Shown here: piece by piece, positions 1 through 64,000 of the stretch
Numbering within the stretch: the stretch's first letter is position 1
How the letters are laid out: each line of letters starts with the position of its first letter
Made by a program: the position numbers and the translations under genes
Source: Terriglobales bacterium
Lineage (GTDB): Bacteria; Acidobacteriota; Terriglobia; Bryobacterales; Bryobacteraceae
Direction of reading: 5' to 3'
Length of the DNA: 64,000 nucleotides
Assembly (NCBI GenBank): GCA_027485675.1
Contig: JAIXQP010000041.1
Location: 248,001 to 312,000, forward strand
Notes under the pieces: model-generated
The model's input: only the letters and a program-made list of their open reading frames with translations
What the model was told of the DNA's origin: nothing
Databases searched by the model: none

Positions 1-1
1 C

Positions 2-1204
2 GACCCGTCCACCTTCACCGCCGAGTGCAACTACCTCAAGCGGCTCACGACACAGGTCAATCTTCCGAAGATGGTCGACGGCGATATGGACGTCGCGTTC
101 TTCATCGTCTACGTCGGCCAGGGCCTGCCGACCCCGGAGGCGTACGACATCGCCTACAAACAGGCCATCGAAAAGTTCGAAGCCGTTCATCACTTCACCA
201 AGACCATCGCCCCGGATGTCATGGGTCTCGCCCTCACCCCGGCCGATGTCCGCCGCCTCCATCGCCAGGGCAAGCGCATCGCCGTCATTGGCGTTGAAAA
301 CGGCTACCCCATCGGGACCGATATCAAGCGCGTCAAGGAGTTCTACGACCGCGGTGGCCGCTATCTGTCGCTGGCCCACAACGGCAATAGCCAGCTCGCC
401 GACTCGAACACCGGCGAAGCCTCCGGCTATCTCCACAACAACGGCCTCTCTCCCCTCGGCCGCGAAGTCATCGCCGAAATGAATCGCCTCGGCATGATGG
501 TCGATCTCTCCCACCCCTCGAAGGGAGCCAACCTCGAAGCCATTCGCCTCTCCCAGGCGCCGGTCATCGCCTCCCACTCGAGCGTGCGCGCCCTCGCCGA
601 CCACAGCCGCAACATGGACGATGAACAACTCCTCGCCCTCAAAAAGAACGGCGGCGTCATTCAAATCGTCGGCTTCGCGTCGTATCTCAAAGTGGATAGC
701 AAGGAACGCACCGCCGCCTTGACAGCCCTCCGCGGCGATTTCGGCTTCGGCGCCGGCCGCACCGGCGGGCCCACCTTCCGCCGGCCCACCGGGCCCCGCG
801 CCTGCCCCGTCGAAGCGCCGCCGTCGGCCACCGCCGCCGCTCCCCGCCGCGCGGGTGGTTTCCTCAACATGCTCCCGCCGGACCGCCGCGCCGAGTACGA
901 AAAGCGCCTCGCCGAAATCGACGCCAAGTATCCCCCCGCCCCGCGCGCCAACGTGCAGGACATGGTCAACCACATCGACTACGCCGTCAAGCTGATCGGC
1001 ATCGACCACGTCGGCATCTCATCCGACTTCGATGGCGGTGGCGGCATCGACGGTTGGGATAGCGCCGCCGAAGCCTTCAACGTCACCCTCGAACTCGTCC
1101 GCCGCGGTTACACCGAAGAGCAGATCGGCAAGCTCTGGAGCGGCAACCTGCTCCGCGTCTGGGCCGACGTCGAGAAGGTCGCGCAGAAACTACAAAAGCG
1201 GTAA
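2..1204 (+). CDS. Membrane dipeptidase (peptidase family M19), 5'-truncated by window start
   Basis: The frame stays open upstream of the first ATG to base 2. Motifs include GVENGYPIG, YLSLAHNGNSQLADS, MVDLSHPS, ASHSSVRAL and DHVGISSDFDGGGG, typical of renal dipeptidase-like M19. Confidence 0.9.
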   Translation, partial: DPSTFTAECNYLKRLTTQVNLPKMVDGDMDVAFFIVYVGQGLPTPEAYDIAYKQAIEKFEAVHHFTKTIAPDVMGLALTPADVRRLHRQGKRIAVIGVENGYPIGTDIKRVKEFYDRGGRYLSLAHNGNSQLADSNTGEASGYLHNNGLSPLGREVIAEMNRLGMMVDLSHPSKGANLEAIRLSQAPVIASHSSVRALADHSRNMDDEQLLALKKNGGVIQIVGFASYLKVDSKERTAALTALRGDFGFGAGRTGGPTFRRPTGPRACPVEAPPSATAAAPRRAGGFLNMLPPDRRAEYEKRLAEIDAKYPPAPRANVQDMVNHIDYAVKLIGIDHVGISSDFDGGGGIDGWDSAAEAFNVTLELVRRGYTEEQIGKLWSGNLLRVWADVEKVAQKLQKR

Positions 1205-1220
1205 CCCGGAAGCTCTCTTC

Positions 1221-2315
1221 CTACTTGCTGGCGGGCGTCTCCTTCCATCCGTACGCCGCCATCAGGATATGGAAGATCTGGGTATTCGGCATATATCCCC
1301 TCACTCGTGCTGCCCCCGGCCCCATCGCCGCCACCAGCACCTCCTCCGCCGTGTGCGTGTTGAACATCTGCACGGCGCTGCGCCCCTCCTCCGCGGCCGG
1401 CGTCTCCGGCAGCAGCGGCTGGCCCGGCTTCCCGCCCCGCACCCGCAGGTCGAAGGAATGGTCCGCCGTGAACAGCAGCAACGTCTCCTTGTTGTTCACC
1501 TGCTCCGCCGTCTGCCGCACCAGCTTGTCCAGCATCACCGCCTGGTCCAGGCCCTGCTTGAGCCGGTCAGTGTGCATGTCCCACTCCACCATCAGAAAGT
1601 AACCCTTCGGGTTCCGCGACAAAATCTCGATCGCCCGTTTCACCACCGGCTGCGGATCAAACCGCTCATCAAACAACGCCACCACCCGCTTCGCCCCCGC
1701 CGGAATCTCCTCCGGCCGGTCGTACATCGCGTAGCCCTTCTCGCCCAGCGCCTTCTTGAAGTCGTAACCCGCGGCTTCGGTCGCTTCAAAAATCCCCTTC
1801 CGCCCGCCGCCAATCACCAGGTCCACCCCATCGCCAAACCGTGGCTTGGCAATCTGCGCCACAATCTCGGCGAACTTCCGCCGGTGGTTGCAGTGCGCGT
1901 AACAGGCCGCCGGCGTCGCATCCGCCATCGACATGTTCGAGATCACCCCCGTCGACAATCCGCGCTCCTCGGCATACTCCAAAATCGTCTTCAACGGCGC
2001 CCCGTCGCTCTTGCCCGGCACGGCCTCCGCCGACTGCGAAATCACGCTGTTCTTCGTCTTGTGTCCCGTCACAATCGCCGTCATCCCCGCCGCCGAATCC
2101 GCCACCCACGCCCCCACCGGCGACGTCTCGGACAAGCCCATGTACGGCATCTGCTGCAGGAACAACTTCCCCGGCGCCCCATACCCGTGGATGCTCGCCG
2201 CGTGCAACGTCGGGATCCCTCCGGCGTCACCCAGGAAAACCACCACATTCTTCGCGCGGCGCTCGGCGGCCATCGCCACCACGGCAAAGGAGAGGAACAA
2301 GAAAAGTTTCTTCAC
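1221..2315 (-). CDS. Alkaline phosphatase family protein, secreted
   Basis: Signal peptide MKKLFLFLSFAVVAMA; NVVVFLGDAGG metal-site motif; DSAAGMTAIVTGHKTKN; LFTADHSFD. Confidence 0.9.
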   Translation of the reverse strand: MKKLFLFLSFAVVAMAAERRAKNVVVFLGDAGGIPTLHAASIHGYGAPGKLFLQQMPYMGLSETSPVGAWVADSAAGMTAIVTGHKTKNSVISQSAEAVPGKSDGAPLKTILEYAEERGLSTGVISNMSMADATPAACYAHCNHRRKFAEIVAQIAKPRFGDGVDLVIGGGRKGIFEATEAAGYDFKKALGEKGYAMYDRPEEIPAGAKRVVALFDERFDPQPVVKRAIEILSRNPKGYFLMVEWDMHTDRLKQGLDQAVMLDKLVRQTAEQVNNKETLLLFTADHSFDLRVRGGKPGQPLLPETPAAEEGRSAVQMFNTHTAEEVLVAAMGPGAARVRGYMPNTQIFHILMAAYGWKETPASK

Positions 2316-2334
2316 AATTAAGGAACCCAGCTTA

Positions 2335-3066
2335 TCAACCAGCTGTTACGCGCGCGTGACGGGCCCCCTGCCCGATCAGCCACGCCACCAGCTCCGGATT
2401 CCCTCCGCGCACCGCGCAATCGAGCGGCGAAAGATTGTCCCAACCGACCCAGTGCACGTCCCCCCCTTGCGCCGCCAGATACTGCACCGTCTCCAACTGT
2501 CCACCCCGGCACGCATGCCACAGCCCGGCCGTCACCATCTCGCGCTCTGGCCCCGGCTCCGCGGCGAAAAAGGCCCGCATCCGGTCCATTAGTCCCAACC
2601 CCGCCGCCTGCGTCAAGGTCGTCTTCGCCCCCCGCGCGAGCAACCGCCGCGCCGCGTCCCACTGCGCGAAGATCACGGCATCCGACATCGCCGTGCCATT
2701 CGTGAATATGGCTCCCGGGCCCTCAATGTCCGCCCCGCCATCGAGCAGCGCATCAATCGCCGCCACGTCGTTGCTGCTCGCCGCCCAATGCAGCGGCCGC
2801 TCCGGCGCGTTCCCGCCCGTCATCGCCACATTCGGATCGGATCCAAACGCAATCAAAACGCCTATCGTCTCCGCCACCCGCGGAAAATGCCCCGGCCAGT
2901 CCGTCGCCACGTGCAACAGCGTCCGGGTTTCCGCCCGCGGCCCCACCACCCGCGCCGTCGCCAAGCCCGGGTTCGCTGTCAGCAACTCTCGCAACCCCGC
3001 GGCATCCCCGCCCCGGATCGCCGTCCGTACCGCTTCCGCCAGCGGGCTCTTGTTTGGTATCTCCAT
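2335..3066 (-). CDS. Ankyrin repeat protein
   Basis: Ankyrin-like units such as RTLLHVATDWPGHFPRVAETIGVLIAFGSDPNV and ERPLHWAASSNDVAAIDALLDGGADIEG. Confidence 0.85.
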   Translation of the reverse strand: MEIPNKSPLAEAVRTAIRGGDAAGLRELLTANPGLATARVVGPRAETRTLLHVATDWPGHFPRVAETIGVLIAFGSDPNVAMTGGNAPERPLHWAASSNDVAAIDALLDGGADIEGPGAIFTNGTAMSDAVIFAQWDAARRLLARGAKTTLTQAAGLGLMDRMRAFFAAEPGPEREMVTAGLWHACRGGQLETVQYLAAQGGDVHWVGWDNLSPLDCAVRGGNPELVAWLIGQGARHARVTAG

Positions 3067-3108
3067 AGCGCTTCTCGCTATTGTCGCCCACCATTTACCC
3101 TGTTAGAG

Positions 3109-3450
3109 ATGCCGAACCCCCGCAGCCGCCGCGCCCGCGCCGCCCGCCGCCGCCAACGCCGGATGGCTAGCGTCGAACACGACCTCACCGACCTGCAGTG
3201 GGAAACCCTCAAACAAGCCTGGGGCGGCTGCGCCTACTGCGGCGCCCAGGACCGGCCCCTCCAACGCGACTGCGTCCTCGCCATCTCCCGCGGCGGCCGC
3301 TACACCCTCGATAACATCGTCCCCGCCTGCGCCGCCTGCAACACCAGCAAATGCAACGAGGAGGTCACCGCTTGGCTCCGCCGGAAACGGCTCGGCGAAA
3401 GCGCCTTCCTCCTCCGCTACTCCCAAATCCGCAGCGCCCTGACCTCCTAG
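3109..3450 (+). CDS. Small HNH endonuclease
   Basis: CAYCGAQ…RDCVLAISRGGRYTLDNIVPACAACNTSKCNEEVTAWL is an HNH with two CxxC pairs. The ATG at 3109 is in the frame of the listed 2788 ORF. Confidence 0.85.
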   Translation: MPNPRSRRARAARRRQRRMASVEHDLTDLQWETLKQAWGGCAYCGAQDRPLQRDCVLAISRGGRYTLDNIVPACAACNTSKCNEEVTAWLRRKRLGESAFLLRYSQIRSALTS

Positions 3451-3474
3451 CCAGGGCGCTGCCGATCGCTCCAA

Positions 3475-4359
3475 CTACTTGCGGGCAATCTGCACTTTCG
3501 GGACGGCCAGGTAACCCTTCACCTTGTCCTTGCTCACTTCGTTCACCACCATCTCATACGGCTGCCGCGCCTTCGAAAGAACGTAGAACTGCACCGGTTC
3601 ATTGGCCGTCTTGTCCTTCTTCTCGATCTTGCGATCGTCCGCAATCACGTCCACGGTGAACTTGCTCCGCTTCACGTCCGTCTTCTTCACGGCCAGTTGA
3701 ATGTCGCCCACCCGCTGCGCCTTGCCGTTGCGCGGCAGTTCGAACTCCACATAGTTCCGGTCGCCCAACTCACGCAGCGCCGCCAACTCCTTGGCGTTCG
3801 TCGCAATCAACCCGCTCATCACGCCCATATCGCCCGTCGCCCGGTGCAGCTCCGCAATCGTGGCCTGCAGTTCGCTCTGCGTCTTCACCACGTCCTGCTT
3901 CACCGCGCCCACATCCGTCGAAACATCCGCAATCTTCGAGTTCGCCTGCAGCGTCGTCTCCTTCACCTGCGTCAACTCCGCGGCCATCTGCTTCGCCTTC
4001 TGCTCTTCGCTCTTGGCGAGGTTCGACACGATCTTGTCCGCATGGCGCCGCGCCGCAATCTGCGCCGCCATCGCCGCCTTATTCACGCTCTCCTGCGTCT
4101 CCTTCCGCGCGCTGTCCAGGTCCGTCCGCACCACGCCCAGGTTCTCGTTCAGCGTCTTGTCCACGGCGCTCAGCCCGGCCCGCAACTCGGAAACCTGCTG
4201 CTGCACCGCGCCCACCTCGCTGTTCACATCCTGCAACCGAACGGCCTGGTAACCGTTGATGCCCAGGGAGAGGGCAAACGCCCCGGCTAAAACCGGAATG
4301 GCCCAGCTGCCGCGGCCGTTCTTCGGTGAGGTCTGATTGGTGTTGTCCATGGGGTTCAT
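3475..4359 (-). CDS. Membrane-anchored coiled-coil protein, function unknown
   Basis: Single N-terminal TM (SWAIPVLAGAFALSLGINGY) followed by a long heptad-like region. Confidence 0.7.
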   Translation of the reverse strand: MNPMDNTNQTSPKNGRGSWAIPVLAGAFALSLGINGYQAVRLQDVNSEVGAVQQQVSELRAGLSAVDKTLNENLGVVRTDLDSARKETQESVNKAAMAAQIAARRHADKIVSNLAKSEEQKAKQMAAELTQVKETTLQANSKIADVSTDVGAVKQDVVKTQSELQATIAELHRATGDMGVMSGLIATNAKELAALRELGDRNYVEFELPRNGKAQRVGDIQLAVKKTDVKRSKFTVDVIADDRKIEKKDKTANEPVQFYVLSKARQPYEMVVNEVSKDKVKGYLAVPKVQIARK

Positions 4360-4530
4360 TGATTACGCTCCTTGCCTTTCTCAGTTTGCAAACTGCGTGC
4401 CAAACGGATTAATCAATCCGAATCAACCACTTACACCAACGACTCCGCCCCCGTGTCGAAGAATCAACCACCTCCCCACCCCAACCGCGTCTGAAACTCG
4501 AACACTATGAAGGAATTCGCAATCCGTAGA

Positions 4531-4551
4531 GTACTTGTTGTTGTAAAGTAT
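4531..4551. promoter_or_regulatory. Imperfect inverted repeat GTACTT-N9-AAGTAT, possible operator
   Basis: gtacttgttgttgtaaagtat lies 13 bp upstream of the ATG at 4565. Confidence 0.3.
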
Positions 4552-4564
4552 CAAGAGGCCCTCC

Positions 4565-5608
4565 ATGATCCCCTCCCCCCCGCGCCGCCCCTGGCTCCTC
4601 CTCCTGCCTCTCCTCCTCGCCGCCGCTTGGCTCCTCAGCCGCGCCTTCGGGCAAACCCTCCACCCCGACCCCCTCGCCATCCCCTCCGTCGGCCAACCCG
4701 CTCCGCCGCCCCCTTGGGCCGATGCCACCAACCGCTCCCGCGCCCTCCTCCGCGCCGCCCTCGCCCAAAACAACCTGCCCGGCCTCTCCGTCGCCGTCGC
4801 CGCCGGCGGAACCCTCGTCTGGGCCGAAGGCTTCGGCTGGGCCGATCTCGCCGCCCGCGCCCCCGTCACCCCTACTACCCGCTTCCGCCTCGGCACCGCC
4901 TCCACCCTCCTTACCGCCGCCGCCGCCGCCCGCCTCCAACTCGAAACCCCGAATCCAACCACCGGCCCCACCGGCGAGCCCGAGCCCCTCTCCCGCCTCC
5001 GCTGCGAGCATCCGTCGGAGGCCCTCCCCCACCTCTCCGCCAACCCGTCTCCCAACCAACGCTGGATCCTCGTCAGCGCCGCCATCGAGTCCGCCTCCGG
5101 CCAACCCTTCCTCCGCTACCTCCAGGACCAAATCCTCCAGCCCCTCCAAATGGCCAACACCGGCGCCGAATCCGCCACCGCCGAAAACCCCGAAGGCATC
5201 GGCGAAGAAGGCGAGGACCCGCCCCCGTTCACCATCCTCCGCCAGGCCATCCTCGAACCCCTCGGCATCGCCCCCGCCCCCGTCCATCCCCCCACCCGTC
5301 CCGCGACGCTCTACGAACCCGGCTTCCCCCACCACCCCCTCGCCCGCCACGGCCTCCGCGTCCTACCCGCCCGCAACCTCTCCTGCTACTCCGGCGCCCG
5401 CGCCCTCTTCTCGACGCCTTCCGACCTCGTCCGCTTCGCCCTCGCCACGCCTGCCGTCGCCTCGACGCACGGCGAACTCCACGGCCACCGCCTAGTCGCT
5501 CTTGAGGTCGATCCCACGCGCGGCCTCGTCGTCGCCCTCGCCACCAACGGAACCACCGCCGACCCCGCCGCCCTCGCCCGCGCCGTGGCCGCTGCTTTCA
5601 AACCGTAA
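4565..5608 (+). CDS. Beta-lactamase-fold serine hydrolase-like protein with degenerate active-site motifs
   Basis: Family context NLPGLSVAVAAGGTLVWAEGFGWADL and RYLQDQILQPLQMANTG. The SxxK position reads TAST and the YxN position reads SPN. Confidence 0.75.
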   Translation: MIPSPPRRPWLLLLPLLLAAAWLLSRAFGQTLHPDPLAIPSVGQPAPPPPWADATNRSRALLRAALAQNNLPGLSVAVAAGGTLVWAEGFGWADLAARAPVTPTTRFRLGTASTLLTAAAAARLQLETPNPTTGPTGEPEPLSRLRCEHPSEALPHLSANPSPNQRWILVSAAIESASGQPFLRYLQDQILQPLQMANTGAESATAENPEGIGEEGEDPPPFTILRQAILEPLGIAPAPVHPPTRPATLYEPGFPHHPLARHGLRVLPARNLSCYSGARALFSTPSDLVRFALATPAVASTHGELHGHRLVALEVDPTRGLVVALATNGTTADPAALARAVAAAFKP

Positions 5609-6128
5609 GCCGCCCCCGAAACCCCCGCGCCGCATAATACGAATCCGCGCCGTTGTGATACACGAACACGGTGTCGTAACGCCGGTCCCCAAACAGCGCC
5701 CCGCCCATCCGCCGGATCCGCTCCGGCGTCACGATCCAACTCGACGTCTTCCGGTCAAACTCCCCCAACTCCTGCAGCTCCCGGTACTGCGCCTCGTTCA
5801 ATAACGCCACCCCCATCGCCGCCGCCACGTCCAGCGCGCAGTTCGCCGGCTTGTTCTGCTTCCGCCCGTCCAGCGCCGCCCGGTCATAACACAGGCTCCG
5901 CCGCCCCGCCGGACTCTCTGCCGCGCAATCAAAGAAAGTCACCGCCCCGGTTGCCCCGTCCCGCCCCACCACGTCCGGCTCCCCGCCGCTCTCTTCCATC
6001 TGTTGCAACGGCCCCAACTTCTCCGGATGCGCCGCCAACCGCGCCCGCACCTCCGCCCACACGACCCCCTCATGCCGCCGAGGGTTCGCCGCAAACCGCG
6101 CCTCCAGAACCTCCAGCAGACCCGCCAC
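5598..6128 (-). CDS. DUF4256-like protein
   Basis: MEESGGEPDVVG, FDCAAESPAGRRSLCYDRAALDGRKQNKP and NEAQYRELQELGEFDRKTSSWI match my memory of DUF4256. Confidence 0.8.
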   Translation of the reverse strand: MAGLLEVLEARFAANPRRHEGVVWAEVRARLAAHPEKLGPLQQMEESGGEPDVVGRDGATGAVTFFDCAAESPAGRRSLCYDRAALDGRKQNKPANCALDVAAAMGVALLNEAQYRELQELGEFDRKTSSWIVTPERIRRMGGALFGDRRYDTVFVYHNGADSYYAARGFRGRLTV

Positions 6129-6131
6129 TTT

Positions 6132-7442
6132 TTACTTCACCACCTTCGCCACCAGCTCCGCCGTCTCCACTCCGCTCAGCGCCGCCCCGCCGCACGTCTG
6201 CGTCCACCGCGGCGCGCACGCCTCTCCGGCGAAGAACAAGCGGTCCGCCACCGGACGCCGCAGCCCTTCCCGCGCGCCCGCCTGGCCCGGCGTCGCCGCC
6301 GCATACGCGCCCAGCGCCCACGGGTCGCTCGCCCACTTCGTGAACGAGCCCTTCACGAAATACTTGTCCACATCGGACCCAAACATCGACCGCAGCGCGT
6401 TCCGCCCAAAATCCACCGCCTCGTCTTCGCCCGCCGCCGACAGCTCCCAGGCGAAATCCCCGCCCACAAACCCCACCAGCAGCGGCAGCTGAAACGGCCA
6501 GCACAGGAAGTACGTGTCCCGCTTCCCGTAGTTCTCCCGCAGCACATCCTCGAAAGCCTTCTGCCGAAACTCCGGCTGCGAAAACTGCAGTGGAATCTTC
6601 GCGAGCAAACCCATCGGCAGCCCGCCGATAGCCTCCTGCTTCCACACCGGCAGCACCGGATCGAAGCGGATCTTCTCCGCCGCCAGCACCCCCGTCGAAC
6701 TGGTGATGATACAAGCCTTCGCCGTCAGCGTCCCCTTGTTCGTCTCCACCTGCACGCCCTGCCCGTCGTAGCGGATCCGCCGCGCCGCCGTATTCAGGCT
6801 CACCGGAATGTTCTTGCCGAACTGCGCCACCAGCGTCCCGTAGCCTTCCTTCACCAGGTAGTTCGGCGCCACGTCCGTCCCGATGTTCATGTAGTCTTTG
6901 GTCGATAACTCATCCAGGTCCACGGCCGAGGACATGGCGCCGTGGAACGTCGCCATCGCGTCGTCGATCTCGCTCTTCCGCCGTACCGCGTTCGACGCGG
7001 CCACGTCCTTGCGGGCCCCCAGCTTGTCCAAGCGCTTGCTCAGCGCCGCCTCGCTCTTCTCGGAGAGCTCTCGTTCTGCGGCCGTCGCCTCCCGGTCGCG
7101 CAGGTAGAGGCCCTCGAGCGTCGTGCTGTGCAGTTGCAGCGTATAGCCCCACTGATCGGCCAGCGGTTTGTAGGGATTATCGTCGGCCTTATGCAGCCAA
7201 GCGCAACCGAAGTCGAAAGGAACGCCGAAGGTTTGCGTATCGGTAAACGCCCGCCCGCCAATGCGCCCGCGGGCTTCGATCACCGTCACGCTCTTGCCCA
7301 GCTCCTGCAAGCGTTTCGCCGCCTGCAGCCCCGCCGAACCCGCGCCGATAATCACGACATCGACGCTGCTCCCGGCGCTCTGCGCGCCCAGCAAAACACC
7401 CGCGCCCAACGCCCCGAGAAAGCTTCTTCTGGAAATAGCCAT
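6132..7442 (-). CDS. FAD-dependent amine oxidase family protein, Tat-type leader
   Basis: RRSFLGALGAG leader; VVIIGAGSAGLQAAKRLQELGKSVTVIEARGRIGGRA dinucleotide-binding motif; C-terminal RLFFAGEAC…GGAALSGVETA. Confidence 0.92.
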   Translation of the reverse strand: MAISRRSFLGALGAGVLLGAQSAGSSVDVVIIGAGSAGLQAAKRLQELGKSVTVIEARGRIGGRAFTDTQTFGVPFDFGCAWLHKADDNPYKPLADQWGYTLQLHSTTLEGLYLRDREATAAERELSEKSEAALSKRLDKLGARKDVAASNAVRRKSEIDDAMATFHGAMSSAVDLDELSTKDYMNIGTDVAPNYLVKEGYGTLVAQFGKNIPVSLNTAARRIRYDGQGVQVETNKGTLTAKACIITSSTGVLAAEKIRFDPVLPVWKQEAIGGLPMGLLAKIPLQFSQPEFRQKAFEDVLRENYGKRDTYFLCWPFQLPLLVGFVGGDFAWELSAAGEDEAVDFGRNALRSMFGSDVDKYFVKGSFTKWASDPWALGAYAAATPGQAGAREGLRRPVADRLFFAGEACAPRWTQTCGGAALSGVETAELVAKVVK

Positions 7443-7512
7443 GGATGCAGCATAACCCGAAAGCTGCGGCGAACTAATCGTCCAAAGTAACCGGTAGATC
7501 CCGGCGCCACCC

Positions 7513-7899
7513 TCAGTTTGGGCGAAAGGTCAAAACGTTTCGCCCATACATCGCGAGGTGGGCATCTCCCGTCACGAGGATAAGGTCCTCAGATTGAGCC
7601 TGAGCGACAAGCATTCGATCGAACGGATCGCGATGATGCTCCGGCAGAGCCGCCGTACGGTCCGCGTGAGTTCGAGAGATCGGCAGCCAGTGAAACGCCA
7701 GACTGTCCAACACAACATCGAAATGGGACGGCAGCACCAGTTTGCCCAGTCGCTGCTTGATACGGATCTCCCACAACACGGCGGTACTAAGAAAAACTGT
7801 CTTTTCTGGATCCGCAATCATTTCGCGAATCATGGACGGCAATCGTGGGGAATCATCGAGCCACCAGAGCAGAACATGCGTATCGAGCAAAAGCCTCAT
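7513..7899 (-). CDS. VapC-like PIN-domain toxin
   Basis: MRLLLDTHVLLWWLDDSPRL…STAVLWEIRIKQRLGKL…HRDPFDRMLVAQAQ…LVTGDAHL shows the PIN acidic residues. Confidence 0.93.
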   Translation of the reverse strand: MRLLLDTHVLLWWLDDSPRLPSMIREMIADPEKTVFLSTAVLWEIRIKQRLGKLVLPSHFDVVLDSLAFHWLPISRTHADRTAALPEHHRDPFDRMLVAQAQSEDLILVTGDAHLAMYGRNVLTFRPN

Positions 7900-8129
7900 C
7901 GCAGCCCGAACGCCTCTGCAATGTCCGCCGGAAGCTCGTCAAAGTCGTCAGCAATCTGGATTTGTCCCTTGAGCGCCCCAGGTTGGCGCGGCGCCGCGGC
8001 GCCTTGGTACCGAACCAAGCGTGCTACCGGTTTGCCCGCCTTGCCGATGATGACCTCCTCCCCAGCTTGTACCGCTTCAATCAATGCAGACAGGTTAGCC
8101 TTGGCCTCGGAGATGTTCTTCAAGATCAC
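7896..8129 (-). CDS. Phd/YefM-type antitoxin
   Basis: NISEAKANLSALIEAVQAGEEVIIGKAGKPVARLV. Likely GTG start at 8129 inside the longer listed ORF; overlaps the PIN toxin start by 4 bp. Confidence 0.9.
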   Translation of the reverse strand: MILKNISEAKANLSALIEAVQAGEEVIIGKAGKPVARLVRYQGAAAPRQPGALKGQIQIADDFDELPADIAEAFGLR

Positions 8130-8140
8130 AATCCAAGAAT

Positions 8141-8172
8141 ACCAGACCAGATCAGACCAGGCCTGGTCTGGT
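8141..8172. promoter_or_regulatory. Nested palindrome upstream of the antitoxin, putative autoregulatory operator
   Basis: ACCAGACCAGATCAGACCAGGCCTGGTCTGGT contains a perfect 18-bp palindrome CAGACCAGGCCTGGTCTG (8153-8170) and an outer pairing ACCAGACCAG / CTGGTCTGGT. Confidence 0.6.
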
Positions 8173-8228
8173 AGGCAGGGGTTAGCTCTCCGCTCCGCCC
8201 GCCACCCCCTATGCCACAATCAACGGTA

Positions 8229-9542
8229 ATGTCTGCCGTTCACCTGATCACTCTCGATCCCGCCCACTTCCACGCCGCCCTCGTCCAAAAAGAGATGTAC
8301 ACCGGCGTCTCTCCCCTCGTCAAAGTCTATGCCCCGCTCGGCCTCGACCTCACCGAGCACCTCACGCGCGTCGCCCGCTTCAACCAGCGCGCCGAAAATC
8401 CCACCACCTGGGAACTCGACGTCCACGCCGGCCCCGGCTCGCTCGATCGTATGCTCCGCCACGAAGCCCCCGGCAACGTCGTCGTCCTCTCCGGCCGCAA
8501 CCGCTCCAAAATCGAGCGCATCGAGCGCTCCGTCGCCCACGGCTTCCACGTCCTCGCCGACAAACCCTGGATCCTCCGCTCGGCCGATCTCTCCCGCCTC
8601 GAAGCCTCCCTCAACATGGCCGACGAGAAAAGCGTCATCGCCTACGACATCATGACCGAGCGGTACGAGGTCACCTCCATGCTCCACCAGGAGCTCGTCA
8701 ACACCCCCGCCGTCTTCGGCGACCTCCTCCCCGGCGACCCCGCCAACCCCGCCATCTACATGGACAGCATGCACCGCCTGCTCAAGACCGTCGCCGGCGT
8801 CCCCATGCTCCGTCCCCTCGAATTCTTCGATATCGAAGAGCAGGGCGAAGCCCTCTCCGACGTCGGCACCCACTTGGTCGACCTGGCCCAGTGGATCGCC
8901 TTCCCCGGCCTCGCCATCGACTACCGCACCGACATCGCCCTCCTCGACGCCCGCCGCTGGCCCACCACCCTCAACCCCGAGCAGTGGAGCCGCGTCACCG
9001 GCGGCGCCCCCGTCCCCGCCTCGCTCGCCGGTTACCTCCGCGACGGCAACTTCGACTACTTCGGCAACAACTTCGTCTCCTACACCCTCCGCGGCATCCA
9101 CGTCCAGATGGACGTCCGCTGGGATCTCGAAGGCGTGAGCGATACCCACAAAGCCATCTTCCGCGGCTCCCAGGCCAGCATTGAAGTCCGCCAGGGCGCC
9201 GCCGAGAACTACCGCCCCGAAGTCTACGTCGTCCCCAATAGCCCCGCGCTCTACCCCGCCGTCCGCGCCGCCCTCGCCGCTAAACTCGCCGAACTCCAGC
9301 CCACCTTCGACGGCGTCGGCCTCGAAGACCGCGGCTCCGAACTCCTCCTCACCATCCCGGACCACCACCGCGTCGGCCACGAAGCCCACTTCGCCGAGGT
9401 CACCCGCCAGTTCTTCGCCTATCTCGACCAACCCCAGGCTCTCCCCGCCTGGGAGAACCCCAATATGCTCGCCAAATACTACGTCTGCACCAAAGGCGTC
9501 GAACTGGCCGTCGCCAAAACCGGGTCACCGCACGCGGTATAG
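8229..9542 (+). CDS. Gfo/Idh/MocA-like oxidoreductase, putative oxidoreductase C-terminal family
   Basis: NVVVLSGRNRSKIERIERSVAHGFHVLADKPWIL; DVGTHLVDLAQWIAFPG; alternative start at 8211. Confidence 0.8.
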   Translation: MSAVHLITLDPAHFHAALVQKEMYTGVSPLVKVYAPLGLDLTEHLTRVARFNQRAENPTTWELDVHAGPGSLDRMLRHEAPGNVVVLSGRNRSKIERIERSVAHGFHVLADKPWILRSADLSRLEASLNMADEKSVIAYDIMTERYEVTSMLHQELVNTPAVFGDLLPGDPANPAIYMDSMHRLLKTVAGVPMLRPLEFFDIEEQGEALSDVGTHLVDLAQWIAFPGLAIDYRTDIALLDARRWPTTLNPEQWSRVTGGAPVPASLAGYLRDGNFDYFGNNFVSYTLRGIHVQMDVRWDLEGVSDTHKAIFRGSQASIEVRQGAAENYRPEVYVVPNSPALYPAVRAALAAKLAELQPTFDGVGLEDRGSELLLTIPDHHRVGHEAHFAEVTRQFFAYLDQPQALPAWENPNMLAKYYVCTKGVELAVAKTGSPHAV

Positions 9543-11099
9543 CGCCGCCGGCCCGGACGAGAACACCAACTCCAGCCGCCCGTCCGCCGCCAGCCGCCGC
9601 TGAATCGCCTCGTGCGCCGCCGGCGAAAGATCCCGCGCATAGTCCCACCGGTTCAGCAGAATATAACCAATTCCCCGCCGCTTGCAGTAGTCGGCCGCGT
9701 TGGCGTAGTCGCGCTCCATGCCGGCATCGTCGTTGTGATACCAGTGGATCGTCGTTACAATGTTGCGCGCGCCTCGCCGGTTGGTGCGCAGGTACACCGT
9801 CGGATCCATCTCCGCCAGCACCGTCGCCTCGGCCGGCAGTTTCTCGCGGATATAAGTCATCGTCGCCGCCGTATCGTGAAACCGCCGCCGATGGTCGGCT
9901 AGCGTCGCGGGCATGCCGTCAACCAGCAATTCCACCTGCCGCCATCCACACCACGCCGCCACCAGCACCATCACCCCCACCAGCACCCCGCCCGCCACCC
10001 GCTGCCCCCGGTCCGGGTTCCGGAACGCCTTCCCCACCACCCCGCCCACGTGCGTGAACTCCGTGTAGATGCCCAGCAGCCACAACGGCCCCATCGGCAG
10101 CACAAACCGTTCGTTCGGCGGAAAGTGCCAGACCACCAGCATGAGGCCGTAGAGCAGGCAGAAGTAAGCATAGGGTGCCACCAGGCCCGCCGGCTCCCGC
10201 CGCACCCGCCGCACCACCCCGTGGATGCCCGCCACCCCCAGCGTCACCGCCAGCACTTTTTCTACGATCAATGTCGTCGTCGCCGGCAGCAGCAGCGCAC
10301 CCAGTCCGTTCACCAACCCGTCCACATTGCGCCACACGTAGAGCGGAAACTCCTGCCAGGCAAATACCAGCATGTGGTAGCCGAAGTAATTGGTGTAGTA
10401 CAGGGTAATCTCGTCCGTCCCCGCCGGCCGGTGCGCGCCCGCCCACCAGAACCACCCCGCCGCCAGCGGAACAAACACCGCCCCAAACGCCCCGGCCCGC
10501 CGGAACTCTCCCCGCAGGAACAGCCACCCCACCAGCGCCGGCAGCAGCGCAATCCCCGCCGAACGGGTCAGAAACGCAAGCCCCGCCACCAACCCGGCCG
10601 CCGCCGCCCATCGCGCCTCCTCCCGCCGCAGCAGCAGCAAGGTCCCCAGCAGCAGCGCCGTAAACACCATTTCAGAAAGCAGTGTCGTGCTGAATAGAAT
10701 CACGTACGGATTCAACGCCCACAACCCCGGCAGCACCCACCCCGCCGTCTCCTCCGCCCCCGCCTGCCGAAGCCACGCCCGGTAGGCCCACAGCGTCACC
10801 GGCAGCCACATCCAGGCTAGTACCATCGCCCACGGTAGATTCTCCGGGTACCGCGGTTCGATCTGCCAGGCCAGCGAAAGGACCAGCGGCCACAGCGGCG
10901 GGTACTTGGTCTGGTAAGGCTGCTCCGGCAGGCTCGTAATCCGGTACTCCCCCGTCTGCGCCAGCGCTTGCGCGCCTGCGTAGTAAAGGCCGTCATCGTG
11001 GTAGTAACCGGCCGCGGGCATCTCCCGCGCCTGCCAGGCAAACCAGGCGCCGGGTAGCAAACCAAGCGAAATCAAACAGATGGCGCGCAAACGGAGCAT
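9525..11099 (-). CDS. Multi-TM glycosyltransferase, ArnT/PMT-like (GT-C fold)
   Basis: Many TM segments, with YYHDDGLYYAGAQALAQTGEYRITSLPEQPYQTKYPPLWPLVLSL near the N-terminus. Confidence 0.8.
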   Translation of the reverse strand: MLRLRAICLISLGLLPGAWFAWQAREMPAAGYYHDDGLYYAGAQALAQTGEYRITSLPEQPYQTKYPPLWPLVLSLAWQIEPRYPENLPWAMVLAWMWLPVTLWAYRAWLRQAGAEETAGWVLPGLWALNPYVILFSTTLLSEMVFTALLLGTLLLLRREEARWAAAAGLVAGLAFLTRSAGIALLPALVGWLFLRGEFRRAGAFGAVFVPLAAGWFWWAGAHRPAGTDEITLYYTNYFGYHMLVFAWQEFPLYVWRNVDGLVNGLGALLLPATTTLIVEKVLAVTLGVAGIHGVVRRVRREPAGLVAPYAYFCLLYGLMLVVWHFPPNERFVLPMGPLWLLGIYTEFTHVGGVVGKAFRNPDRGQRVAGGVLVGVMVLVAAWCGWRQVELLVDGMPATLADHRRRFHDTAATMTYIREKLPAEATVLAEMDPTVYLRTNRRGARNIVTTIHWYHNDDAGMERDYANAADYCKRRGIGYILLNRWDYARDLSPAAHEAIQRRLAADGRLELVFSSGPAALYRVR

Positions 11100-11244
11100 C
11101 CCGGATATTGTACCGCCCCGCCGCCTCGCCGCCGCCGGCCGCCTGGGAATAGGGAGTCTATAGGTGCGGGGATAGTACTCGAAAATGAGTAACTCGTTCC
11201 AGTGCGAAATCCGCGCGCGGCCCTTACTTTTATCTTACAAGCCC

Positions 11245-12930
11245 ATGTCAAAACTTACTCGCCCTATTCTCGCGGGATCGCTTGCCGCTTTGGCTACGCT
11301 GGCTATCCCCTTTTTGGCCTCGTCTTCCGCGACGCGTCCCCATCGGCAACTCTCCTACATCGTCCAATTCCATCCGGATCACAATCTCCAGGCCGGCATC
11401 GCCGCTGTTCAAAAGACCGCGCACGCCAGCCTCTACCGCGAACTCCCCATCATCTCGGGCGCCTCCTTCACCATGGACCCCGGCCAACTCGACGCCGTCC
11501 GCGCCCTGCCCGGCGTCGCCGCCATCAGCGAAGAAGCCACGCTCGAAAAAACGATGTTTGACGTCACGCCGGCCGTTTTTAATGGGGACAATGTCAACAA
11601 TCTTCCCTGGACCGGAGCCGGAATCGGTGTCGCCGTGCTTGACAGCGGCATGAGCAACCATACGGACCTGAATGACCAGAACGGGAACTCCCGCATCCGC
11701 TATTCACAAATCTTCACCCCGGAATATGTCCAGCAGGATACCTACGGACATGGGACCCACATTGCCGGTATCATCGGCGGGCGCGGATTCAATCCCGGCA
11801 ACTTCACCAAGTCCTTCCGCGGCATCGCCCCCGGCGTTCACTTCATCAACATGACCGTCCTCGATCGCTGGGGCCAGGGCCGTGAGAGCGACGTGATCGC
11901 TGCTATCGACCGGACGATTGAGCTGAAGAATCAATTCAACATCCGCGTCATGAATCTCTCGCTCGGCAAGCCGGTGCGGCAAAGCTACGTCAACGATCCG
12001 CTCTGCCAGGCCGTAAGGCGTGCCTGGGATGCCAACATTGTCGTCGTGGTCTCCGCCGGCAACGAGGGCCGCAATAACTCCGCCGGCACCCGCGGATACG
12101 GCACCATCTCCTCGCCGGGCAACTCCCCCTTCGTCATCACCGTCGGCGCCATGCGCACCAAGGGGACAGCTACCCGGTCCGATGATGAGATCACCTCCTA
12201 CAGTTCGAAAGGGCCGACTCTGCTCGATCGCATTGTCAAACCGGACCTCGTCGCCCCGGGGAACCGGATCGTTGCGGCTCAAGCAGTCGACGGCCGGATG
12301 CGCAACTCCTACATGGACAACAGCGTCAACATGAACTTTTACATCCAGAACGGCCCGAACCAGTGGAGCGACCAGTATTACTGGATGAGCGGAACCAGCA
12401 TGGCCGCCCCCGTCGTCTCCGGCGCTGCTGCCGTGCTGCTCCACAAAGACAGCTCTCTGACGCCCAACCAGGTCAAGTACCGCCTGATGAAGACCGCCAC
12501 GAAGGCATTTGCCAGCAACAGTACCTCCACCGACGCCGCCACCAACACCCAGTACAACATTCAGAACGATATCTTCGCCGTCGGCGCCGGATATCTGGAT
12601 ATCACGGCGGCGCTGAACAATACCGAAAAACCCACCCGCTCAGCGGCCTCGCCCTCGGCACGCTACAACCCAACCTCCCGCAAGGTGGAGATCGTGAACA
12701 CCACTTCCACCGGTCAGAGTCTTCTCTGGGGGGATACAACCGTCCCTTGGAGCCATATCTGGGGCAACCGCCTCCTCGCCGGCTCCAGTGTTCTCTGGGG
12801 CGACAGCGTCGTCTGGGGAGACATCACCCGGACCGGTGGCAACAGCTTGCTCTGGGGCGATAGCCTCGTTTGGGGAGACAAAGCCCCTAGCGCTGAGACC
12901 GATACATTGGCCCTGAAAGGAGACAACTAA
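11245..12930 (+). CDS. S8 (subtilisin) family serine peptidase with C-terminal WGD repeats
   Basis: Catalytic triad contexts VAVLDSGMSNH, GHGTHIAGIIGG and SGTSMAAPVVSGAAA. Tail repeats SLLWGD/VLWGDSVVWGD/LLWGDSLVWGD. ATG at 11245 precedes a signal peptide; 11185 is an alternative start. Confidence 0.93.
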   Translation: MSKLTRPILAGSLAALATLAIPFLASSSATRPHRQLSYIVQFHPDHNLQAGIAAVQKTAHASLYRELPIISGASFTMDPGQLDAVRALPGVAAISEEATLEKTMFDVTPAVFNGDNVNNLPWTGAGIGVAVLDSGMSNHTDLNDQNGNSRIRYSQIFTPEYVQQDTYGHGTHIAGIIGGRGFNPGNFTKSFRGIAPGVHFINMTVLDRWGQGRESDVIAAIDRTIELKNQFNIRVMNLSLGKPVRQSYVNDPLCQAVRRAWDANIVVVVSAGNEGRNNSAGTRGYGTISSPGNSPFVITVGAMRTKGTATRSDDEITSYSSKGPTLLDRIVKPDLVAPGNRIVAAQAVDGRMRNSYMDNSVNMNFYIQNGPNQWSDQYYWMSGTSMAAPVVSGAAAVLLHKDSSLTPNQVKYRLMKTATKAFASNSTSTDAATNTQYNIQNDIFAVGAGYLDITAALNNTEKPTRSAASPSARYNPTSRKVEIVNTTSTGQSLLWGDTTVPWSHIWGNRLLAGSSVLWGDSVVWGDITRTGGNSLLWGDSLVWGDKAPSAETDTLALKGDN

Positions 12931-12989
12931 ACAAAAGCCATTCTCACGGTATCAGCAACTTTGGGATTTGCGGGAACCGTAGTTGGGCA

Positions 12990-13029
12990 GTGCCTTCCGC
13001 CTTCTAGCGGTGCCTTCCGCCTTCTAAAG
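12990..13029. repeat. Two-copy 20-bp tandem repeat (18/20 identical) spanning the stop codon of the minus-strand gene
   Basis: gtgccttccgccttctagcg followed by gtgccttccgccttctaaag. Confidence 0.9.
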
Positions 13030-15708
13030 GAGCGGATGGTTCTGTTCGAGGGCGGTAGGACGCTCGACGGCGGCAGGCTCGGCTTCGGCTCGGCGGAGGT
13101 TGGCCGCAGCGATGTCGCCTGCGAGCTGAGCGGAAGATTGCCGGAGTTGTTGGATACAGGCCTGGACGGTAGCCAGTGAGTCATTGGCCATCGTGAACTC
13201 GGCCACCCGGTTGGCAGCCTCGGTTAGGGCCGTTTTCTGCTCCGATTGGACCCGGGCGAGATCCTGTTCCAGAACCACGATGTTGCGGCGCAACTCGTCC
13301 ATCTTTGCTTGCTCTTGAGCCAGTAGATGCTTGACTTGTTCGATGGCGATGAGGCGTTCGGCGGCGGCATGCGTGGTGCTGCGGAGATTCTGACTGGCCA
13401 GGGTCAACTCGCTGATCAGTTGCGTGGCTAGCTTTCGAAACTGCTCGGCCGTAGCTTGCTTGCTGGCCAAAAGCTGATTCAAGTATTTCAGAGCCTCCAG
13501 CCGTTCGGCGGCGGCGACGTCGGCCGCTGAGGTTGAAACGAAACGAATTCGGGCAGTGGTCTGTTCGTCGTCTTCGGTCAGAATGGCCAATTGCTGGCGA
13601 AGCAGGACTACCGTTTTCTGCTCTTCGAGTAAGGCCGTTAGATCCGAACCAACCTGAAGGGCTTTGGTCTCGAGGGTGCAAAGGCGAGCGGAAACATCCT
13701 GCAACCGGCGGCGAATAGCCGCTTCCGACCAGCGCTGTTGTGCAAAGCGAAGCAGTTGGCGGACATAGGGCGTATAGATGTAGCGAAGCAGCTCGCTGTG
13801 CAGTTGGCGGTGGTAATTCTCAAGGCCCGTCTCATAATGCCAATAGTCGACCTGCTTCAGTCCGTGGAAGTGGAAAAACAGGAGGGGTACATTGCAAACG
13901 TAAACTTGGCCGTCGCGAATCGATAGGGTTTCGCTCTCGATATTCCAAGCGGCAACGTTGGCGCCGCGATGTTCGAGAACGGCAACGTTGGCAAAGCGAT
14001 GGGGAAACTCGTCAAGATACTTCTGATCGGCGAACTTGCCGTCTTCGACGCGGGAAAAGCACCATTCCAGACAGCGTTCCAGCCACCAACGCAGGCAGGC
14101 GCGGCCGCGATCGTCATTGCGAAACGTCAACCAGCCGACGTTGTAGATGCCATAACGCTCCTCCCGCCAGCGCTCGCATTTGTGGCGAATGATGCCGATG
14201 GAGCGATCTGCAAGCTCGTCGAACAAAGGTTCCGGGCTCGAGTGGAAGTAGAGGTCGGCGTCGAGATAGGTGATTTGCTCCACGCTGGGATTCCGGACGA
14301 GGAGGTAAAAAGGCAACGCGGGGGTGCACGTGAAGTAGAACTCTAGTCGGGAGCGGGTGTGGCGAGCGGTCGCTAAACCAGGGGTCGCGGCTTCTAGATC
14401 GGCCAGCGTGTGCAGACGAGCGTGGGGTAGCGCCAGAGAATGGAGATAGTTCCAGGTGGTCTCGTCCAGGCAGAGAATCGAAAGCGTAAAAGCAGGGTAT
14501 TGGCGGGCGAGCGAGGAGTAGAGGGCCAATCCGCGATCAAGATAAGCCTCGTCAAAATAGGTGCAAAAATCGCGGACCGGAGGATCGGGGGAGTTGGCCG
14601 GTGGGAGCGCTTTGAAGAGGAACCCCTTGTAGTACGCGCTCTCGCCTTCCGGCTGGTTCGTATCAAGCGCTGGGAAGTCGGCTAAGAGATGGTAGTAGGG
14701 CCGGAAATGTCCGAGGAAGCGGGATTCGGAAAGAAACCAGGAAGGATAGCTGGCCGGGTAGATCCAAGCCGGAACACGCTCCACCGTTAGGCGGTCCGCG
14801 TCGCGGGTGAGGAAGGCCGTTCGATCGACAATGACATGGGGGATGCCGTGCCGAAGCACGCTCGCCAGAAAAGCGTAGGGATCGGAGAGACATTGCACCA
14901 CTCCGGAGAGCAGCAACACCTGAGGCGATTCGTGCCGCAGGCACTCTTCGATCGAAGAGTAGAATCGCAGTTGCTCGTCGGCGAACTCCTGCCGGCCGCA
15001 GTTCACGTAGGCCGGTTGTTCGACAATACTCCACCGGAGCGATTTCAGGTGCGACAGGAACGATCGGCACTGATAATACAAACTGCCCAACGAGCCGCCA
15101 AAATCAAGAACGCTCAACTCCTGGTTGGTGACCGCCTGCAGCAATCCGGCCAACAGGGCGAAGTTGTGTTGAACGGTGGGGAACAGAACGGAGTCTCGCT
15201 CGTGCACCGCGGCTCCGTTCTTGATCTGCAAGAGCGAGGCGCGCGTGCGCTCTAGGATGACCGGGGCGCCGTAGCCGTCCGAATCGGCCAAGGCCGATTC
15301 CCATGTGGGATAGTCGCCGAAGAAGCCGATGGCGTTCTTGTCCGCCAGGCGGAGGACATCAAGCAGGCAAGCCAAGTGACGCTCGTCGTGGCCTTCGAGA
15401 GGCTGCCAGGATTGGTCGGCTTCGAGCAGCACTTCGGCAGTAGAATAGGCGGGGAGCGGCGGGCAGGGTAGACAGAAGCTAAAAGGACCGGGAGCGAGTT
15501 CGTAAGTGGCTAGAACGATTTCGTTGAGGCGGAAGGTCAACTGGAGAGGTGCGCTGAACGGGGCTTGATTGCGACCGGAAAGCTGCCACTCGAGCCCATC
15601 GCCGGGAGGGACAACAAACAACCCGCGATAACGACGCGAGATCCAATGATCCCCCCACCGCCCCTCAAAAGTAAATGGATCCCCGGACACTAAACGCTCG
15701 CTCTGCAC
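13024..15708 (-). CDS. Fusion protein: TIGR04325-like methyltransferase + GT-A glycosyltransferase + C-terminal coiled coil
   Basis: FFGDYPTWESALADSDGYGAPVILERTR…SVLDFGGSLGSLYYQ (methyltransferase), then FCTYFDEAYLDRGLALYSSL…QITYLDADLYFHSSPEPLF (DxD glycosyltransferase), then about 250 residues of coiled coil. Confidence 0.8.
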   Translation of the reverse strand: MQSERLVSGDPFTFEGRWGDHWISRRYRGLFVVPPGDGLEWQLSGRNQAPFSAPLQLTFRLNEIVLATYELAPGPFSFCLPCPPLPAYSTAEVLLEADQSWQPLEGHDERHLACLLDVLRLADKNAIGFFGDYPTWESALADSDGYGAPVILERTRASLLQIKNGAAVHERDSVLFPTVQHNFALLAGLLQAVTNQELSVLDFGGSLGSLYYQCRSFLSHLKSLRWSIVEQPAYVNCGRQEFADEQLRFYSSIEECLRHESPQVLLLSGVVQCLSDPYAFLASVLRHGIPHVIVDRTAFLTRDADRLTVERVPAWIYPASYPSWFLSESRFLGHFRPYYHLLADFPALDTNQPEGESAYYKGFLFKALPPANSPDPPVRDFCTYFDEAYLDRGLALYSSLARQYPAFTLSILCLDETTWNYLHSLALPHARLHTLADLEAATPGLATARHTRSRLEFYFTCTPALPFYLLVRNPSVEQITYLDADLYFHSSPEPLFDELADRSIGIIRHKCERWREERYGIYNVGWLTFRNDDRGRACLRWWLERCLEWCFSRVEDGKFADQKYLDEFPHRFANVAVLEHRGANVAAWNIESETLSIRDGQVYVCNVPLLFFHFHGLKQVDYWHYETGLENYHRQLHSELLRYIYTPYVRQLLRFAQQRWSEAAIRRRLQDVSARLCTLETKALQVGSDLTALLEEQKTVVLLRQQLAILTEDDEQTTARIRFVSTSAADVAAAERLEALKYLNQLLASKQATAEQFRKLATQLISELTLASQNLRSTTHAAAERLIAIEQVKHLLAQEQAKMDELRRNIVVLEQDLARVQSEQKTALTEAANRVAEFTMANDSLATVQACIQQLRQSSAQLAGDIAAANLRRAEAEPAAVERPTALEQNHPLL

Positions 15709-15764
15709 GCTGACTGAGATTCGACCCCTTTGTGCCGCACCCTACTAGTTAGACACATCTTCGT

Positions 15765-16214
15765 TCACGCTGCAATCGCCTGAAAGTACTCCCGGCGAGC
15801 TGGGGCTGGGCAGCGGTACCCCAGTTTGCCAACTAGCCACTGCTGGTTGTAGTTGGTGAGGAAAGCGGCCACGGCCAAGCGGACGTCCTGGATGTTTTGA
15901 AACACCCGTCCATAGACGAACTGCTCTTTCAGGGTCCGGTTGAATCGTGCCGCCACCCCCGTTGGTTTCTGGCTCTGACAGAAAAGCAATACTGGGCGGG
16001 ATCCCCCAGAAACGGACCTGCTTCAAGAAGTGGTCCGACAAATACTGCGTGCCATGATCCATGCGGAGCGAAAGCCCGCGCGCCACGCCCGCCCGGACAC
16101 CACCAAAGATGGTCGTGAGTGCCATCGCGATGGGCTCCAGAGCGGCATAGCGGGTGCCGCGCTTAACCACCTGCTTACACATCCCCTCTTTCGCGAGCAG
16201 CCCCCGTCAACCAT
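15765..16214 (-). pseudogene. Truncated, frameshifted transposase integrase-core remnant
   Basis: One frame gives LRMDHGTQYLSDHFLKQVRFWGIPPSIAFLSEPETNG. The continuation PTGVAARFNRTLKEQFVYGRVFQNIQDVRLAVAAFLTNYNQQWLVGKLGY is in another frame. Confidence 0.85.
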
Positions 16215-16447
16215 CGCAAGTACAACTCTGACAGCTTGGTTATCAACGAAGAAAGCGTTTCTCAGGACATTCAGATTTATTTTTCACCCCGCAACCCGTT
16301 CAATCAAAAATGCTTCTCCGTTTCGCCCCACCGCCCGCGCCCCCGGATTCGCTTGACCCGTATGCTACTTTTCTAAACGAAGGCGTTCCTCTTCCCGAAA
16401 ACCGGGAGCAGGAGCGCCTTTCGCATTTCAAGCCAGGAGAATCCGCC

Positions 16448-17227
16448 ATGCCAGCAAAAGAACTCACCGGCGAACAACGCCAGCGCCGCGCCGAAATCGC
16501 CCGCCAAAACGGTGCCAAAAGCAAAGGCCCCGTTACCGTCGAAGGCAAATACCGCAGCTCCATGAATGCCACCGCCACCGGCGAACACGTCGAACTCCAC
16601 AAAGAAGATCTGCCACCCTTCTATTGCCTGCTGTCTACGGACGACCGGTCAGCCTATCTGCGCTCGCTACAGGCCCAAATGCGCCATCTCAAGCCGCAGT
16701 CCGAGTTCGAACAAAGCCTCGTCCGGCGCATGGCCATCGCCCTGTTTCAACACGATCGCCTCACCAACTTTCAGGCCGAAGCTATGCAGCGCCAAGTCGA
16801 TTCCGTCGTCCGCGAATTTCCCGCGCTCGGTTTGTCCGATCACTTCTTCCAATCGCACAAACGCGCAACCCTCGAAAAAGAGGTCCAGCAGTTCGTCATC
16901 CGCGGCCAGCGCCATCACATGGCCACCTTCCGCGGACTGCACAAAACATTAATCGACCTGCGGAAGCATACGCCCATGGAGCCCCCGGAACCGGTCGATA
17001 TCACCGCCGACTCGAATCAGTTGCACGACGACGATACCGATCCGTCGGTCGCCGTCGAAATAATCGCCCTTGCCGACCGGGCCAAAAAGGAACCCAACTT
17101 CGTTCTCCCTGCATATGCTCTTAACTTCCTGCAGAATAATGACTTAATGGATCGACTGGCCCCCGGCTACGACGTCGGCGATCTGCTCGAGCGCTTCGGC
17201 CAAACCCCGGTTCCCAAGGCGGCTTAA
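16448..17227 (+). CDS. Conserved hypothetical protein of the 'RxNGAKSxGPxTxEGKxRSSxNA' type
   Basis: N-terminus MPAKELTGEQRQRRAEIARQNGAKSKGPVTVEGKYRSSMNATATGEH; ATG at 16448 is in the frame of the 16310 ORF. Confidence 0.75.
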   Translation: MPAKELTGEQRQRRAEIARQNGAKSKGPVTVEGKYRSSMNATATGEHVELHKEDLPPFYCLLSTDDRSAYLRSLQAQMRHLKPQSEFEQSLVRRMAIALFQHDRLTNFQAEAMQRQVDSVVREFPALGLSDHFFQSHKRATLEKEVQQFVIRGQRHHMATFRGLHKTLIDLRKHTPMEPPEPVDITADSNQLHDDDTDPSVAVEIIALADRAKKEPNFVLPAYALNFLQNNDLMDRLAPGYDVGDLLERFGQTPVPKAA

Positions 17228-18591
17228 CCCCGCGGCTTCATCCCGGCAATCTTTTCGTTCCGCAAATACTCATACCGGTTGATCCAAACCCCATGCGAAG
17301 ACGCGGCCCGGCCCACGGCGAGCCGCCGCAAAAAGTCCTTCACCGGCCCGTAACCATGCACAAACGAGTAAACCGGCGTCTCACCCGCCATCCGCTGCGC
17401 GTCCCGGATCTTCTGCAGCTGCACCTGCTCACCCACCGGATGCGCCTCCTCGGGCTCCGGATACCGGAACTGCTCCAAACGAGTAAAATACGGCGGATCC
17501 TGAATCCCCAGCCAGTTACTCAGCGCCCGCACCAGTAACTCCTCGTCCAGCGCCGGATTATTCCGCTTCAACTGCTCCCCGTAGAACCGGAAAATCACCG
17601 GCCAGTGCATCGTATACAGCTTCACGTGGAACGCCGTCGCCACCGTCCGGAAATCGAACCCGCTCACCGTCGTAAACGGCGGCGGAAACGTCCCGAATAC
17701 CAGCGCCATCCGCGGCGGCAGCGTCTCCCGCAGTTTCTGCGCCAGCTCACTCGCCAGCCGCGCCTTGCAGCGCAGCCAGTCCCCCAATCCCGGCTGGTCC
17801 ACCAGCGCCTGCAGCAGCGGACCCCGCCCCCCATCCTCCATCAGCCACCGCTCCAGGTGCCGGTTCGTCAGCCCGCCGTGCAGCAAGCGGTAGAGCCCCT
17901 GCGCCTCCCGCTGCATCCGTTCAAAATCAAATCCCCCCAGCTTGGCCAACTGCGGGTTGAAGTCCAGAAACACATCGTCCAGCATGTAGGGCGGATACTC
18001 GGGCCAGTCGTAGCGAATCCCGTCAATGTCCGGATACGCCCGCACCAGGTCCCGCGTCAGCGCCAGCGTGTAGTTGGTGATGTGTGGGCTCGCCAGGCTC
18101 CCGTTATTGGCAAACCGCCGCGGCGGCACCCGACCGTCCGGCAGCCGCGGCTTGTCCTCGTCCACCGGCCCGCCAAACTGTACCCGGTAGCCCGGCGGAA
18201 TCGCCGCCTGAATCTGCAGGTACACCTGAATATGCTTAGCCTGCGCCGCCCGGATGAACTTGGCGATAATTCCGCCCTCCCGCTCCGTCAGCCCGTCCGC
18301 CGCCGACGGCTGGTACCGCAGCCCCGCGTACAGCCGCCGCTCCGGCACAAAGCTCGGCGCCGTCCGCACAAACAGCTCCCGCTTACCCCACAACGGCCGG
18401 TCCAGCAGCCGCACCGACCCCGCCCCCGCGTCAATCGGAGGCTCCCGGCTCCCCGTCTTCTCGTCCGCCGGCTCCATCACGTACGGCGAAGTCGCCACCC
18501 GCGTCACCCCCGCTGCCATCAACCGGTCCAAAATCGCCTCGATCCCCTCGTTTTGGATCGACTCCGGCATCACCGTTACGCCCGTCGTCAT
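17224..18591 (-). CDS. Putative TIM-barrel glycoside hydrolase-like protein
   Basis: RYPDIDGIRYDWPEYPPY-type barrel segment, with HIQVYLQIQAAIPPGY and RVATSPYVMEP. The family is not confidently named. Confidence 0.6.
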   Translation of the reverse strand: MTTGVTVMPESIQNEGIEAILDRLMAAGVTRVATSPYVMEPADEKTGSREPPIDAGAGSVRLLDRPLWGKRELFVRTAPSFVPERRLYAGLRYQPSAADGLTEREGGIIAKFIRAAQAKHIQVYLQIQAAIPPGYRVQFGGPVDEDKPRLPDGRVPPRRFANNGSLASPHITNYTLALTRDLVRAYPDIDGIRYDWPEYPPYMLDDVFLDFNPQLAKLGGFDFERMQREAQGLYRLLHGGLTNRHLERWLMEDGGRGPLLQALVDQPGLGDWLRCKARLASELAQKLRETLPPRMALVFGTFPPPFTTVSGFDFRTVATAFHVKLYTMHWPVIFRFYGEQLKRNNPALDEELLVRALSNWLGIQDPPYFTRLEQFRYPEPEEAHPVGEQVQLQKIRDAQRMAGETPVYSFVHGYGPVKDFLRRLAVGRAASSHGVWINRYEYLRNEKIAGMKPRG

Positions 18592-18629
18592 CGCCTTCCT
18601 CCCTTCCGGTCCATCATACTGGTATCTAC

Positions 18630-20375
18630 ATGGGTGTTGTCCTCTCCGTTTCGGCGGTCTCCAAGCGCTTTGGAGCCCAGCCCCTCTTTGAAAATATGAC
18701 CCTCGCCATCCACGATGGCCAACGCATCGGTCTCACCGGCCCCAACGGCGCCGGCAAGTCCACCCTGGTCAAAATCCTCGCCGGCCTCGAGCCCCCCGAC
18801 TCCGGCGCCCGCTCCGTCCGCAAGCAGGCCGTCATCGCCTACGTCGAACAGGACTCCTTCTTCCCCGAAGGCATCTCCGTCCGCGAGGTCCTCGAACACG
18901 CCCTCCGCGAAGCCCCCCTCACCCCGGAAGAGAAAAACCTCCGCATCGAGATGGAAGCCAGCCGCGCCGGCCTCAACGACTTCGATATGCCTGCCGCCTC
19001 CCTCTCCGGCGGCTGGCGCAAACGCCTCTCCATCGTCGCCGGACTCGTCCGCGAACCCGCCGTCATCCTCCTCGACGAGCCCACCAACCACCTCGACATC
19101 GACGGCATCATCTGGCTCCAGGGCGCCCTCAAATCCGCCGAATGCGCCGCCCTGTTCATCTCCCACGACCGCTACTTCCTCGAACAGGTCGCCACCCACA
19201 TGGGCGAGATCAACAAAACCTACCCCGACGGCATGTACTTCGTCGAAGGCAACTACACCCGCTTCCTCGAACGCCGCGCCGACTTCCTCCTCGCCCAACA
19301 ACGCTACCAGGAGTCCCTCGCCTCCCGCGTCCGCCGCGAAATCGAATGGCTCCGCCGCGGCGCTAAAGCCCGCACCACCAAAGCCAAAGCCCGCATCGAC
19401 GAAGCCAACCGCCTCATCGACGAACTCGCCGAAGTCTCCGGCCGCAACGCCGAACGCGCCACCGCCGGCCTCGCCATGAACGCCTCCCAGCGCCAGACCA
19501 AACGCCTCATCTCCGCCCAGAAAATCACCAAACGCTACAGCCGCCTGCTCTTTGAAAACCTCGACGTCACCCTAACCGCCGGCATGCGCCTCGGCCTCGT
19601 CGGCGGCAACGGCTGCGGCAAGTCCACCCTCCTCCGTATCCTCGCCGGCGAAATCCCCCCCGACTCGGGCCTTGTCGAGCGCGCCGAGCATCTAAAAATC
19701 GTCGTTCTCGACCAAAACCGCCGCCTCACCGACGAGACCGTCACCCTCCGCCGCGCCCTCTGCGAAGCCGGCGACACGGTCATCTTCCAGGGCCGGCCCA
19801 TCCACGTCGTCGCCTGGGCCAAGCGCTTCCTCTTCCAGGAAGAGCAACTCGTCCAGCCCGTCGCGCAGCTTTCGGGCGGCGAACGCGCCCGCGTCCTGCT
19901 CGCCAACCTCATGCTGCAGCCCGCCGACGTCCTCTTCCTCGACGAGCCCACCAACGACCTCGACATCCCCACGCTCGAAGTCCTCGAAGAGAACCTCCTC
20001 GAGTTCACCGGCGCCATGGTCCTCGTCACCCACGACCGTTACCTGCTCGATCGCATCGCCAACACCGTCCTCGCGCTCAACGGAGACGGCACCGCCGGCC
20101 TCTTCGCCGAGTACTCGCAATGGGAGCAGGACCGCGCCAAGCCGTCGACGAAGAAGGATACCGCCAAGCCCACCGCCGCGCCCGTCGCCCCGCCGAAGAA
20201 GAAGACCAAGCTCAGCTACCTCGATCAGCGCGAGTACGACACCATTGAGGACCGGATCCACGCCGCCGAAGCCGAACTCGAAGCGGCCCACTTCACCGAG
20301 ATCGAGGCGAAGCAGGCCATCGTCGATGCGCTCTATCAGCGCTGGGCTGAACTCGAAGGCAAGCTCAGGAACTGA
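18630..20375 (+). CDS. ABC-F family ATP-binding protein (Uup/EttA-like), two NBDs
   Basis: GPNGAGKSTL and GGNGCGKSTL Walker A; LSGGWRKRLSI and LSGGERARVLL signatures; LLDEPTNHLDI and FLDEPTNDLDI. Confidence 0.95.
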   Translation: MGVVLSVSAVSKRFGAQPLFENMTLAIHDGQRIGLTGPNGAGKSTLVKILAGLEPPDSGARSVRKQAVIAYVEQDSFFPEGISVREVLEHALREAPLTPEEKNLRIEMEASRAGLNDFDMPAASLSGGWRKRLSIVAGLVREPAVILLDEPTNHLDIDGIIWLQGALKSAECAALFISHDRYFLEQVATHMGEINKTYPDGMYFVEGNYTRFLERRADFLLAQQRYQESLASRVRREIEWLRRGAKARTTKAKARIDEANRLIDELAEVSGRNAERATAGLAMNASQRQTKRLISAQKITKRYSRLLFENLDVTLTAGMRLGLVGGNGCGKSTLLRILAGEIPPDSGLVERAEHLKIVVLDQNRRLTDETVTLRRALCEAGDTVIFQGRPIHVVAWAKRFLFQEEQLVQPVAQLSGGERARVLLANLMLQPADVLFLDEPTNDLDIPTLEVLEENLLEFTGAMVLVTHDRYLLDRIANTVLALNGDGTAGLFAEYSQWEQDRAKPSTKKDTAKPTAAPVAPPKKKTKLSYLDQREYDTIEDRIHAAEAELEAAHFTEIEAKQAIVDALYQRWAELEGKLRN

Positions 20376-22153
20376 ATCCCCGAACCCCGGTGCAGCCGGT
20401 GCCGGTGCTTCTCAAAGTCCGCTTCCTTCGCCTCGTTGATGTTCACGAACTTCTGCGGGTTCCGGTCCACAATCGGGAACCAGGAACTCTGCACGTGGAT
20501 CATCACGCGGTGGCCCCGCCGGAAGGTGTGCAGCACGTCGTTTAACTCGTACTCCACCTTCGTTGGTTGGTCTTTCACAAACGGCACCGGCTTCGCCAGC
20601 GACTCGCGGAACTTGCCGCGGAACACCTCGCCGCGGATCAGTTGCTGATAGCCGGCGTTCTCCGGCAGGTCATCCGGGTAGACGTCGATCAGCTTCACGA
20701 TCAGGTCCGCGTCCGTCCCGTCGGTCGAGAAGATCAACTCGTTCTTAATCGGCCCGGCGATCGTCAGGTCCTCTTCGAGCGGCTCGGTCTGATAGACCAC
20801 GACGTCCGTCCGCGACGAGGCAAAGCGCTGGTCGTCCACCATGTGTTCCCGCGTCATCCGGTTCGAGATGCCGGCGATATAGGGAACCGGTTTCGCCGGA
20901 TCACTGATCCACTCCTCTACGCCGGCGTCGCGCGTCGCGCTCGTGCTGAGCACTCCGCCCGGGTTGAAGGAAAGCCGCATCGGCTTAGCCTCTTTCGGCG
21001 GCCACTGCGAAAACTGCCGCCACACGTTTGTGCCCGTCTCGAACACGGACGCCTTCGGCAGCGCCATCTTGCCTTTGCCCTTTAGGTGGAACTCAAAGAA
21101 CGGCGCCTCGATCTTCTCGCGGTAGTATTCGCCGGTCTTGGCGTTGAACTTCACCTTGCCAATCGCCTCGCCCTTATCCCGTGCCCATTGTCCGTGCCAC
21201 CACGGACCCATCACAATCATGTTCTGCGTTGATGGCGAGGCCTTCTCCACGGACTTGAAGACCTGCAGCGCGCCAAACAGATTCTCCGTGTCAAACCATC
21301 CGCCCACCGTCATCACGGCCGGCTTGATCGCCTTCAAATGCGGCCGCAAGTTCCGCGACTGCCAGAACTCGTCGTAGACGTCGTGCTTCATCATCTCGGT
21401 CCAGAAGGGTATGGCGTTCTTGTAGAACTTCTCGTTGGCGTTGTAGAGCGGCCCCATCTTCAGGAAGAACTGATAGCCGTCCGGCGTCCCGTGTTCAAAC
21501 GGATCGCCCTTCTGCCGCGTCGGCTCCGGCCGCGGCTTGCCGAAACCGTAGAGAAAGTTGAAGGCATGCGGCAGGTAGAGCGCCCCGTTCCGATGGAAGT
21601 CGTCACCCGCGAACCAGTCCGTGATTGGCGCCTGCGGCGAGGCGCAGACATGCCCCGGATGCGCGTCAATCATCCCGGCCGCGGTGTAGAAACCCGGATA
21701 CGAGATGCCATAGGTACAGACCTTCCCATTGTTCCCGGCCAGGTTCTTCACGAGCCAGTCGATCGTGTCGTAGGTGTCCGTGCTCTCGTCCACATCCTTC
21801 GGACCCTTCACCGCCTTATGCGGCGTCATGTTGATGAACTCGCCCTCGGACAGGTTCCGGCCGCGCACATCCTGGTAGACAAAGATGTACTTCGATTTGC
21901 CCAATACCGTCGATGGCCCCAGGTCAGATTTGTATTGGTCCGGCCCGTACGGCGCGACCGAGTACGGCGTCCGATTCAACAGAATCGGCCACTTCTCCGC
22001 TGTGTCCTTCGGCACGTAGATACTCGTGAACAGCCGCTTGCCGTCCCGCATCGGAATGCGCTGCTCGTACTTCGTGTAGTTCTCGAGAATGAACTCTTTC
22101 CCCTGTCCAAACAGGGAGCTCGCGCACAGCGCGGCGATCGCGAATGGTCTCAT
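20336..22153 (-). CDS. CocE/NonD family hydrolase (X-Pro dipeptidyl-peptidase-like)
   Basis: RIPMRDGKRLFTSIYVPKD; VYQDVRGRNLSEGEF; TYGISYPGFYTAAGMI; C-terminal DLIVKLIDVYPD beta domain. Confidence 0.93.
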   Translation of the reverse strand: MRPFAIAALCASSLFGQGKEFILENYTKYEQRIPMRDGKRLFTSIYVPKDTAEKWPILLNRTPYSVAPYGPDQYKSDLGPSTVLGKSKYIFVYQDVRGRNLSEGEFINMTPHKAVKGPKDVDESTDTYDTIDWLVKNLAGNNGKVCTYGISYPGFYTAAGMIDAHPGHVCASPQAPITDWFAGDDFHRNGALYLPHAFNFLYGFGKPRPEPTRQKGDPFEHGTPDGYQFFLKMGPLYNANEKFYKNAIPFWTEMMKHDVYDEFWQSRNLRPHLKAIKPAVMTVGGWFDTENLFGALQVFKSVEKASPSTQNMIVMGPWWHGQWARDKGEAIGKVKFNAKTGEYYREKIEAPFFEFHLKGKGKMALPKASVFETGTNVWRQFSQWPPKEAKPMRLSFNPGGVLSTSATRDAGVEEWISDPAKPVPYIAGISNRMTREHMVDDQRFASSRTDVVVYQTEPLEEDLTIAGPIKNELIFSTDGTDADLIVKLIDVYPDDLPENAGYQQLIRGEVFRGKFRESLAKPVPFVKDQPTKVEYELNDVLHTFRRGHRVMIHVQSSWFPIVDRNPQKFVNINEAKEADFEKHRHRLHRGSGIQFLSLPSSSAQR

Positions 22154-22821
22154 TGAAATTGGGTCCTAAAGGCGGCAAACTCCTGACGGAGTGTCTCTAA
22201 TTCGGCCCGGAGCGATTCGACTTGGATCTCCAGATGAGTGATGCGGTCATTGCTCGGCGTCGCGGCTTTCGCCGCCGGCGCTTCGGCTAGTGCGGCCACG
22301 TCAATCGGGCCGCCGAACAGGTGCATGTAGCGCGGTTCGCGCCAACCGGTCTGCTTCGGAATGAACACCGCCATCTCGCGGTCGATCAATTTCTTCAGCG
22401 CGGATTCCACGCTATCGAGATCTTCAAAAGCATGCAGCCGGTGGCTACGATCCTTGAGTTCGTTCAAGGTCTGTGGCCCGCGCAACAGCAACACGGCTAA
22501 CAACGCGAGTTCGCGGTTCGACAGGTTCAGCGTCTCTTGCGCGCGATGGCCATACTTCGGCACGCGGCCGCTGCCGGTGATGATCACGGCGAGTCGTTTC
22601 CCGCGCAGTTCGGTGTGGCCGGCTTCGACGGTCTCGTCGTCGTAGGAGGTCACCGGTTCCCGGTTGTTCTTCTGGTTGCACGCGTTGGTCAGGGCGTTCA
22701 GACTAAGCGGATAATACTCCGGCGTCGCCATGTCCTTTTCGATCATGGTGCCGAGCACGCGCTGCTCAAGATCGGACAGTTGAGGGATCACCAGCCTAGT
22801 GTAATCTACGAGGAATCCCAT
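22150..22821 (-). CDS. YceH/DUF480 family protein
   Basis: LSDLEQRVLGTMIEKDMATPEYYPLSLNALTNACNQKNNREPVTSYDDETVEAG. Start at 22821 (MGFLVDY) or GTG at 22791. Confidence 0.93.
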   Translation of the reverse strand: MGFLVDYTRLVIPQLSDLEQRVLGTMIEKDMATPEYYPLSLNALTNACNQKNNREPVTSYDDETVEAGHTELRGKRLAVIITGSGRVPKYGHRAQETLNLSNRELALLAVLLLRGPQTLNELKDRSHRLHAFEDLDSVESALKKLIDREMAVFIPKQTGWREPRYMHLFGGPIDVAALAEAPAAKAATPSNDRITHLEIQVESLRAELETLRQEFAAFRTQFQ

Positions 22822-24226
22822 GCTACTTACTCGCCTCCTTCCTGCCCTCGCTCTCGCCACCGCGGCAGTGGCTGCCGATCCGGAGATCGAAGGCGCGCAG
22901 CGGCTCTTCACCGCCTGGATGGAAGGGCAGATGACGAGCAAGGCCTTGCCGGGTGTCGTCGTGGGCGTGGTGGCCGATCAGGAACTGGTCTGGGTGAAAG
23001 GATTCGGCTTGGCGGACACCGCTGCCAGGAAGCCGATGACACCGGCGACACAGTTTCGCATGGCGTCGCACAGCAAACTGTTCACCGCCACTGCCATCAT
23101 GCAACTGCGCGAGCAGGGAAAGGTGCGGCTCGATGATCCGGTGGTGAAGTACCTGCCCTGGTTTCAAGTCAAGCCCGCGGCGGAGGACGATCCGCCGATT
23201 ACGGTGGAAGATCTGTTGATGCACGGCTCCGGCCTGCCGCGGGAAGCCGGCGATCATTGGAGTACCCTGCGGTTTCCGACCGCGGAGGACTTGAAGAAGT
23301 TGATGCCCGGCCGGCAGGCCGCCTTTTCGCCCGAAGTCCGCTGGAAGTATTCGAATCTCGCGTACACCCTGGCGGGCATGATCGTCGAAGCTGTCAGCGG
23401 CGAAACCTGGGCGGCGTATCTTCAGAACCACATCTTCAATCCGCTGCAGATGGCCGCATCGAGCGTCGATAAGCCGGTAGACGGATTAGCGGTTGGCTAC
23501 GGGCGGCGCATGCCGGACGGCTCCCGCGCCATCATGCCCTTTGTCGACGCCAAGGGAATGGCGCCGGCCACCGGTCTCACTTCGACTGTTGAAGACATGG
23601 CGAAATTCGTCTCCGCGCAATTCCGGCGCGGCAAGATGGGCGGCGCGCAACTCCTGAGCACCGGCTCACTCCGCGAGATGCATCGCGTGCGCATGCTCGA
23701 AACGAACTGGACCAACGGCTACGCCGTAGGGTTCTCCATCCGGCGAGAAAAGGACAAGATCTATGTCGGCCACGGAGGAAGCTATCCGGGCTACATGACG
23801 CAGACGTACTTCCGGCCCGACGACAAGATCGGTGTCATCGTGTTGACGAACGCCCAGGATGCCGCGCCGGCCGAGATCGCCGTGCAACTGATGAACAGCG
23901 TGGGCGAGGCCGTGGCCAAGGTCAGAAAAGCACCCGCGCCGGACGTGACGTGGAACCCTTCGTGGAGCCGTTTTGCGGGCATCTATCGTAGCCGCTTCGG
24001 CGACACGCAGGTCGTCGAACTGAACCGGCAATTGGTGCAGTTAACCCTGGGCGGACCCACTCTCGAGAATCCGCTGAAGTTGACCCCATTGGGGAACGGA
24101 CTCTTCCGGCTCGATGGCCCGACGGGCGGCACGGCGGTGGGGGAGACCGTCCGGTTTGTGGAAGCCGATGGCAAAGTAATCCGGATGATTACCGGGGATA
24201 GCTTTGCGGATCGGGTGTCGCGGTAG
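22820..24226 (+). CDS. Serine hydrolase, beta-lactamase (class C-like) family
   Basis: Intact SHSK (SxxK) in FRMASHSKLFTATAIMQL and YSN in WKYSNLAYTLAGMIVE; HGGSYPGY. Confidence 0.93.
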   Translation: MLLTRLLPALALATAAVAADPEIEGAQRLFTAWMEGQMTSKALPGVVVGVVADQELVWVKGFGLADTAARKPMTPATQFRMASHSKLFTATAIMQLREQGKVRLDDPVVKYLPWFQVKPAAEDDPPITVEDLLMHGSGLPREAGDHWSTLRFPTAEDLKKLMPGRQAAFSPEVRWKYSNLAYTLAGMIVEAVSGETWAAYLQNHIFNPLQMAASSVDKPVDGLAVGYGRRMPDGSRAIMPFVDAKGMAPATGLTSTVEDMAKFVSAQFRRGKMGGAQLLSTGSLREMHRVRMLETNWTNGYAVGFSIRREKDKIYVGHGGSYPGYMTQTYFRPDDKIGVIVLTNAQDAAPAEIAVQLMNSVGEAVAKVRKAPAPDVTWNPSWSRFAGIYRSRFGDTQVVELNRQLVQLTLGGPTLENPLKLTPLGNGLFRLDGPTGGTAVGETVRFVEADGKVIRMITGDSFADRVSR

Positions 24227-27200
24227 TAACGCTCCAGCGGGAGAGCGCCGCTTCGAGGTGGGCCAGTATTAGCGGCTTGCTCAAAAAGTCGTTCATGCCC
24301 GCCGCGAAGCAACGCTGGCGATCCTCTTCCATGGCGCTGGCCGTGAGGGCGATGACGGGTAGTTGGGCGAAGTGTCCCTTCCAGGACCGGATCTCCCGCG
24401 TCGTCTCATAGCCATCGAGTTCGGGCATCTGGCAGTCCATCAGAACAATGTCGATCGGTTCGGCGCGCAGGATTTCGAGCGCCTGGCGTCCGTCGTTGGC
24501 GACGCGGACCTCGCAGCCGAGACGGATGAGCATCTTCCGGAAGAGCAATTGATTGACGGAATTGTCTTCGGCGATCATCACGCGCAGCCCGCTCACCAGT
24601 GCTGGCGCCGTTGGCGGCTCGGAGTCGGCCGACTCTGGCGGCGCGCTCGCAATCTCGAGCGGGATCTGTACCCGGAAAGTCGAACCACGTCCGGGCTCGC
24701 TTTCGACGGCAATGGAGCCGTTCATCGCTTCGACAAAGCGCCGCACAATGGAAAGTCCCAGCCCGCTGCCCCCGTAGCGGCGCGTGGTGGAAGAGTCCGC
24801 CTGCACGAAGGGATCGAAGAGGGTGGGGATGTTGCTGCTGGCGATTCCCAGGCCCGTGTCCTGCACACTGAAGCTCAGCGTGCCAGCTTCCCGGTTGGAC
24901 TCGATGCGAAGGACCACCTCTCCGTGCTCGGTGAATTTCACCGCGTTTCCAATCAGGTTCAGGAGGATTTGCCGCAGCCGCTGCGGGTCACTCAAGATGC
25001 GTTCGGGCACGGCGTCATCAACGAGAAGCCGCAGCGCCACTCCTTTGGCTTCCGCCTTCGGACGAAACAGCGCTACCAAGCTTTCGCCCAGATTGCGGGT
25101 AACCACCTCAGCCTTCTCGAGCGTCAGTTTTCCCGCCTCGACTTTCGACAGGCTCAAGATATCGTCAACGATACCCACCAGATCCTCACCAGACTGGCGG
25201 ATCACGGAAACCAGCTTCTGCTGCTCCTGGTCGAGTGGGGAACTGTCGAGCAGTTGGACCGCTCCCAGGACCCCGTTCATCGGGGTGCGAATCTCGTGAC
25301 TCATGGTGGCGAGGAATTCGCTCTTGGCCCGGCTCGCCGCCTGGGCGGCCTGCATGGCGGCCTCGAGCTTTTGAGTGCGCTCCTCGACCTTGGCTTCGAG
25401 CAGCCTCGTGCGCTCCTGACTGACGCGGTGGCGTCGCCACGCCCAGGTCCCGAAGCCGGCGCCGAGCAGCAGCACGGCCAGCAGCCGCACCCAGCCGCGC
25501 TCAGAATACGCCGATTCGATCGTGATGGGAACGCGAAGAATCTCGCCGTTCCATTTTCCCGACTCGCTCGAAGTCTGCAAGGCAAACTCGTAATCTCCCG
25601 GAGGAAGGCTCGAGTACTGCGCCGCCCGCCGCGCGCGGCAGGGGACCCAGTCGGCGTCGAAGCCGCGCAGTTGCAGACGGCAGAACTCGCCGCCCAGCGG
25701 GTCGAGGCGCAGCGTCTGAAAGACGAACTCGAGCGTCCGGCTTCGGGGGGCGACGCGGAGCTCCTGATTGAGATCCTTGGGCTGGCCATCGCTGATCACC
25801 TGGAGCAAGAGGGCGGCGGGCGGCCGGGGCGTCCGCTCGAAATCGGCCGGGTTCACGGACACCAATCCGAGCAGGCCGGGGAACCAGATCCTGCCCAGCG
25901 CATCGGTGGCTCCGGTGGCGGAGGTGACCAGACCGAAATTGGTCGTCGGCAGTGCATGGGCCTCGCCGAAACGCTCCACCAGCAACTCGCGGGCACGGCC
26001 TTCCGCGACATCCTCGACTACCCCGAGCGCTTCGCTCCGTGAGAAACGCACGAGACCCTGCCGGGTGGCGCACCAGATTTTGCCAAAACCATCAAGGGAA
26101 ATATGAAACACCTGATCGCCGGCCAACAGGGGCACTGCCGTCAGAAAACGTTCTTTCCTGGTGGAATACAACTCCAGGCCATCGGTAGTGCCAATCCATA
26201 GCAACTCATCCGGATCACTGGTGATGCTGTACCAGGCGCGCGCTCTATCGGCAGCGGCATTTTCCGCCCGCCGGTAGCGGTTGCCGTCGAGCCAGTGCAG
26301 CCCCTGGTATTGAGCCAGACCCCAGATGCGGCCGTCGCGGCCAGCGGTCCACTGCCGCATGCGGGTCGGCCCGGCTAACGGTTCCACCTTCCAGCCTCCC
26401 CCGGCCGGCGGTTGATGCAGACGATAGTTGGCTCCGATGCCCGACAGGAGAAGCTGGCCGGGACGCTCATAGTGCATCGCCGGTAGCGCCATTGGCGGAA
26501 CCGGAGACTGGAGCGGAAAGGGCCTCACTCCCCGCTCGTCGACGGCAAACAGGCCCTGCGTCCCCGCGGCGATCACCCCGCGCTCGGGATGAGGCAGTAG
26601 GGTCTGGACCTGCAGGACGGCTGGATCCGTGATCGTAGCCCCGACCCTGCCATCGACAATCTGAACGAGTCCGGAACTGCGCAGGCTTCCCCATATTTTC
26701 CCCTCGCGATCGACCGCTACCCCGGTCAAGTGGCTCTCTTGCAGCCCTTCACGCCGCGTAAAGATCCGAAAGAGCCGCGGACTGATCCGGTAGAGGTTGC
26801 CCCAGCGGCCGGCCGCCCAGAGATTGCCCTGCGGATCTTCCTCGAGGGTGGAGAGGATCTCCTCCTCATCCACTCCCACCGGAATCGACTCGATGACGCC
26901 GCCGCACGTTCGCCCAACCGCTTGCGCGAACCCCATCCACAGACAACCCGCGGCGTCCTCCCGGAGCGCCGACACCTCCGGCTGCGGAAGGCCTTGCGCC
27001 ACGCCCCAGCTCTCCATGTGGCGATTCCGCCAGCGGAGCAATCCGCTGGCGGTCCCGACCCAGATGGAACCGTCGCGGGACGCCACGATCCGGCGAGGGC
27101 TTCCGTCGATGTTCGATGCGAACTCCCAGGTCCGGCCCGCTTCGTCCGTAGAGTATAGCCGCCGGTCGCTCATCACGCTCCAGAGCTTGCCGTTGGCGTC

Positions 27201-27824
27201 CCGGGTAGACAAAACGAGCTGTAAGCCTGGCGGGGCGCTGATCACCTGCGTTTCGCGGGATGGTTCGGGAGCAGGCCTCGTTACCTCTTTCGAACTTCGC
27301 GAGAGCAAAGCGATCTGGGAGCGGCGCGTGATCTCAACCTGCCCACGGTCCGGCCGCGCCCACATCGAGATGATCCCGTTCGGCTCGCGGTCTCGCGTCG
27401 GGGTATCGATTCCTTCGATCCGGAAATTGGCCAAGCTGCCGAAGCGGTCCCGGACCAGCCGGAAGATACAGCCGCTCGCCGAGCCCGCCCAGATGGCGCG
27501 GTCCGGCCCCAAAGTGAGGTGGGACAGGGTGCTTGCACTGCAACTGCCCGTACCGTTGATCCGGTATGAATCACCCAGCCGGAAGACCTCGGACTGTTTC
27601 CCGTCGAATCGAACGATCCCGTGGTTGGAGGCCAGCCAGACGTACCCATCCCCGGGCGCGAGAATGGACGCGAAGGTTTCCTCGGGGAGCCCGCTCTCGG
27701 CGCCCCAATGGCGAACCGAGAGATTGGCGAGGCGTTCGTTAGCAGGAATCGCCTCCACCATGCCCGGGACTGACAGCAATAGACAAGCCAGCGAGAAGAC
27801 TCGCACGAGCTTAGTATCGGCCAA
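24189..27824 (-). CDS. Hybrid sensor histidine kinase: two-component propeller + Y_Y_Y + HisKA/HATPase + receiver
   Basis: Propeller repeats (WLASNHGIVRFDG, IWVGTASGLLRW); one TM; FLATMSHEIRTPMNGVLG H-box; NLIGNAVKFTEHG; GGSGLGLSIVRR; receiver IDIVLMDCQMPELDG. Confidence 0.95.
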   Translation of the reverse strand: MADTKLVRVFSLACLLLSVPGMVEAIPANERLANLSVRHWGAESGLPEETFASILAPGDGYVWLASNHGIVRFDGKQSEVFRLGDSYRINGTGSCSASTLSHLTLGPDRAIWAGSASGCIFRLVRDRFGSLANFRIEGIDTPTRDREPNGIISMWARPDRGQVEITRRSQIALLSRSSKEVTRPAPEPSRETQVISAPPGLQLVLSTRDANGKLWSVMSDRRLYSTDEAGRTWEFASNIDGSPRRIVASRDGSIWVGTASGLLRWRNRHMESWGVAQGLPQPEVSALREDAAGCLWMGFAQAVGRTCGGVIESIPVGVDEEEILSTLEEDPQGNLWAAGRWGNLYRISPRLFRIFTRREGLQESHLTGVAVDREGKIWGSLRSSGLVQIVDGRVGATITDPAVLQVQTLLPHPERGVIAAGTQGLFAVDERGVRPFPLQSPVPPMALPAMHYERPGQLLLSGIGANYRLHQPPAGGGWKVEPLAGPTRMRQWTAGRDGRIWGLAQYQGLHWLDGNRYRRAENAAADRARAWYSITSDPDELLWIGTTDGLELYSTRKERFLTAVPLLAGDQVFHISLDGFGKIWCATRQGLVRFSRSEALGVVEDVAEGRARELLVERFGEAHALPTTNFGLVTSATGATDALGRIWFPGLLGLVSVNPADFERTPRPPAALLLQVISDGQPKDLNQELRVAPRSRTLEFVFQTLRLDPLGGEFCRLQLRGFDADWVPCRARRAAQYSSLPPGDYEFALQTSSESGKWNGEILRVPITIESAYSERGWVRLLAVLLLGAGFGTWAWRRHRVSQERTRLLEAKVEERTQKLEAAMQAAQAASRAKSEFLATMSHEIRTPMNGVLGAVQLLDSSPLDQEQQKLVSVIRQSGEDLVGIVDDILSLSKVEAGKLTLEKAEVVTRNLGESLVALFRPKAEAKGVALRLLVDDAVPERILSDPQRLRQILLNLIGNAVKFTEHGEVVLRIESNREAGTLSFSVQDTGLGIASSNIPTLFDPFVQADSSTTRRYGGSGLGLSIVRRFVEAMNGSIAVESEPGRGSTFRVQIPLEIASAPPESADSEPPTAPALVSGLRVMIAEDNSVNQLLFRKMLIRLGCEVRVANDGRQALEILRAEPIDIVLMDCQMPELDGYETTREIRSWKGHFAQLPVIALTASAMEEDRQRCFAAGMNDFLSKPLILAHLEAALSRWSVTTATPDPQSYPR

Positions 27825-27850
27825 TCGACCGCGACCAACAGCGTGATGTA

Positions 27851-30577
27851 CTACGGCAGAATATTTCCATTGGCATCCATCATCTTCACCTCACCGAACC
27901 CCAACTCCCGCAGCCCTTTTTCGACCTGCGCTTTGTCGCCGACCACGACGTAGACCATCTTATCGGGACGGAGTACGATCTCCGCCGCCGCGCTGATGTC
28001 CTTCCTCGCCAGAGCATTGATGCGCTGGGCATAGGTGGTGAAGTAATCCTCCGGTAACCCATAACGGGTGATTTCGGCGAGATCGTTGAGGACCGCGCCT
28101 TTGGTCTCTCGATCGCCGGCGAGGGCGAGCGTCAGATTCAACTTGCTCTTGGCGATCTCTTCGTCCGTGACTGGCTTATCCTTGATGATCGCGCGCAACT
28201 CTTTGTCGATCTCCTGGAGCGACTCCTTGGTCTTGTCGCTCTGCACCGGGGCGTAGGCCAGGAACGTCCGTTGCCCCTTGGCGCCAATCAGCAGGGTTTG
28301 GGCGCCGTAGGCCCAGTGCTTGTCCTCGCGGAGATTCATGTTCAAGCGCGAGGTGAACGCGCCGCCGAGGATGGTGTTCATCACGTCGATGGCCTCTTCG
28401 TTCGGGTTGGCGCGCGGGGGGGCGATGTGGCCGGCGAGAATCATGCTCTGCACGGCGCCGGGCTTATCGATGAGATAGATCGTGGTCTTGGCGAGTTGCG
28501 AGACCGTGGCCAGGTTTTTCTTCGGCACCGGGGCGCTTTTCCAGGAGGCGAAGAGCTTTTCGAGCTTGGGTTGGATCTCGGCCAGCGTCGTATCGCCGAC
28601 GATGAGCAGCGTGGCGTTGTTCGGCTTTACCCAGGTGTTGACGAACTGTTCGAGGGTGGCGCGGGTCATGGCCTGGACGCTCTCTTCGGTGCCGCTGCCG
28701 GTGAGCGGGTTGCCATAGGCGTGATCCTTGCCATAGAGCAGGGCGGGAAGCACGCGCTGGGCGAGGGCCACCGGCTGCACCTTCTCCCGTTGGATGGCGG
28801 CGATCTGTTGGGCCTGCAAGCGCTTGAAGTCCGCTTCGGGGAACACCGGGTTCAGGACGACGTCGGCGAACAGATCGAGCGAGGCGTCCAGGTTCATCTT
28901 GAGGGCGGACAGGGCGACGGTGGAGGCGTCGAGACTGGAGCCCGCGTTCAGGGCCGCGCCGAGGTTGGCGGTCTCCTCGCTGATGGCGAGGGAGTTGCGC
29001 CGCTTGGTGCCTTCGAGCAGCATCCGCATGGCCATGCCGCTGGTTCCGGGCAGGCCGCCTTTGTCGGCCGCGTAGCCGGCATCAATCTGGAGATTGAAGT
29101 TCACGACCGGTGTGTCGTGCCGTTCGGCGAGGACGAGCTTCAAGCCATTCGACAGGGTCGCCTTCTGCAGGGCGGGCATGCGGAGGGGCGGGGTGGGGCC
29201 GGGCTGGGGGAGCTGCTTCCTGTCAACATCCTTCGTGAGGTCTTTGTACTGCGGGACGGGATGGATTTCGAGAATGTAGGCGCCGCTGCCGGCGTACTGG
29301 TTGAGGGCGGTCCGCACATCGGCCGGGGTGGCTTCGTTCGTCCAGCGGAGGGAGTTTTCATAGCAGGCTCCGTTGCCGGTGTAGACCTCGCAAGTGGCGA
29401 GGACATCGGACTTCCCGCCGAAGCCGCCAATGCGCTCGGCGCCCCGGAGAAAGCCGGCCAGCCCTTGCGTCTTCGCGCGGGCTAATTCGTCGGCCGTGGG
29501 GCCATCTTTGAGGAATCGGGAGAACTCTTCGTCAATCGCCTTTTCCACGTCGGCCAGGCTGCCGCCGGGTTTGACGGTGGCTTCGATCGTAAACATGCCG
29601 GCGATTTCGAGCGACTCATTCTGGACAGAAACATTCGTCGCGATTTGATCCTGGTAGACGAGGCGGCGGTACAACCGGGAGGTTTTTCCGCTGCCGAGGA
29701 CGGCCGCGGCGAGGTCGAGCAGTTCGACGTCCCGGTTGCCCACGCCGGGCGAGGCCCACACCTTGTAGATACGGGCCTGAGGAACCCGGTCCTGCGCCGT
29801 TTCGCGGATCGTCTCCGTCCGGCGAGGGACCCAATGCTGCGTGCGCGCGACGGGCGGGCCAGGCGGAATCCAGCCGAAGTACTTTTCCACCTTCTCCTTG
29901 GCGGTCTTGGCGTCGATGTCGCCGGCGAGGACGACGACCGCATTGGCGGCGCCGTAGTATTTCTGGAACCACTCTTTCACGTCAGTAAGGGAGGCCGCTT
30001 TCAGATCCTCCATCGAGCCGATGGGGCTCCAGGAGTAGGGATGGCCCGGGGGGAAGACGCCCTTGAGAATCAGCTCTTCGGCGATTGAGTAGGGCTGGTT
30101 TTCCCCTTGCCGTTTCTCGTTCATCACGACGCCGCGCTGCTCATCGAGTTTGGCCTGGTCGACGACGCCGAGCAGGTGGCCCATGCGGTCGCTTTCGAGG
30201 AAGAGGAGTTGGTCGAGGGCGGGGGTGGGGACGTTCTGGAAGTAGTTGGTGCGGTCGAAGTAGGTGGTGCCGTTGAGATCGGTGGCGCCGATGCGCTCCA
30301 TGGCCTGGAAGTAGTCCTGGTTGTAGTTTTCGCTGCCGTTGAACATCAAATGTTCAAACAGGTGGGCGAAACCGGTGCGGCCGGGCTTCTCGTTCTTGGA
30401 TCCGACGTGATACCAGACGTTGACCGCGACGATGGGCGTCTTGCGGTCTTCGTGCATCAGAAGAGTCAGTCCGTTTTTCAGGACAAACTTTTCATAAGGA
30501 ATCTTAATCTCAATCTTGCCCGCTGACTGAGCGAAGGTGGCCGCCGCCAGCAAGGCGCCAAGCACGAGGGTTCTCAT
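27851..30577 (-). CDS. M16 family zinc metallopeptidase, two-domain
   Basis: HxxEH in FAHLFEHLMFNGSENYNQDYF; second non-catalytic half NGLKLVLAERHDTPVVNFNLQIDAGYAAD. Confidence 0.95.
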   Translation of the reverse strand: MRTLVLGALLAAATFAQSAGKIEIKIPYEKFVLKNGLTLLMHEDRKTPIVAVNVWYHVGSKNEKPGRTGFAHLFEHLMFNGSENYNQDYFQAMERIGATDLNGTTYFDRTNYFQNVPTPALDQLLFLESDRMGHLLGVVDQAKLDEQRGVVMNEKRQGENQPYSIAEELILKGVFPPGHPYSWSPIGSMEDLKAASLTDVKEWFQKYYGAANAVVVLAGDIDAKTAKEKVEKYFGWIPPGPPVARTQHWVPRRTETIRETAQDRVPQARIYKVWASPGVGNRDVELLDLAAAVLGSGKTSRLYRRLVYQDQIATNVSVQNESLEIAGMFTIEATVKPGGSLADVEKAIDEEFSRFLKDGPTADELARAKTQGLAGFLRGAERIGGFGGKSDVLATCEVYTGNGACYENSLRWTNEATPADVRTALNQYAGSGAYILEIHPVPQYKDLTKDVDRKQLPQPGPTPPLRMPALQKATLSNGLKLVLAERHDTPVVNFNLQIDAGYAADKGGLPGTSGMAMRMLLEGTKRRNSLAISEETANLGAALNAGSSLDASTVALSALKMNLDASLDLFADVVLNPVFPEADFKRLQAQQIAAIQREKVQPVALAQRVLPALLYGKDHAYGNPLTGSGTEESVQAMTRATLEQFVNTWVKPNNATLLIVGDTTLAEIQPKLEKLFASWKSAPVPKKNLATVSQLAKTTIYLIDKPGAVQSMILAGHIAPPRANPNEEAIDVMNTILGGAFTSRLNMNLREDKHWAYGAQTLLIGAKGQRTFLAYAPVQSDKTKESLQEIDKELRAIIKDKPVTDEEIAKSKLNLTLALAGDRETKGAVLNDLAEITRYGLPEDYFTTYAQRINALARKDISAAAEIVLRPDKMVYVVVGDKAQVEKGLRELGFGEVKMMDANGNILP

Positions 30578-30612
30578 ACCCCTTTTGTAGCATGATAGTT
30601 TCGATTAAAGGC

Positions 30613-31725
30613 TTAAAGGCGAATAATCCACTGGCGGCGGTAGAGGAACGAGGCCACCAGGTAGAGCCCTAGGGCGTGGGCGAGGCCGAAGCAAAGCGAG
30701 GCGAATTCGGGGGAGCCGAGCGGCACGAACAGCGCATCGTAGACCGGCTTACGCCAGCCGGTGAGGCCCCAGAGGCGGGCGATGAGGCCGCTGAGAACGT
30801 AGACGACGATGGCGTTCGAGCCATAGTGGACGAAGGGTGTAGCCCAGCGTTTCCAGCCCTGACCGTCGATGAACCAGTAGCAGGCCCCCAGCCCGAGTTG
30901 GGCCAGGCCTGCGGTGAACACGGCGAACGATACGGTCCAGATTTTCTTATTAATGGGCATGATGAGCCCGAGGAGATAGCCGGCGACAGTGAGGGCGACG
31001 CCGGTGGCGAGGAGCCAGGCGGCTTTTTCGGCGAGTTCCCGGCGGCTGCGGAGGAGGTGGCCGGCGAGGGCGCCGAACAGGAGGGTGGCGATGGCGGGGA
31101 GGGTGCTGACGACGCCTTCCGGGTCCCAGACCTTGGTCGCGCGGTAGAGGTGGCCGGGGAGGAGCATCCAGTCGATGTATTGGGAGAAGTTGCCGATGGG
31201 TTCGAGCACACCGGGTCCGTAGCCGGGGACGGGGTAGAGGGTCATGAGCATCCAATAGACGCTGCAGACGCCGACGATCACCGCGGCCTGGCCACGCCAG
31301 GTGGTGTAGAGAAAAACGAGCGCTCCGAGGAGGTAGCAGAGGGCGATGCGTTGGAGCACGCCGGGAATGCGGATGGTGGAGAGGTTGTAGTAGGGGAAGC
31401 CGGCGAGGAAGAGGCCGAGGCCGAAGATGAGGGCGCTGCGGCGGAGGGTGTGGCGGATGAGAACGGACTTATCGCCGCCCTCTTCGACGCGGCGGGCAAA
31501 CGAGAACGTCATGGCAACGCCGACGATCCAGAGGAAGAAGGGGAAGATGAGATCGGTGGGCGTCCAGCCGTGCCAATCGGCGTGGAGGAGGGGCGGGTAG
31601 GCCTGGGAGTAAGAGCCGAGATTATTGACCAGCATCATGGCGGCGATGGTGAGGCCGCGGAACGCATCGAGGGAGACGAGGCGTGGTTTTGTCGATAGAA
31701 TGTTGGCCAAGAAGGTATTATGCAT
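30613..31725 (-). CDS. DUF5009/HGSNAT-like membrane acyltransferase
   Basis: RLVSLDAFRGLTIAAMMLVNNLGSYSQAYPPLLHADWHGWTPTDLIFPFFLWIVGVAM. Start at 31725 is more plausible than 31827. Confidence 0.88.
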   Translation of the reverse strand: MHNTFLANILSTKPRLVSLDAFRGLTIAAMMLVNNLGSYSQAYPPLLHADWHGWTPTDLIFPFFLWIVGVAMTFSFARRVEEGGDKSVLIRHTLRRSALIFGLGLFLAGFPYYNLSTIRIPGVLQRIALCYLLGALVFLYTTWRGQAAVIVGVCSVYWMLMTLYPVPGYGPGVLEPIGNFSQYIDWMLLPGHLYRATKVWDPEGVVSTLPAIATLLFGALAGHLLRSRRELAEKAAWLLATGVALTVAGYLLGLIMPINKKIWTVSFAVFTAGLAQLGLGACYWFIDGQGWKRWATPFVHYGSNAIVVYVLSGLIARLWGLTGWRKPVYDALFVPLGSPEFASLCFGLAHALGLYLVASFLYRRQWIIRL

Positions 31726-34158
31726 CGTCTGGTTGCGGCTGCGGTCTTGTTGGTAATTCCGGGATATGGTCAGGGCCTGCCTGAGCAGGCGGCTAAGATT
31801 CTGGGGGCGAATTGTACGTCGTGTCACGGCGGGTCGCTGCGGGTTTCCGAGTTGGATCTGCGGACGCGGGACGCGATGGTGAAGGGCGGCACGCGGGGGG
31901 CGGCCCTGGTAGTCGGCAAGGCCGAAGAGAGCCGGCTGTACCGGTTCGCGGCGGGATTGGATCAGCCGCAGATGCCGCCGGGCAAGAAGCTATCGGACGC
32001 GGAGCTGGCGACGCTGAAAGCGTGGATTGACGCCGGAGCGGAGTTGACCGGAGCGCCGGTGGCGACGGGATCGCTGGCGGCGGCCGAGGAGCGGCCGATT
32101 ACCGAGAACGAACGGAAGTATTGGGCTTTCCAGAAGCCGGTGCGTCCGTCGGCTCCGGCGGGGAATGCGATCGATCATTTTCTGGCGCTGAAGTGGAAAG
32201 CGAAGGGCTTGACGCCGGCGCCGCGCGCCTCGAAGCAGGTGCTGGTGCGGCGGGCCTATCTGGACCTGATCGGGCTGCCGCCGACGCCGGCGCAGGTGGC
32301 GGCTTTTGTGAACGACACGCGGCCGGACGCCTGGCGGCGGCTGGTGGACGAACTCCTGGCTTCGCCGCATTACGGCGAGCGCTGGGCCCGGCATTGGCTC
32401 GATGTGGTGCGGTATGCCGATTCGGGCGGCTTTGAGTACGACCGCGACCGGAATAATGCCTACCGGTACCGGGATTATGTCGTAAAGGCGTTGAATAGCG
32501 ATAAGCCGTTTGACCGATTTCTGAAGGAACAACTCGCCGGCGATGAGCTGTATCCGAACGACCCGGAGGCTTGGGTGGCCACGGGCTTCCTGCGGCTGGG
32601 GCCGGAGAACAACGTCAAGAACGAGCAGACGCGTCTTGATGAGTTGGACGATTTGGTGGTGACGGCTTCGAACGGACTGCTGGGCATGACGGTGGGTTGC
32701 GCGCGGTGCCACAACCATAAGTTCGACGCGATTCCGCAGAAGGATTACTACCGGATGCAGGCCGTGTTCTTCCCGTTGAAGCCGATGGACCGGCCGCTCG
32801 TGGATCCTCCGGCGGAAGCGAAGTTCAAAGCCGAGACGAAGGCTGTTGAAGAACGGCAGAAGCCGCTGCGGGAGGAGTTGAAGGCCGTCGAGAAGCCGTT
32901 CCGCGACAAGATCATCGCCCGGCGGAAAGACACGATGCCGGACTACCTGCGGAAGGCGCTGGAGACTCCGGAGGCGCAGCGGACCGACGGGCAGAAGCTG
33001 AACGTGATTCAGTTTGAGAAGAGCGTCGAGAACATCTACGAAGACGATCTGGTGCGGGAGATGACGGCCGAGGCGGTGGCGGCGCGGAAGCGGCTGGTGG
33101 ACCAGATCGCGGCGCTCGACAAGACCAAGCCGGAGATGCCGACGGCGATGACGATTACCGAACCCGGCCGCGTGGCGCCGCCGTCGCACTTCCTGCACCG
33201 GGGGGGCGCGGGGGCGAAAGGCAGCGTGATGACGCCGGGGGTGCTTTCGGCGGCGGTGCGGGAGGACTGGCCGTTCCCGGAAGCTCCGGCCGATGCCAAG
33301 ACGAGCTACCGGCGGGCGGCGTTTGCCAACTGGGTGGCTTCGCCGGACAACCCGCTGGTGCCGCGCGTGTGGGTGAACCGGATGTGGCAGTTCCACTTTG
33401 GCGAAGGCATCGTGCGGACGCCATCGAACTTCGGCAAGATGGGCGACCGGCCGACGCATCCGGAGTTGCTGGACTGGCTGGCGACGGAGTTGATGGCCAA
33501 CAACTGGAGCGTGAAGCATATGCACCGGTTGATGATGAACTCGGCGGCATACCAGATGGCGAGCGACGATGCGGACGAGAACCGGAAGATTGATCCGGAG
33601 AATAAGCTGCTGTGGCGGATGCCGCGGCGGCGCCTGGAAGGTGAGGCGATTCGGGATTCGATCCTGGCGCTGGCGGGGACGCTGGACCAGACTGTTGGCG
33701 GGCCGGCGGTGCTGCCGTATATCGATCCGGCGCTGTTCCAGGCGTCGTCGAAGCGGACGTGGAACGGGAAGGCTGTGGATGATCCGTCGACGAACCGGCG
33801 GAGCTTGTACGTGTTTTCGAAACGCTCGATTCCGCTGCCGATGCTCGAGGTTTTTGATAAGCCGGACACGATTACGTCGTGCGCGCGGCGGAACCGGTCG
33901 ACGATTGCACCGCAGGCGTTGATCCTGATGAACAACGAGTTTGTGCAGTTGCAGGCCAAGGCCTTTGCCACGCGGCTGACGCGGGAGGCGCCGACGGCGG
34001 AGGCGCGGGTAGCGCGCGGGTATCAACTGGCGTTCGGGCGGGAGCCTTCCGCGCGGGAGGCGAAGCGGGCGGTGGAGTTTATCAATGGTGCGCCGACGGG
34101 GTTAGTGGACTTCTGCCACGCCCTATTCAATGTGAACGAGTTTGTGTATGTCCCATAA
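31720..34158 (+). CDS. PSCyt1 c-type cytochrome + DUF1549 + DUF1553 protein, secreted
   Basis: CTSCHG haem motif; HWLDVVRYADSGGFEYDRDR…YRYRDYVVKALNSDKPFDRFLKEQLAGDEL; RVWVNRMWQFHFGEGIVRTPSNFG. Confidence 0.95.
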   Translation: MHRLVAAAVLLVIPGYGQGLPEQAAKILGANCTSCHGGSLRVSELDLRTRDAMVKGGTRGAALVVGKAEESRLYRFAAGLDQPQMPPGKKLSDAELATLKAWIDAGAELTGAPVATGSLAAAEERPITENERKYWAFQKPVRPSAPAGNAIDHFLALKWKAKGLTPAPRASKQVLVRRAYLDLIGLPPTPAQVAAFVNDTRPDAWRRLVDELLASPHYGERWARHWLDVVRYADSGGFEYDRDRNNAYRYRDYVVKALNSDKPFDRFLKEQLAGDELYPNDPEAWVATGFLRLGPENNVKNEQTRLDELDDLVVTASNGLLGMTVGCARCHNHKFDAIPQKDYYRMQAVFFPLKPMDRPLVDPPAEAKFKAETKAVEERQKPLREELKAVEKPFRDKIIARRKDTMPDYLRKALETPEAQRTDGQKLNVIQFEKSVENIYEDDLVREMTAEAVAARKRLVDQIAALDKTKPEMPTAMTITEPGRVAPPSHFLHRGGAGAKGSVMTPGVLSAAVREDWPFPEAPADAKTSYRRAAFANWVASPDNPLVPRVWVNRMWQFHFGEGIVRTPSNFGKMGDRPTHPELLDWLATELMANNWSVKHMHRLMMNSAAYQMASDDADENRKIDPENKLLWRMPRRRLEGEAIRDSILALAGTLDQTVGGPAVLPYIDPALFQASSKRTWNGKAVDDPSTNRRSLYVFSKRSIPLPMLEVFDKPDTITSCARRNRSTIAPQALILMNNEFVQLQAKAFATRLTREAPTAEARVARGYQLAFGREPSAREAKRAVEFINGAPTGLVDFCHALFNVNEFVYVP

Positions 34159-35521
34159 GCGTTTGTGGTCTCGCCGTGAGTTATTGATGGCCGCCGGCGG
34201 CGGCATTCCGGGGTTGGCGCTGGCTAACATGCTGGCGCCGAAGCAGCCGCATTTCCCCGCCAAGGCGAAGGCCGTGATCTCGATCTTCTGCTACGGCGGC
34301 GTGAGCCACATGGACACGTTCGACCCGAAGCCGATGCTGAAGCAGCGCGCCGGGGAGACGATTCCCGGGAAGAAAGTGGTGCCGTCGCAGGGCAACCCGG
34401 GCGGACTGATGCCGGCGTTGTGGGAGTTCAAGAAGTATGGGCAGTCGGGGATGGAGGTTTCGAGCCTGTTCCCGCATGTGGCGCAGAAGGTGGATGAGAT
34501 TGCGTTTATCCGCTCGATGCACTGCACCTCGAACGACCATGGTCCGGCGTTGTTCCAGATGAACACCGGGTTCATTCAGGCGGGGTATCCGTCGATGGGA
34601 AGCTGGCTGACGTACGGGCTGGGGACGGAGAATCAGAACCTGCCTGGGTTTGTGGTGTTCACGGATCCGCGGGGCGGCCCGATTGGCGGGGCGCCGAACT
34701 GGGGGAACGGCTTCATGCCGGCGGCTTACCAGGGGACGCCGTTCCGGCCGACGGGGAATCCGATTGTGGATTTGCGGCCGCCGAAGGATATGACGGATCA
34801 GCGGCAGCGGCGGTGGTTAGATTTCGTCGCGAAGATGAATCAGGACCATATCGAGAAGAACCCGTTTGATACGGAGTTGAGCGCGCGGATTGAGTCCTAC
34901 GAGTTGGCCTACCGGATGCAGACGAGCGCGACGGAGGCGGTGGATGTCGAGATTGAGTCGGCGGCGACGAAGAAGCTATATGGGTTAGATGAGGAGCGGA
35001 CGTCGTATTTCGGCCGGCAGGCGCTGATGGCGCGGCGGTTGGTGGAGCGGGGGGTGCGGTTTGTGCAGCTGTACTCCGGGGGCGGAAACTTTGGGGACAG
35101 CTGGGATGCGCACTGGGACTTGAAAGAGAACCACGACCAGCACTGCGGGGAGACGGATAAACCGATTGCGGGTCTGCTGACGGATCTGAAGTCGCGGGGG
35201 TTGCTCGATTCAACGTTGATCATCTGGCACGGAGAGTTTGGGCGGTTGCCGATTTCGCAGCGGATGAGCGGGCGGGATCATAACCCTTATGGATTCACGG
35301 TGTGGCTGGCGGGCGGTGGGATTAAGGGCGGGACGTGCGTGGGGGCGACGGATGAGTTCGGGCTGGAGGCGGTGGAGGATCGGAAGTCGGTGAACGATCT
35401 CCATGCGACGATGCTGCACTTGCTGGGGTTTGATCATACGCGGCTGACGTATCCGCACAATGGGCGGAATATGCGGTTGACGGATGTGGAGGGCGAGGTG
35501 ATTAAGAAGATCGTGGCGTAA
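34142..35521 (+). CDS. DUF1501 domain protein
   Basis: AKAVISIFCYGGVSHMDTFDPKP; FIRSMHCTSNDHGPALFQMNTG; GEFGRLPISQRMSGRDHNPYGFTVWLAGGGIKGG. Confidence 0.95.
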   Translation: MCMSHKRLWSRRELLMAAGGGIPGLALANMLAPKQPHFPAKAKAVISIFCYGGVSHMDTFDPKPMLKQRAGETIPGKKVVPSQGNPGGLMPALWEFKKYGQSGMEVSSLFPHVAQKVDEIAFIRSMHCTSNDHGPALFQMNTGFIQAGYPSMGSWLTYGLGTENQNLPGFVVFTDPRGGPIGGAPNWGNGFMPAAYQGTPFRPTGNPIVDLRPPKDMTDQRQRRWLDFVAKMNQDHIEKNPFDTELSARIESYELAYRMQTSATEAVDVEIESAATKKLYGLDEERTSYFGRQALMARRLVERGVRFVQLYSGGGNFGDSWDAHWDLKENHDQHCGETDKPIAGLLTDLKSRGLLDSTLIIWHGEFGRLPISQRMSGRDHNPYGFTVWLAGGGIKGGTCVGATDEFGLEAVEDRKSVNDLHATMLHLLGFDHTRLTYPHNGRNMRLTDVEGEVIKKIVA

Positions 35522-35563
35522 TCGTTGGTTGCGGAAACCGCGGAAGCGGGGGAGAATGCGGAT

Positions 35564-35884
35564 ATGTCAGCCTTGGTCGAGACAATTCCGCTGGAGATCG
35601 ATGCTCATGGCAGATATCGAGTCTCGGGTACTCGCATCCTCCTCGAAGTGGTCCTAAACGCCTATCGACAAGGGAAGTCCGCGGAGCAGATTGTCGAGGA
35701 CTTTCCGCGGCTGACATCGGCAACGGTTTATCTTGTCCTAGGCTATTGCCTCAGTCATCCCGATGAGGTCGCGGCCTATCTAGCTCGGATAGACCACGAG
35801 GATGCTGAGCTGTTGGCCGCCCATCCAGAATGGCAACCAGTGGGGCTCCGAGCGAAGTTGGAGGCTCGGCGAGCCAAGGTTTGA
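35564..35884 (+). CDS. DUF433-type putative antitoxin
   Basis: GRYRVSGTRILLEVVLNAYRQGKSAEQIVEDFPRLTSATVYLVLGYCLSHPDEVAAYL. Confidence 0.85.
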   Translation: MSALVETIPLEIDAHGRYRVSGTRILLEVVLNAYRQGKSAEQIVEDFPRLTSATVYLVLGYCLSHPDEVAAYLARIDHEDAELLAAHPEWQPVGLRAKLEARRAKV

Positions 35885-36222
35885 AGTGGGCTACGGACGA
35901 GAACGTAGACGGTGCGATCACGCGGGGCTTGCTCCGGAAAGGGGTCGACGTCGTCCGAGTTCAGGACTATCCGGAAGTCTATGAGCAGCCAGATGAGATC
36001 GTTTTGGCATGGACCACGGCAGAAGATCGCATTCTGGTGACCGGTGACCGGAGAAGTATGGAGCCGGCCCGCCGAATGCAGTTTGCTATTGCAGGCAAGT
36101 GTTCCCCGATCGTCTACTTGCGCCGATCCGTGAATGTGGGCGAAGTCATCGATGAAATTGAGTTGCTTGATCAATGCTCTAGCCCTGACGATTGGGCCAG
36201 CGGCGTCTTGTGGATTCCCTGA
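35881..36222 (+). CDS. DUF5615 PIN-like putative toxin
   Basis: WATDENVDGAITRGLLRKGVDVVRVQDYPEVYEQPDEIVLAWTTAEDRILVTGDR. Possible TTG start overlaps the upstream stop (TTGA). Confidence 0.82.
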   Translation: MKWATDENVDGAITRGLLRKGVDVVRVQDYPEVYEQPDEIVLAWTTAEDRILVTGDRRSMEPARRMQFAIAGKCSPIVYLRRSVNVGEVIDEIELLDQCSSPDDWASGVLWIP

Positions 36223-36225
36223 GCG

Positions 36226-37287
36226 CTAGCGGGCTTGGCTGAGAGCGTAGACCGCGAAGGATGCGAGCCAGTGATCGCCGCCGTAGTTGCCGCCGGTGAC
36301 GTTTGGCAACGCGGCGTCGAGGAGCTTGCGGGCGGACGCGAGCATGTTCTGGGTCCGGGCGGAGTTCGGCGGGAGTGCGCCGGCGACGCCGAATAAGCAC
36401 CAGGCGCGGCTTAGATAAAGGCCGTCCAAATGAACAATCTGGTAGTCGCTGCGGTCGGAGACCTCGGGCGCCTTTGTGAGATTGGCCAGGCCGGCAGTCG
36501 TCATGAACTTGTTGAACCACAGCCGGAACTCCTCGGCGGGAAGGACGCGGCGCATCAGGTCCGCCACTTCGAGCGAGGGGGAGAGGAAGTCGGTACCGTC
36601 TGGTTCCTGCACCGCGGCGACGGCGGTGTTGTTGCCGTAGTAATCCTTGGCCCGCTGCAGGATCTGGGCCTCGAATTTGGCGTCCTTGGCGGTGCGGGCC
36701 CAATCGAGGGCAAAGACCAGGCCGAAGGCGGTATTGGGGTGGACGCCGGTGCGGTTGGGATAGGTCTGCTTCGGCAGATAGGCGGTCCAGAGGTCGACGA
36801 TGAGGCTCGTGAGCGGCGCGAGATTCTTCGCCCATTGCTGGGCCTGCGGGTCGTCCCAGGTGCGGAGCTCTTCGTCGAGCTTGAGCAGCCAGGCCCAGCC
36901 GTAGGTGCGTTCGAAGGTCTTGGCGAGTTTGTAGTTCGTGAAGTACTTCACCTCTCCGGCGAGAGCGGCGGGTTCGAAGCTGGCGGCGAGGATCTGGCGA
37001 ATCCGCGGCTCCTTGGGAAGACCCTTCGTGGTCTTGAGCAGCCGGATGAGCATCCAGTGGCCATGGACGCTGGAGTGCCAGTCGAAGCAGCCGTGGAAGG
37101 ACGGATGGAGCTGGCGCGGGGAGAGCCGGGCGTCCGTTTCGTTTTCGATGGTGTGGGCGGTTTTGTTGGGGTACTCCTGCTGGATGCAGTGGAGCGGGAG
37201 TTCGGCGAGGCGAGAGGCGATTTCAGGAGTCAGCATTTGGGCGGCCGCCGGGACGGCGAGGAGAAAACAGACCAGAAGCGGGTTCAT
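36226..37287 (-). CDS. DUF2891 domain protein, secreted
   Basis: Signal peptide plus HCIQQEYPNKTAH…LHPSFHGCFDWHSSVHGHWMLIRLL. Confidence 0.88.
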   Translation of the reverse strand: MNPLLVCFLLAVPAAAQMLTPEIASRLAELPLHCIQQEYPNKTAHTIENETDARLSPRQLHPSFHGCFDWHSSVHGHWMLIRLLKTTKGLPKEPRIRQILAASFEPAALAGEVKYFTNYKLAKTFERTYGWAWLLKLDEELRTWDDPQAQQWAKNLAPLTSLIVDLWTAYLPKQTYPNRTGVHPNTAFGLVFALDWARTAKDAKFEAQILQRAKDYYGNNTAVAAVQEPDGTDFLSPSLEVADLMRRVLPAEEFRLWFNKFMTTAGLANLTKAPEVSDRSDYQIVHLDGLYLSRAWCLFGVAGALPPNSARTQNMLASARKLLDAALPNVTGGNYGGDHWLASFAVYALSQAR

Positions 37288-37326
37288 CGATTCTCTTATC
37301 TTCGCAGGACTGGTAAGCTCTAGCGG

Positions 37327-39171
37327 ATGATTCGATGCGTTCTTCTTTCGTTGCTCGTGCTGGGCGGGTTACTGGCTCAGGGGCTGCCGGTTCGCACGGT
37401 GATGGTGCCGATGCGGGACGGGGTGCGGCTGGGCACGGACGTCTACCTGCCGAAGGCGGAGGGGAAGTTTCCGGTGCTGCTGACGCGGACTCCGTATAAC
37501 AAAGCCGGGTCGGCGGCGGCGGTGGCGCCGTTTGTCGCGGCGGGATACGCGGTGGTGGTGCAGGATGTGCGGGGACGGTATCAGAGCGAAGGGAGTTGGG
37601 TTCCGGTGCGGGATGATCCCAACGATGGCTTCGACACGGCGAAGTGGATTGGGGCGCAGCCGTGGTGCGACGGCGGTATCGGCACGTTCGGATCGTCCTA
37701 CGGCGGGGCGACGCAGCACGCGCTGGCGATTGCCGGGGCTCCGTTTGTGAAAGCTCTGATTCCGCGCAACGCCATGTCGAACTTCGGCCGCTACGGGTTG
37801 CGGCACAATGGCGCCTTTGAGCTGCGCTGGTTGAACTGGGTGCTGACGCTGGGCAATCCCGCGGGGACGCAGTATTTGCGGGCGGCGGCGGAGCGGGCGG
37901 CTTCGAGCCCGGCGGCGGCGCAGGCGCTGGTGGATCTGGCGGGGCAGGTGCAGGAGTATGCCCGGGCGCTGCCGTTGCGGCCGGGGACGACGCCGCTGCA
38001 GTTCGCGCCGGACTACGAGAAGTGGCTGGTGGAGGCGATGGGGCACGGCGACTACGACGCGTTCTGGAAAGATCACGGGTCGAGCGTGGTGGACCATCTG
38101 GCCGAGTTCAAGGACGTGCCGGCGTATCACGTGACGGGTTGGTACGACTCGTGGGGCACGCCGGCGGCCAACCTGAACTTCGTCGAGCTGCGGAAGGCGA
38201 AGAAGAGTTTGCAGCGGTTGATTGTGGGGCCGTGGATCCATAGCTCGGAGAACCTGAACCATGCGGGATTGGCGCAGTTCACTCCGGACGCCGCGCTGGA
38301 TCTGCCGGCGTTCCAATTGCGGTGGTTTGACCGTTGGCTGCGGAACATCCGCAATGGTGTGGATACGGAGCCGCCGGTGCGGCTTTATGTGATGGGCGGG
38401 GGCGATGGGCGCAAGACCCCGGAGGGCCGGATCTTCGTCGGCGGAAAGTGGCGCGACGAGCAGGAGTGGCCGCTGGCGCGGACGGTGTATACGCCCTACT
38501 ACTTGCAGGCGGGCGGGAAGCTGGGCCCGGTGAAGCCGGGAAAGGCGGAGCCGGTTTCGTACCTGTTCGATCCGGCGAACCCGGTACCCACCCTGGGCGG
38601 GAACATCTCTTCGCAGGGCCCTTTGGCGTTTCAAGGGGCGGCGGATCAGAAATGCCGGACGGGCTACTGGCTGTGCCGGGATCAGTTGCCGCTCGGGGCG
38701 CGCAGCGATGTGGTCGTGTTTCAGACCGAGCCGCTGGCTGAGGATCTGGAGGTGACGGGGCCGCTAAAGGTGAAGTTGTGGGCGGCGACGGACGGCCTGG
38801 ATACGGACTTCACGGCGAAGCTGGTGGACGTGTATCCGCCGAATGCTTCGTTTCCGGCGGGGGTGGAGTTGTTAGTCGGGGACAGCATCGTCCGGGCGCG
38901 GTACCGGAAGGGATTGGAGCGAGCGGTGATGATGACGCCGGGCGTGGCGGAGGAGTTCAACCTGGAGCTGTACCCGACTTCGCTCGTGTTTCAGAAGGGC
39001 CACCGGATTCGCGTGGACATTTCGAGCAGCAACTTTCCGCGGTTCGATGTGAACCCGAACACCGGGGAACCGCTGAACGGGAACCGGGGGAAGCGGGTGG
39101 CGCGGAACACGATCTATCTCGACGGGGAACACGCTTCGCATATTCTGCTGCCGGTGATTCCGGCGAAGTAG
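37327..39171 (+). CDS. CocE/NonD family hydrolase (second copy)
   Basis: VPMRDGVRLGTDVYLPKAEGKFPVLLTRTPYNK; VVQDVRGRYQSEG; TFGSSYGGATQHALA. Confidence 0.93.
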   Translation: MIRCVLLSLLVLGGLLAQGLPVRTVMVPMRDGVRLGTDVYLPKAEGKFPVLLTRTPYNKAGSAAAVAPFVAAGYAVVVQDVRGRYQSEGSWVPVRDDPNDGFDTAKWIGAQPWCDGGIGTFGSSYGGATQHALAIAGAPFVKALIPRNAMSNFGRYGLRHNGAFELRWLNWVLTLGNPAGTQYLRAAAERAASSPAAAQALVDLAGQVQEYARALPLRPGTTPLQFAPDYEKWLVEAMGHGDYDAFWKDHGSSVVDHLAEFKDVPAYHVTGWYDSWGTPAANLNFVELRKAKKSLQRLIVGPWIHSSENLNHAGLAQFTPDAALDLPAFQLRWFDRWLRNIRNGVDTEPPVRLYVMGGGDGRKTPEGRIFVGGKWRDEQEWPLARTVYTPYYLQAGGKLGPVKPGKAEPVSYLFDPANPVPTLGGNISSQGPLAFQGAADQKCRTGYWLCRDQLPLGARSDVVVFQTEPLAEDLEVTGPLKVKLWAATDGLDTDFTAKLVDVYPPNASFPAGVELLVGDSIVRARYRKGLERAVMMTPGVAEEFNLELYPTSLVFQKGHRIRVDISSSNFPRFDVNPNTGEPLNGNRGKRVARNTIYLDGEHASHILLPVIPAK

Positions 39172-39966
39172 TCAGTTGTAGAGAGCGCGGAGGCGTTCGT
39201 AACGCTCGAGCGTTTCGCGCTGCAGCGTGGTGTTGCCGAGGGCGGCAGCGCAGCGGGCGAGTTGATAGAGGATCGGCGCGTCGGTGGGATCGAGGGTGGC
39301 GGCGCGCTCGAAGGCCGGGAGGGCCTGGCGGCAGTCGCCTCGGCGTTGATGGATCTTGCCGAGGAGGGCGTGGACCAGGAAGGCGTTGGGGGCAAGCCGG
39401 GCGGCGCGGTTGGCGGCGGCGAGGGCCTTTTCCGGTTCATTCGCATCGAGGGCGAGGCGCGCGAGGCCGAGGTGGCCGAGCCAGGAGTTCGCCAGTTGGT
39501 AGTGGCGGGCGGCTTCTTCCGGCTGTTGATCGAGTTCGAGGCACCAGCCGAGGTGGTAGAGCGAGGGACTGTGTTGCGGGTTGCGGGCGAGGGCCTGGCG
39601 GAATTCGGCGGAGGCGCGGTCGCAGCGGCCGACGTCGTCGAGGTAGTAGCGGCCAAGGGCGTAGTGGGGATCGGGGCTTTGGGGAAGCAGGGGAATGGCC
39701 GCGGCGGCTTTCTGGGCGAAGAGGGTTTTCTGGCCGGCGAGGTAATAGGCGTAGGCGAGGAGGAGGACGGTGTTGCCGTCGCGCGGGTGGCGGGCTTCGG
39801 CGGCGCGGAGTTGGCGGATGGCGGCGAAGGTGTCGCCCTGGCGAAGGAGCTGTTGGGCGGGATGGTCGATGGGAAGTTCGAGCGGTTGCGCGGCGAGCGG
39901 GGAAGTTGCGATGATGAGGCCCGAAATGAGGCTGCGGCGAACGAGAGAGGCGATCGTGTTCTGCAT
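39172..39966 (-). CDS. TPR-repeat protein, secreted
   Basis: TPR-like units PDPHYALGRYYLDDVGRCDRASAEFRQALARNPQHSPSLYHLGWCLE. Confidence 0.8.
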   Translation of the reverse strand: MQNTIASLVRRSLISGLIIATSPLAAQPLELPIDHPAQQLLRQGDTFAAIRQLRAAEARHPRDGNTVLLLAYAYYLAGQKTLFAQKAAAAIPLLPQSPDPHYALGRYYLDDVGRCDRASAEFRQALARNPQHSPSLYHLGWCLELDQQPEEAARHYQLANSWLGHLGLARLALDANEPEKALAAANRAARLAPNAFLVHALLGKIHQRRGDCRQALPAFERAATLDPTDAPILYQLARCAAALGNTTLQRETLERYERLRALYN

Positions 39967-40636
39967 GGCGATGCGGCTGGGGGCTCAGTTTCAACCGCCG
40001 CTCGAGGCGGAGACTCCCGAGGAGTTCGACTCCTATCTTACGGTGGAGGCGGCGGGCGCGGGGCGGGAGGCGATTGCGCGGAGCGCGGCGTTTCGCAAGC
40101 AGTGGCCGGCGTCGAAGCTGTTGCCGCGGGTCTGGGAGATTCGCTTCTTCGCCCGGCAGAAGCTGGGGGAGGCGGCCGAGGCGCGGCAGGACGGGGAGGA
40201 GGCGTTGCGGCTGGCGCCGGGGAACCTGACGGTGCGCGCCGCGCTGGCCGTGCAGTTGGCGAGTGAAGAGGGGGAGGCGGCGGAGGGCCATGCGCGGACC
40301 GTGCTGGACGAGTTAGCCAAGACGAAGATCCGGCGCGGGGTGCCGCTTGCGCAGTACGAAGCCACGGCGGCCAAGCTGCGGGGGCAGGCGCGGGTGGCGC
40401 TGGGTTTGGTGAAGTTCCGGCGGGGCGATGCGGCGGGAGCGCTGGGGGAATTGGAGGAGGCGGACCGGTTGGCCCCCGATCCGGCGTTGAGCTACCGGCT
40501 GGGACGACTGTACGCCGCGCTCGGAAGAACCGCGGAGGCGCGGCGCCGGTTGACCGAGGCCGCCCAGGCCACCGACCCCGCGCTGGCGGAGCGGGGCCGG
40601 GCGGCACTGGCGGAACTGCCGCTACTGGATCGCTAG
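39965..40636 (+). CDS. TPR-repeat protein
   Basis: ARVALGLVKFRRGDAAGALGELEEADRLAPDPALSYRLGRLYAALGRTAEARRRL. ATG at 39965 is in the frame of the 39770 ORF. Confidence 0.75.
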   Translation: MAMRLGAQFQPPLEAETPEEFDSYLTVEAAGAGREAIARSAAFRKQWPASKLLPRVWEIRFFARQKLGEAAEARQDGEEALRLAPGNLTVRAALAVQLASEEGEAAEGHARTVLDELAKTKIRRGVPLAQYEATAAKLRGQARVALGLVKFRRGDAAGALGELEEADRLAPDPALSYRLGRLYAALGRTAEARRRLTEAAQATDPALAERGRAALAELPLLDR

Positions 40637-43048
40637 GCTGACCGTGCGGGGACTGCGGATGCCGCCCACCTCCACGACGACGGGGACGAGTCCCGGCGCC
40701 AGATCGCGCGGCACCCGGACATTCAACTGCGTCAAGCCACTCACCACACCCGGGGTGCTGCCGGCGAAGAGGAGCTCGGCTTCGCGGTCTCCGATGAACA
40801 CCCGGACGGGTTGGGCCGGGCGGGGCGGGTTGCCGCCGGTGACCTCGCCGTCGGCCTGGGCGGGAGTGGTCCGCCCGGTTCCGGTGGCGTACAGGACGAC
40901 GATGGCTCCGCGGTCGGCGGGGTTGTCCGGGGTGTTGATGCTGCCGTTCTGGTTCAGGAAGGCTCCGCCACCGCCGCCGGAGGAGTTGAACGTGAAGAAG
41001 GCCGGCGAGGCGGGTTGGACGGGCGCCGTTAAGGAGTTCGTGGGGCGGCCGCCCACTTCGACGCGCAGATTGACGGCCGTATCGGGAATGCCGTACGGGA
41101 CGACACAGTTAATCTGATTGGCGGAGACGTAGGCCAGGGGCGCGGGAATGCCGTTGAACAGGACGCGGGTGTCGTTGAGTTGGGTGGCGACGCGGCCTTG
41201 CGAGTCGAGCGCCAGTCCGGCGGGAGAGGGCGGCCCGATGGCCAAGCCATAGAGCGTGAGAATCTGGCCGGGGGCCAGGGCGGCGCTGATCTGGCTGGCG
41301 GCGTTGACGGTTCCGATGGGGGTGATCTGGTTGGGAACGGCGAAGCGGGCGGAGATGAACAGATCCTGGTCGATTTGGACGCGCGTGAGAAGTTCGGTGC
41401 CGGAGGCGGCGTCGCCCCATCCAGTGAACTCGAACCCGGCCCGCGGGGAGGCGACGACGGTGAGCGTGGACCCCTCCGCAACGAAGCCATCCGGCGGGAG
41501 GGGCGGATCGACGGAGATGGTTCCGCCGGCGCTCGGGGAGGTCAGCAGGGTGACGCGGTGTTCGGCGTTGAAGTTGGCGGTGAGGGTGGCCGGGGAGTCG
41601 GTGGCCACGTAGTCCTGGGAGGCATCCGAACCCAGGGACCAGCCGGCGAAGTTATAGCGGGAGTTGGTGGTAGCAGCTGTCTGGAACGGCGTGGCGATGC
41701 GCAGGGTATGCGAGGTGCCGGGCGCCCAGAGGAAGCGGCGAGGCGTCGTGATGGTGGTGCCATCGACGACCACTCGCAGGCCGGGAGGGTTCGACGTCAC
41801 CGTGGTCACCACGCTGTTGGTGAAGGAGGCGGTGTAGCGGAGATCGGGGCCGGAGACCGGAATGCGGATGGGGTTCGCGCTGCCATGGGTGTTGAAGAAG
41901 CCGAATCCGGACCAGTTCGTAAAGGTGAAGCCATCGGCGGGGACGGCGTTGAGGCGGACGACGGTGCCCAGCGGGACGAGGCCGTTCTCCGGCGCGGGCG
42001 TGGACTCGATGGCGCCGGCGGGCGCGGGATTGGCGGCGATGGGGAACGGGACCAGGCGCCGGTAGTGCGCCGTAAAGACCGTGGTGGCCGTGGATGCCGT
42101 CATGGTTTGCGAGCGCAGGCCGAAGTTCGACCAGCGGCCGAAGACCAGTTCGATCGAGTCCCTGGTCTGGTCGGGGGCTTCGACGGTGTGGGTGGAGCCG
42201 GGCGTCCAGTCGAAGCTGGCGGGGGTGGTGACGGTGGCGCCATCGACGATCAGATTGAGGCCGGGCGGGTTCGAGGTGATGGTGGTGCGGCGCGGCACCG
42301 TGCCATGGATCCGGCTGACGGCGTCGATGTCCGAAGGGGAGAGGCCGTCGCGTTGGCCGATGGCGATGCCGCTCGGGATGGTCTCCATGGCGTAGAGCAG
42401 CGGGAGGGCGAAGCCCGATCCCGAGTAATGCATGATGGAATCGAACGGGTAGGCGCCGATATCCTCGCCGTCGTTGAGCGAGGGGGCATATTGCGACCAA
42501 CTGCCGCGGTCGATGGCGGGGTAGTCGACGGCGACGAACAGATTGCGATCCTGGCGGGACTGGGTGTGCCAGAGGCCGATGGCATGGCCGATTTCGTGGA
42601 TGACGGAGCCGAGGGGGCAGTTGTCGGGAAGGTTGATGAACTGGCGTCCGCCGATGCGGCCGACGTTCGAGGAGCAGGCAAAGCCGTTGCGGCGGCGGAA
42701 CTGGATGTAGTCGGTTTCGGTGGTGCGGGGGATGAGGCGCAGGGGGGTGTTGGTGTTCCAGGCGCGGATGGCGGCTTCGACGCGGGTGGCGATTTCGGGA
42801 ACGTCGTCATCAATGACGTAGGGCACGACGCCGTCGGGCCACCGGAAGCGCTGGCCGAGGACCAGACTGGCGGCGCGCGGGTTTTTGCCCTCCACCTCTG
42901 AGACGGGGCCGAGGACGATGTCGCCGACGAGCGCTTCGCCGTCGACGACCTGATACCGGACCATGCGGCCTTGGATTTCCGTTTCGCGCCAAACCGGCGC
43001 CTGAGCGGCCAAGGGGAGAGCGAGGAGGAGAAGCGTAAGGAGTTTCAT
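40622..43048 (-). CDS. Astacin-like (M12A) metalloprotease with beta-rich repeats and TIGR03437-like C-terminal domain
   Basis: HEIGHAIGLWH zinc motif; Met-turn SIMHYSGSG; NPPGL…VDG repeats; tail NAASQISAALAPGQILTLYG…VLFNGIPAPLAYVSANQINCVVPYGI…. Confidence 0.92.
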   Translation of the reverse strand: MKLLTLLLLALPLAAQAPVWRETEIQGRMVRYQVVDGEALVGDIVLGPVSEVEGKNPRAASLVLGQRFRWPDGVVPYVIDDDVPEIATRVEAAIRAWNTNTPLRLIPRTTETDYIQFRRRNGFACSSNVGRIGGRQFINLPDNCPLGSVIHEIGHAIGLWHTQSRQDRNLFVAVDYPAIDRGSWSQYAPSLNDGEDIGAYPFDSIMHYSGSGFALPLLYAMETIPSGIAIGQRDGLSPSDIDAVSRIHGTVPRRTTITSNPPGLNLIVDGATVTTPASFDWTPGSTHTVEAPDQTRDSIELVFGRWSNFGLRSQTMTASTATTVFTAHYRRLVPFPIAANPAPAGAIESTPAPENGLVPLGTVVRLNAVPADGFTFTNWSGFGFFNTHGSANPIRIPVSGPDLRYTASFTNSVVTTVTSNPPGLRVVVDGTTITTPRRFLWAPGTSHTLRIATPFQTAATTNSRYNFAGWSLGSDASQDYVATDSPATLTANFNAEHRVTLLTSPSAGGTISVDPPLPPDGFVAEGSTLTVVASPRAGFEFTGWGDAASGTELLTRVQIDQDLFISARFAVPNQITPIGTVNAASQISAALAPGQILTLYGLAIGPPSPAGLALDSQGRVATQLNDTRVLFNGIPAPLAYVSANQINCVVPYGIPDTAVNLRVEVGGRPTNSLTAPVQPASPAFFTFNSSGGGGGAFLNQNGSINTPDNPADRGAIVVLYATGTGRTTPAQADGEVTGGNPPRPAQPVRVFIGDREAELLFAGSTPGVVSGLTQLNVRVPRDLAPGLVPVVVEVGGIRSPRTVSLAIQ

Positions 43049-43563
43049 GGGGACGGGAACAGCGAGATTCCGGCGACGCCGGCGGCACCTGCTTCTTCAC
43101 AGTGTTGCGCGTTTTCGACCGTAATGCCGCCGAGGGCGAAGAGAGGTATGTTAACAACGGCGCAAGCCTCGCGGAGGGCGGGGAGGCCGAGGCCGGGATG
43201 GTAATCGGGTTTGGAGAAGGGCTGAAAGATGGGGCTGAAGAAGACGTAGTCGGCGCCTTCGGTTTCGGCCTGGCGGAGCTCGGCGAGTGTGTGGCAGGAG
43301 ACGCCGATCAGAAAGCCGGGAGGGGTGATGGCGCGCAAGAGGCGCGGCGCGGGGCTGTGGGCGGGCAGGTGGACCCCGTGGGCGCGGGCGGCGAGGGCGA
43401 CATCGAGGCGGGAGTTGACGATGATCTTCTTTTCCGGCGCGAGCAGGAGCGCTTGGCGGACGAGGGCGTAGAGCGGGCGGGCGGGGAGATGCTTCGAGCG
43501 CAGTTGGAACCAATCCGCCTGGGGATGCGGCCGGGCGTGATCGGCGATCTGGCAGAAGAGCAT
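43045..43563 (-). CDS. ThiE/TenI-like thiamine phosphate synthase family protein
   Basis: FQLRSKHLP; IIVNSRLDVALAARAHGVHLPAHS; GVSCHTLAELRQAETEGADYVFFSPIF; PLFALGGITVENA. Confidence 0.85.
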   Translation of the reverse strand: MLFCQIADHARPHPQADWFQLRSKHLPARPLYALVRQALLLAPEKKIIVNSRLDVALAARAHGVHLPAHSPAPRLLRAITPPGFLIGVSCHTLAELRQAETEGADYVFFSPIFQPFSKPDYHPGLGLPALREACAVVNIPLFALGGITVENAQHCEEAGAAGVAGISLFPSP

Positions 43564-43573
43564 CGTCTCTCCC

Positions 43574-44608
43574 TCAAAGGATGTGCAGGGCGGCGGGCGG
43601 GAACTCCACGAGCCATTCGCGCGTGGCGCGGAGCGGCTCAAAGACGGGGCGCGGCATTTCGACCGTGATGCCTTCGGCGAAATGGAGCAGGACGGATTGG
43701 GTTCGTTCCGCAAAATGAGTGAGCGTGACGGGGAGCTGGTTGGCGGCGGGGGCGCCGGAGCGGGGCAGGGCGCGGAGGGCGGAGGAGAGTAGGCAGAGGG
43801 TGACGCGGTCGCCGAGCAGGTGGCCGGGATAGTAGGGGCCGTTCAACTCGGTTTCGAGGCAACGGAGGCGGGAGGTCTGGCGGCCGGGGTCGAGGGCGAG
43901 GATTTCGGCGGGGAGGAGAACGTGAAGGCCGAGGAGGCGGGCGGCATCGGCCGAAGCGGGATGGTCGAGGACCTGGCGGGTGGGTCCGCTTTGGAGGAGG
44001 CGGCCTTGGTCGAGGAGGAGCAGCGAGGCGGCAACCTCGACGGAGCTTTCGAGATCGTTGGTGGCGAGCAGGATGGGCAGGTTCTCGAGCGAGCGGAGAA
44101 TGCTGTAGAGCTCCTGGCGGTGGGCGGGGGCGAGGCCGCGAGCGGCATCGTCGAGCAGGAGCAGACGCGGCGAGCGGATGAGGGCGCGAGCGAGGGCGGC
44201 GCGGAGGGGTTCGTTGCCGGTGAGGGCGGCGGGGCGGCGGTGGGCGGCGGCGGTGAGTTCGAACTCGTCGAGGGTTTCCTTGAGGCGGCGGGCGCGTTCG
44301 CGGGACGGGAGGCTGTGGGCGGCGAAGGCGAGGTTTTCACTGACGGTGAGGTGAGGGAAGAGAGGCGCGACCAAGCCGCAGCGGCGCAGTTGGGGCGGCA
44401 GATTGACGCGGGTTTCACCGTCGAAGAGGATGGAGTCGTCCAGCATGATGCGGCCGCCGGATGGCGTGGCGAGGCCGGTGAGGAGTTCGAAGATCCGGGA
44501 CTTGCCGGCGCCGGAGGGGCCAAAGAGGACGGTGATGCCGGGGCGGCACTCAAAGGCGAGGTCGAGGGAGAAACCGGGAAGGGAGTGTTTGAGGCGCGCC
44601 TGCAGCAT
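43574..44608 (-). CDS. ModC-like ABC transporter ATPase subunit with degenerate catalytic motifs
   Basis: GPSGAGKS Walker [18 protein letters not shown]-terminal mop/TOBE-like region. ATG at 44608. Confidence 0.8.
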
Positions 44609-44610
44609 GG

Positions 44611-45018
44611 TCAGATCCGGTGGGGCAGGAGCAGCGCCCTCAGGGCGAGGAGGAGGAAGACGGTGGCGGGCACGCGAAGCAGCGACCGCGCCGCCAGCGG
44701 TACGGCGATGCCCGAAAGAACGCGCCAATCTGAGGCTCCGAGGGTGCGGGCGGTGTTTTCATGGAGCGGGTCGACGGAAAGAAAGGCTTGGCGAGCCAGC
44801 AGGATGAACAGAGGCGCGGCCTTGACGAAGTCACCCACAATGGGCCGTTCCGTCGGGCCGAACGGCAGCAACAGGAAGAGGAGGAGCGCCGCGGTAACGA
44901 AGTGGGAGGCCGCCGTGCGATGCCGGGCCAGTCTCCAGGCGAAAGGCAGGCAGGTGAGCAGCGCGAGGAGCGTGGCCAGGGCAGCGTTGCGGAGGAGCAG
45001 AGACCATTCGTACGGCAT
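44611..45018 (-). CDS. Shortened ModB-like ABC permease
   Basis: [28 protein letters not shown] resembles the EAA loop. Only about 135 aa from ATG at 45018, immediately upstream of the ModC-like gene. Confidence 0.65.
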
Positions 45019-45064
45019 AGGGAGGAGCCAAACAAAGTATAGCCGTTTTGTTTTAATTGGGAGT

Positions 45065-45763
45065 ATGCAAATTGCGGGTAAGCGGGCGGTGGTGACGGGT
45101 GGGGCGTCCGGTTTGGGCGCGGCGGTGGTGGCGATGTTGCGGGAGGCGGGGGCGGAGGTCCGGGTGCTGGACCGGGCGCAGGGGCAGGACGTGCTGCGGG
45201 ATGGCGATGTGGAGATGGCGGTTTTGGGCGGGGTGGATATTGTCGTGAACTGCGCGGGGGTGGCGACGGCGCAGCGGACGGTGGGCCGGGAGGGGCCGAG
45301 GGCGCTTGAAGATTTTGAGCGGGTGATCCGGGTGAATCTGTTGGGTACGTTTAACGTGATCCGGCTGGCGGCGGCGGCGATGATGGAAAACGCGCCGGGG
45401 CCGGACGGGGAGCGGGGCGTGATTGTGAACACGGCGTCGATTGCGGCGTTTGACGGGCAGATTGGGCAGGCGGCGTATGCGGCGTCGAAGGCGGCGGTGG
45501 CGGGGATGACGCTGCCGCTGGCGCGGGAGTTTGCGCGGGCGGGGATTCGCGTGGTGGCGATTGCGCCGGGATTAATGGATACGCCGATGATGGACGCGCT
45601 GCCGGCAGCGGTGCGGGAGGAGGTGGGTAAAACGGTGCCGTTTCCCAACCGGTTGGGGCGGCCGGAGGAGTTCGCCGCGCTGGTGCGGCAGGTGGTGGAG
45701 AACGTCTATTTGAATGGCGAAACGATCCGTTTGGACGGGGGAATTCGATTGAATTCCAAATGA
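45065..45763 (+). CDS. SDR family oxidoreductase, 3-hydroxyacyl-CoA dehydrogenase type-2-like
   Basis: [69 protein letters not shown] at 45065. Confidence 0.92.
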
Positions 45764-45837
45764 CCGTGTCAACTGTGTTATTCTGTCGGGTGACATCAAA
45801 CGATTAAGGGAAGACTAAGGAGTATCCACTTTACGGC

Positions 45838-46107
45838 ATGGCACTGGCGGCGGAATCGAAACAAGAAGTAATCGCGAAGTACAAGATCCACAAGGATGAT
45901 TGCGGTTCGCCAGAGGTCCAGGTTGCGATCCTGAGCCAGCGCATTACGCAGTTGCAGGATCATTTCAAGGCCAACAAGAAGGACCACAGCTCACGGCGTG
46001 GACTCTTGATGATGGTAGCCCGGCGGCGTCGCCTGCTGGATTATCTGAAGGGCGTCAGCCCCCAGCGTTACAAGACGCTGATCACTGGCCTGGGCATCCG
46101 TCGTTAG
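45838..46107 (+). CDS. rpsO: 30S ribosomal protein S15
   Basis: [49 protein letters not shown]. Confidence 0.98.
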
Positions 46108-46124
46108 AGGAAAGCTTAGATAAG

Positions 46125-46141
46125 TCCGCTCCGGTGGCGGA
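46125..46141 (+). other. Hairpin in the rpsO-pnp intergenic region
   Basis: TCCGC-tccggtg-GCGGA between the rpsO stop and pnp start. Confidence 0.45.
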
Positions 46142-46209
46142 TGAGACTGCGCGTACAATCGCTCCTCGCGTCTCCTTGATTTCGAGTCAATTCGGTTCAA
46201 GGAATAGCA

Positions 46210-48318
46210 ATGCTTCATAAAGTAGATATTGACCTGTTTGGTCTGCCGGTTTCGTTCGAGACCGGCCACATGGCCAAACAGGCAAACGGATCTGTGATTG
46301 TCCGCTCAGGTGACTCGGTGGTGCTGGTCACCGCCTGTACGGCCCCCAAGCCGAAGCCGAACGCGGATTTCTTTCCGCTGACGGTGGACTACCGGGAGTA
46401 TACGTATTCCACGGGCCGGTTCCCTGGCGGTTTCATCAAGCGCGAAGGGCGCCCGTCGGAAAAAGAGATTTTAACGAGCCGGATGATCGATCGCCCGATT
46501 CGTCCGTTGTTCCCGGAAGGGTACTCGCACGAGACGCAGGTGATCGGCATGTTGTTGTCGGCCGATCCGGAACGCGACCCGGGCACCCTGGCGATTGCCG
46601 GTGCGGGCGCGGCGTTGGCGATCAGCGATATTCCGTTTCATCACGTCCTGAGCGCGGTGCGCGTGGGCAAGGTGGACGGGAAGCTGGTTCCGAACCCCTC
46701 CTATGCGCAAGCGGCTGTTTCGACGATGAGCATCATCGTCGCCGGTACCGACAACGGCATCGTGATGGTGGAAGCGGGCGCCGAGCATGTTCCCGAGGCC
46801 GAGATTCTCGAGGCGATCGAGTTTGGTCACGAGTGCTGCAAGAAGCTGAACGCGGGCATCCGGGAGCTGATGACGCTGGCCGGTAAGGCCAAGCGCGAGT
46901 ACACGCCGAAGGCGATTAACCAGGAGCTGTTCGACGAGATCGACGCCTTCATCCGTCCCGAGCTGAGCGACGCGCTGAACACCAAGAAGTACGGCAAGCT
47001 CGAAAGCTACGCGCGGATTGACGGGGCCAAGGCGAAGGTCGTCGAGAAGTATCCCGAAGAGAAGCAGGCTGAGGCCAAAGAGCTGTTCAGCATGTTGAAG
47101 GAGCGCATCTTCCGCGATGAGATGTTGAAGGATCGCCGCCGTCCCGACGGCCGCGCTTTCGATGAAGTCCGCCACATCGAGTGCGAAGTGGGCATTCTGC
47201 CCCGGACGCACGGTTCGGCGCTCTTCACCCGTGGTGAGACGCAGGCGCTGGTGACGACGACGCTCGGCACGAAGGACGATGAGCAGCGGATTGAGTTGCT
47301 TGATCCGACCGTGCTTTCGAAGCGCTTCATGCTGCACTACAACTTCCCGCCGTTCTCGGTGGGCGAAGTGGGCTTCATGCGCGGCGCGGGACGCCGGGAG
47401 ATCGGCCACGGTGCGCTGGCGGAACGGTCGATGGCGGCCGTGGTGCCTTCCGAGAAGAAGTTCCCGTACACGATCCGCGTGGTGAGTGACATTCTCGAAT
47501 CGAACGGTTCGAGCTCGATGGCTTCGGTTTGCGGCGCTTCGCTGTCCATGATGGACGCGGGCGTGCCGGTGTCGAAGGCGGTGGCCGGTATCGCGATGGG
47601 GTTGGTGAAAGAGGGCGACCAGTACGCCATTCTGACCGACATCGCCGGTGCTGAAGACCACTACGGCGACATGGACTTCAAGGTGTCTGGTTCGGCGGAC
47701 GGCATCACCGGTCTGCAGATGGACATCAAGGTTCCGAACGTGACCACGGAGCTCATGAAGGAAGCGATGGAACAGGCGCGGAAGGCGCGGCTGCACATCC
47801 TGGACATCATGACGAAGTGCATCGATAAGCCGCGCGGCGACCTGTCGCTGCACGCTCCGCGCATCCACACCATGACGATCCCGACCGACAAGATTCGGGA
47901 GCTGATTGGGCCGGGTGGCAAGATGATCCGGAGCATCACGGACGAGACGGGTTGCAAGATCGACATCAACGACGACGGCACGGTGAACATTTATGCCACC
48001 GACGGCGTCGCGGCGCAGAAGGCCATCCAGCGCGTTACGGACATTTGCGCCGTGGCGGAGCCGGGCAAGACCTATCTGGGCAAGGTGGTTCGGATTGTTG
48101 ATTTCGGCGCGTTCGTCGAGATCTTCCCCGGCACCGACGGCTTGCTGCACATCAGCGAGATCGCCGAGAGCCGCGTGAAGGAAGTGCGGGACGAGTTGAA
48201 CGAAGGCGACCAGATCATGGTGAAGGTGCTGGCGCTTGAAGGCAACAAGATCAAGCTGAGCCGGAAAGCGGTGCTGAAAGAGCAGCGCGAGAAGTTGAAG
48301 GCCGAGGCTGGTCAGTAG
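46210..48318 (+). CDS. pnp: Polyribonucleotide nucleotidyltransferase
   Basis: Two RNase PH domains; KH region IRELIGPGGKMIRSITDETGCKIDINDDG; S1 domain YLGKVVRIVDFGAFVEIFPGTDGLLHISEI. Confidence 0.98.
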   Translation: MLHKVDIDLFGLPVSFETGHMAKQANGSVIVRSGDSVVLVTACTAPKPKPNADFFPLTVDYREYTYSTGRFPGGFIKREGRPSEKEILTSRMIDRPIRPLFPEGYSHETQVIGMLLSADPERDPGTLAIAGAGAALAISDIPFHHVLSAVRVGKVDGKLVPNPSYAQAAVSTMSIIVAGTDNGIVMVEAGAEHVPEAEILEAIEFGHECCKKLNAGIRELMTLAGKAKREYTPKAINQELFDEIDAFIRPELSDALNTKKYGKLESYARIDGAKAKVVEKYPEEKQAEAKELFSMLKERIFRDEMLKDRRRPDGRAFDEVRHIECEVGILPRTHGSALFTRGETQALVTTTLGTKDDEQRIELLDPTVLSKRFMLHYNFPPFSVGEVGFMRGAGRREIGHGALAERSMAAVVPSEKKFPYTIRVVSDILESNGSSSMASVCGASLSMMDAGVPVSKAVAGIAMGLVKEGDQYAILTDIAGAEDHYGDMDFKVSGSADGITGLQMDIKVPNVTTELMKEAMEQARKARLHILDIMTKCIDKPRGDLSLHAPRIHTMTIPTDKIRELIGPGGKMIRSITDETGCKIDINDDGTVNIYATDGVAAQKAIQRVTDICAVAEPGKTYLGKVVRIVDFGAFVEIFPGTDGLLHISEIAESRVKEVRDELNEGDQIMVKVLALEGNKIKLSRKAVLKEQREKLKAEAGQ

Positions 48319-48338
48319 CTTCGACCTGGCTGAACGCA

Positions 48339-48377
48339 ACGGCCGCCCGGGGGAGACCCTGGGCGGCCGTTTTCGTT
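48339..48377 (+). terminator. Rho-independent terminator after pnp
   Basis: ACGGCCGCCC…GGGCGGCCGT 10-bp stem followed by TTTCGTT. Confidence 0.9.
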
Positions 48378-48414
48378 GTCACCTTCGCTTCCGCTTTCGC
48401 ATCTTACCGGGTAG

Positions 48415-48591
48415 ATGAGCGAGATATTCCTTCCTTTAGCGATGATCGCGGGCTACGTGGTGCTGATGCGCTTCGTGCTGCCCAAAATGGGCGTGCCCAC
48501 TTGAATGAGCGGATGCGACGTCGAGTCTCGGCGTCCTGACCCGTTACTGCGTGAAGCGAAGCAGCCAACGCGAATCACTCCCGACAAATAG
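48415..48591 (+). CDS. Candidate small membrane selenoprotein with in-frame TGA (48502-48504) read as Sec
   Basis: MSEIFLPLAMIAGYVVLMRFVLPKMGVPT[U]MSGCDVESRRPDPLLREAKQPTRITPDK*, with a SECIS-like hairpin at 48517-48535. Confidence 0.6.
48517..48535 (+). promoter_or_regulatory. Putative bacterial SECIS stem-loop
   Basis: GACGTCGA-GTC-TCGGCGTC: 8 bp (one G-U) with a GUC loop, 20 nt between the TGA and the loop. Confidence 0.6.
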
Positions 48592-49605
48592 GCGGGCTTC
48601 GCGCCCGGCGCGCTTGTCGGTCTCTTCGACGCCGAGGCCGAGGGCCATGGGATACCAGCCCACGTTCGCCAGAATCTGCTGGGGCGGGGACCAGCCCTGG
48701 GGATCGGCCAAGCCGCTTGCGTAGCTGATGTAGATGCCCTCCGGCGGCCAGCCGGGTTCGCAGCAGGAGCGGTTCATCAGCATCACGTACTTGTTGAGGT
48801 AGGTGTTGAAGTGAATGGACGGCCCCCAGAAGGCGTCGGTGTTGGGGTTTGTCCAACTGACGGCCGCGGGGATGGCGGCTTCCGAGAGGCCGCCGAGTCC
48901 GGGCTCGTTCCACTCTCCGCCGTGCCGCTTCCAGACGTTGCCAACGGGCAAGAAACGGTCCTCGTAAGCGAGGCGGGCAACGGCAATGCCTTGCGCACTG
49001 AGGGGGCCGGCGTAGTTTGAGTAGTAGAGGTAGAAGTACTTGCCTTCTTCGTCGAGGAGCACACTGAAATCGCCGTTGCCCCCAGCGAAATAGCCGTTGG
49101 CGGCAGAGCAGTCCGCGGTCTCGCCGGCGGTGAGGATGATGCCGAGGTCGAAGAAGCTGATGCCGTTGTCGTAGGAGACGAGCATGCCGATCTCCGGGGC
49201 GCTGAGAAATTTCCCTTCACAGCCGACGCCAACTTCGTGGTGGTACCAGGCAAACAAAGTGCCGTCGGGATCGAGGTGGGTGGCTTCGATCCACATTGGC
49301 GCGTGGGCATAAGAATCGAACTTGACGGCGCGGACGCGGCGGAGGTTCGAGACCGTGGTCCCTTCGCTGCGGATCGGCATCCCGTCCGAGTTGAAGACGA
49401 TCATTTCGCCATTGCGCCAGTGCACCGGGCTATTGGAGTCGGAGATGCCGGGGAACCATTGCAGTTCTTCGTCGGTGACGGTGACCTGTTGCGCCAGAGT
49501 GGGAAACGCGAGTACGGAAAGGCAGACGAGGGCTCGTATACTAATCGGAATGCAATTGAGCGCTTTGGATTGGTTCGTCGTCGCGCTGTACTTCGCGTTG
49601 AACAT
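48544..49605 (-). CDS. Secreted beta-propeller-like protein (GH43/DUF4185-like), hypothetical
   Basis: Signal-like ALVCLSVLAFPTLAQ; YFYLYYSNYAGP; AFWGPSIHFNTYLNKYVMLMNRS; GIYISYASGLADPQGWSPPQQIL. Confidence 0.75.
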   Translation of the reverse strand: MFNAKYSATTNQSKALNCIPISIRALVCLSVLAFPTLAQQVTVTDEELQWFPGISDSNSPVHWRNGEMIVFNSDGMPIRSEGTTVSNLRRVRAVKFDSYAHAPMWIEATHLDPDGTLFAWYHHEVGVGCEGKFLSAPEIGMLVSYDNGISFFDLGIILTAGETADCSAANGYFAGGNGDFSVLLDEEGKYFYLYYSNYAGPLSAQGIAVARLAYEDRFLPVGNVWKRHGGEWNEPGLGGLSEAAIPAAVSWTNPNTDAFWGPSIHFNTYLNKYVMLMNRSCCEPGWPPEGIYISYASGLADPQGWSPPQQILANVGWYPMALGLGVEETDKRAGREARLFVGSDSRWLLRFTQ

Positions 49606-51331
49606 TGGGATTGGCTTCTACTACAAGGCCCGAGCCGGCAAAAGTGTGGAGGAGTTCTTCCTCTCTGGAAGGGACGTCCCCTGGTGGCTGGCGGGTACGT
49701 CGATGGTGGCGACCACGTTCGCCGCGGATACACCCTTGGCCGTTACTGGGATGGTAGCGCGATATGGGGTGGCGGGGAACTGGCTGTGGTGGAACTTCGT
49801 GGCCAGCGGCATGTTGACGGTGTTCTTCTACGCCCGGCTTTGGCGGCGGAGCGGGGTAACGACGGACATTGAGTTCTCCGAGATTCGCTATGCCGGCAAA
49901 CCCGCTGCGTTTCTGCGCGGATTCCGGGCGGTCTATTTCGGGCTGCCGATCAATTGCATCGTGCTGGGCTGGGTGAACCTGGCGATGGTGAAGATTCTGA
50001 TGATGATCCTGGACGTGGACAAGGCGGTGGCGCTGGGGATCGTGATTGGCCTGATTGCGGTGACCTCCTTCATCTCGACGCTCAGCGGGTTGTGGGGCGT
50101 GCTGGTGACTGACGTGGTGCAGTTCTTTATCAAGATGGCGATGGTGATTATCCTGGCCTATTGCGCGGTGGAGGCGGTTGGCGGCATGGACCAGATGCTG
50201 CTGAAGCTGCAGGAGCTCGACCGGGCGAAGGGCATTGAGCCGGGCGGGAAGGGCGGGGTATTGAGCTTCGTGCCGGACCTCAATTCGCCCTGGATGCCGA
50301 TGATGACCTTCCTCGTCTACATCTCGCTGAACTGGTGGGCGGTGTGGTATCCGGGTTCGGAGCCGGGCGGGGGCGGGTACGTGGCGCAGCGCATGATGTG
50401 CGCCAAAGACGAGCGGCATTCGCTGCTGGCGACGCTGTGGTTCAACATCGCCCACTATGCGCTGCGGCCGTGGCCCTGGATCCTGGTGGGGCTGGCTTCG
50501 ATTATTCTGTACCCCGATCTGGCCGATAAAGAGTCGGGCTACGTGAAGGTGATGATCGAGCACCTGCCGCCGTCGCTGCGGGGGCTGATGGTGGCGGGTT
50601 TCGCGGCGGCCTACATGTCCACGATCGCGACGCAGTTGAACTGGGGCGCGAGTTATATCGTCAACGACTTCTACCGCCGCTTCTGGCGGCCGGAGGCGAC
50701 CGAGCAGCAGTTGGTGCGGGTGTCGCAACTGGTGACCGTGCTGCTGACGGTGGTTTCGGCGGTGGTGACGTTCTATATGGAATCGATTTCGGGGGCGTGG
50801 AAGCTGCTGATCGTGACCGGGGCCGGCACGGGCGGCGTGCTGCTGCTGCGCTGGTACTGGTGGCGGATCAACGCCTGGAGCGAGGTGGTGGCGATGGGGG
50901 CGGCGTTCGTGGTTTCGGTGGCGCTGCAGTTGATCTGGGGGCTGGACTCCGATAATCCGGAGCAGTTCGCTTACCTGATGATGATCACCGTGGGCATCAC
51001 GACGGCGGCCTGGCTGGCCGCGACTTTTCTGACGGCGCCGGAGAGCGAGGAGACACTCGTGAGTTTCTACCGGAGGACGCGGCCGTCGCGGAACGGTTGG
51101 GGGCCGGTGGCGAAGCTGGCGCCGGAGGTGAAGCCGGCCGGCGATGGACTCGACAATCTGCTCTGCTGGCTCTGCGGCTGCGTGATGATTTATGGCTCGC
51201 TGTTTGGCATCGGCAAAATCATTCTGCAGGAGACGGCGATGGGAGCCGGCATGCTGGCGGTGGCGGCCGTGGCCGGCGGTGTGATTTATTGGAATCTCTC
51301 GAAGCGCGGTTGGGCGAGCATTGTGGACTGA
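49550..51331 (+). CDS. Sodium:solute symporter family protein
   Basis: Many TMs; DWFVVALYFALNIGIGFYYKARAGKSVEEFFLSGRDVPWWLAGTSMVATTFAADTPLAVTGM. ATG at 49550. Confidence 0.95.
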   Translation: MQLSALDWFVVALYFALNIGIGFYYKARAGKSVEEFFLSGRDVPWWLAGTSMVATTFAADTPLAVTGMVARYGVAGNWLWWNFVASGMLTVFFYARLWRRSGVTTDIEFSEIRYAGKPAAFLRGFRAVYFGLPINCIVLGWVNLAMVKILMMILDVDKAVALGIVIGLIAVTSFISTLSGLWGVLVTDVVQFFIKMAMVIILAYCAVEAVGGMDQMLLKLQELDRAKGIEPGGKGGVLSFVPDLNSPWMPMMTFLVYISLNWWAVWYPGSEPGGGGYVAQRMMCAKDERHSLLATLWFNIAHYALRPWPWILVGLASIILYPDLADKESGYVKVMIEHLPPSLRGLMVAGFAAAYMSTIATQLNWGASYIVNDFYRRFWRPEATEQQLVRVSQLVTVLLTVVSAVVTFYMESISGAWKLLIVTGAGTGGVLLLRWYWWRINAWSEVVAMGAAFVVSVALQLIWGLDSDNPEQFAYLMMITVGITTAAWLAATFLTAPESEETLVSFYRRTRPSRNGWGPVAKLAPEVKPAGDGLDNLLCWLCGCVMIYGSLFGIGKIILQETAMGAGMLAVAAVAGGVIYWNLSKRGWASIVD

Positions 51332-51337
51332 GAGCCT

Positions 51338-52807
51338 ATGATTACGAGACGCACTCTGCTGGCCGGACTGGCGGCACGGCGCAAGCCGAACTTTCTTTTC
51401 GTCATCGCCGATGACCATGCTGCCTACGTGATGGGCTGCGATGGCAACCGGCGGGCCAGCACGCCGAACCTGGACCGCCTGGCGAGCGAAGGGGTACGGT
51501 TCGCGCAGCACTACTGCAATCAACCTGTGTGTACGCCCTCGCGGCAGAGCTTGTTGACGGGCCTGATGCCTTCGGCGGCCGGGGTGACCGTGCTGCAGAC
51601 CTCGCTGAACCCCGAGCGGCCGACGTTGGCCAAGCAGTTCCGGCAGGCGGGCTACCGCACGGCGGTCTTCGGCAAGATGCATCTGAACCGGGCTTCGGCG
51701 CCCGGGCTGTACGGCTTCGACACGATGAAGACGGAGCGGGAGATCAACCAGGCGTGGAGCGGGAGCCCGGTGCTGCAGCCGGCGCCCGCAGGGATGGCGA
51801 CCAAGCCGCCGTGGCGGCCGTTTCGGGATCCGGCGCGGATCTGGCTGAACGGCGAGAAGCTGCCGTACCCGCGCTACTACGACGAGATGCGGGGTACGTT
51901 TACGGCGCGGCAGGCTACTCAGTGGATGGAGGAGCATCGCGAAGAGCCGTTCGCGCTGTGGGTCAGTTTCCCGGATCCGCATTCGCCCTTCGACTTTCCG
52001 ATCGACATGGCGGCGCGGTTCCCGGCCGCGTCGTTCGACGTTCCGCGGGTGGGGCCGGAGGATGCCTGGCAGATACCCCTCATCTTTCGGGACCTGAGCC
52101 CGGAGGAGAAGCAGGGCATTCAAGCGGCCTATTACACCTCGGTCGCCATGCTCGACCGCAACGTCGGCGAGGTGCTCGATACGCTGCGGCGGCTGAACCT
52201 CGAAGACGACACCTTCGTTGTCTATCTCGCCGATCATGGCTACTGCATCGGCCAGCACGGCCGCTTTGAAAAGCATTGCGGCTATGAGCCGGCGCTGCGG
52301 GTGCCGCTGATCATCCGCTACCCGGGCCGGGCGCGGAAGGGCGCGGTGGTGCAGGCGCTGACGGAGCATGTGGATGTGACGGCCACGATCACCGATATGA
52401 TGGGCATTGGCGCGTTGCCGGGGCAGCAGGGGAAGAGTCTGCGGCCCTATCTCGAAGGCAAGAAGTCTCCCGGCCGAACGCACATTACGAGCCAGTATCT
52501 CGAAAACGAGGAGACTTTCGTCAGCAGCCCGGATTGGAAGTTCATTCATTGCTCGGGCCGGCGGAAGCGGACCGATGGCTACGAGACGGAGCGGCCGACG
52601 CCGGGGAGGTACATTCGCCTCTATGACCGCAAGCGGGATCCGGGCGAGTTTACGGACGTGGCGGCGAAGTATCCGGAGGTGGTGGCGCGGATGCAGGGGC
52701 TGGTGCTCGAACGGTACCGGGCGACGCATCCGGACGCGGCCGGGGAGCCGAAGAATCTGCCGGCGCCGGAGGCGATTGATTTCTACGTCCGGCCGCGCGA
52801 TGCATAA
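51338..52807 (+). CDS. Sulfatase (formylglycine-dependent type)
   Basis: PNFLFVIADDHAAYVMGCDGN and the CTPSRQSLLTG (CxPxR) modification motif; VYLADHGYCIGQHGRFEK. Confidence 0.96.
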   Translation: MITRRTLLAGLAARRKPNFLFVIADDHAAYVMGCDGNRRASTPNLDRLASEGVRFAQHYCNQPVCTPSRQSLLTGLMPSAAGVTVLQTSLNPERPTLAKQFRQAGYRTAVFGKMHLNRASAPGLYGFDTMKTEREINQAWSGSPVLQPAPAGMATKPPWRPFRDPARIWLNGEKLPYPRYYDEMRGTFTARQATQWMEEHREEPFALWVSFPDPHSPFDFPIDMAARFPAASFDVPRVGPEDAWQIPLIFRDLSPEEKQGIQAAYYTSVAMLDRNVGEVLDTLRRLNLEDDTFVVYLADHGYCIGQHGRFEKHCGYEPALRVPLIIRYPGRARKGAVVQALTEHVDVTATITDMMGIGALPGQQGKSLRPYLEGKKSPGRTHITSQYLENEETFVSSPDWKFIHCSGRRKRTDGYETERPTPGRYIRLYDRKRDPGEFTDVAAKYPEVVARMQGLVLERYRATHPDAAGEPKNLPAPEAIDFYVRPRDA

Positions 52808-52859
52808 TTCGGACAAAAAGGTATCTTTTTAGGCCGCCCGGGTGTATTCTGTGGGTGCC

Positions 52860-53720
52860 ATGAAGCAAATCAAAAAGATTCTCCTCGCAGTAGACTTTGC
52901 GCCGCAGTCCGTCCGGATGGCGCATCAGGCCCGGGCGATGGCGGAAGCGAGTGGGGCCGAGGTGCTGGCCGTCCACGCGGTTCGTCCGTTCGAGATGATG
53001 ACCGAGGGGATGGATGTGCCGGGGGCGGTGGTGCTCGAATGGTACGAAGCGCAGAAGCCCTTGCTCGAGCGCCAGTTGACGGCGTTCTGCCAAGAGCATT
53101 TGGGCAGTTGCCGGTTCCGGACGTTTCTGGTGGAAGGCGAGCCGGCGGCGGAGATTGTGAAGTTGGCGGGCGATGAGTCCGTGGACCTGGTGCTGCTGGC
53201 GACGCATGGTTTTGGGGCATTCCGGCGCTTTATTCTGGGTTCGGTGGCGGCGAAGGTGTTGCACGACTCGCCGACGCCGGTGCTGACCGGTGCGCACTTG
53301 CAGGAGCCGCGGCTGGGGAGCGGGACGTTCCGCAAGATCGTCGTTGGGGTGGACCTGGGCCCCCGGACGGCGGAGGTGCTCGCGGCGGCGAAGGAGGTGG
53401 GCGCCGAAGAGGTGATTGTGGTGCACGCGATGCCGACGGTGGGAGACGGCGTGCAGCGGGCGTTTGATCCTTCCTGGGAGTATGCGCTGAAAGCGGCAGT
53501 GGAGACCACGTTGAACGAGGCGATCGAGAAGGCCGGCATCCAGGCCACGGCGATTACGGAGGCGGACGGGCCGGCGAGATTGATCCATCGCGTCGCGCAG
53601 GAGCAGGGCGCGGATCTGGTGGTGATCGGCCGCCATTCCGACGACTCGCTGCTGGGGCGGCTGACGGCGCAGGCGTATGCGATTGTGCGGGAGTCTCCCT
53701 GCCCGGTGCTGAGCATCTAA
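52860..53720 (+). CDS. Universal stress protein, tandem UspA domains
   Basis: KILLAVDFAPQSVRMAHQA…DLVLLATHGFGAFRRFILGSVAAKVLHDSPTPVLT, then a second domain ending VVIGRHSDDSLLGRLTAQAYAIVRESPCPVLSI. Confidence 0.93.
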   Translation: MKQIKKILLAVDFAPQSVRMAHQARAMAEASGAEVLAVHAVRPFEMMTEGMDVPGAVVLEWYEAQKPLLERQLTAFCQEHLGSCRFRTFLVEGEPAAEIVKLAGDESVDLVLLATHGFGAFRRFILGSVAAKVLHDSPTPVLTGAHLQEPRLGSGTFRKIVVGVDLGPRTAEVLAAAKEVGAEEVIVVHAMPTVGDGVQRAFDPSWEYALKAAVETTLNEAIEKAGIQATAITEADGPARLIHRVAQEQGADLVVIGRHSDDSLLGRLTAQAYAIVRESPCPVLSI

Positions 53721-53727
53721 CGGGCCG

Positions 53728-54120
53728 TTATCGTTCGAGTGGGAAGAAGTCCCAGAAGAAGATCACCGCGGCATGGGTGGCGGGGACTCCCTCCACCTTG
53801 CCGACGAGCGAGCCGTTCTTGCGGATATCCCCGGCGGACTCGACTTTGCCCGCGAGGGACCCGTTGACGCGGACGTCGCCGCCCCGCTCGACCTTACCGA
53901 CCAAGGCGCCGTTCTTGCGGATGGAGCCGTCGGCTTCGATCTTGCCGACGAGCGAACCCCGGACGCGAATATCGCCATCGGGTTCAATTTGACCGACGAG
54001 CGAGCCGTGGAGCCGGACGTCTCCGGTCGGCGAAATGCTGCCGATCAAGGAGCCGCCTTTGCGGATGTCGCCCGCGAACGCGGCGGCGGCGAGGACGAAA
54101 AAGAGCAAAAGTTTTGACAT
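53728..54120 (-). CDS. Secreted repeat protein, beta-flower-like (GDIRxxGSLVGKIExx units)
   Basis: About seven tandem units of about 16-17 aa, such as GDIRVRGSLVGKIEAD, GSIRKNGALVGKVERG and GDVRVNGSLAGKVESA. Confidence 0.8.
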   Translation of the reverse strand: MSKLLLFFVLAAAAFAGDIRKGGSLIGSISPTGDVRLHGSLVGQIEPDGDIRVRGSLVGKIEADGSIRKNGALVGKVERGGDVRVNGSLAGKVESAGDIRKNGSLVGKVEGVPATHAAVIFFWDFFPLER

Positions 54121-54131
54121 GGGATTCCCTC

Positions 54132-54578
54132 TTAGGGAGCGCGGTAAATGGTCTCGAAATGCATCATGGAGGCGCCGATACCCGCTCCGGCGCCCGCCCC
54201 GGCCGCTAATGCGACGCCGAGGGCCTGATCGCCGTTGCCAGCTTCGTTGTTCAGCCGTGTGCGCAGGATGCCGCCCAATACGGCAGCAGCGCCAACACCG
54301 ATCGCGGCGCCGAGGATCGCGTTCCGGGCGCGTCCGGCCGAGCGGCTGACGCGGACGACGTCGGCTTGCGGCACGGTGATGGCCTGGCCGCCGGAATTGA
54401 CGACGATCTCGTTGGCAGTTGCGCGCACGAATTCACCGGACAAACTCTTGCGGTCGCGTTTCACGACTTGAATTTTGGTTTCCGCAGCCAAGCTTTCGAC
54501 CTGGCTCCAGGAACCTTCCGCGGCGGCGAGAAGGAGAATGCAAAGTAGGGTTGTCATACTCAATACGCGCAAGATCAT
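54132..54578 (-). CDS. Secreted hypothetical protein with glycine-zipper-like segment
   Basis: Signal peptide; NAILGAAIGVGAAAVLGGIL and ALGVALAAGAGAGAGIGASM. Confidence 0.65.
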   Translation of the reverse strand: MILRVLSMTTLLCILLLAAAEGSWSQVESLAAETKIQVVKRDRKSLSGEFVRATANEIVVNSGGQAITVPQADVVRVSRSAGRARNAILGAAIGVGAAAVLGGILRTRLNNEAGNGDQALGVALAAGAGAGAGIGASMMHFETIYRAP

Positions 54579-55129
54579 CCCGCGGCAGCGTAGGCGCGGC
54601 GAACCCAGCTCAGTAATTCTTCGTCAACCTCGGCAGGACTCGTGAGCTTGACGCGGTACGGACACATGCCGCCGGGCGGGAGCGCCTCCAGGCGAGGTCC
54701 GGCTTCGAGAGCGGGCATGTTCAGCCCAACCTCCACCCGGGTATTCGTGGCCGGGCCGATCAGTGCGAACTGCTTCTTGCGGCGGAAACTCACGTTGGCC
54801 TTTTCCGGGGCGATTTCGAACGGCCCCAGAGCGGCGATGGCCGTCAGGAAGGCTTCGTGGATCGGCCGCAGCGCCGCTTTGGGGCCGGTGTAGATGGCGT
54901 CGAGCGGGTCGGCGGCCGTGGGTGCTTCGGCGGCGTGGCGAAGCACCGTGACGAGCATATTGGCGTCTCCGTGTCCCAGGCCAAGGTTGGTTTTACAGTA
55001 GTCGCGGAGTTCGCCGTGTTTGCTCAGGCCGGAGGCGGCGAGGAAGGCGGAAAGCTCCGTCAGCGTCTTGCCGGTCTTCTTCTGGATGTTGGCCAGTTGG
55101 GTCTGGACGGCCTTTTCGGGGTCGGGCAT
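54575..55129 (-). CDS. DUF4287/DUF5655-like protein
   Basis: TQLANIQKKTGKTLTELSAFLAASGLSKHGELRDYCKTNLGLGHGDANMLV. Confidence 0.82.
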   Translation of the reverse strand: MPDPEKAVQTQLANIQKKTGKTLTELSAFLAASGLSKHGELRDYCKTNLGLGHGDANMLVTVLRHAAEAPTAADPLDAIYTGPKAALRPIHEAFLTAIAALGPFEIAPEKANVSFRRKKQFALIGPATNTRVEVGLNMPALEAGPRLEALPPGGMCPYRVKLTSPAEVDEELLSWVRRAYAAAG

Positions 55130-55136
55130 GGACGCC

Positions 55137-56189
55137 TCACGGAGTGACGTTCGCCCAGTAGCCGGGACGGGCGCGAACCCGGAGTTTGGCGCCGGGCTGC
55201 ACCTGCACGGTCAGGGCGTGATAGCCGGGTTTCGGCTCTTTCGGCATGAAGCTTATCACGTATTGCGCATGGATCTCTTCGCCTAAGGCTTGAATGGCCT
55301 TTTCGAGTCCGTTCAGGCGAGTGAAGGAGAACTCGGCGCCGCCGGTGGCCTGGGCCAGTTTTTCAGTGGTCTTCTCCTTGCCGAGCCGGACCAGTTCGCC
55401 GATTCCTCCGCCGATGTTGGTGGCTTGCGCATCGGTGTGGGCGGGGATGGACTGCCCGACGGGGTCCGAAATCGGCTTCCCGGTGGGGAGGGGCAGCGGG
55501 CGGGTCTGGCGCGGTTGCTGCACCTCTTCGGGCTTGGCGAAGAAGCCGGAGCGGAAGGCGGAATAGGTGGCGGCGTAGACGGTGACGCCGGCGGTCTGCG
55601 CGGCGCGAATGACGTCGCCGAGTTTGGCTTCGCTGCCGCGGTCGCGCGTTTCCGAGATCAGGAGGAGCACCCGGCGGGAGTTGGGCCGGGCGTCGAGCAG
55701 CCGGATGGCTTCGGAGGCGCCGTCCAGCAGATGGCCCTCCTGGGGCGAGCGCGGCTCCAGGCGGGCGAAGGCCAGGGAGAGGGCATCGACGTCGCGGGTG
55801 CAGGGTTGGCGGAGGACCACGGAATCGGAGAACGAGAGCAGCCCGGCGCAGCCCCGTTCGCCGGCGACCAGCGGCTGAATCATCGCGCCGATTTGCCGGA
55901 CCTTGACGAGCGCCGCGGCGGAGAGCCCCGAGGTCTGTACGGCTACCATCAGGGACACCGGGGCTACACCTGTGCCGAAAGTATCCAGGTTGAACGGCTG
56001 GGCGACCCCGCTATCAAACACCTTGAAGTTGGCTTCGGTGAGGCCATCCACGGGGCGGCCCTTGGCGTCCTGCACCGTGACGGGCATGACGACGAGACGC
56101 ACCTGCGCCTGGAAGCCAGGATCCTGGGCGAACAGGCCGCCGGCGAAGAAGAGGGCGAAGAGAGAGCGCATCGCCCGTTTTGCTTGCAT
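55137..56189 (-). CDS. VWFA-related secreted protein, Acidobacteria type (TIGR03436-like)
   Basis: VRLVVMPVTVQDAKGRPVDGLTEANFKVFDSGVAQPFNLDTF; LLLISETRDRGSEAKLGDVIRAAQTAGVTVYAATYS. Confidence 0.9.
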   Translation of the reverse strand: MQAKRAMRSLFALFFAGGLFAQDPGFQAQVRLVVMPVTVQDAKGRPVDGLTEANFKVFDSGVAQPFNLDTFGTGVAPVSLMVAVQTSGLSAAALVKVRQIGAMIQPLVAGERGCAGLLSFSDSVVLRQPCTRDVDALSLAFARLEPRSPQEGHLLDGASEAIRLLDARPNSRRVLLLISETRDRGSEAKLGDVIRAAQTAGVTVYAATYSAFRSGFFAKPEEVQQPRQTRPLPLPTGKPISDPVGQSIPAHTDAQATNIGGGIGELVRLGKEKTTEKLAQATGGAEFSFTRLNGLEKAIQALGEEIHAQYVISFMPKEPKPGYHALTVQVQPGAKLRVRARPGYWANVTP

Positions 56190-56192
56190 GTT

Positions 56193-57161
56193 TTAGACCG
56201 GATCTCCGTCGTTGTGCGGCGCGAGTTGGTCGAGGATCGCCGTCTTCTCCGGCTTCTTGTACCGTTCGACCTTCGAGCCGATGGGGCCTTTGGCGGTGCG
56301 GGAGAGGAGCGTCGAGATCTCCTGGCGGTTCATCTTCTGGAAGGTCTTGACGGTGAGCACGTTCTCTTCGAGCTGCTGCACGGTCTCGACGCCGGAGACG
56401 AGCGTATCCACATCGTGGCTCAGGGTGTAGCGGAGGCACTCGGCGATGGTGGCGATCTTCGCCTTGGTGATCTCGCCAATCGCATTCGACTTCATCGCCA
56501 GCAGGCCGAGCCCCTTGGCGCGGACCTTCGGCAGGACGTTCTGGATGAAGCTGAGGTAGTGCGGGTCAATGAGATTCACCGGATGCTGCACCGTCTCCCA
56601 GCCGTCGAAACCTTTGAGCAGCGCCTGGTGCACTTCCGGATCGTGGTGGCCGGTGAAGCCGATGTGGCGCACCATGCCCTTCTTCTTGGCTTCAACGAAT
56701 GCTTCGAGTGAGCCGCCCGACCCGAAGATCTTCTCCACTTCGTCCATGCGGGCGACTTCATGGCAGCACCACAGATCGAGGTAGTCCGTGTTCATGCGCT
56801 TGAGGGTCATTTCGAGCTGACCCATCGCCGACTTCTTGTCGCGCAGCTCCGCCTTCGACATCAAGAGGACTTTCTGGCGCAGACCGCCCGTGAGCGCCTT
56901 GCCGTAGACCTCATCCGACTTGCCGTTGTGGTACTTGGCGGCGGAATCGAACATGACGACGCCGAGGTCGATGGCGCGGCGAATGATCTTGATGCCTTCC
57001 TCTTCCCCTTTCACGGCCATGTGGTAGCCGCCGAGAGTGAACTTGGAAACTTTGAGGCCGGACTTGCCCAGCGTGGCCATGGGCATGGGGGCATCAGCCA
57101 GAGCGGTGACGGATGTGCCGAGGGCAGCGGCCGTAGTGTGAAGAAAATCGCGACGGTCCAT
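56193..57161 (-). CDS. Aldo/keto reductase family protein
   Basis: MDRRDFLHTTAAALG leader; VMFDSAAKYHNGKSDEVYGKAL; LDLWCCHEVARMDEVEKIF; IGFTGHHDPEVH. Confidence 0.93.
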   Translation of the reverse strand: MDRRDFLHTTAAALGTSVTALADAPMPMATLGKSGLKVSKFTLGGYHMAVKGEEEGIKIIRRAIDLGVVMFDSAAKYHNGKSDEVYGKALTGGLRQKVLLMSKAELRDKKSAMGQLEMTLKRMNTDYLDLWCCHEVARMDEVEKIFGSGGSLEAFVEAKKKGMVRHIGFTGHHDPEVHQALLKGFDGWETVQHPVNLIDPHYLSFIQNVLPKVRAKGLGLLAMKSNAIGEITKAKIATIAECLRYTLSHDVDTLVSGVETVQQLEENVLTVKTFQKMNRQEISTLLSRTAKGPIGSKVERYKKPEKTAILDQLAPHNDGDPV

Positions 57162-57171
57162 GGGGGGCTCC

Positions 57172-57792
57172 TTAGGGAACGATGGTGACTCGTTTTATTG
57201 TATCGAGGCGGGGCCAGGTGCGTTCGAAGTAGGCGTTGCCTTCCTGCTGCGCCAGCTTGGGATCGGGACCGGGGCCGCGCGGCGCAATGTCGCCGTAGAC
57301 GAAGGCCAACTGATCGAGGACCTCGATGCCTTCGGTGACCTGGCCGAACGGGGCGAAGCCCTGGCTATCGAGCGCGGTGTTGTCGCGGAGGTTGAAGAAG
57401 AGCTGCGTCGAACGGGTGTTGGGGCCGCGCGTGGCGAACGTGAGGGTGCCGCGGACGTTGCGCTCCTTCACCGGATCGTCGACGATCTCGCGGGCCGACC
57501 AGAGGCGGTTCACCTTGGGGTCCTTATGGATGCCCCACTGGGCGACGAAGCCGCGGACCACGCGGAAGAACTTCTGCTCGTCGTAGAACTTCTCCTGGAC
57601 GAGCTCGTAGAACCGGTCGGCGCCGAGCGGGGCCCAGTCGCGGTGCACCGTCACGACAATGTCGCCTTTCGAAGTCTCAAACTTTGCTTTGAACTGTTCC
57701 GGCGCGCGGACCGGCTCTTTGGGTTTTTCGGCCACTTTGGCCGGGCCGCAAGCGGCGAGCAGAACAAGGGCGAGAAGCCAACTATTTCGCAT
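57172..57792 (-). CDS. Peptidyl-prolyl cis-trans isomerase, cyclophilin type, lipoprotein
   Basis: Lipobox LVLLAACG; GDIVVTVHRDWAPLGADRFYELV; GTLTFATRGPNTRSTQLFFNLRDNTALDSQGFAPFGQVTEG. Confidence 0.93.
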   Translation of the reverse strand: MRNSWLLALVLLAACGPAKVAEKPKEPVRAPEQFKAKFETSKGDIVVTVHRDWAPLGADRFYELVQEKFYDEQKFFRVVRGFVAQWGIHKDPKVNRLWSAREIVDDPVKERNVRGTLTFATRGPNTRSTQLFFNLRDNTALDSQGFAPFGQVTEGIEVLDQLAFVYGDIAPRGPGPDPKLAQQEGNAYFERTWPRLDTIKRVTIVP

Positions 57793-60280
57793 CGCGCCAA
57801 TTGTCCCCCACTCCGGTGTCGACGACAAGCGGAACGGCGAACTGCCGCACGGATTCCATTTCGTGTTTCACGAGGCGCGTCAGCGTCAGCACCTCGTCCG
57901 GCGGCGCTTCGAAGACAAGTTCGTCGTGCACCTGCAGGATCATCCGGGCTTCGAGTTTCTGCTCGGCGAGCAGCTGGTGAATGCGGATCATCGCCAGCTT
58001 GATGAGATCGGCGGCCGACCCTTGCAGCGGGGTGTTGACGGCCGTCCGCTCGGCAAAGGAGCGAGCGTTCGGGTTGCGGCTGTCCATATCCGGAATCGGC
58101 CGCCGGCGGCCGAAGAGCGTTTCGGCGTAGCCTTTGGCGCGGACCTCCGCAATGGTCGTTTCGATGAAGGTCTTGACGCCCGAGTAGCGAGCGAAGTAGG
58201 CCTTGATGTACTTTTCGGCTTCGTGCTTGGGGATGCCCAGCGCCGATGCCAGACCGAAGGCCGTCTGTCCGTAGACGATGCCGAAGTTGACGGCCTTGGC
58301 GCCGCGGCGCATCTCCGGCGTGACGAAGGCCGCGTTGACGCCGAAGACTTCGGCGGCGGTGCGGGTGTGGATGTCCTCGCCGTGTTGGAAGGCGTCCACC
58401 AGCACCGGGTCGCCGGACATGTGGGCGAGCAGCCGGAGTTCAATCTGCGAGTAGTCGGCGACGACCAGCTTCCAGCCGGGCGGGGGAATGAAGGCGGCGC
58501 GGATCTCGCGGCCGAGCTCCGTGCGGACGGGAATATTCTGCAGGTTCGGGTTCGAACTCGACAGGCGGCCGGTGGCGGCGCCGGTTTGTTGGAAGGTGGT
58601 GTGGACGCGGCCGGTTTCAGGGCGGATCAGCGCGGGGAGGGCGTCGACGTAGGTGCCCTTCAGCTTCACGAGACCGCGGTACTCGAGCACCTGCGCGGCA
58701 ATGGGGTGGGCGAGGCCTTCGAGCACGTCGGCGGCCGTGGAGATCTGCTTCTTGCCGCCTTTGGTGGGGGCCGGAAGGTTGAGATCTTCAAAGAGAACTT
58801 TGCCGAGCTGCTGCGGCGAATTGATGTTGAACTCGCGCCCGGCCAAGCCGTGGATCTCCTTCGTCAGCGCTTGGATGGCGGTATCCATCTTGGCGGACAT
58901 GACGGCCAGTTGCTGCGGTTCGATAAGTACGCCGACGCGCTCCATGGCGGCCAGCACAGGGACGAGCGGCAGGTCGATGGATTCGTAGATTTCGCGGGCG
59001 CCGATCTTATCGATTTCGGGGCCGAGTTTTTCGGCGAGGCGGAGGGTGAGGTCGGCGCGCTGGTCGGCGCGGGCGCCGGGCTTCTGGTGGAGATGCACTT
59101 CGCAGAGCGCATCGAAGGCGGCGTTGCCGGAATCGGCGGTGAGGAGGAAGGCTTCAAGCAGGAGGTCGCGGGTGAGGTGGCGGGCGCCGGGGTCGGCGGC
59201 GTAGAGGGCCTTGAGGTCGTGGGCGATCTTCGGGGTGTCCGATTGGAGGAAAGAGAGCGAGGGGCAGGCGCGGGCCACGCCGGGCGCGCGGGCGACGCCG
59301 AGTTGACCATCGAACAGCGCGACCCCGACCGGACCGGGGCCGGCCCAGGCGGGAAGCTCTTCGGCGGAGATGGCGGCGTAGTCTTCGTCGATCTTTTCGG
59401 GTTCGGGGGCCAGATCGCGGAGGAAGGAGAAGAACTCCATCTCGCGGTAGAAGGCTTCGAGCGCCGGCCGGTCCGGATCGACCATCGCAAGTGATACGAG
59501 TTGCAGGTCGAGCGGCACCTCGCAGTGGATGGTGGCCAGGCGCTTCGACAGCTCGACCTGTTCGCGATGGGTGGTGAGCGCTTCGCGATAGGCCTTCTTG
59601 GTCAGGTTGGGGCCTTCGGCGAGCAGGTTGTCGAGCGTTCCGTACTGTTCGAGCAGGGCGACGGCGCCCTTGTCGCCAATGCCCGGGGCGCCGGGGATGT
59701 TGTCGACCGCATCGCCTTTGAGCGCGAGCAGGTCGGCCACCTGCTCCGGCCAGACCCCCATGAACTCCTTCACTTTGTCCCGGTCGTAGATCGTGTCGTC
59801 TTTGGCTGGGTTCAGCATGGAGATGCCGGGGCCGACGAGCTGCAGCATGTCTTTGTCCGAGGAGACGATGACGACTTCCAGGCCCGCCGCCTGCGCGCGC
59901 TTGGCTAGCGTGCCGATGACGTCGTCGGCTTCGAAGCTGTCGAACTCGAGCACCGGGATGCGGAGGGATTCGAGCAGCCGCTTGACGAGCGGAACCTGGG
60001 CGATGAGGTCGGGGGGCGTTTCGGTGCGGTTGGCTTTGTAGGCGGCGAACTCGGTTTCGCGGAAGGTGGGGCCGAGCGACTCGTAGACGGCGGCGAGGTA
60101 GTCGGGCTTATACTTTTCCCGCAGCTTCTTCAACATGTTGTGAAAGATGAAGACGGCTTCGGTGGGTACGCCGGCGGAGGTCCGCATGGGCGGTGCGTTC
60201 ATGCGCATGCGGGCGTAATAGGCGCGGAAGATGTAGCCGAAGGAGTCGATCAGGAAGAGGCGCGGCATCGCCTCCAGCAT
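57782..60280 (-). CDS. polA: DNA polymerase I
   Basis: N-terminal 5'-nuclease; polymerase motifs DYSQIELRLLAHMSGD, RRGAKAVNFGIVYGQTAFGLA and LQVHDELVFEAP. Confidence 0.96.
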   Translation of the reverse strand: MLEAMPRLFLIDSFGYIFRAYYARMRMNAPPMRTSAGVPTEAVFIFHNMLKKLREKYKPDYLAAVYESLGPTFRETEFAAYKANRTETPPDLIAQVPLVKRLLESLRIPVLEFDSFEADDVIGTLAKRAQAAGLEVVIVSSDKDMLQLVGPGISMLNPAKDDTIYDRDKVKEFMGVWPEQVADLLALKGDAVDNIPGAPGIGDKGAVALLEQYGTLDNLLAEGPNLTKKAYREALTTHREQVELSKRLATIHCEVPLDLQLVSLAMVDPDRPALEAFYREMEFFSFLRDLAPEPEKIDEDYAAISAEELPAWAGPGPVGVALFDGQLGVARAPGVARACPSLSFLQSDTPKIAHDLKALYAADPGARHLTRDLLLEAFLLTADSGNAAFDALCEVHLHQKPGARADQRADLTLRLAEKLGPEIDKIGAREIYESIDLPLVPVLAAMERVGVLIEPQQLAVMSAKMDTAIQALTKEIHGLAGREFNINSPQQLGKVLFEDLNLPAPTKGGKKQISTAADVLEGLAHPIAAQVLEYRGLVKLKGTYVDALPALIRPETGRVHTTFQQTGAATGRLSSSNPNLQNIPVRTELGREIRAAFIPPPGWKLVVADYSQIELRLLAHMSGDPVLVDAFQHGEDIHTRTAAEVFGVNAAFVTPEMRRGAKAVNFGIVYGQTAFGLASALGIPKHEAEKYIKAYFARYSGVKTFIETTIAEVRAKGYAETLFGRRRPIPDMDSRNPNARSFAERTAVNTPLQGSAADLIKLAMIRIHQLLAEQKLEARMILQVHDELVFEAPPDEVLTLTRLVKHEMESVRQFAVPLVVDTGVGDNWRDAK

Positions 60281-60368
60281 ACTCGATTGTGTCCGGATCG
60301 CCTCACGTGTTGTTGAATAGACACACTTTTTGGCCCCTAACTATTTTACTTTCAATTGATTACCATTT

Positions 60369-61274
60369 TTGGTATTCTTCGGTTTGCGCTTCGAAACTAC
60401 GGTTGCACAGCCAGTATCGGCACAGGGAGTGGGGCTCCACAGCGGGGTTCCTGTCACGATAACGATTCAGCCGGCCCCCGTGGGCACCGGCATCGTATTT
60501 CGACGAACCGACCTATCGAACTTCGAACTGCCCGCCAGTTGGCGGCATGTGGCGCGGGTTTCCTACGCCACCAGCCTGATGCGGCAGGGCGTGCTGATCT
60601 CGACGACGGAGCACCTGTTGAGCGTGTTGTACTCGATGGGCGTCGATAATGCCTACATCGATATCGACAACCTGGAAGTGCCGATTCTGGACGGGTCCGG
60701 GTTGCCGTTTGTGAAGTTGCTCGAACAGGCGGGCCTGCAGACGTACAAGAAGCGCCGGAAGTATTTGCGAATCGTGAAGCCGGTGACGGTGGAGCAGGGC
60801 AATAAACGGATCTCGATCCTGCCGGCAGATTCCTTTCTGCTTTCCTGCGACATTTATTTCGATCATCCGCTCGTGGGGCGCCAGTCGATGGAGCTTGAGT
60901 TAACGCCCGAACGCTACGCCGATGAGATTGCGGCGGCGCGCACGTTTGGATTCGAATATGAGCTCGATCAGATGCGGAATATGGGTCTGATCCGCGGGGC
61001 GGACCTGACCAACGCGGTTTGTTTTGATCGGGAGAAGGTGTTGAATCCGGGCGGGTTGCGGTTTCCGGACGAGCCCTGCCGCCACAAGATCCTGGATTTG
61101 ATTGGCGACCTGGCGCTGATTGGCCGTCCGTTGCTGGGCCATGTGATCGCCGAGCGGGCGGGACATGCGATGCATGCGGCGCTGGTGGCCCGGATCATGC
61201 AGGACAGCTCTTTGTACGAGACCATTACCTTTGACCAATTGGCGTCCCGCGTGACGCACGCTCTGGTTGGCTAG
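60369..61274 (+). CDS. lpxC: UDP-3-O-acyl-N-acetylglucosamine deacetylase
   Basis: GVGLHSGVPVTITIQPAPVGTGIVFRR; TTEHLLSVLYSMGVDNAYI; DLIGDLALIGRPLLGHVIAERAGHAMHAALV. TTG start at 60369 or 60384. Confidence 0.96.
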   Translation: MVFFGLRFETTVAQPVSAQGVGLHSGVPVTITIQPAPVGTGIVFRRTDLSNFELPASWRHVARVSYATSLMRQGVLISTTEHLLSVLYSMGVDNAYIDIDNLEVPILDGSGLPFVKLLEQAGLQTYKKRRKYLRIVKPVTVEQGNKRISILPADSFLLSCDIYFDHPLVGRQSMELELTPERYADEIAAARTFGFEYELDQMRNMGLIRGADLTNAVCFDREKVLNPGGLRFPDEPCRHKILDLIGDLALIGRPLLGHVIAERAGHAMHAALVARIMQDSSLYETITFDQLASRVTHALVG

Positions 61275-61277
61275 GCC

Positions 61278-61787
61278 GTGTTTCGGCACATTCCTAACAT
61301 TCTGACGGTCTTGCGGCTGATCGGAACGGGTCCGGTTGTCTGGCTTATCCTGGAGCGGGAGTTTTATTGGGCGCTGGGGGTCTCGTTTCTGATCGCGGTG
61401 ACGGACAGCATTGACGGCTGGATGGCGCGGAAGTGGAAGCTCGAATCGCGCTTTGGCGCGTTGATGGACCCCGTGGCGGATAAGCTGCTGGTGGGGAGCG
61501 GATTCGTGGCGCTTTGGTATGTCGAGGCGATGCCGCTGTGGCTGGTGGGGATGGCTTTGGGCCGGGATTTGGCGATCGTGCTGGCGGCGATGGTGCTGAA
61601 CCGGTGGAAGGGCGTGCGCGATTTTCCACCTTCTCGATTAGGAAAGGCCAATACATTTATTTTGATGTGTACCGTAGCCGCGGTATTTCTAGACTTTTAC
61701 CCCAGCGTTTTCTTTGGGATGAGCGCTTTTATCATCCTCCTCAGCGGAGCGCGCTACGCTTACTTGGGAATTCAGGCCGCAAAATGA
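61278..61787 (+). CDS. pgsA: CDP-alcohol phosphatidyltransferase (PgsA-like)
   Basis: DSIDGWMARKWKLESRFGALMDPVADK matches the DGx2ARx8Gx3Dx3D motif. Confidence 0.88.
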   Translation: MFRHIPNILTVLRLIGTGPVVWLILEREFYWALGVSFLIAVTDSIDGWMARKWKLESRFGALMDPVADKLLVGSGFVALWYVEAMPLWLVGMALGRDLAIVLAAMVLNRWKGVRDFPPSRLGKANTFILMCTVAAVFLDFYPSVFFGMSAFIILLSGARYAYLGIQAAK

Positions 61788-61788
61788 A

Positions 61789-61823
61789 TTGACGAGGGCC
61801 CACCCTGGAGCTAGGCTATAAAT
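61789..61823 (+). promoter_or_regulatory. Possible sigma70-like promoter upstream of 61840
   Basis: TTGACG with TAGGCT at 17-bp spacing, overlapping TATAAAT. Confidence 0.3.
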
Positions 61824-61839
61824 AGGTAGGTCTCCCGCT

Positions 61840-62397
61840 ATGCGCTACACGCCTTCGAAGCAGTATTTGTGGGCCGGACTGGTTGCTGCCGGTTTGGCGG
61901 TGATCTCCGCGGTTTTCGCGACGGAGTGGACCATTGCGCTGGTGGCGTCGATTCTCTTTCTGATCAGCGCGATCGCGGTTTTGTTATTGGCCTTTCGGCC
62001 GGCGATTGAGATTCAGGAACAACGGCTGCTCGTCGGCGAGCGTTCGATTCCGTGGGCGGAAGTGGCGCGGGTAGACCGGACGGGATGGATTTCTCCGCTG
62101 ATCGTCAACTTGACCCTGGTGAACGAAGAGAAGATTCTCATCGTTTTCCCGGGCGATCTCGACTCCTCGAACTCGCTTCTGCGGCACCTGCGCCGGAATG
62201 CTCGGGAAGCTTTGATTGACGGCATTCCGCACCGGCAGTTCTGGGGCGATGCTTTGCCGCCGGCGGAGACGCCGAAGCAACTGACGGCTCCGAAGGTTCA
62301 ACTGCTGCGGAGTGAGGATGAAGCCGAGGTGGAGCGTCTCTACCAGCTTCTGAAGACCGTGGGCCATCTCGACACCCGTCAGCAGGACGAGAAGTAG
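61840..62397 (+). CDS. Two-TM membrane protein, PH-like domain, hypothetical
   Basis: Two adjacent TMs, then IEIQEQRLLVGERSIPWAEVARVDRTG. Confidence 0.7.
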   Translation: MRYTPSKQYLWAGLVAAGLAVISAVFATEWTIALVASILFLISAIAVLLLAFRPAIEIQEQRLLVGERSIPWAEVARVDRTGWISPLIVNLTLVNEEKILIVFPGDLDSSNSLLRHLRRNAREALIDGIPHRQFWGDALPPAETPKQLTAPKVQLLRSEDEAEVERLYQLLKTVGHLDTRQQDEK

Positions 62398-62400
62398 CAT

Positions 62401-62991
62401 TTGTTTCGCCGAGGGCGCCGTTGGTGGTTGTTGGCTGCCTTTGCGGTCGGCCTGATCGTATTCCGCGCCCAATGGTTGCCATCTGTGGCGTGGTTCCTCG
62501 TGCAGTCCGAGGCGCCGCGCAAGGCGGACGCGATCTTTGTGCTCGGTGGCGACCATTACGGCGAACGCATCGTGCATGCGGGAGAGTTGGCGCGGCAAGG
62601 CTATGCCCCGAAGGTTTATGTCAGCGGGCCGGCGGGCATCTTTGACCACTACGAGAGCGAGTTGGCGATCGAGTTCGCCCAGCGCCGCGGGTATACGGAT
62701 GTGCAGTTTGTGCCCCTCGAGAACAACTGCAAATCGACGCGCGACGAAGCCGAACGATACATGCCGGAGTTCCGGCGTTTGGGCTTCCGGCGTGTTCTGG
62801 TGGTGACGAGCAATTTCCACACCCGGCGCGCCGGCCGGATTCTACGGGCGGTGGCTGCCGATCCCGAGATCCACATGATCGCGGCCGCGGCGCGGGAGTT
62901 TCACCCGGAAGATTGGTGGCATCGCCGGCAGGACCAGAAGAATCTCTTCATGGAATGGTCGAAGACGTTTGCCAACTGGATAGGGATGTAG
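62401..62991 (+). CDS. YdcF/ElyC/SanA family (DUF218) protein
   Basis: ADAIFVLGGDHYGERIVHAGELARQGYAPKVYVSG; NCKSTRDEAERYMPEF; RVLVVTSNFHTRRAGRI. TTG start. Confidence 0.88.
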   Translation: MFRRGRRWWLLAAFAVGLIVFRAQWLPSVAWFLVQSEAPRKADAIFVLGGDHYGERIVHAGELARQGYAPKVYVSGPAGIFDHYESELAIEFAQRRGYTDVQFVPLENNCKSTRDEAERYMPEFRRLGFRRVLVVTSNFHTRRAGRILRAVAADPEIHMIAAAAREFHPEDWWHRRQDQKNLFMEWSKTFANWIGM

Positions 62992-62995
62992 CCTA

Positions 62996-64000
62996 GTGTT
63001 GCACGCGATCCGCTTCCTTTGGCCCTACCTGGACCGCCACCGGCGGCAGTTGCTGCTCGGTCTGGGGGCGCTGGTGTTGAACGCCTTGTTTGGCGCCACG
63101 CTGCCGCTAATGATTCGCCGGGGGATCGACTCGATCAGCGCCGTCGAGCCGTGGGGTGTTACGGTATCGGCCGCAGCGGCCCTGCTAGGGCTCGCCCTCG
63201 CTAAAGGGTTTTTCCAGTACTGGAAACGCTGGATTCTGATCGGCGTCTCCCGCGATCTGGAGTACGACCTCCGGAATGATGTCCTGGCGCATCTGGTGGT
63301 GGTGAGCCGGGATTTTTACGCCCGCTTCCCCACGGGCGACATTATGGCACGGTCCACCAACGATTTGAACGCCGTGCGGATGATGGCGGGCCCGGGCCTG
63401 ATGTACTGCGGCGAAACCGTGCTGATCTTTTTTCTCGCGTTCGCGGTGATGGTGAGCGTCGATCCGGTATTGACGGTGGCGGCCTTGGCGCCGGCGCCGG
63501 TTATCAGCCTACTGGTCGTTTTCTATGGACGGCGGATCCACACCCGTTTTGAAGAGATCCAGACCGTGTTTTCGACCATCTCGAGCCGGGTGCAGGAGTC
63601 GATTGCCGGCATGCGGTTGCTGCGCGCCTACGGGCAAGGGGAGGCTGAACGGGTTCGCTTCGAGGAGCTCAATCAGGACTACATTCGCCGCAACCTGGAT
63701 CTGGTGCGGACCACGGGGGTGTTTGAGCCGCTGCTCCACGCTTTGAGCGGCATCGCCTTTCTGATTGTTCTGTGGGTGGGCGGGGTGCGGGTGCTTGACG
63801 GCAGCATCTCGCTCGGCAGCTTCGTCATGTTCCAGACCTATGTCGGCATGTTGATCTGGCCGATGATCGCGATGGGTTGGGTGATCAATCTGCTGCAGCG
63901 CGGCACGGCCTCGCTCGAACGGATTCGGGAGATGCTCGATATGGCGCCCTCGATTGCGGCGCCCGCGCGGCCGCGTCCGATGCCTGAGTTGTTGGCGGGG
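62996..64000 (+). CDS. ABC exporter transmembrane domain (MdlB/MsbA-like), truncated by window end
   Basis: GTG start; VLHAIRFLWPYLDRHRRQLLLGLGALVLNALFGATLPLMIRRGIDSI…DFYARFPTGDIMARSTNDLNAVRMM. Frame open to the window end. Confidence 0.88.
   Translation, partial: MLHAIRFLWPYLDRHRRQLLLGLGALVLNALFGATLPLMIRRGIDSISAVEPWGVTVSAAAALLGLALAKGFFQYWKRWILIGVSRDLEYDLRNDVLAHLVVVSRDFYARFPTGDIMARSTNDLNAVRMMAGPGLMYCGETVLIFFLAFAVMVSVDPVLTVAALAPAPVISLLVVFYGRRIHTRFEEIQTVFSTISSRVQESIAGMRLLRAYGQGEAERVRFEELNQDYIRRNLDLVRTTGVFEPLLHALSGIAFLIVLWVGGVRVLDGSISLGSFVMFQTYVGMLIWPMIAMGWVINLLQRGTASLERIREMLDMAPSIAAPARPRPMPELLAG

Follow-up and report, generated by a model that had tools for sequence, protein, structure and literature searches.

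A predicted membrane micro-selenoprotein gene behind pnp and its undescribed, selenocysteine-dominated family in Acidobacteriota

Identification of the selenoprotein gene

Positions 48415-48591 of the analysed stretch of 64,000 nucleotides (the window) were assigned as a genuine selenoprotein gene in which UGA is decoded as selenocysteine (Sec) through a downstream SECIS hairpin. The assignment rests on sequence comparison, without a Sec-incorporation experiment, and was given a probability of about 0.95. The sequence has the general marks of a selenoprotein gene, namely a conserved UGA flanked by coding sequence, a SECIS element, selA, selB, selC and selD in the genome, and homologues with Cys aligned to the UGA. 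As far as sequence can tell, the gene is the first member to be noticed of a family not described before, LPxxG[VI]xTU, that is widespread in Acidobacteriota. A preliminary description had proposed a membrane selenoprotein at this position; it had named absence of the Sec machinery, lack of homologues with TGA or Cys at the site and loss of the hairpin and C-terminal frame in relatives as outcomes that would refute it. All four sel genes were present, TGA or Cys homologues were found in many genomes and both hairpin and frame persisted, so that the proposal was supported on each point.

Locus and gene structure

The source genome comprises 6.59 Mb in 54 contigs and its close relatives are Acidobacteriota MAGs. 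The following features were assigned.

48340..48373, plus strand: intrinsic terminator of pnp, a G+C hairpin followed by TTTT, between pnp and the small gene (read from the sequence)
48377..48406, plus strand: putative ECF-type promoter, TGTCACC-N16-GCATCTTA, ending 8 nt 5' of the ATG
48415..48588, plus strand: predicted coding sequence of the 58-aa selenoprotein, stop codon TAG at 48589-48591 (from homologue comparison)
48427..48486, plus strand: predicted single membrane helix, codons 5-24 (AlphaFold2 helix; hydrophobic in all members)
48502..48504, plus strand: UGA predicted to be read as Sec, residue 30 (TGA or a Cys codon at this site in homologues)
48517..48535, plus strand: predicted bacterial SECIS hairpin, 8-bp stem with a GUC loop 20 nt after the UGA

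The frame begins with TAG-ATG at 48412-48417, runs for 29 codons to TGA at 48502-48504 and continues for 28 codons to the TAG at 48589-48591. Its translation is MSEIFLPLAMIAGYVVLMRFVLPKMGVPTUMSGCDVESRRPDPLLREAKQPTRITPDK. The hairpin, GACGUCGA-GUC-UCGGCGUC at 48517-48535, has eight pairs including one G-U. Every coordinate and sequence originally reported for frame, UGA, hairpin and 20-nt spacing was correct on re-reading.

The upstream gene was identified as pnp by its Pfam RNase_PH, KH and S1 domains, and its terminator hairpin is also present in close relatives. In the window's genus the selenoprotein gene stands alone after pnp. The placement behind pnp noted earlier is limited to that genus and gives no functional clue. 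A convergent open reading frame (48544-49605, minus strand, 353 aa) reaches with its C-terminus into the final 15 codons of the selenoprotein gene, so conservation of the tail residues TPDK is not independent evidence. A Pfam scan gave no match for this convergent frame; relatives of it adjoin the selenoprotein gene in other members of the genus.

Distribution and conservation of the family

A collection scan with the single sequence as query matched three Acidobacteriota over its full length and one KSB1 MAG over part of it, with TGA at the same place in all four. One further stretch from this first scan (L013) lacked a transmembrane helix and was rejected as a chance match. Of 61 relatives of the source genome, 24 matched; the codon at the site was TGA in 23 of them and TGT in the other. 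Searches with a profile were extended to the phylum, in which 82 of 396 sampled Acidobacteriota genomes matched; TGA lay inside 78 of the 83 matches, the other five being one Cys form and four weak matches that were discounted. Within the window's taxonomic family 48 of 121 genomes matched, with TGA in 46 of the 49 matches and a Cys codon in three. The search profile had been built with Cys at the Sec site, so it gave no advantage to TGA. A search of plasmids returned only a weak Cupriavidus match, in which no member of the family could be recognised.

Members are single-pass membrane proteins of roughly 45-75 residues. Most follow the pattern M-x(n)-[YW]-x3-[MQ]-[RK]-x-[VIL]-L-P-x-x-G-[VI]-x-T-U, usually continued by three or four intervening residues, a Cys and a short polar tail. 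P23, G26, T29 and U/C30 were invariant in 71 members. The second Cys was conserved in more than 90% of the alignment and was missing from, for example, L088, L112, L125, L127, L130 and L132. One genome (G089) carries two paralogues, L111 and L133, on different contigs.

Frame, UGA position and hairpin were retained across dozens of species. For nine members of the genus, pN/pS rose from 0.175 in the part before the UGA to 0.57 in the part that follows, where synonymous change was lower. This pattern would fit protein coding combined with an overlapping RNA element such as the SECIS, and was given little weight because the 3' part is also constrained by the convergent frame.

Selenocysteine machinery and Cys forms

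The source genome contains selA (454 bits), selB (380 bits), selC, the tRNA-Sec (70 bits), and selD (356 bits), the last with one in-frame TGA (G000:C23:56056-56964). This selD is itself probably a selenoprotein, as in Sec-containing SelD. From the presence of selA, selB, selC and a TGA-containing selD, the machinery is taken to be present and probably in use.

In one selA test set the gene was above cut-off in 17 of 17 Sec-form genomes. An earlier test among relatives had placed it above cut-off in 21 of 23 UGA genomes; the remaining two (G005 and G008) have completeness values of 83% and 62%. At the UGA position L029 and L084 have the Cys codon TGT, and L207 has TGC. The comparison of selA absence took in two of the three genomes with Cys forms, G247 and G033. 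No selA was found on searching G247, which is 99% complete, and none above cut-off in G033, which is 62% complete; a sister of the former (G349) had neither selA nor a match to the selenoprotein family. The third Cys-form genome (G471, with L207) was not part of this comparison, and another species in its genus has TGA.

The SECIS element

The published model of bacterial SECIS elements places the loop 16-37 nt from the UGA (PMC13188914), and the window hairpin conforms to the bacterial type, with G in its apical loop (GUC) 20 nt from the UGA. The hairpin lies within the minimum-energy structure given by RNAfold, but its energy as a single sequence was unexceptional against dinucleotide shuffles (z -0.79). 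As the hairpin sits in coding sequence, synonymous codons were shuffled as a further test; this gave p=0.017 for the window sequence and p<0.05 in 45 of 72 Sec members. Most Sec members place the loop 20-24 nt downstream of the UGA. No such hairpin was seen in the Cys members L029 and L084 (codon-shuffle p 0.51 and 0.99).

Covariation was analysed in an alignment of the downstream segments of 67 distinct Sec members. Two-sided changes were found at all eight pairs, and 77.8% were paired. There were 109 double-change cells against 37.3 in shuffles, and the covariation score was 0.478 against 0.197 in shuffles, with every slid pairing far lower. Unguided RNAalifold predicted five of the eight pairs. 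About a third of the Sec members failed the simple hairpin test, and some, for example L080, L081, L105, L126 and L128, had no simple perfect hairpin under the scoring used; the SECIS of such members may be irregular.

These data bear on the alternative that the gene encodes a 29-residue membrane peptide ending at the UGA, with the hairpin a terminator, an attenuator or a product of chance. A peptide of this kind would be nothing unusual among small membrane proteins, and the folding energy of the hairpin by itself does not speak against it. It would nevertheless leave unexplained why UGA, rather than TAA or TAG, is retained phylum-wide, why the frame goes on beyond it with a conserved Cys, and why UGA is exchanged for Cys where selA is missing. 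The hairpin moreover covaries at a fixed spacing and has no U-tract. The short peptide was accordingly regarded as very improbable.

Promoter motif

Most members of the window's genus have a TGTCAC-N(14-17)-GCATC motif close upstream of the ATG, as do several other genera of the taxonomic family. A near-leaderless transcript is inferred from the position of the putative promoter in the window. In its strict form the motif occurs twice in the source genome, at the selenoprotein gene and 5' of an osmC gene that is directly followed by an ECF sigma gene (G000:C16:47127-48107; L168:1501-2505). This osmC-ECF sigma pair recurs in three genus genomes, with a sigma homologue in all three osmC loci. 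Across 19 genus genomes the motif was counted 32 times, against about 10 for a reversed control. The recognisable genes downstream of it were the selenoprotein gene, osmC (three genomes), DUF302 (three) and a JAB-domain gene (four); remaining copies were scattered, and no match lay before a recognisable metal gene. The JAB-domain (JAMM) genes with the motif were seen in L174, L175, L192 and L193, from four genus genomes.

The ECF41 promoter has been given as TGTCACA-n16-CGTC (PMC3426412). It shares the -35-like TGTCAC and a similar spacing with the window motif, but has CGTC in place of GCATC as the -10-like element, so that the two are similar overall and not identical. No sigma factor of the source genome passed the TIGR02957 cut-off for ECF41, and ECF41 as the cognate sigma is unsupported. 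Recognition of the motif by an ECF sigma is an inference, for which the sigma encoded after osmC is the best candidate.

Genomic neighbourhood

Outside the window's genus the selenoprotein gene moves between settings, and its neighbours differ between genera. Among 142 proteins encoded immediately beside it were nine rhodaneses, seven DUF302 proteins, five RND transporters and four ArsR proteins, together with Usp, thioredoxin-like, metallo-beta-lactamase and OsmC proteins. Rhodanese/persulfide-dioxygenase-like proteins and a CoA-disulfide-reductase-like enzyme are among the neighbour types; RND efflux, an ArsP permease and a P-type ATPase were also seen. Distances were counted within the fetched stretches only, using profiles made from the neighbours themselves, with near defined as within 700 nt. 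DUF302 genes were near in nine loci and at middle or far distance in none, and rhodanese-type genes near in 10, at middle distance in four and far in two. RND (ACR_tran) genes, at 5, 6 and 4, were not clearly concentrated, and ABC and response-regulator controls showed no such concentration near the selenoprotein gene.

Individual loci had close arrangements. In L075 the gene for a rhodanese-domain pyridine-nucleotide-disulfide oxidoreductase stops 6 nt upstream of the selenoprotein gene; in L126 the upstream genes encode a rhodanese lipoprotein-like protein and a protein of metallo-beta-lactamase/rhodanese type. In L089 an osmC gene ends 27 nt upstream, with a divergent ECF sigma-like gene and an anti-sigma-like gene beside. 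An ArsP_1 permease gene and a Thioredoxin_3 gene adjoin it in L080. In the KSB1 MAG (L012:2776-2979) the order is a DUF6132 small membrane protein, the selenoprotein, an FmdB-type zinc ribbon and a thioredoxin-like protein. The best functional clue is that the promoter set and the neighbours in distant genera both include DUF302 and OsmC.

Topology and proposed function

The AlphaFold2 model (mean pLDDT 69) shows residues 5-24 as a helix, residues 30-33 as a second, short one, and a low-confidence tail, in agreement with the transmembrane helix and C-terminal Sec tail that had been postulated. The tail and the Sec are probably cytoplasmic; this is inferred, by the positive-inside rule, from the basic residues after the helix. 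The Sec/Cys redox pair that had also been postulated applies to most members but not to all: the second Cys, though highly conserved, is absent from some, and an internal selenenylsulfide cannot therefore be an obligatory mechanism.

As an inferred function, a redox or sulfur-transfer centre tethered to the membrane is proposed tentatively, at somewhat under even odds; its substrates would be sulfane sulfur (persulfides) or hydroperoxides, which it would reduce or pass on. The selenol would lie at the inner membrane face, in most members accompanied by a Cys four or five positions downstream, and would take up sulfane sulfur or reduce hydroperoxides. It would be recycled by thiol or flavin partners. 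The protein would work with OsmC, DUF302, rhodanese/persulfide-dioxygenase or CoA-disulfide-reductase-type partners. In the window's genus an ECF sigma would switch the selenoprotein gene on together with some of these partners.

Use of the selenol for soft-metal binding, making the protein part of metal or metalloid handling rather than sulfur or peroxide redox chemistry, would suit the RND genes near in five loci, the ArsR genes near in four and the ArsP_1 permease and Thioredoxin_3 genes beside L080. RND genes, however, lack the clear concentration seen for DUF302 and rhodanese-type genes, and the genes recognised behind the promoter motif include osmC, DUF302 and JAB genes but none for metals; this function was considered unlikely, without being dismissed. 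Redox-sensing anti-sigma proteins sense oxidants with Cys, and the small protein could instead have a structural or regulatory role, for example as a sensor partner of an ECF sigma in which Sec senses oxidants. The shared promoter motif of the osmC-ECF pair and the divergent ECF and anti-sigma-like genes adjoining L089 are compatible with such a role, which was rated lower still, since a separate anti-sigma-like protein already accompanies the sigma gene in L089 and most loci have no sigma gene nearby.

A broader reading, of phylum-wide, Sec-dominated single-pass micro-selenoproteins, SELENOK/SELENOS-like in design, that would act under ECF control and with OsmC and DUF302 as partners to counter reactive sulfur species or hydroperoxides at the membrane, remains as a whole a working hypothesis that may well prove wrong. 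It would suggest that Sec serves a membrane stress function in an abundant soil phylum and would tie OsmC and the uncharacterised DUF302 family to a selenol. Bacterial selenoproteins have been found mostly through Cys homologues of known enzymes. The present family, almost always in the Sec form, with few Cys homologues and fewer than 80 residues, is of a type missed by gene callers and by pipelines based on Cys homology.

Comparison with known systems

No meaningful match to Pfam or NCBIfam was obtained for the window protein or for any of 25 members. Searches of the PDB with the predicted structure (Foldseek) and with the sequence profile of the family gave no match, and nothing was over threshold in Rfam. 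The motif TUx3-4C is absent from Table 1 of a 2026 review that catalogues 119 families and subfamilies of prokaryotic selenoproteins (PMC13188914). A 2025 deep-Sep paper that examined one Acidobacteriota genome reported three selenoprotein genes there, all of them already known (PMC12013277). No description of the family was found in the open-access literature; a subscription-only paper could have been missed.

Small membrane proteins of the YgaP-like transmembrane type (PF11127, DUF2892) occur near some members of the family and have a helix ending in ...ILRKLGV..., but they have two helices and no Sec. Membership of YgaP-like_TM/DUF2892, considered on account of the common ...LxKLGV... ending, was rejected (hhalign probability 1.4%, no Pfam hit).

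With the SelB-dependent bacterial selenoproteins FdhF/FdhA and SelD the window protein shares a UGA-coded Sec, a downstream hairpin with G in its loop and the presence of selABCD in the genome; it differs from them as a tiny single-pass membrane protein that matches no Pfam or NCBIfam model. The eukaryotic proteins SELENOK and SELENOS have one transmembrane helix and carry Sec in a flexible cytosolic C-terminal segment. Their architecture is analogous to that predicted for the window protein, by analogy only and with no homology shown; in the window protein, unlike these, Sec follows an LPxxGVxT motif near the helix, with a SECIS that is bacterial in type.
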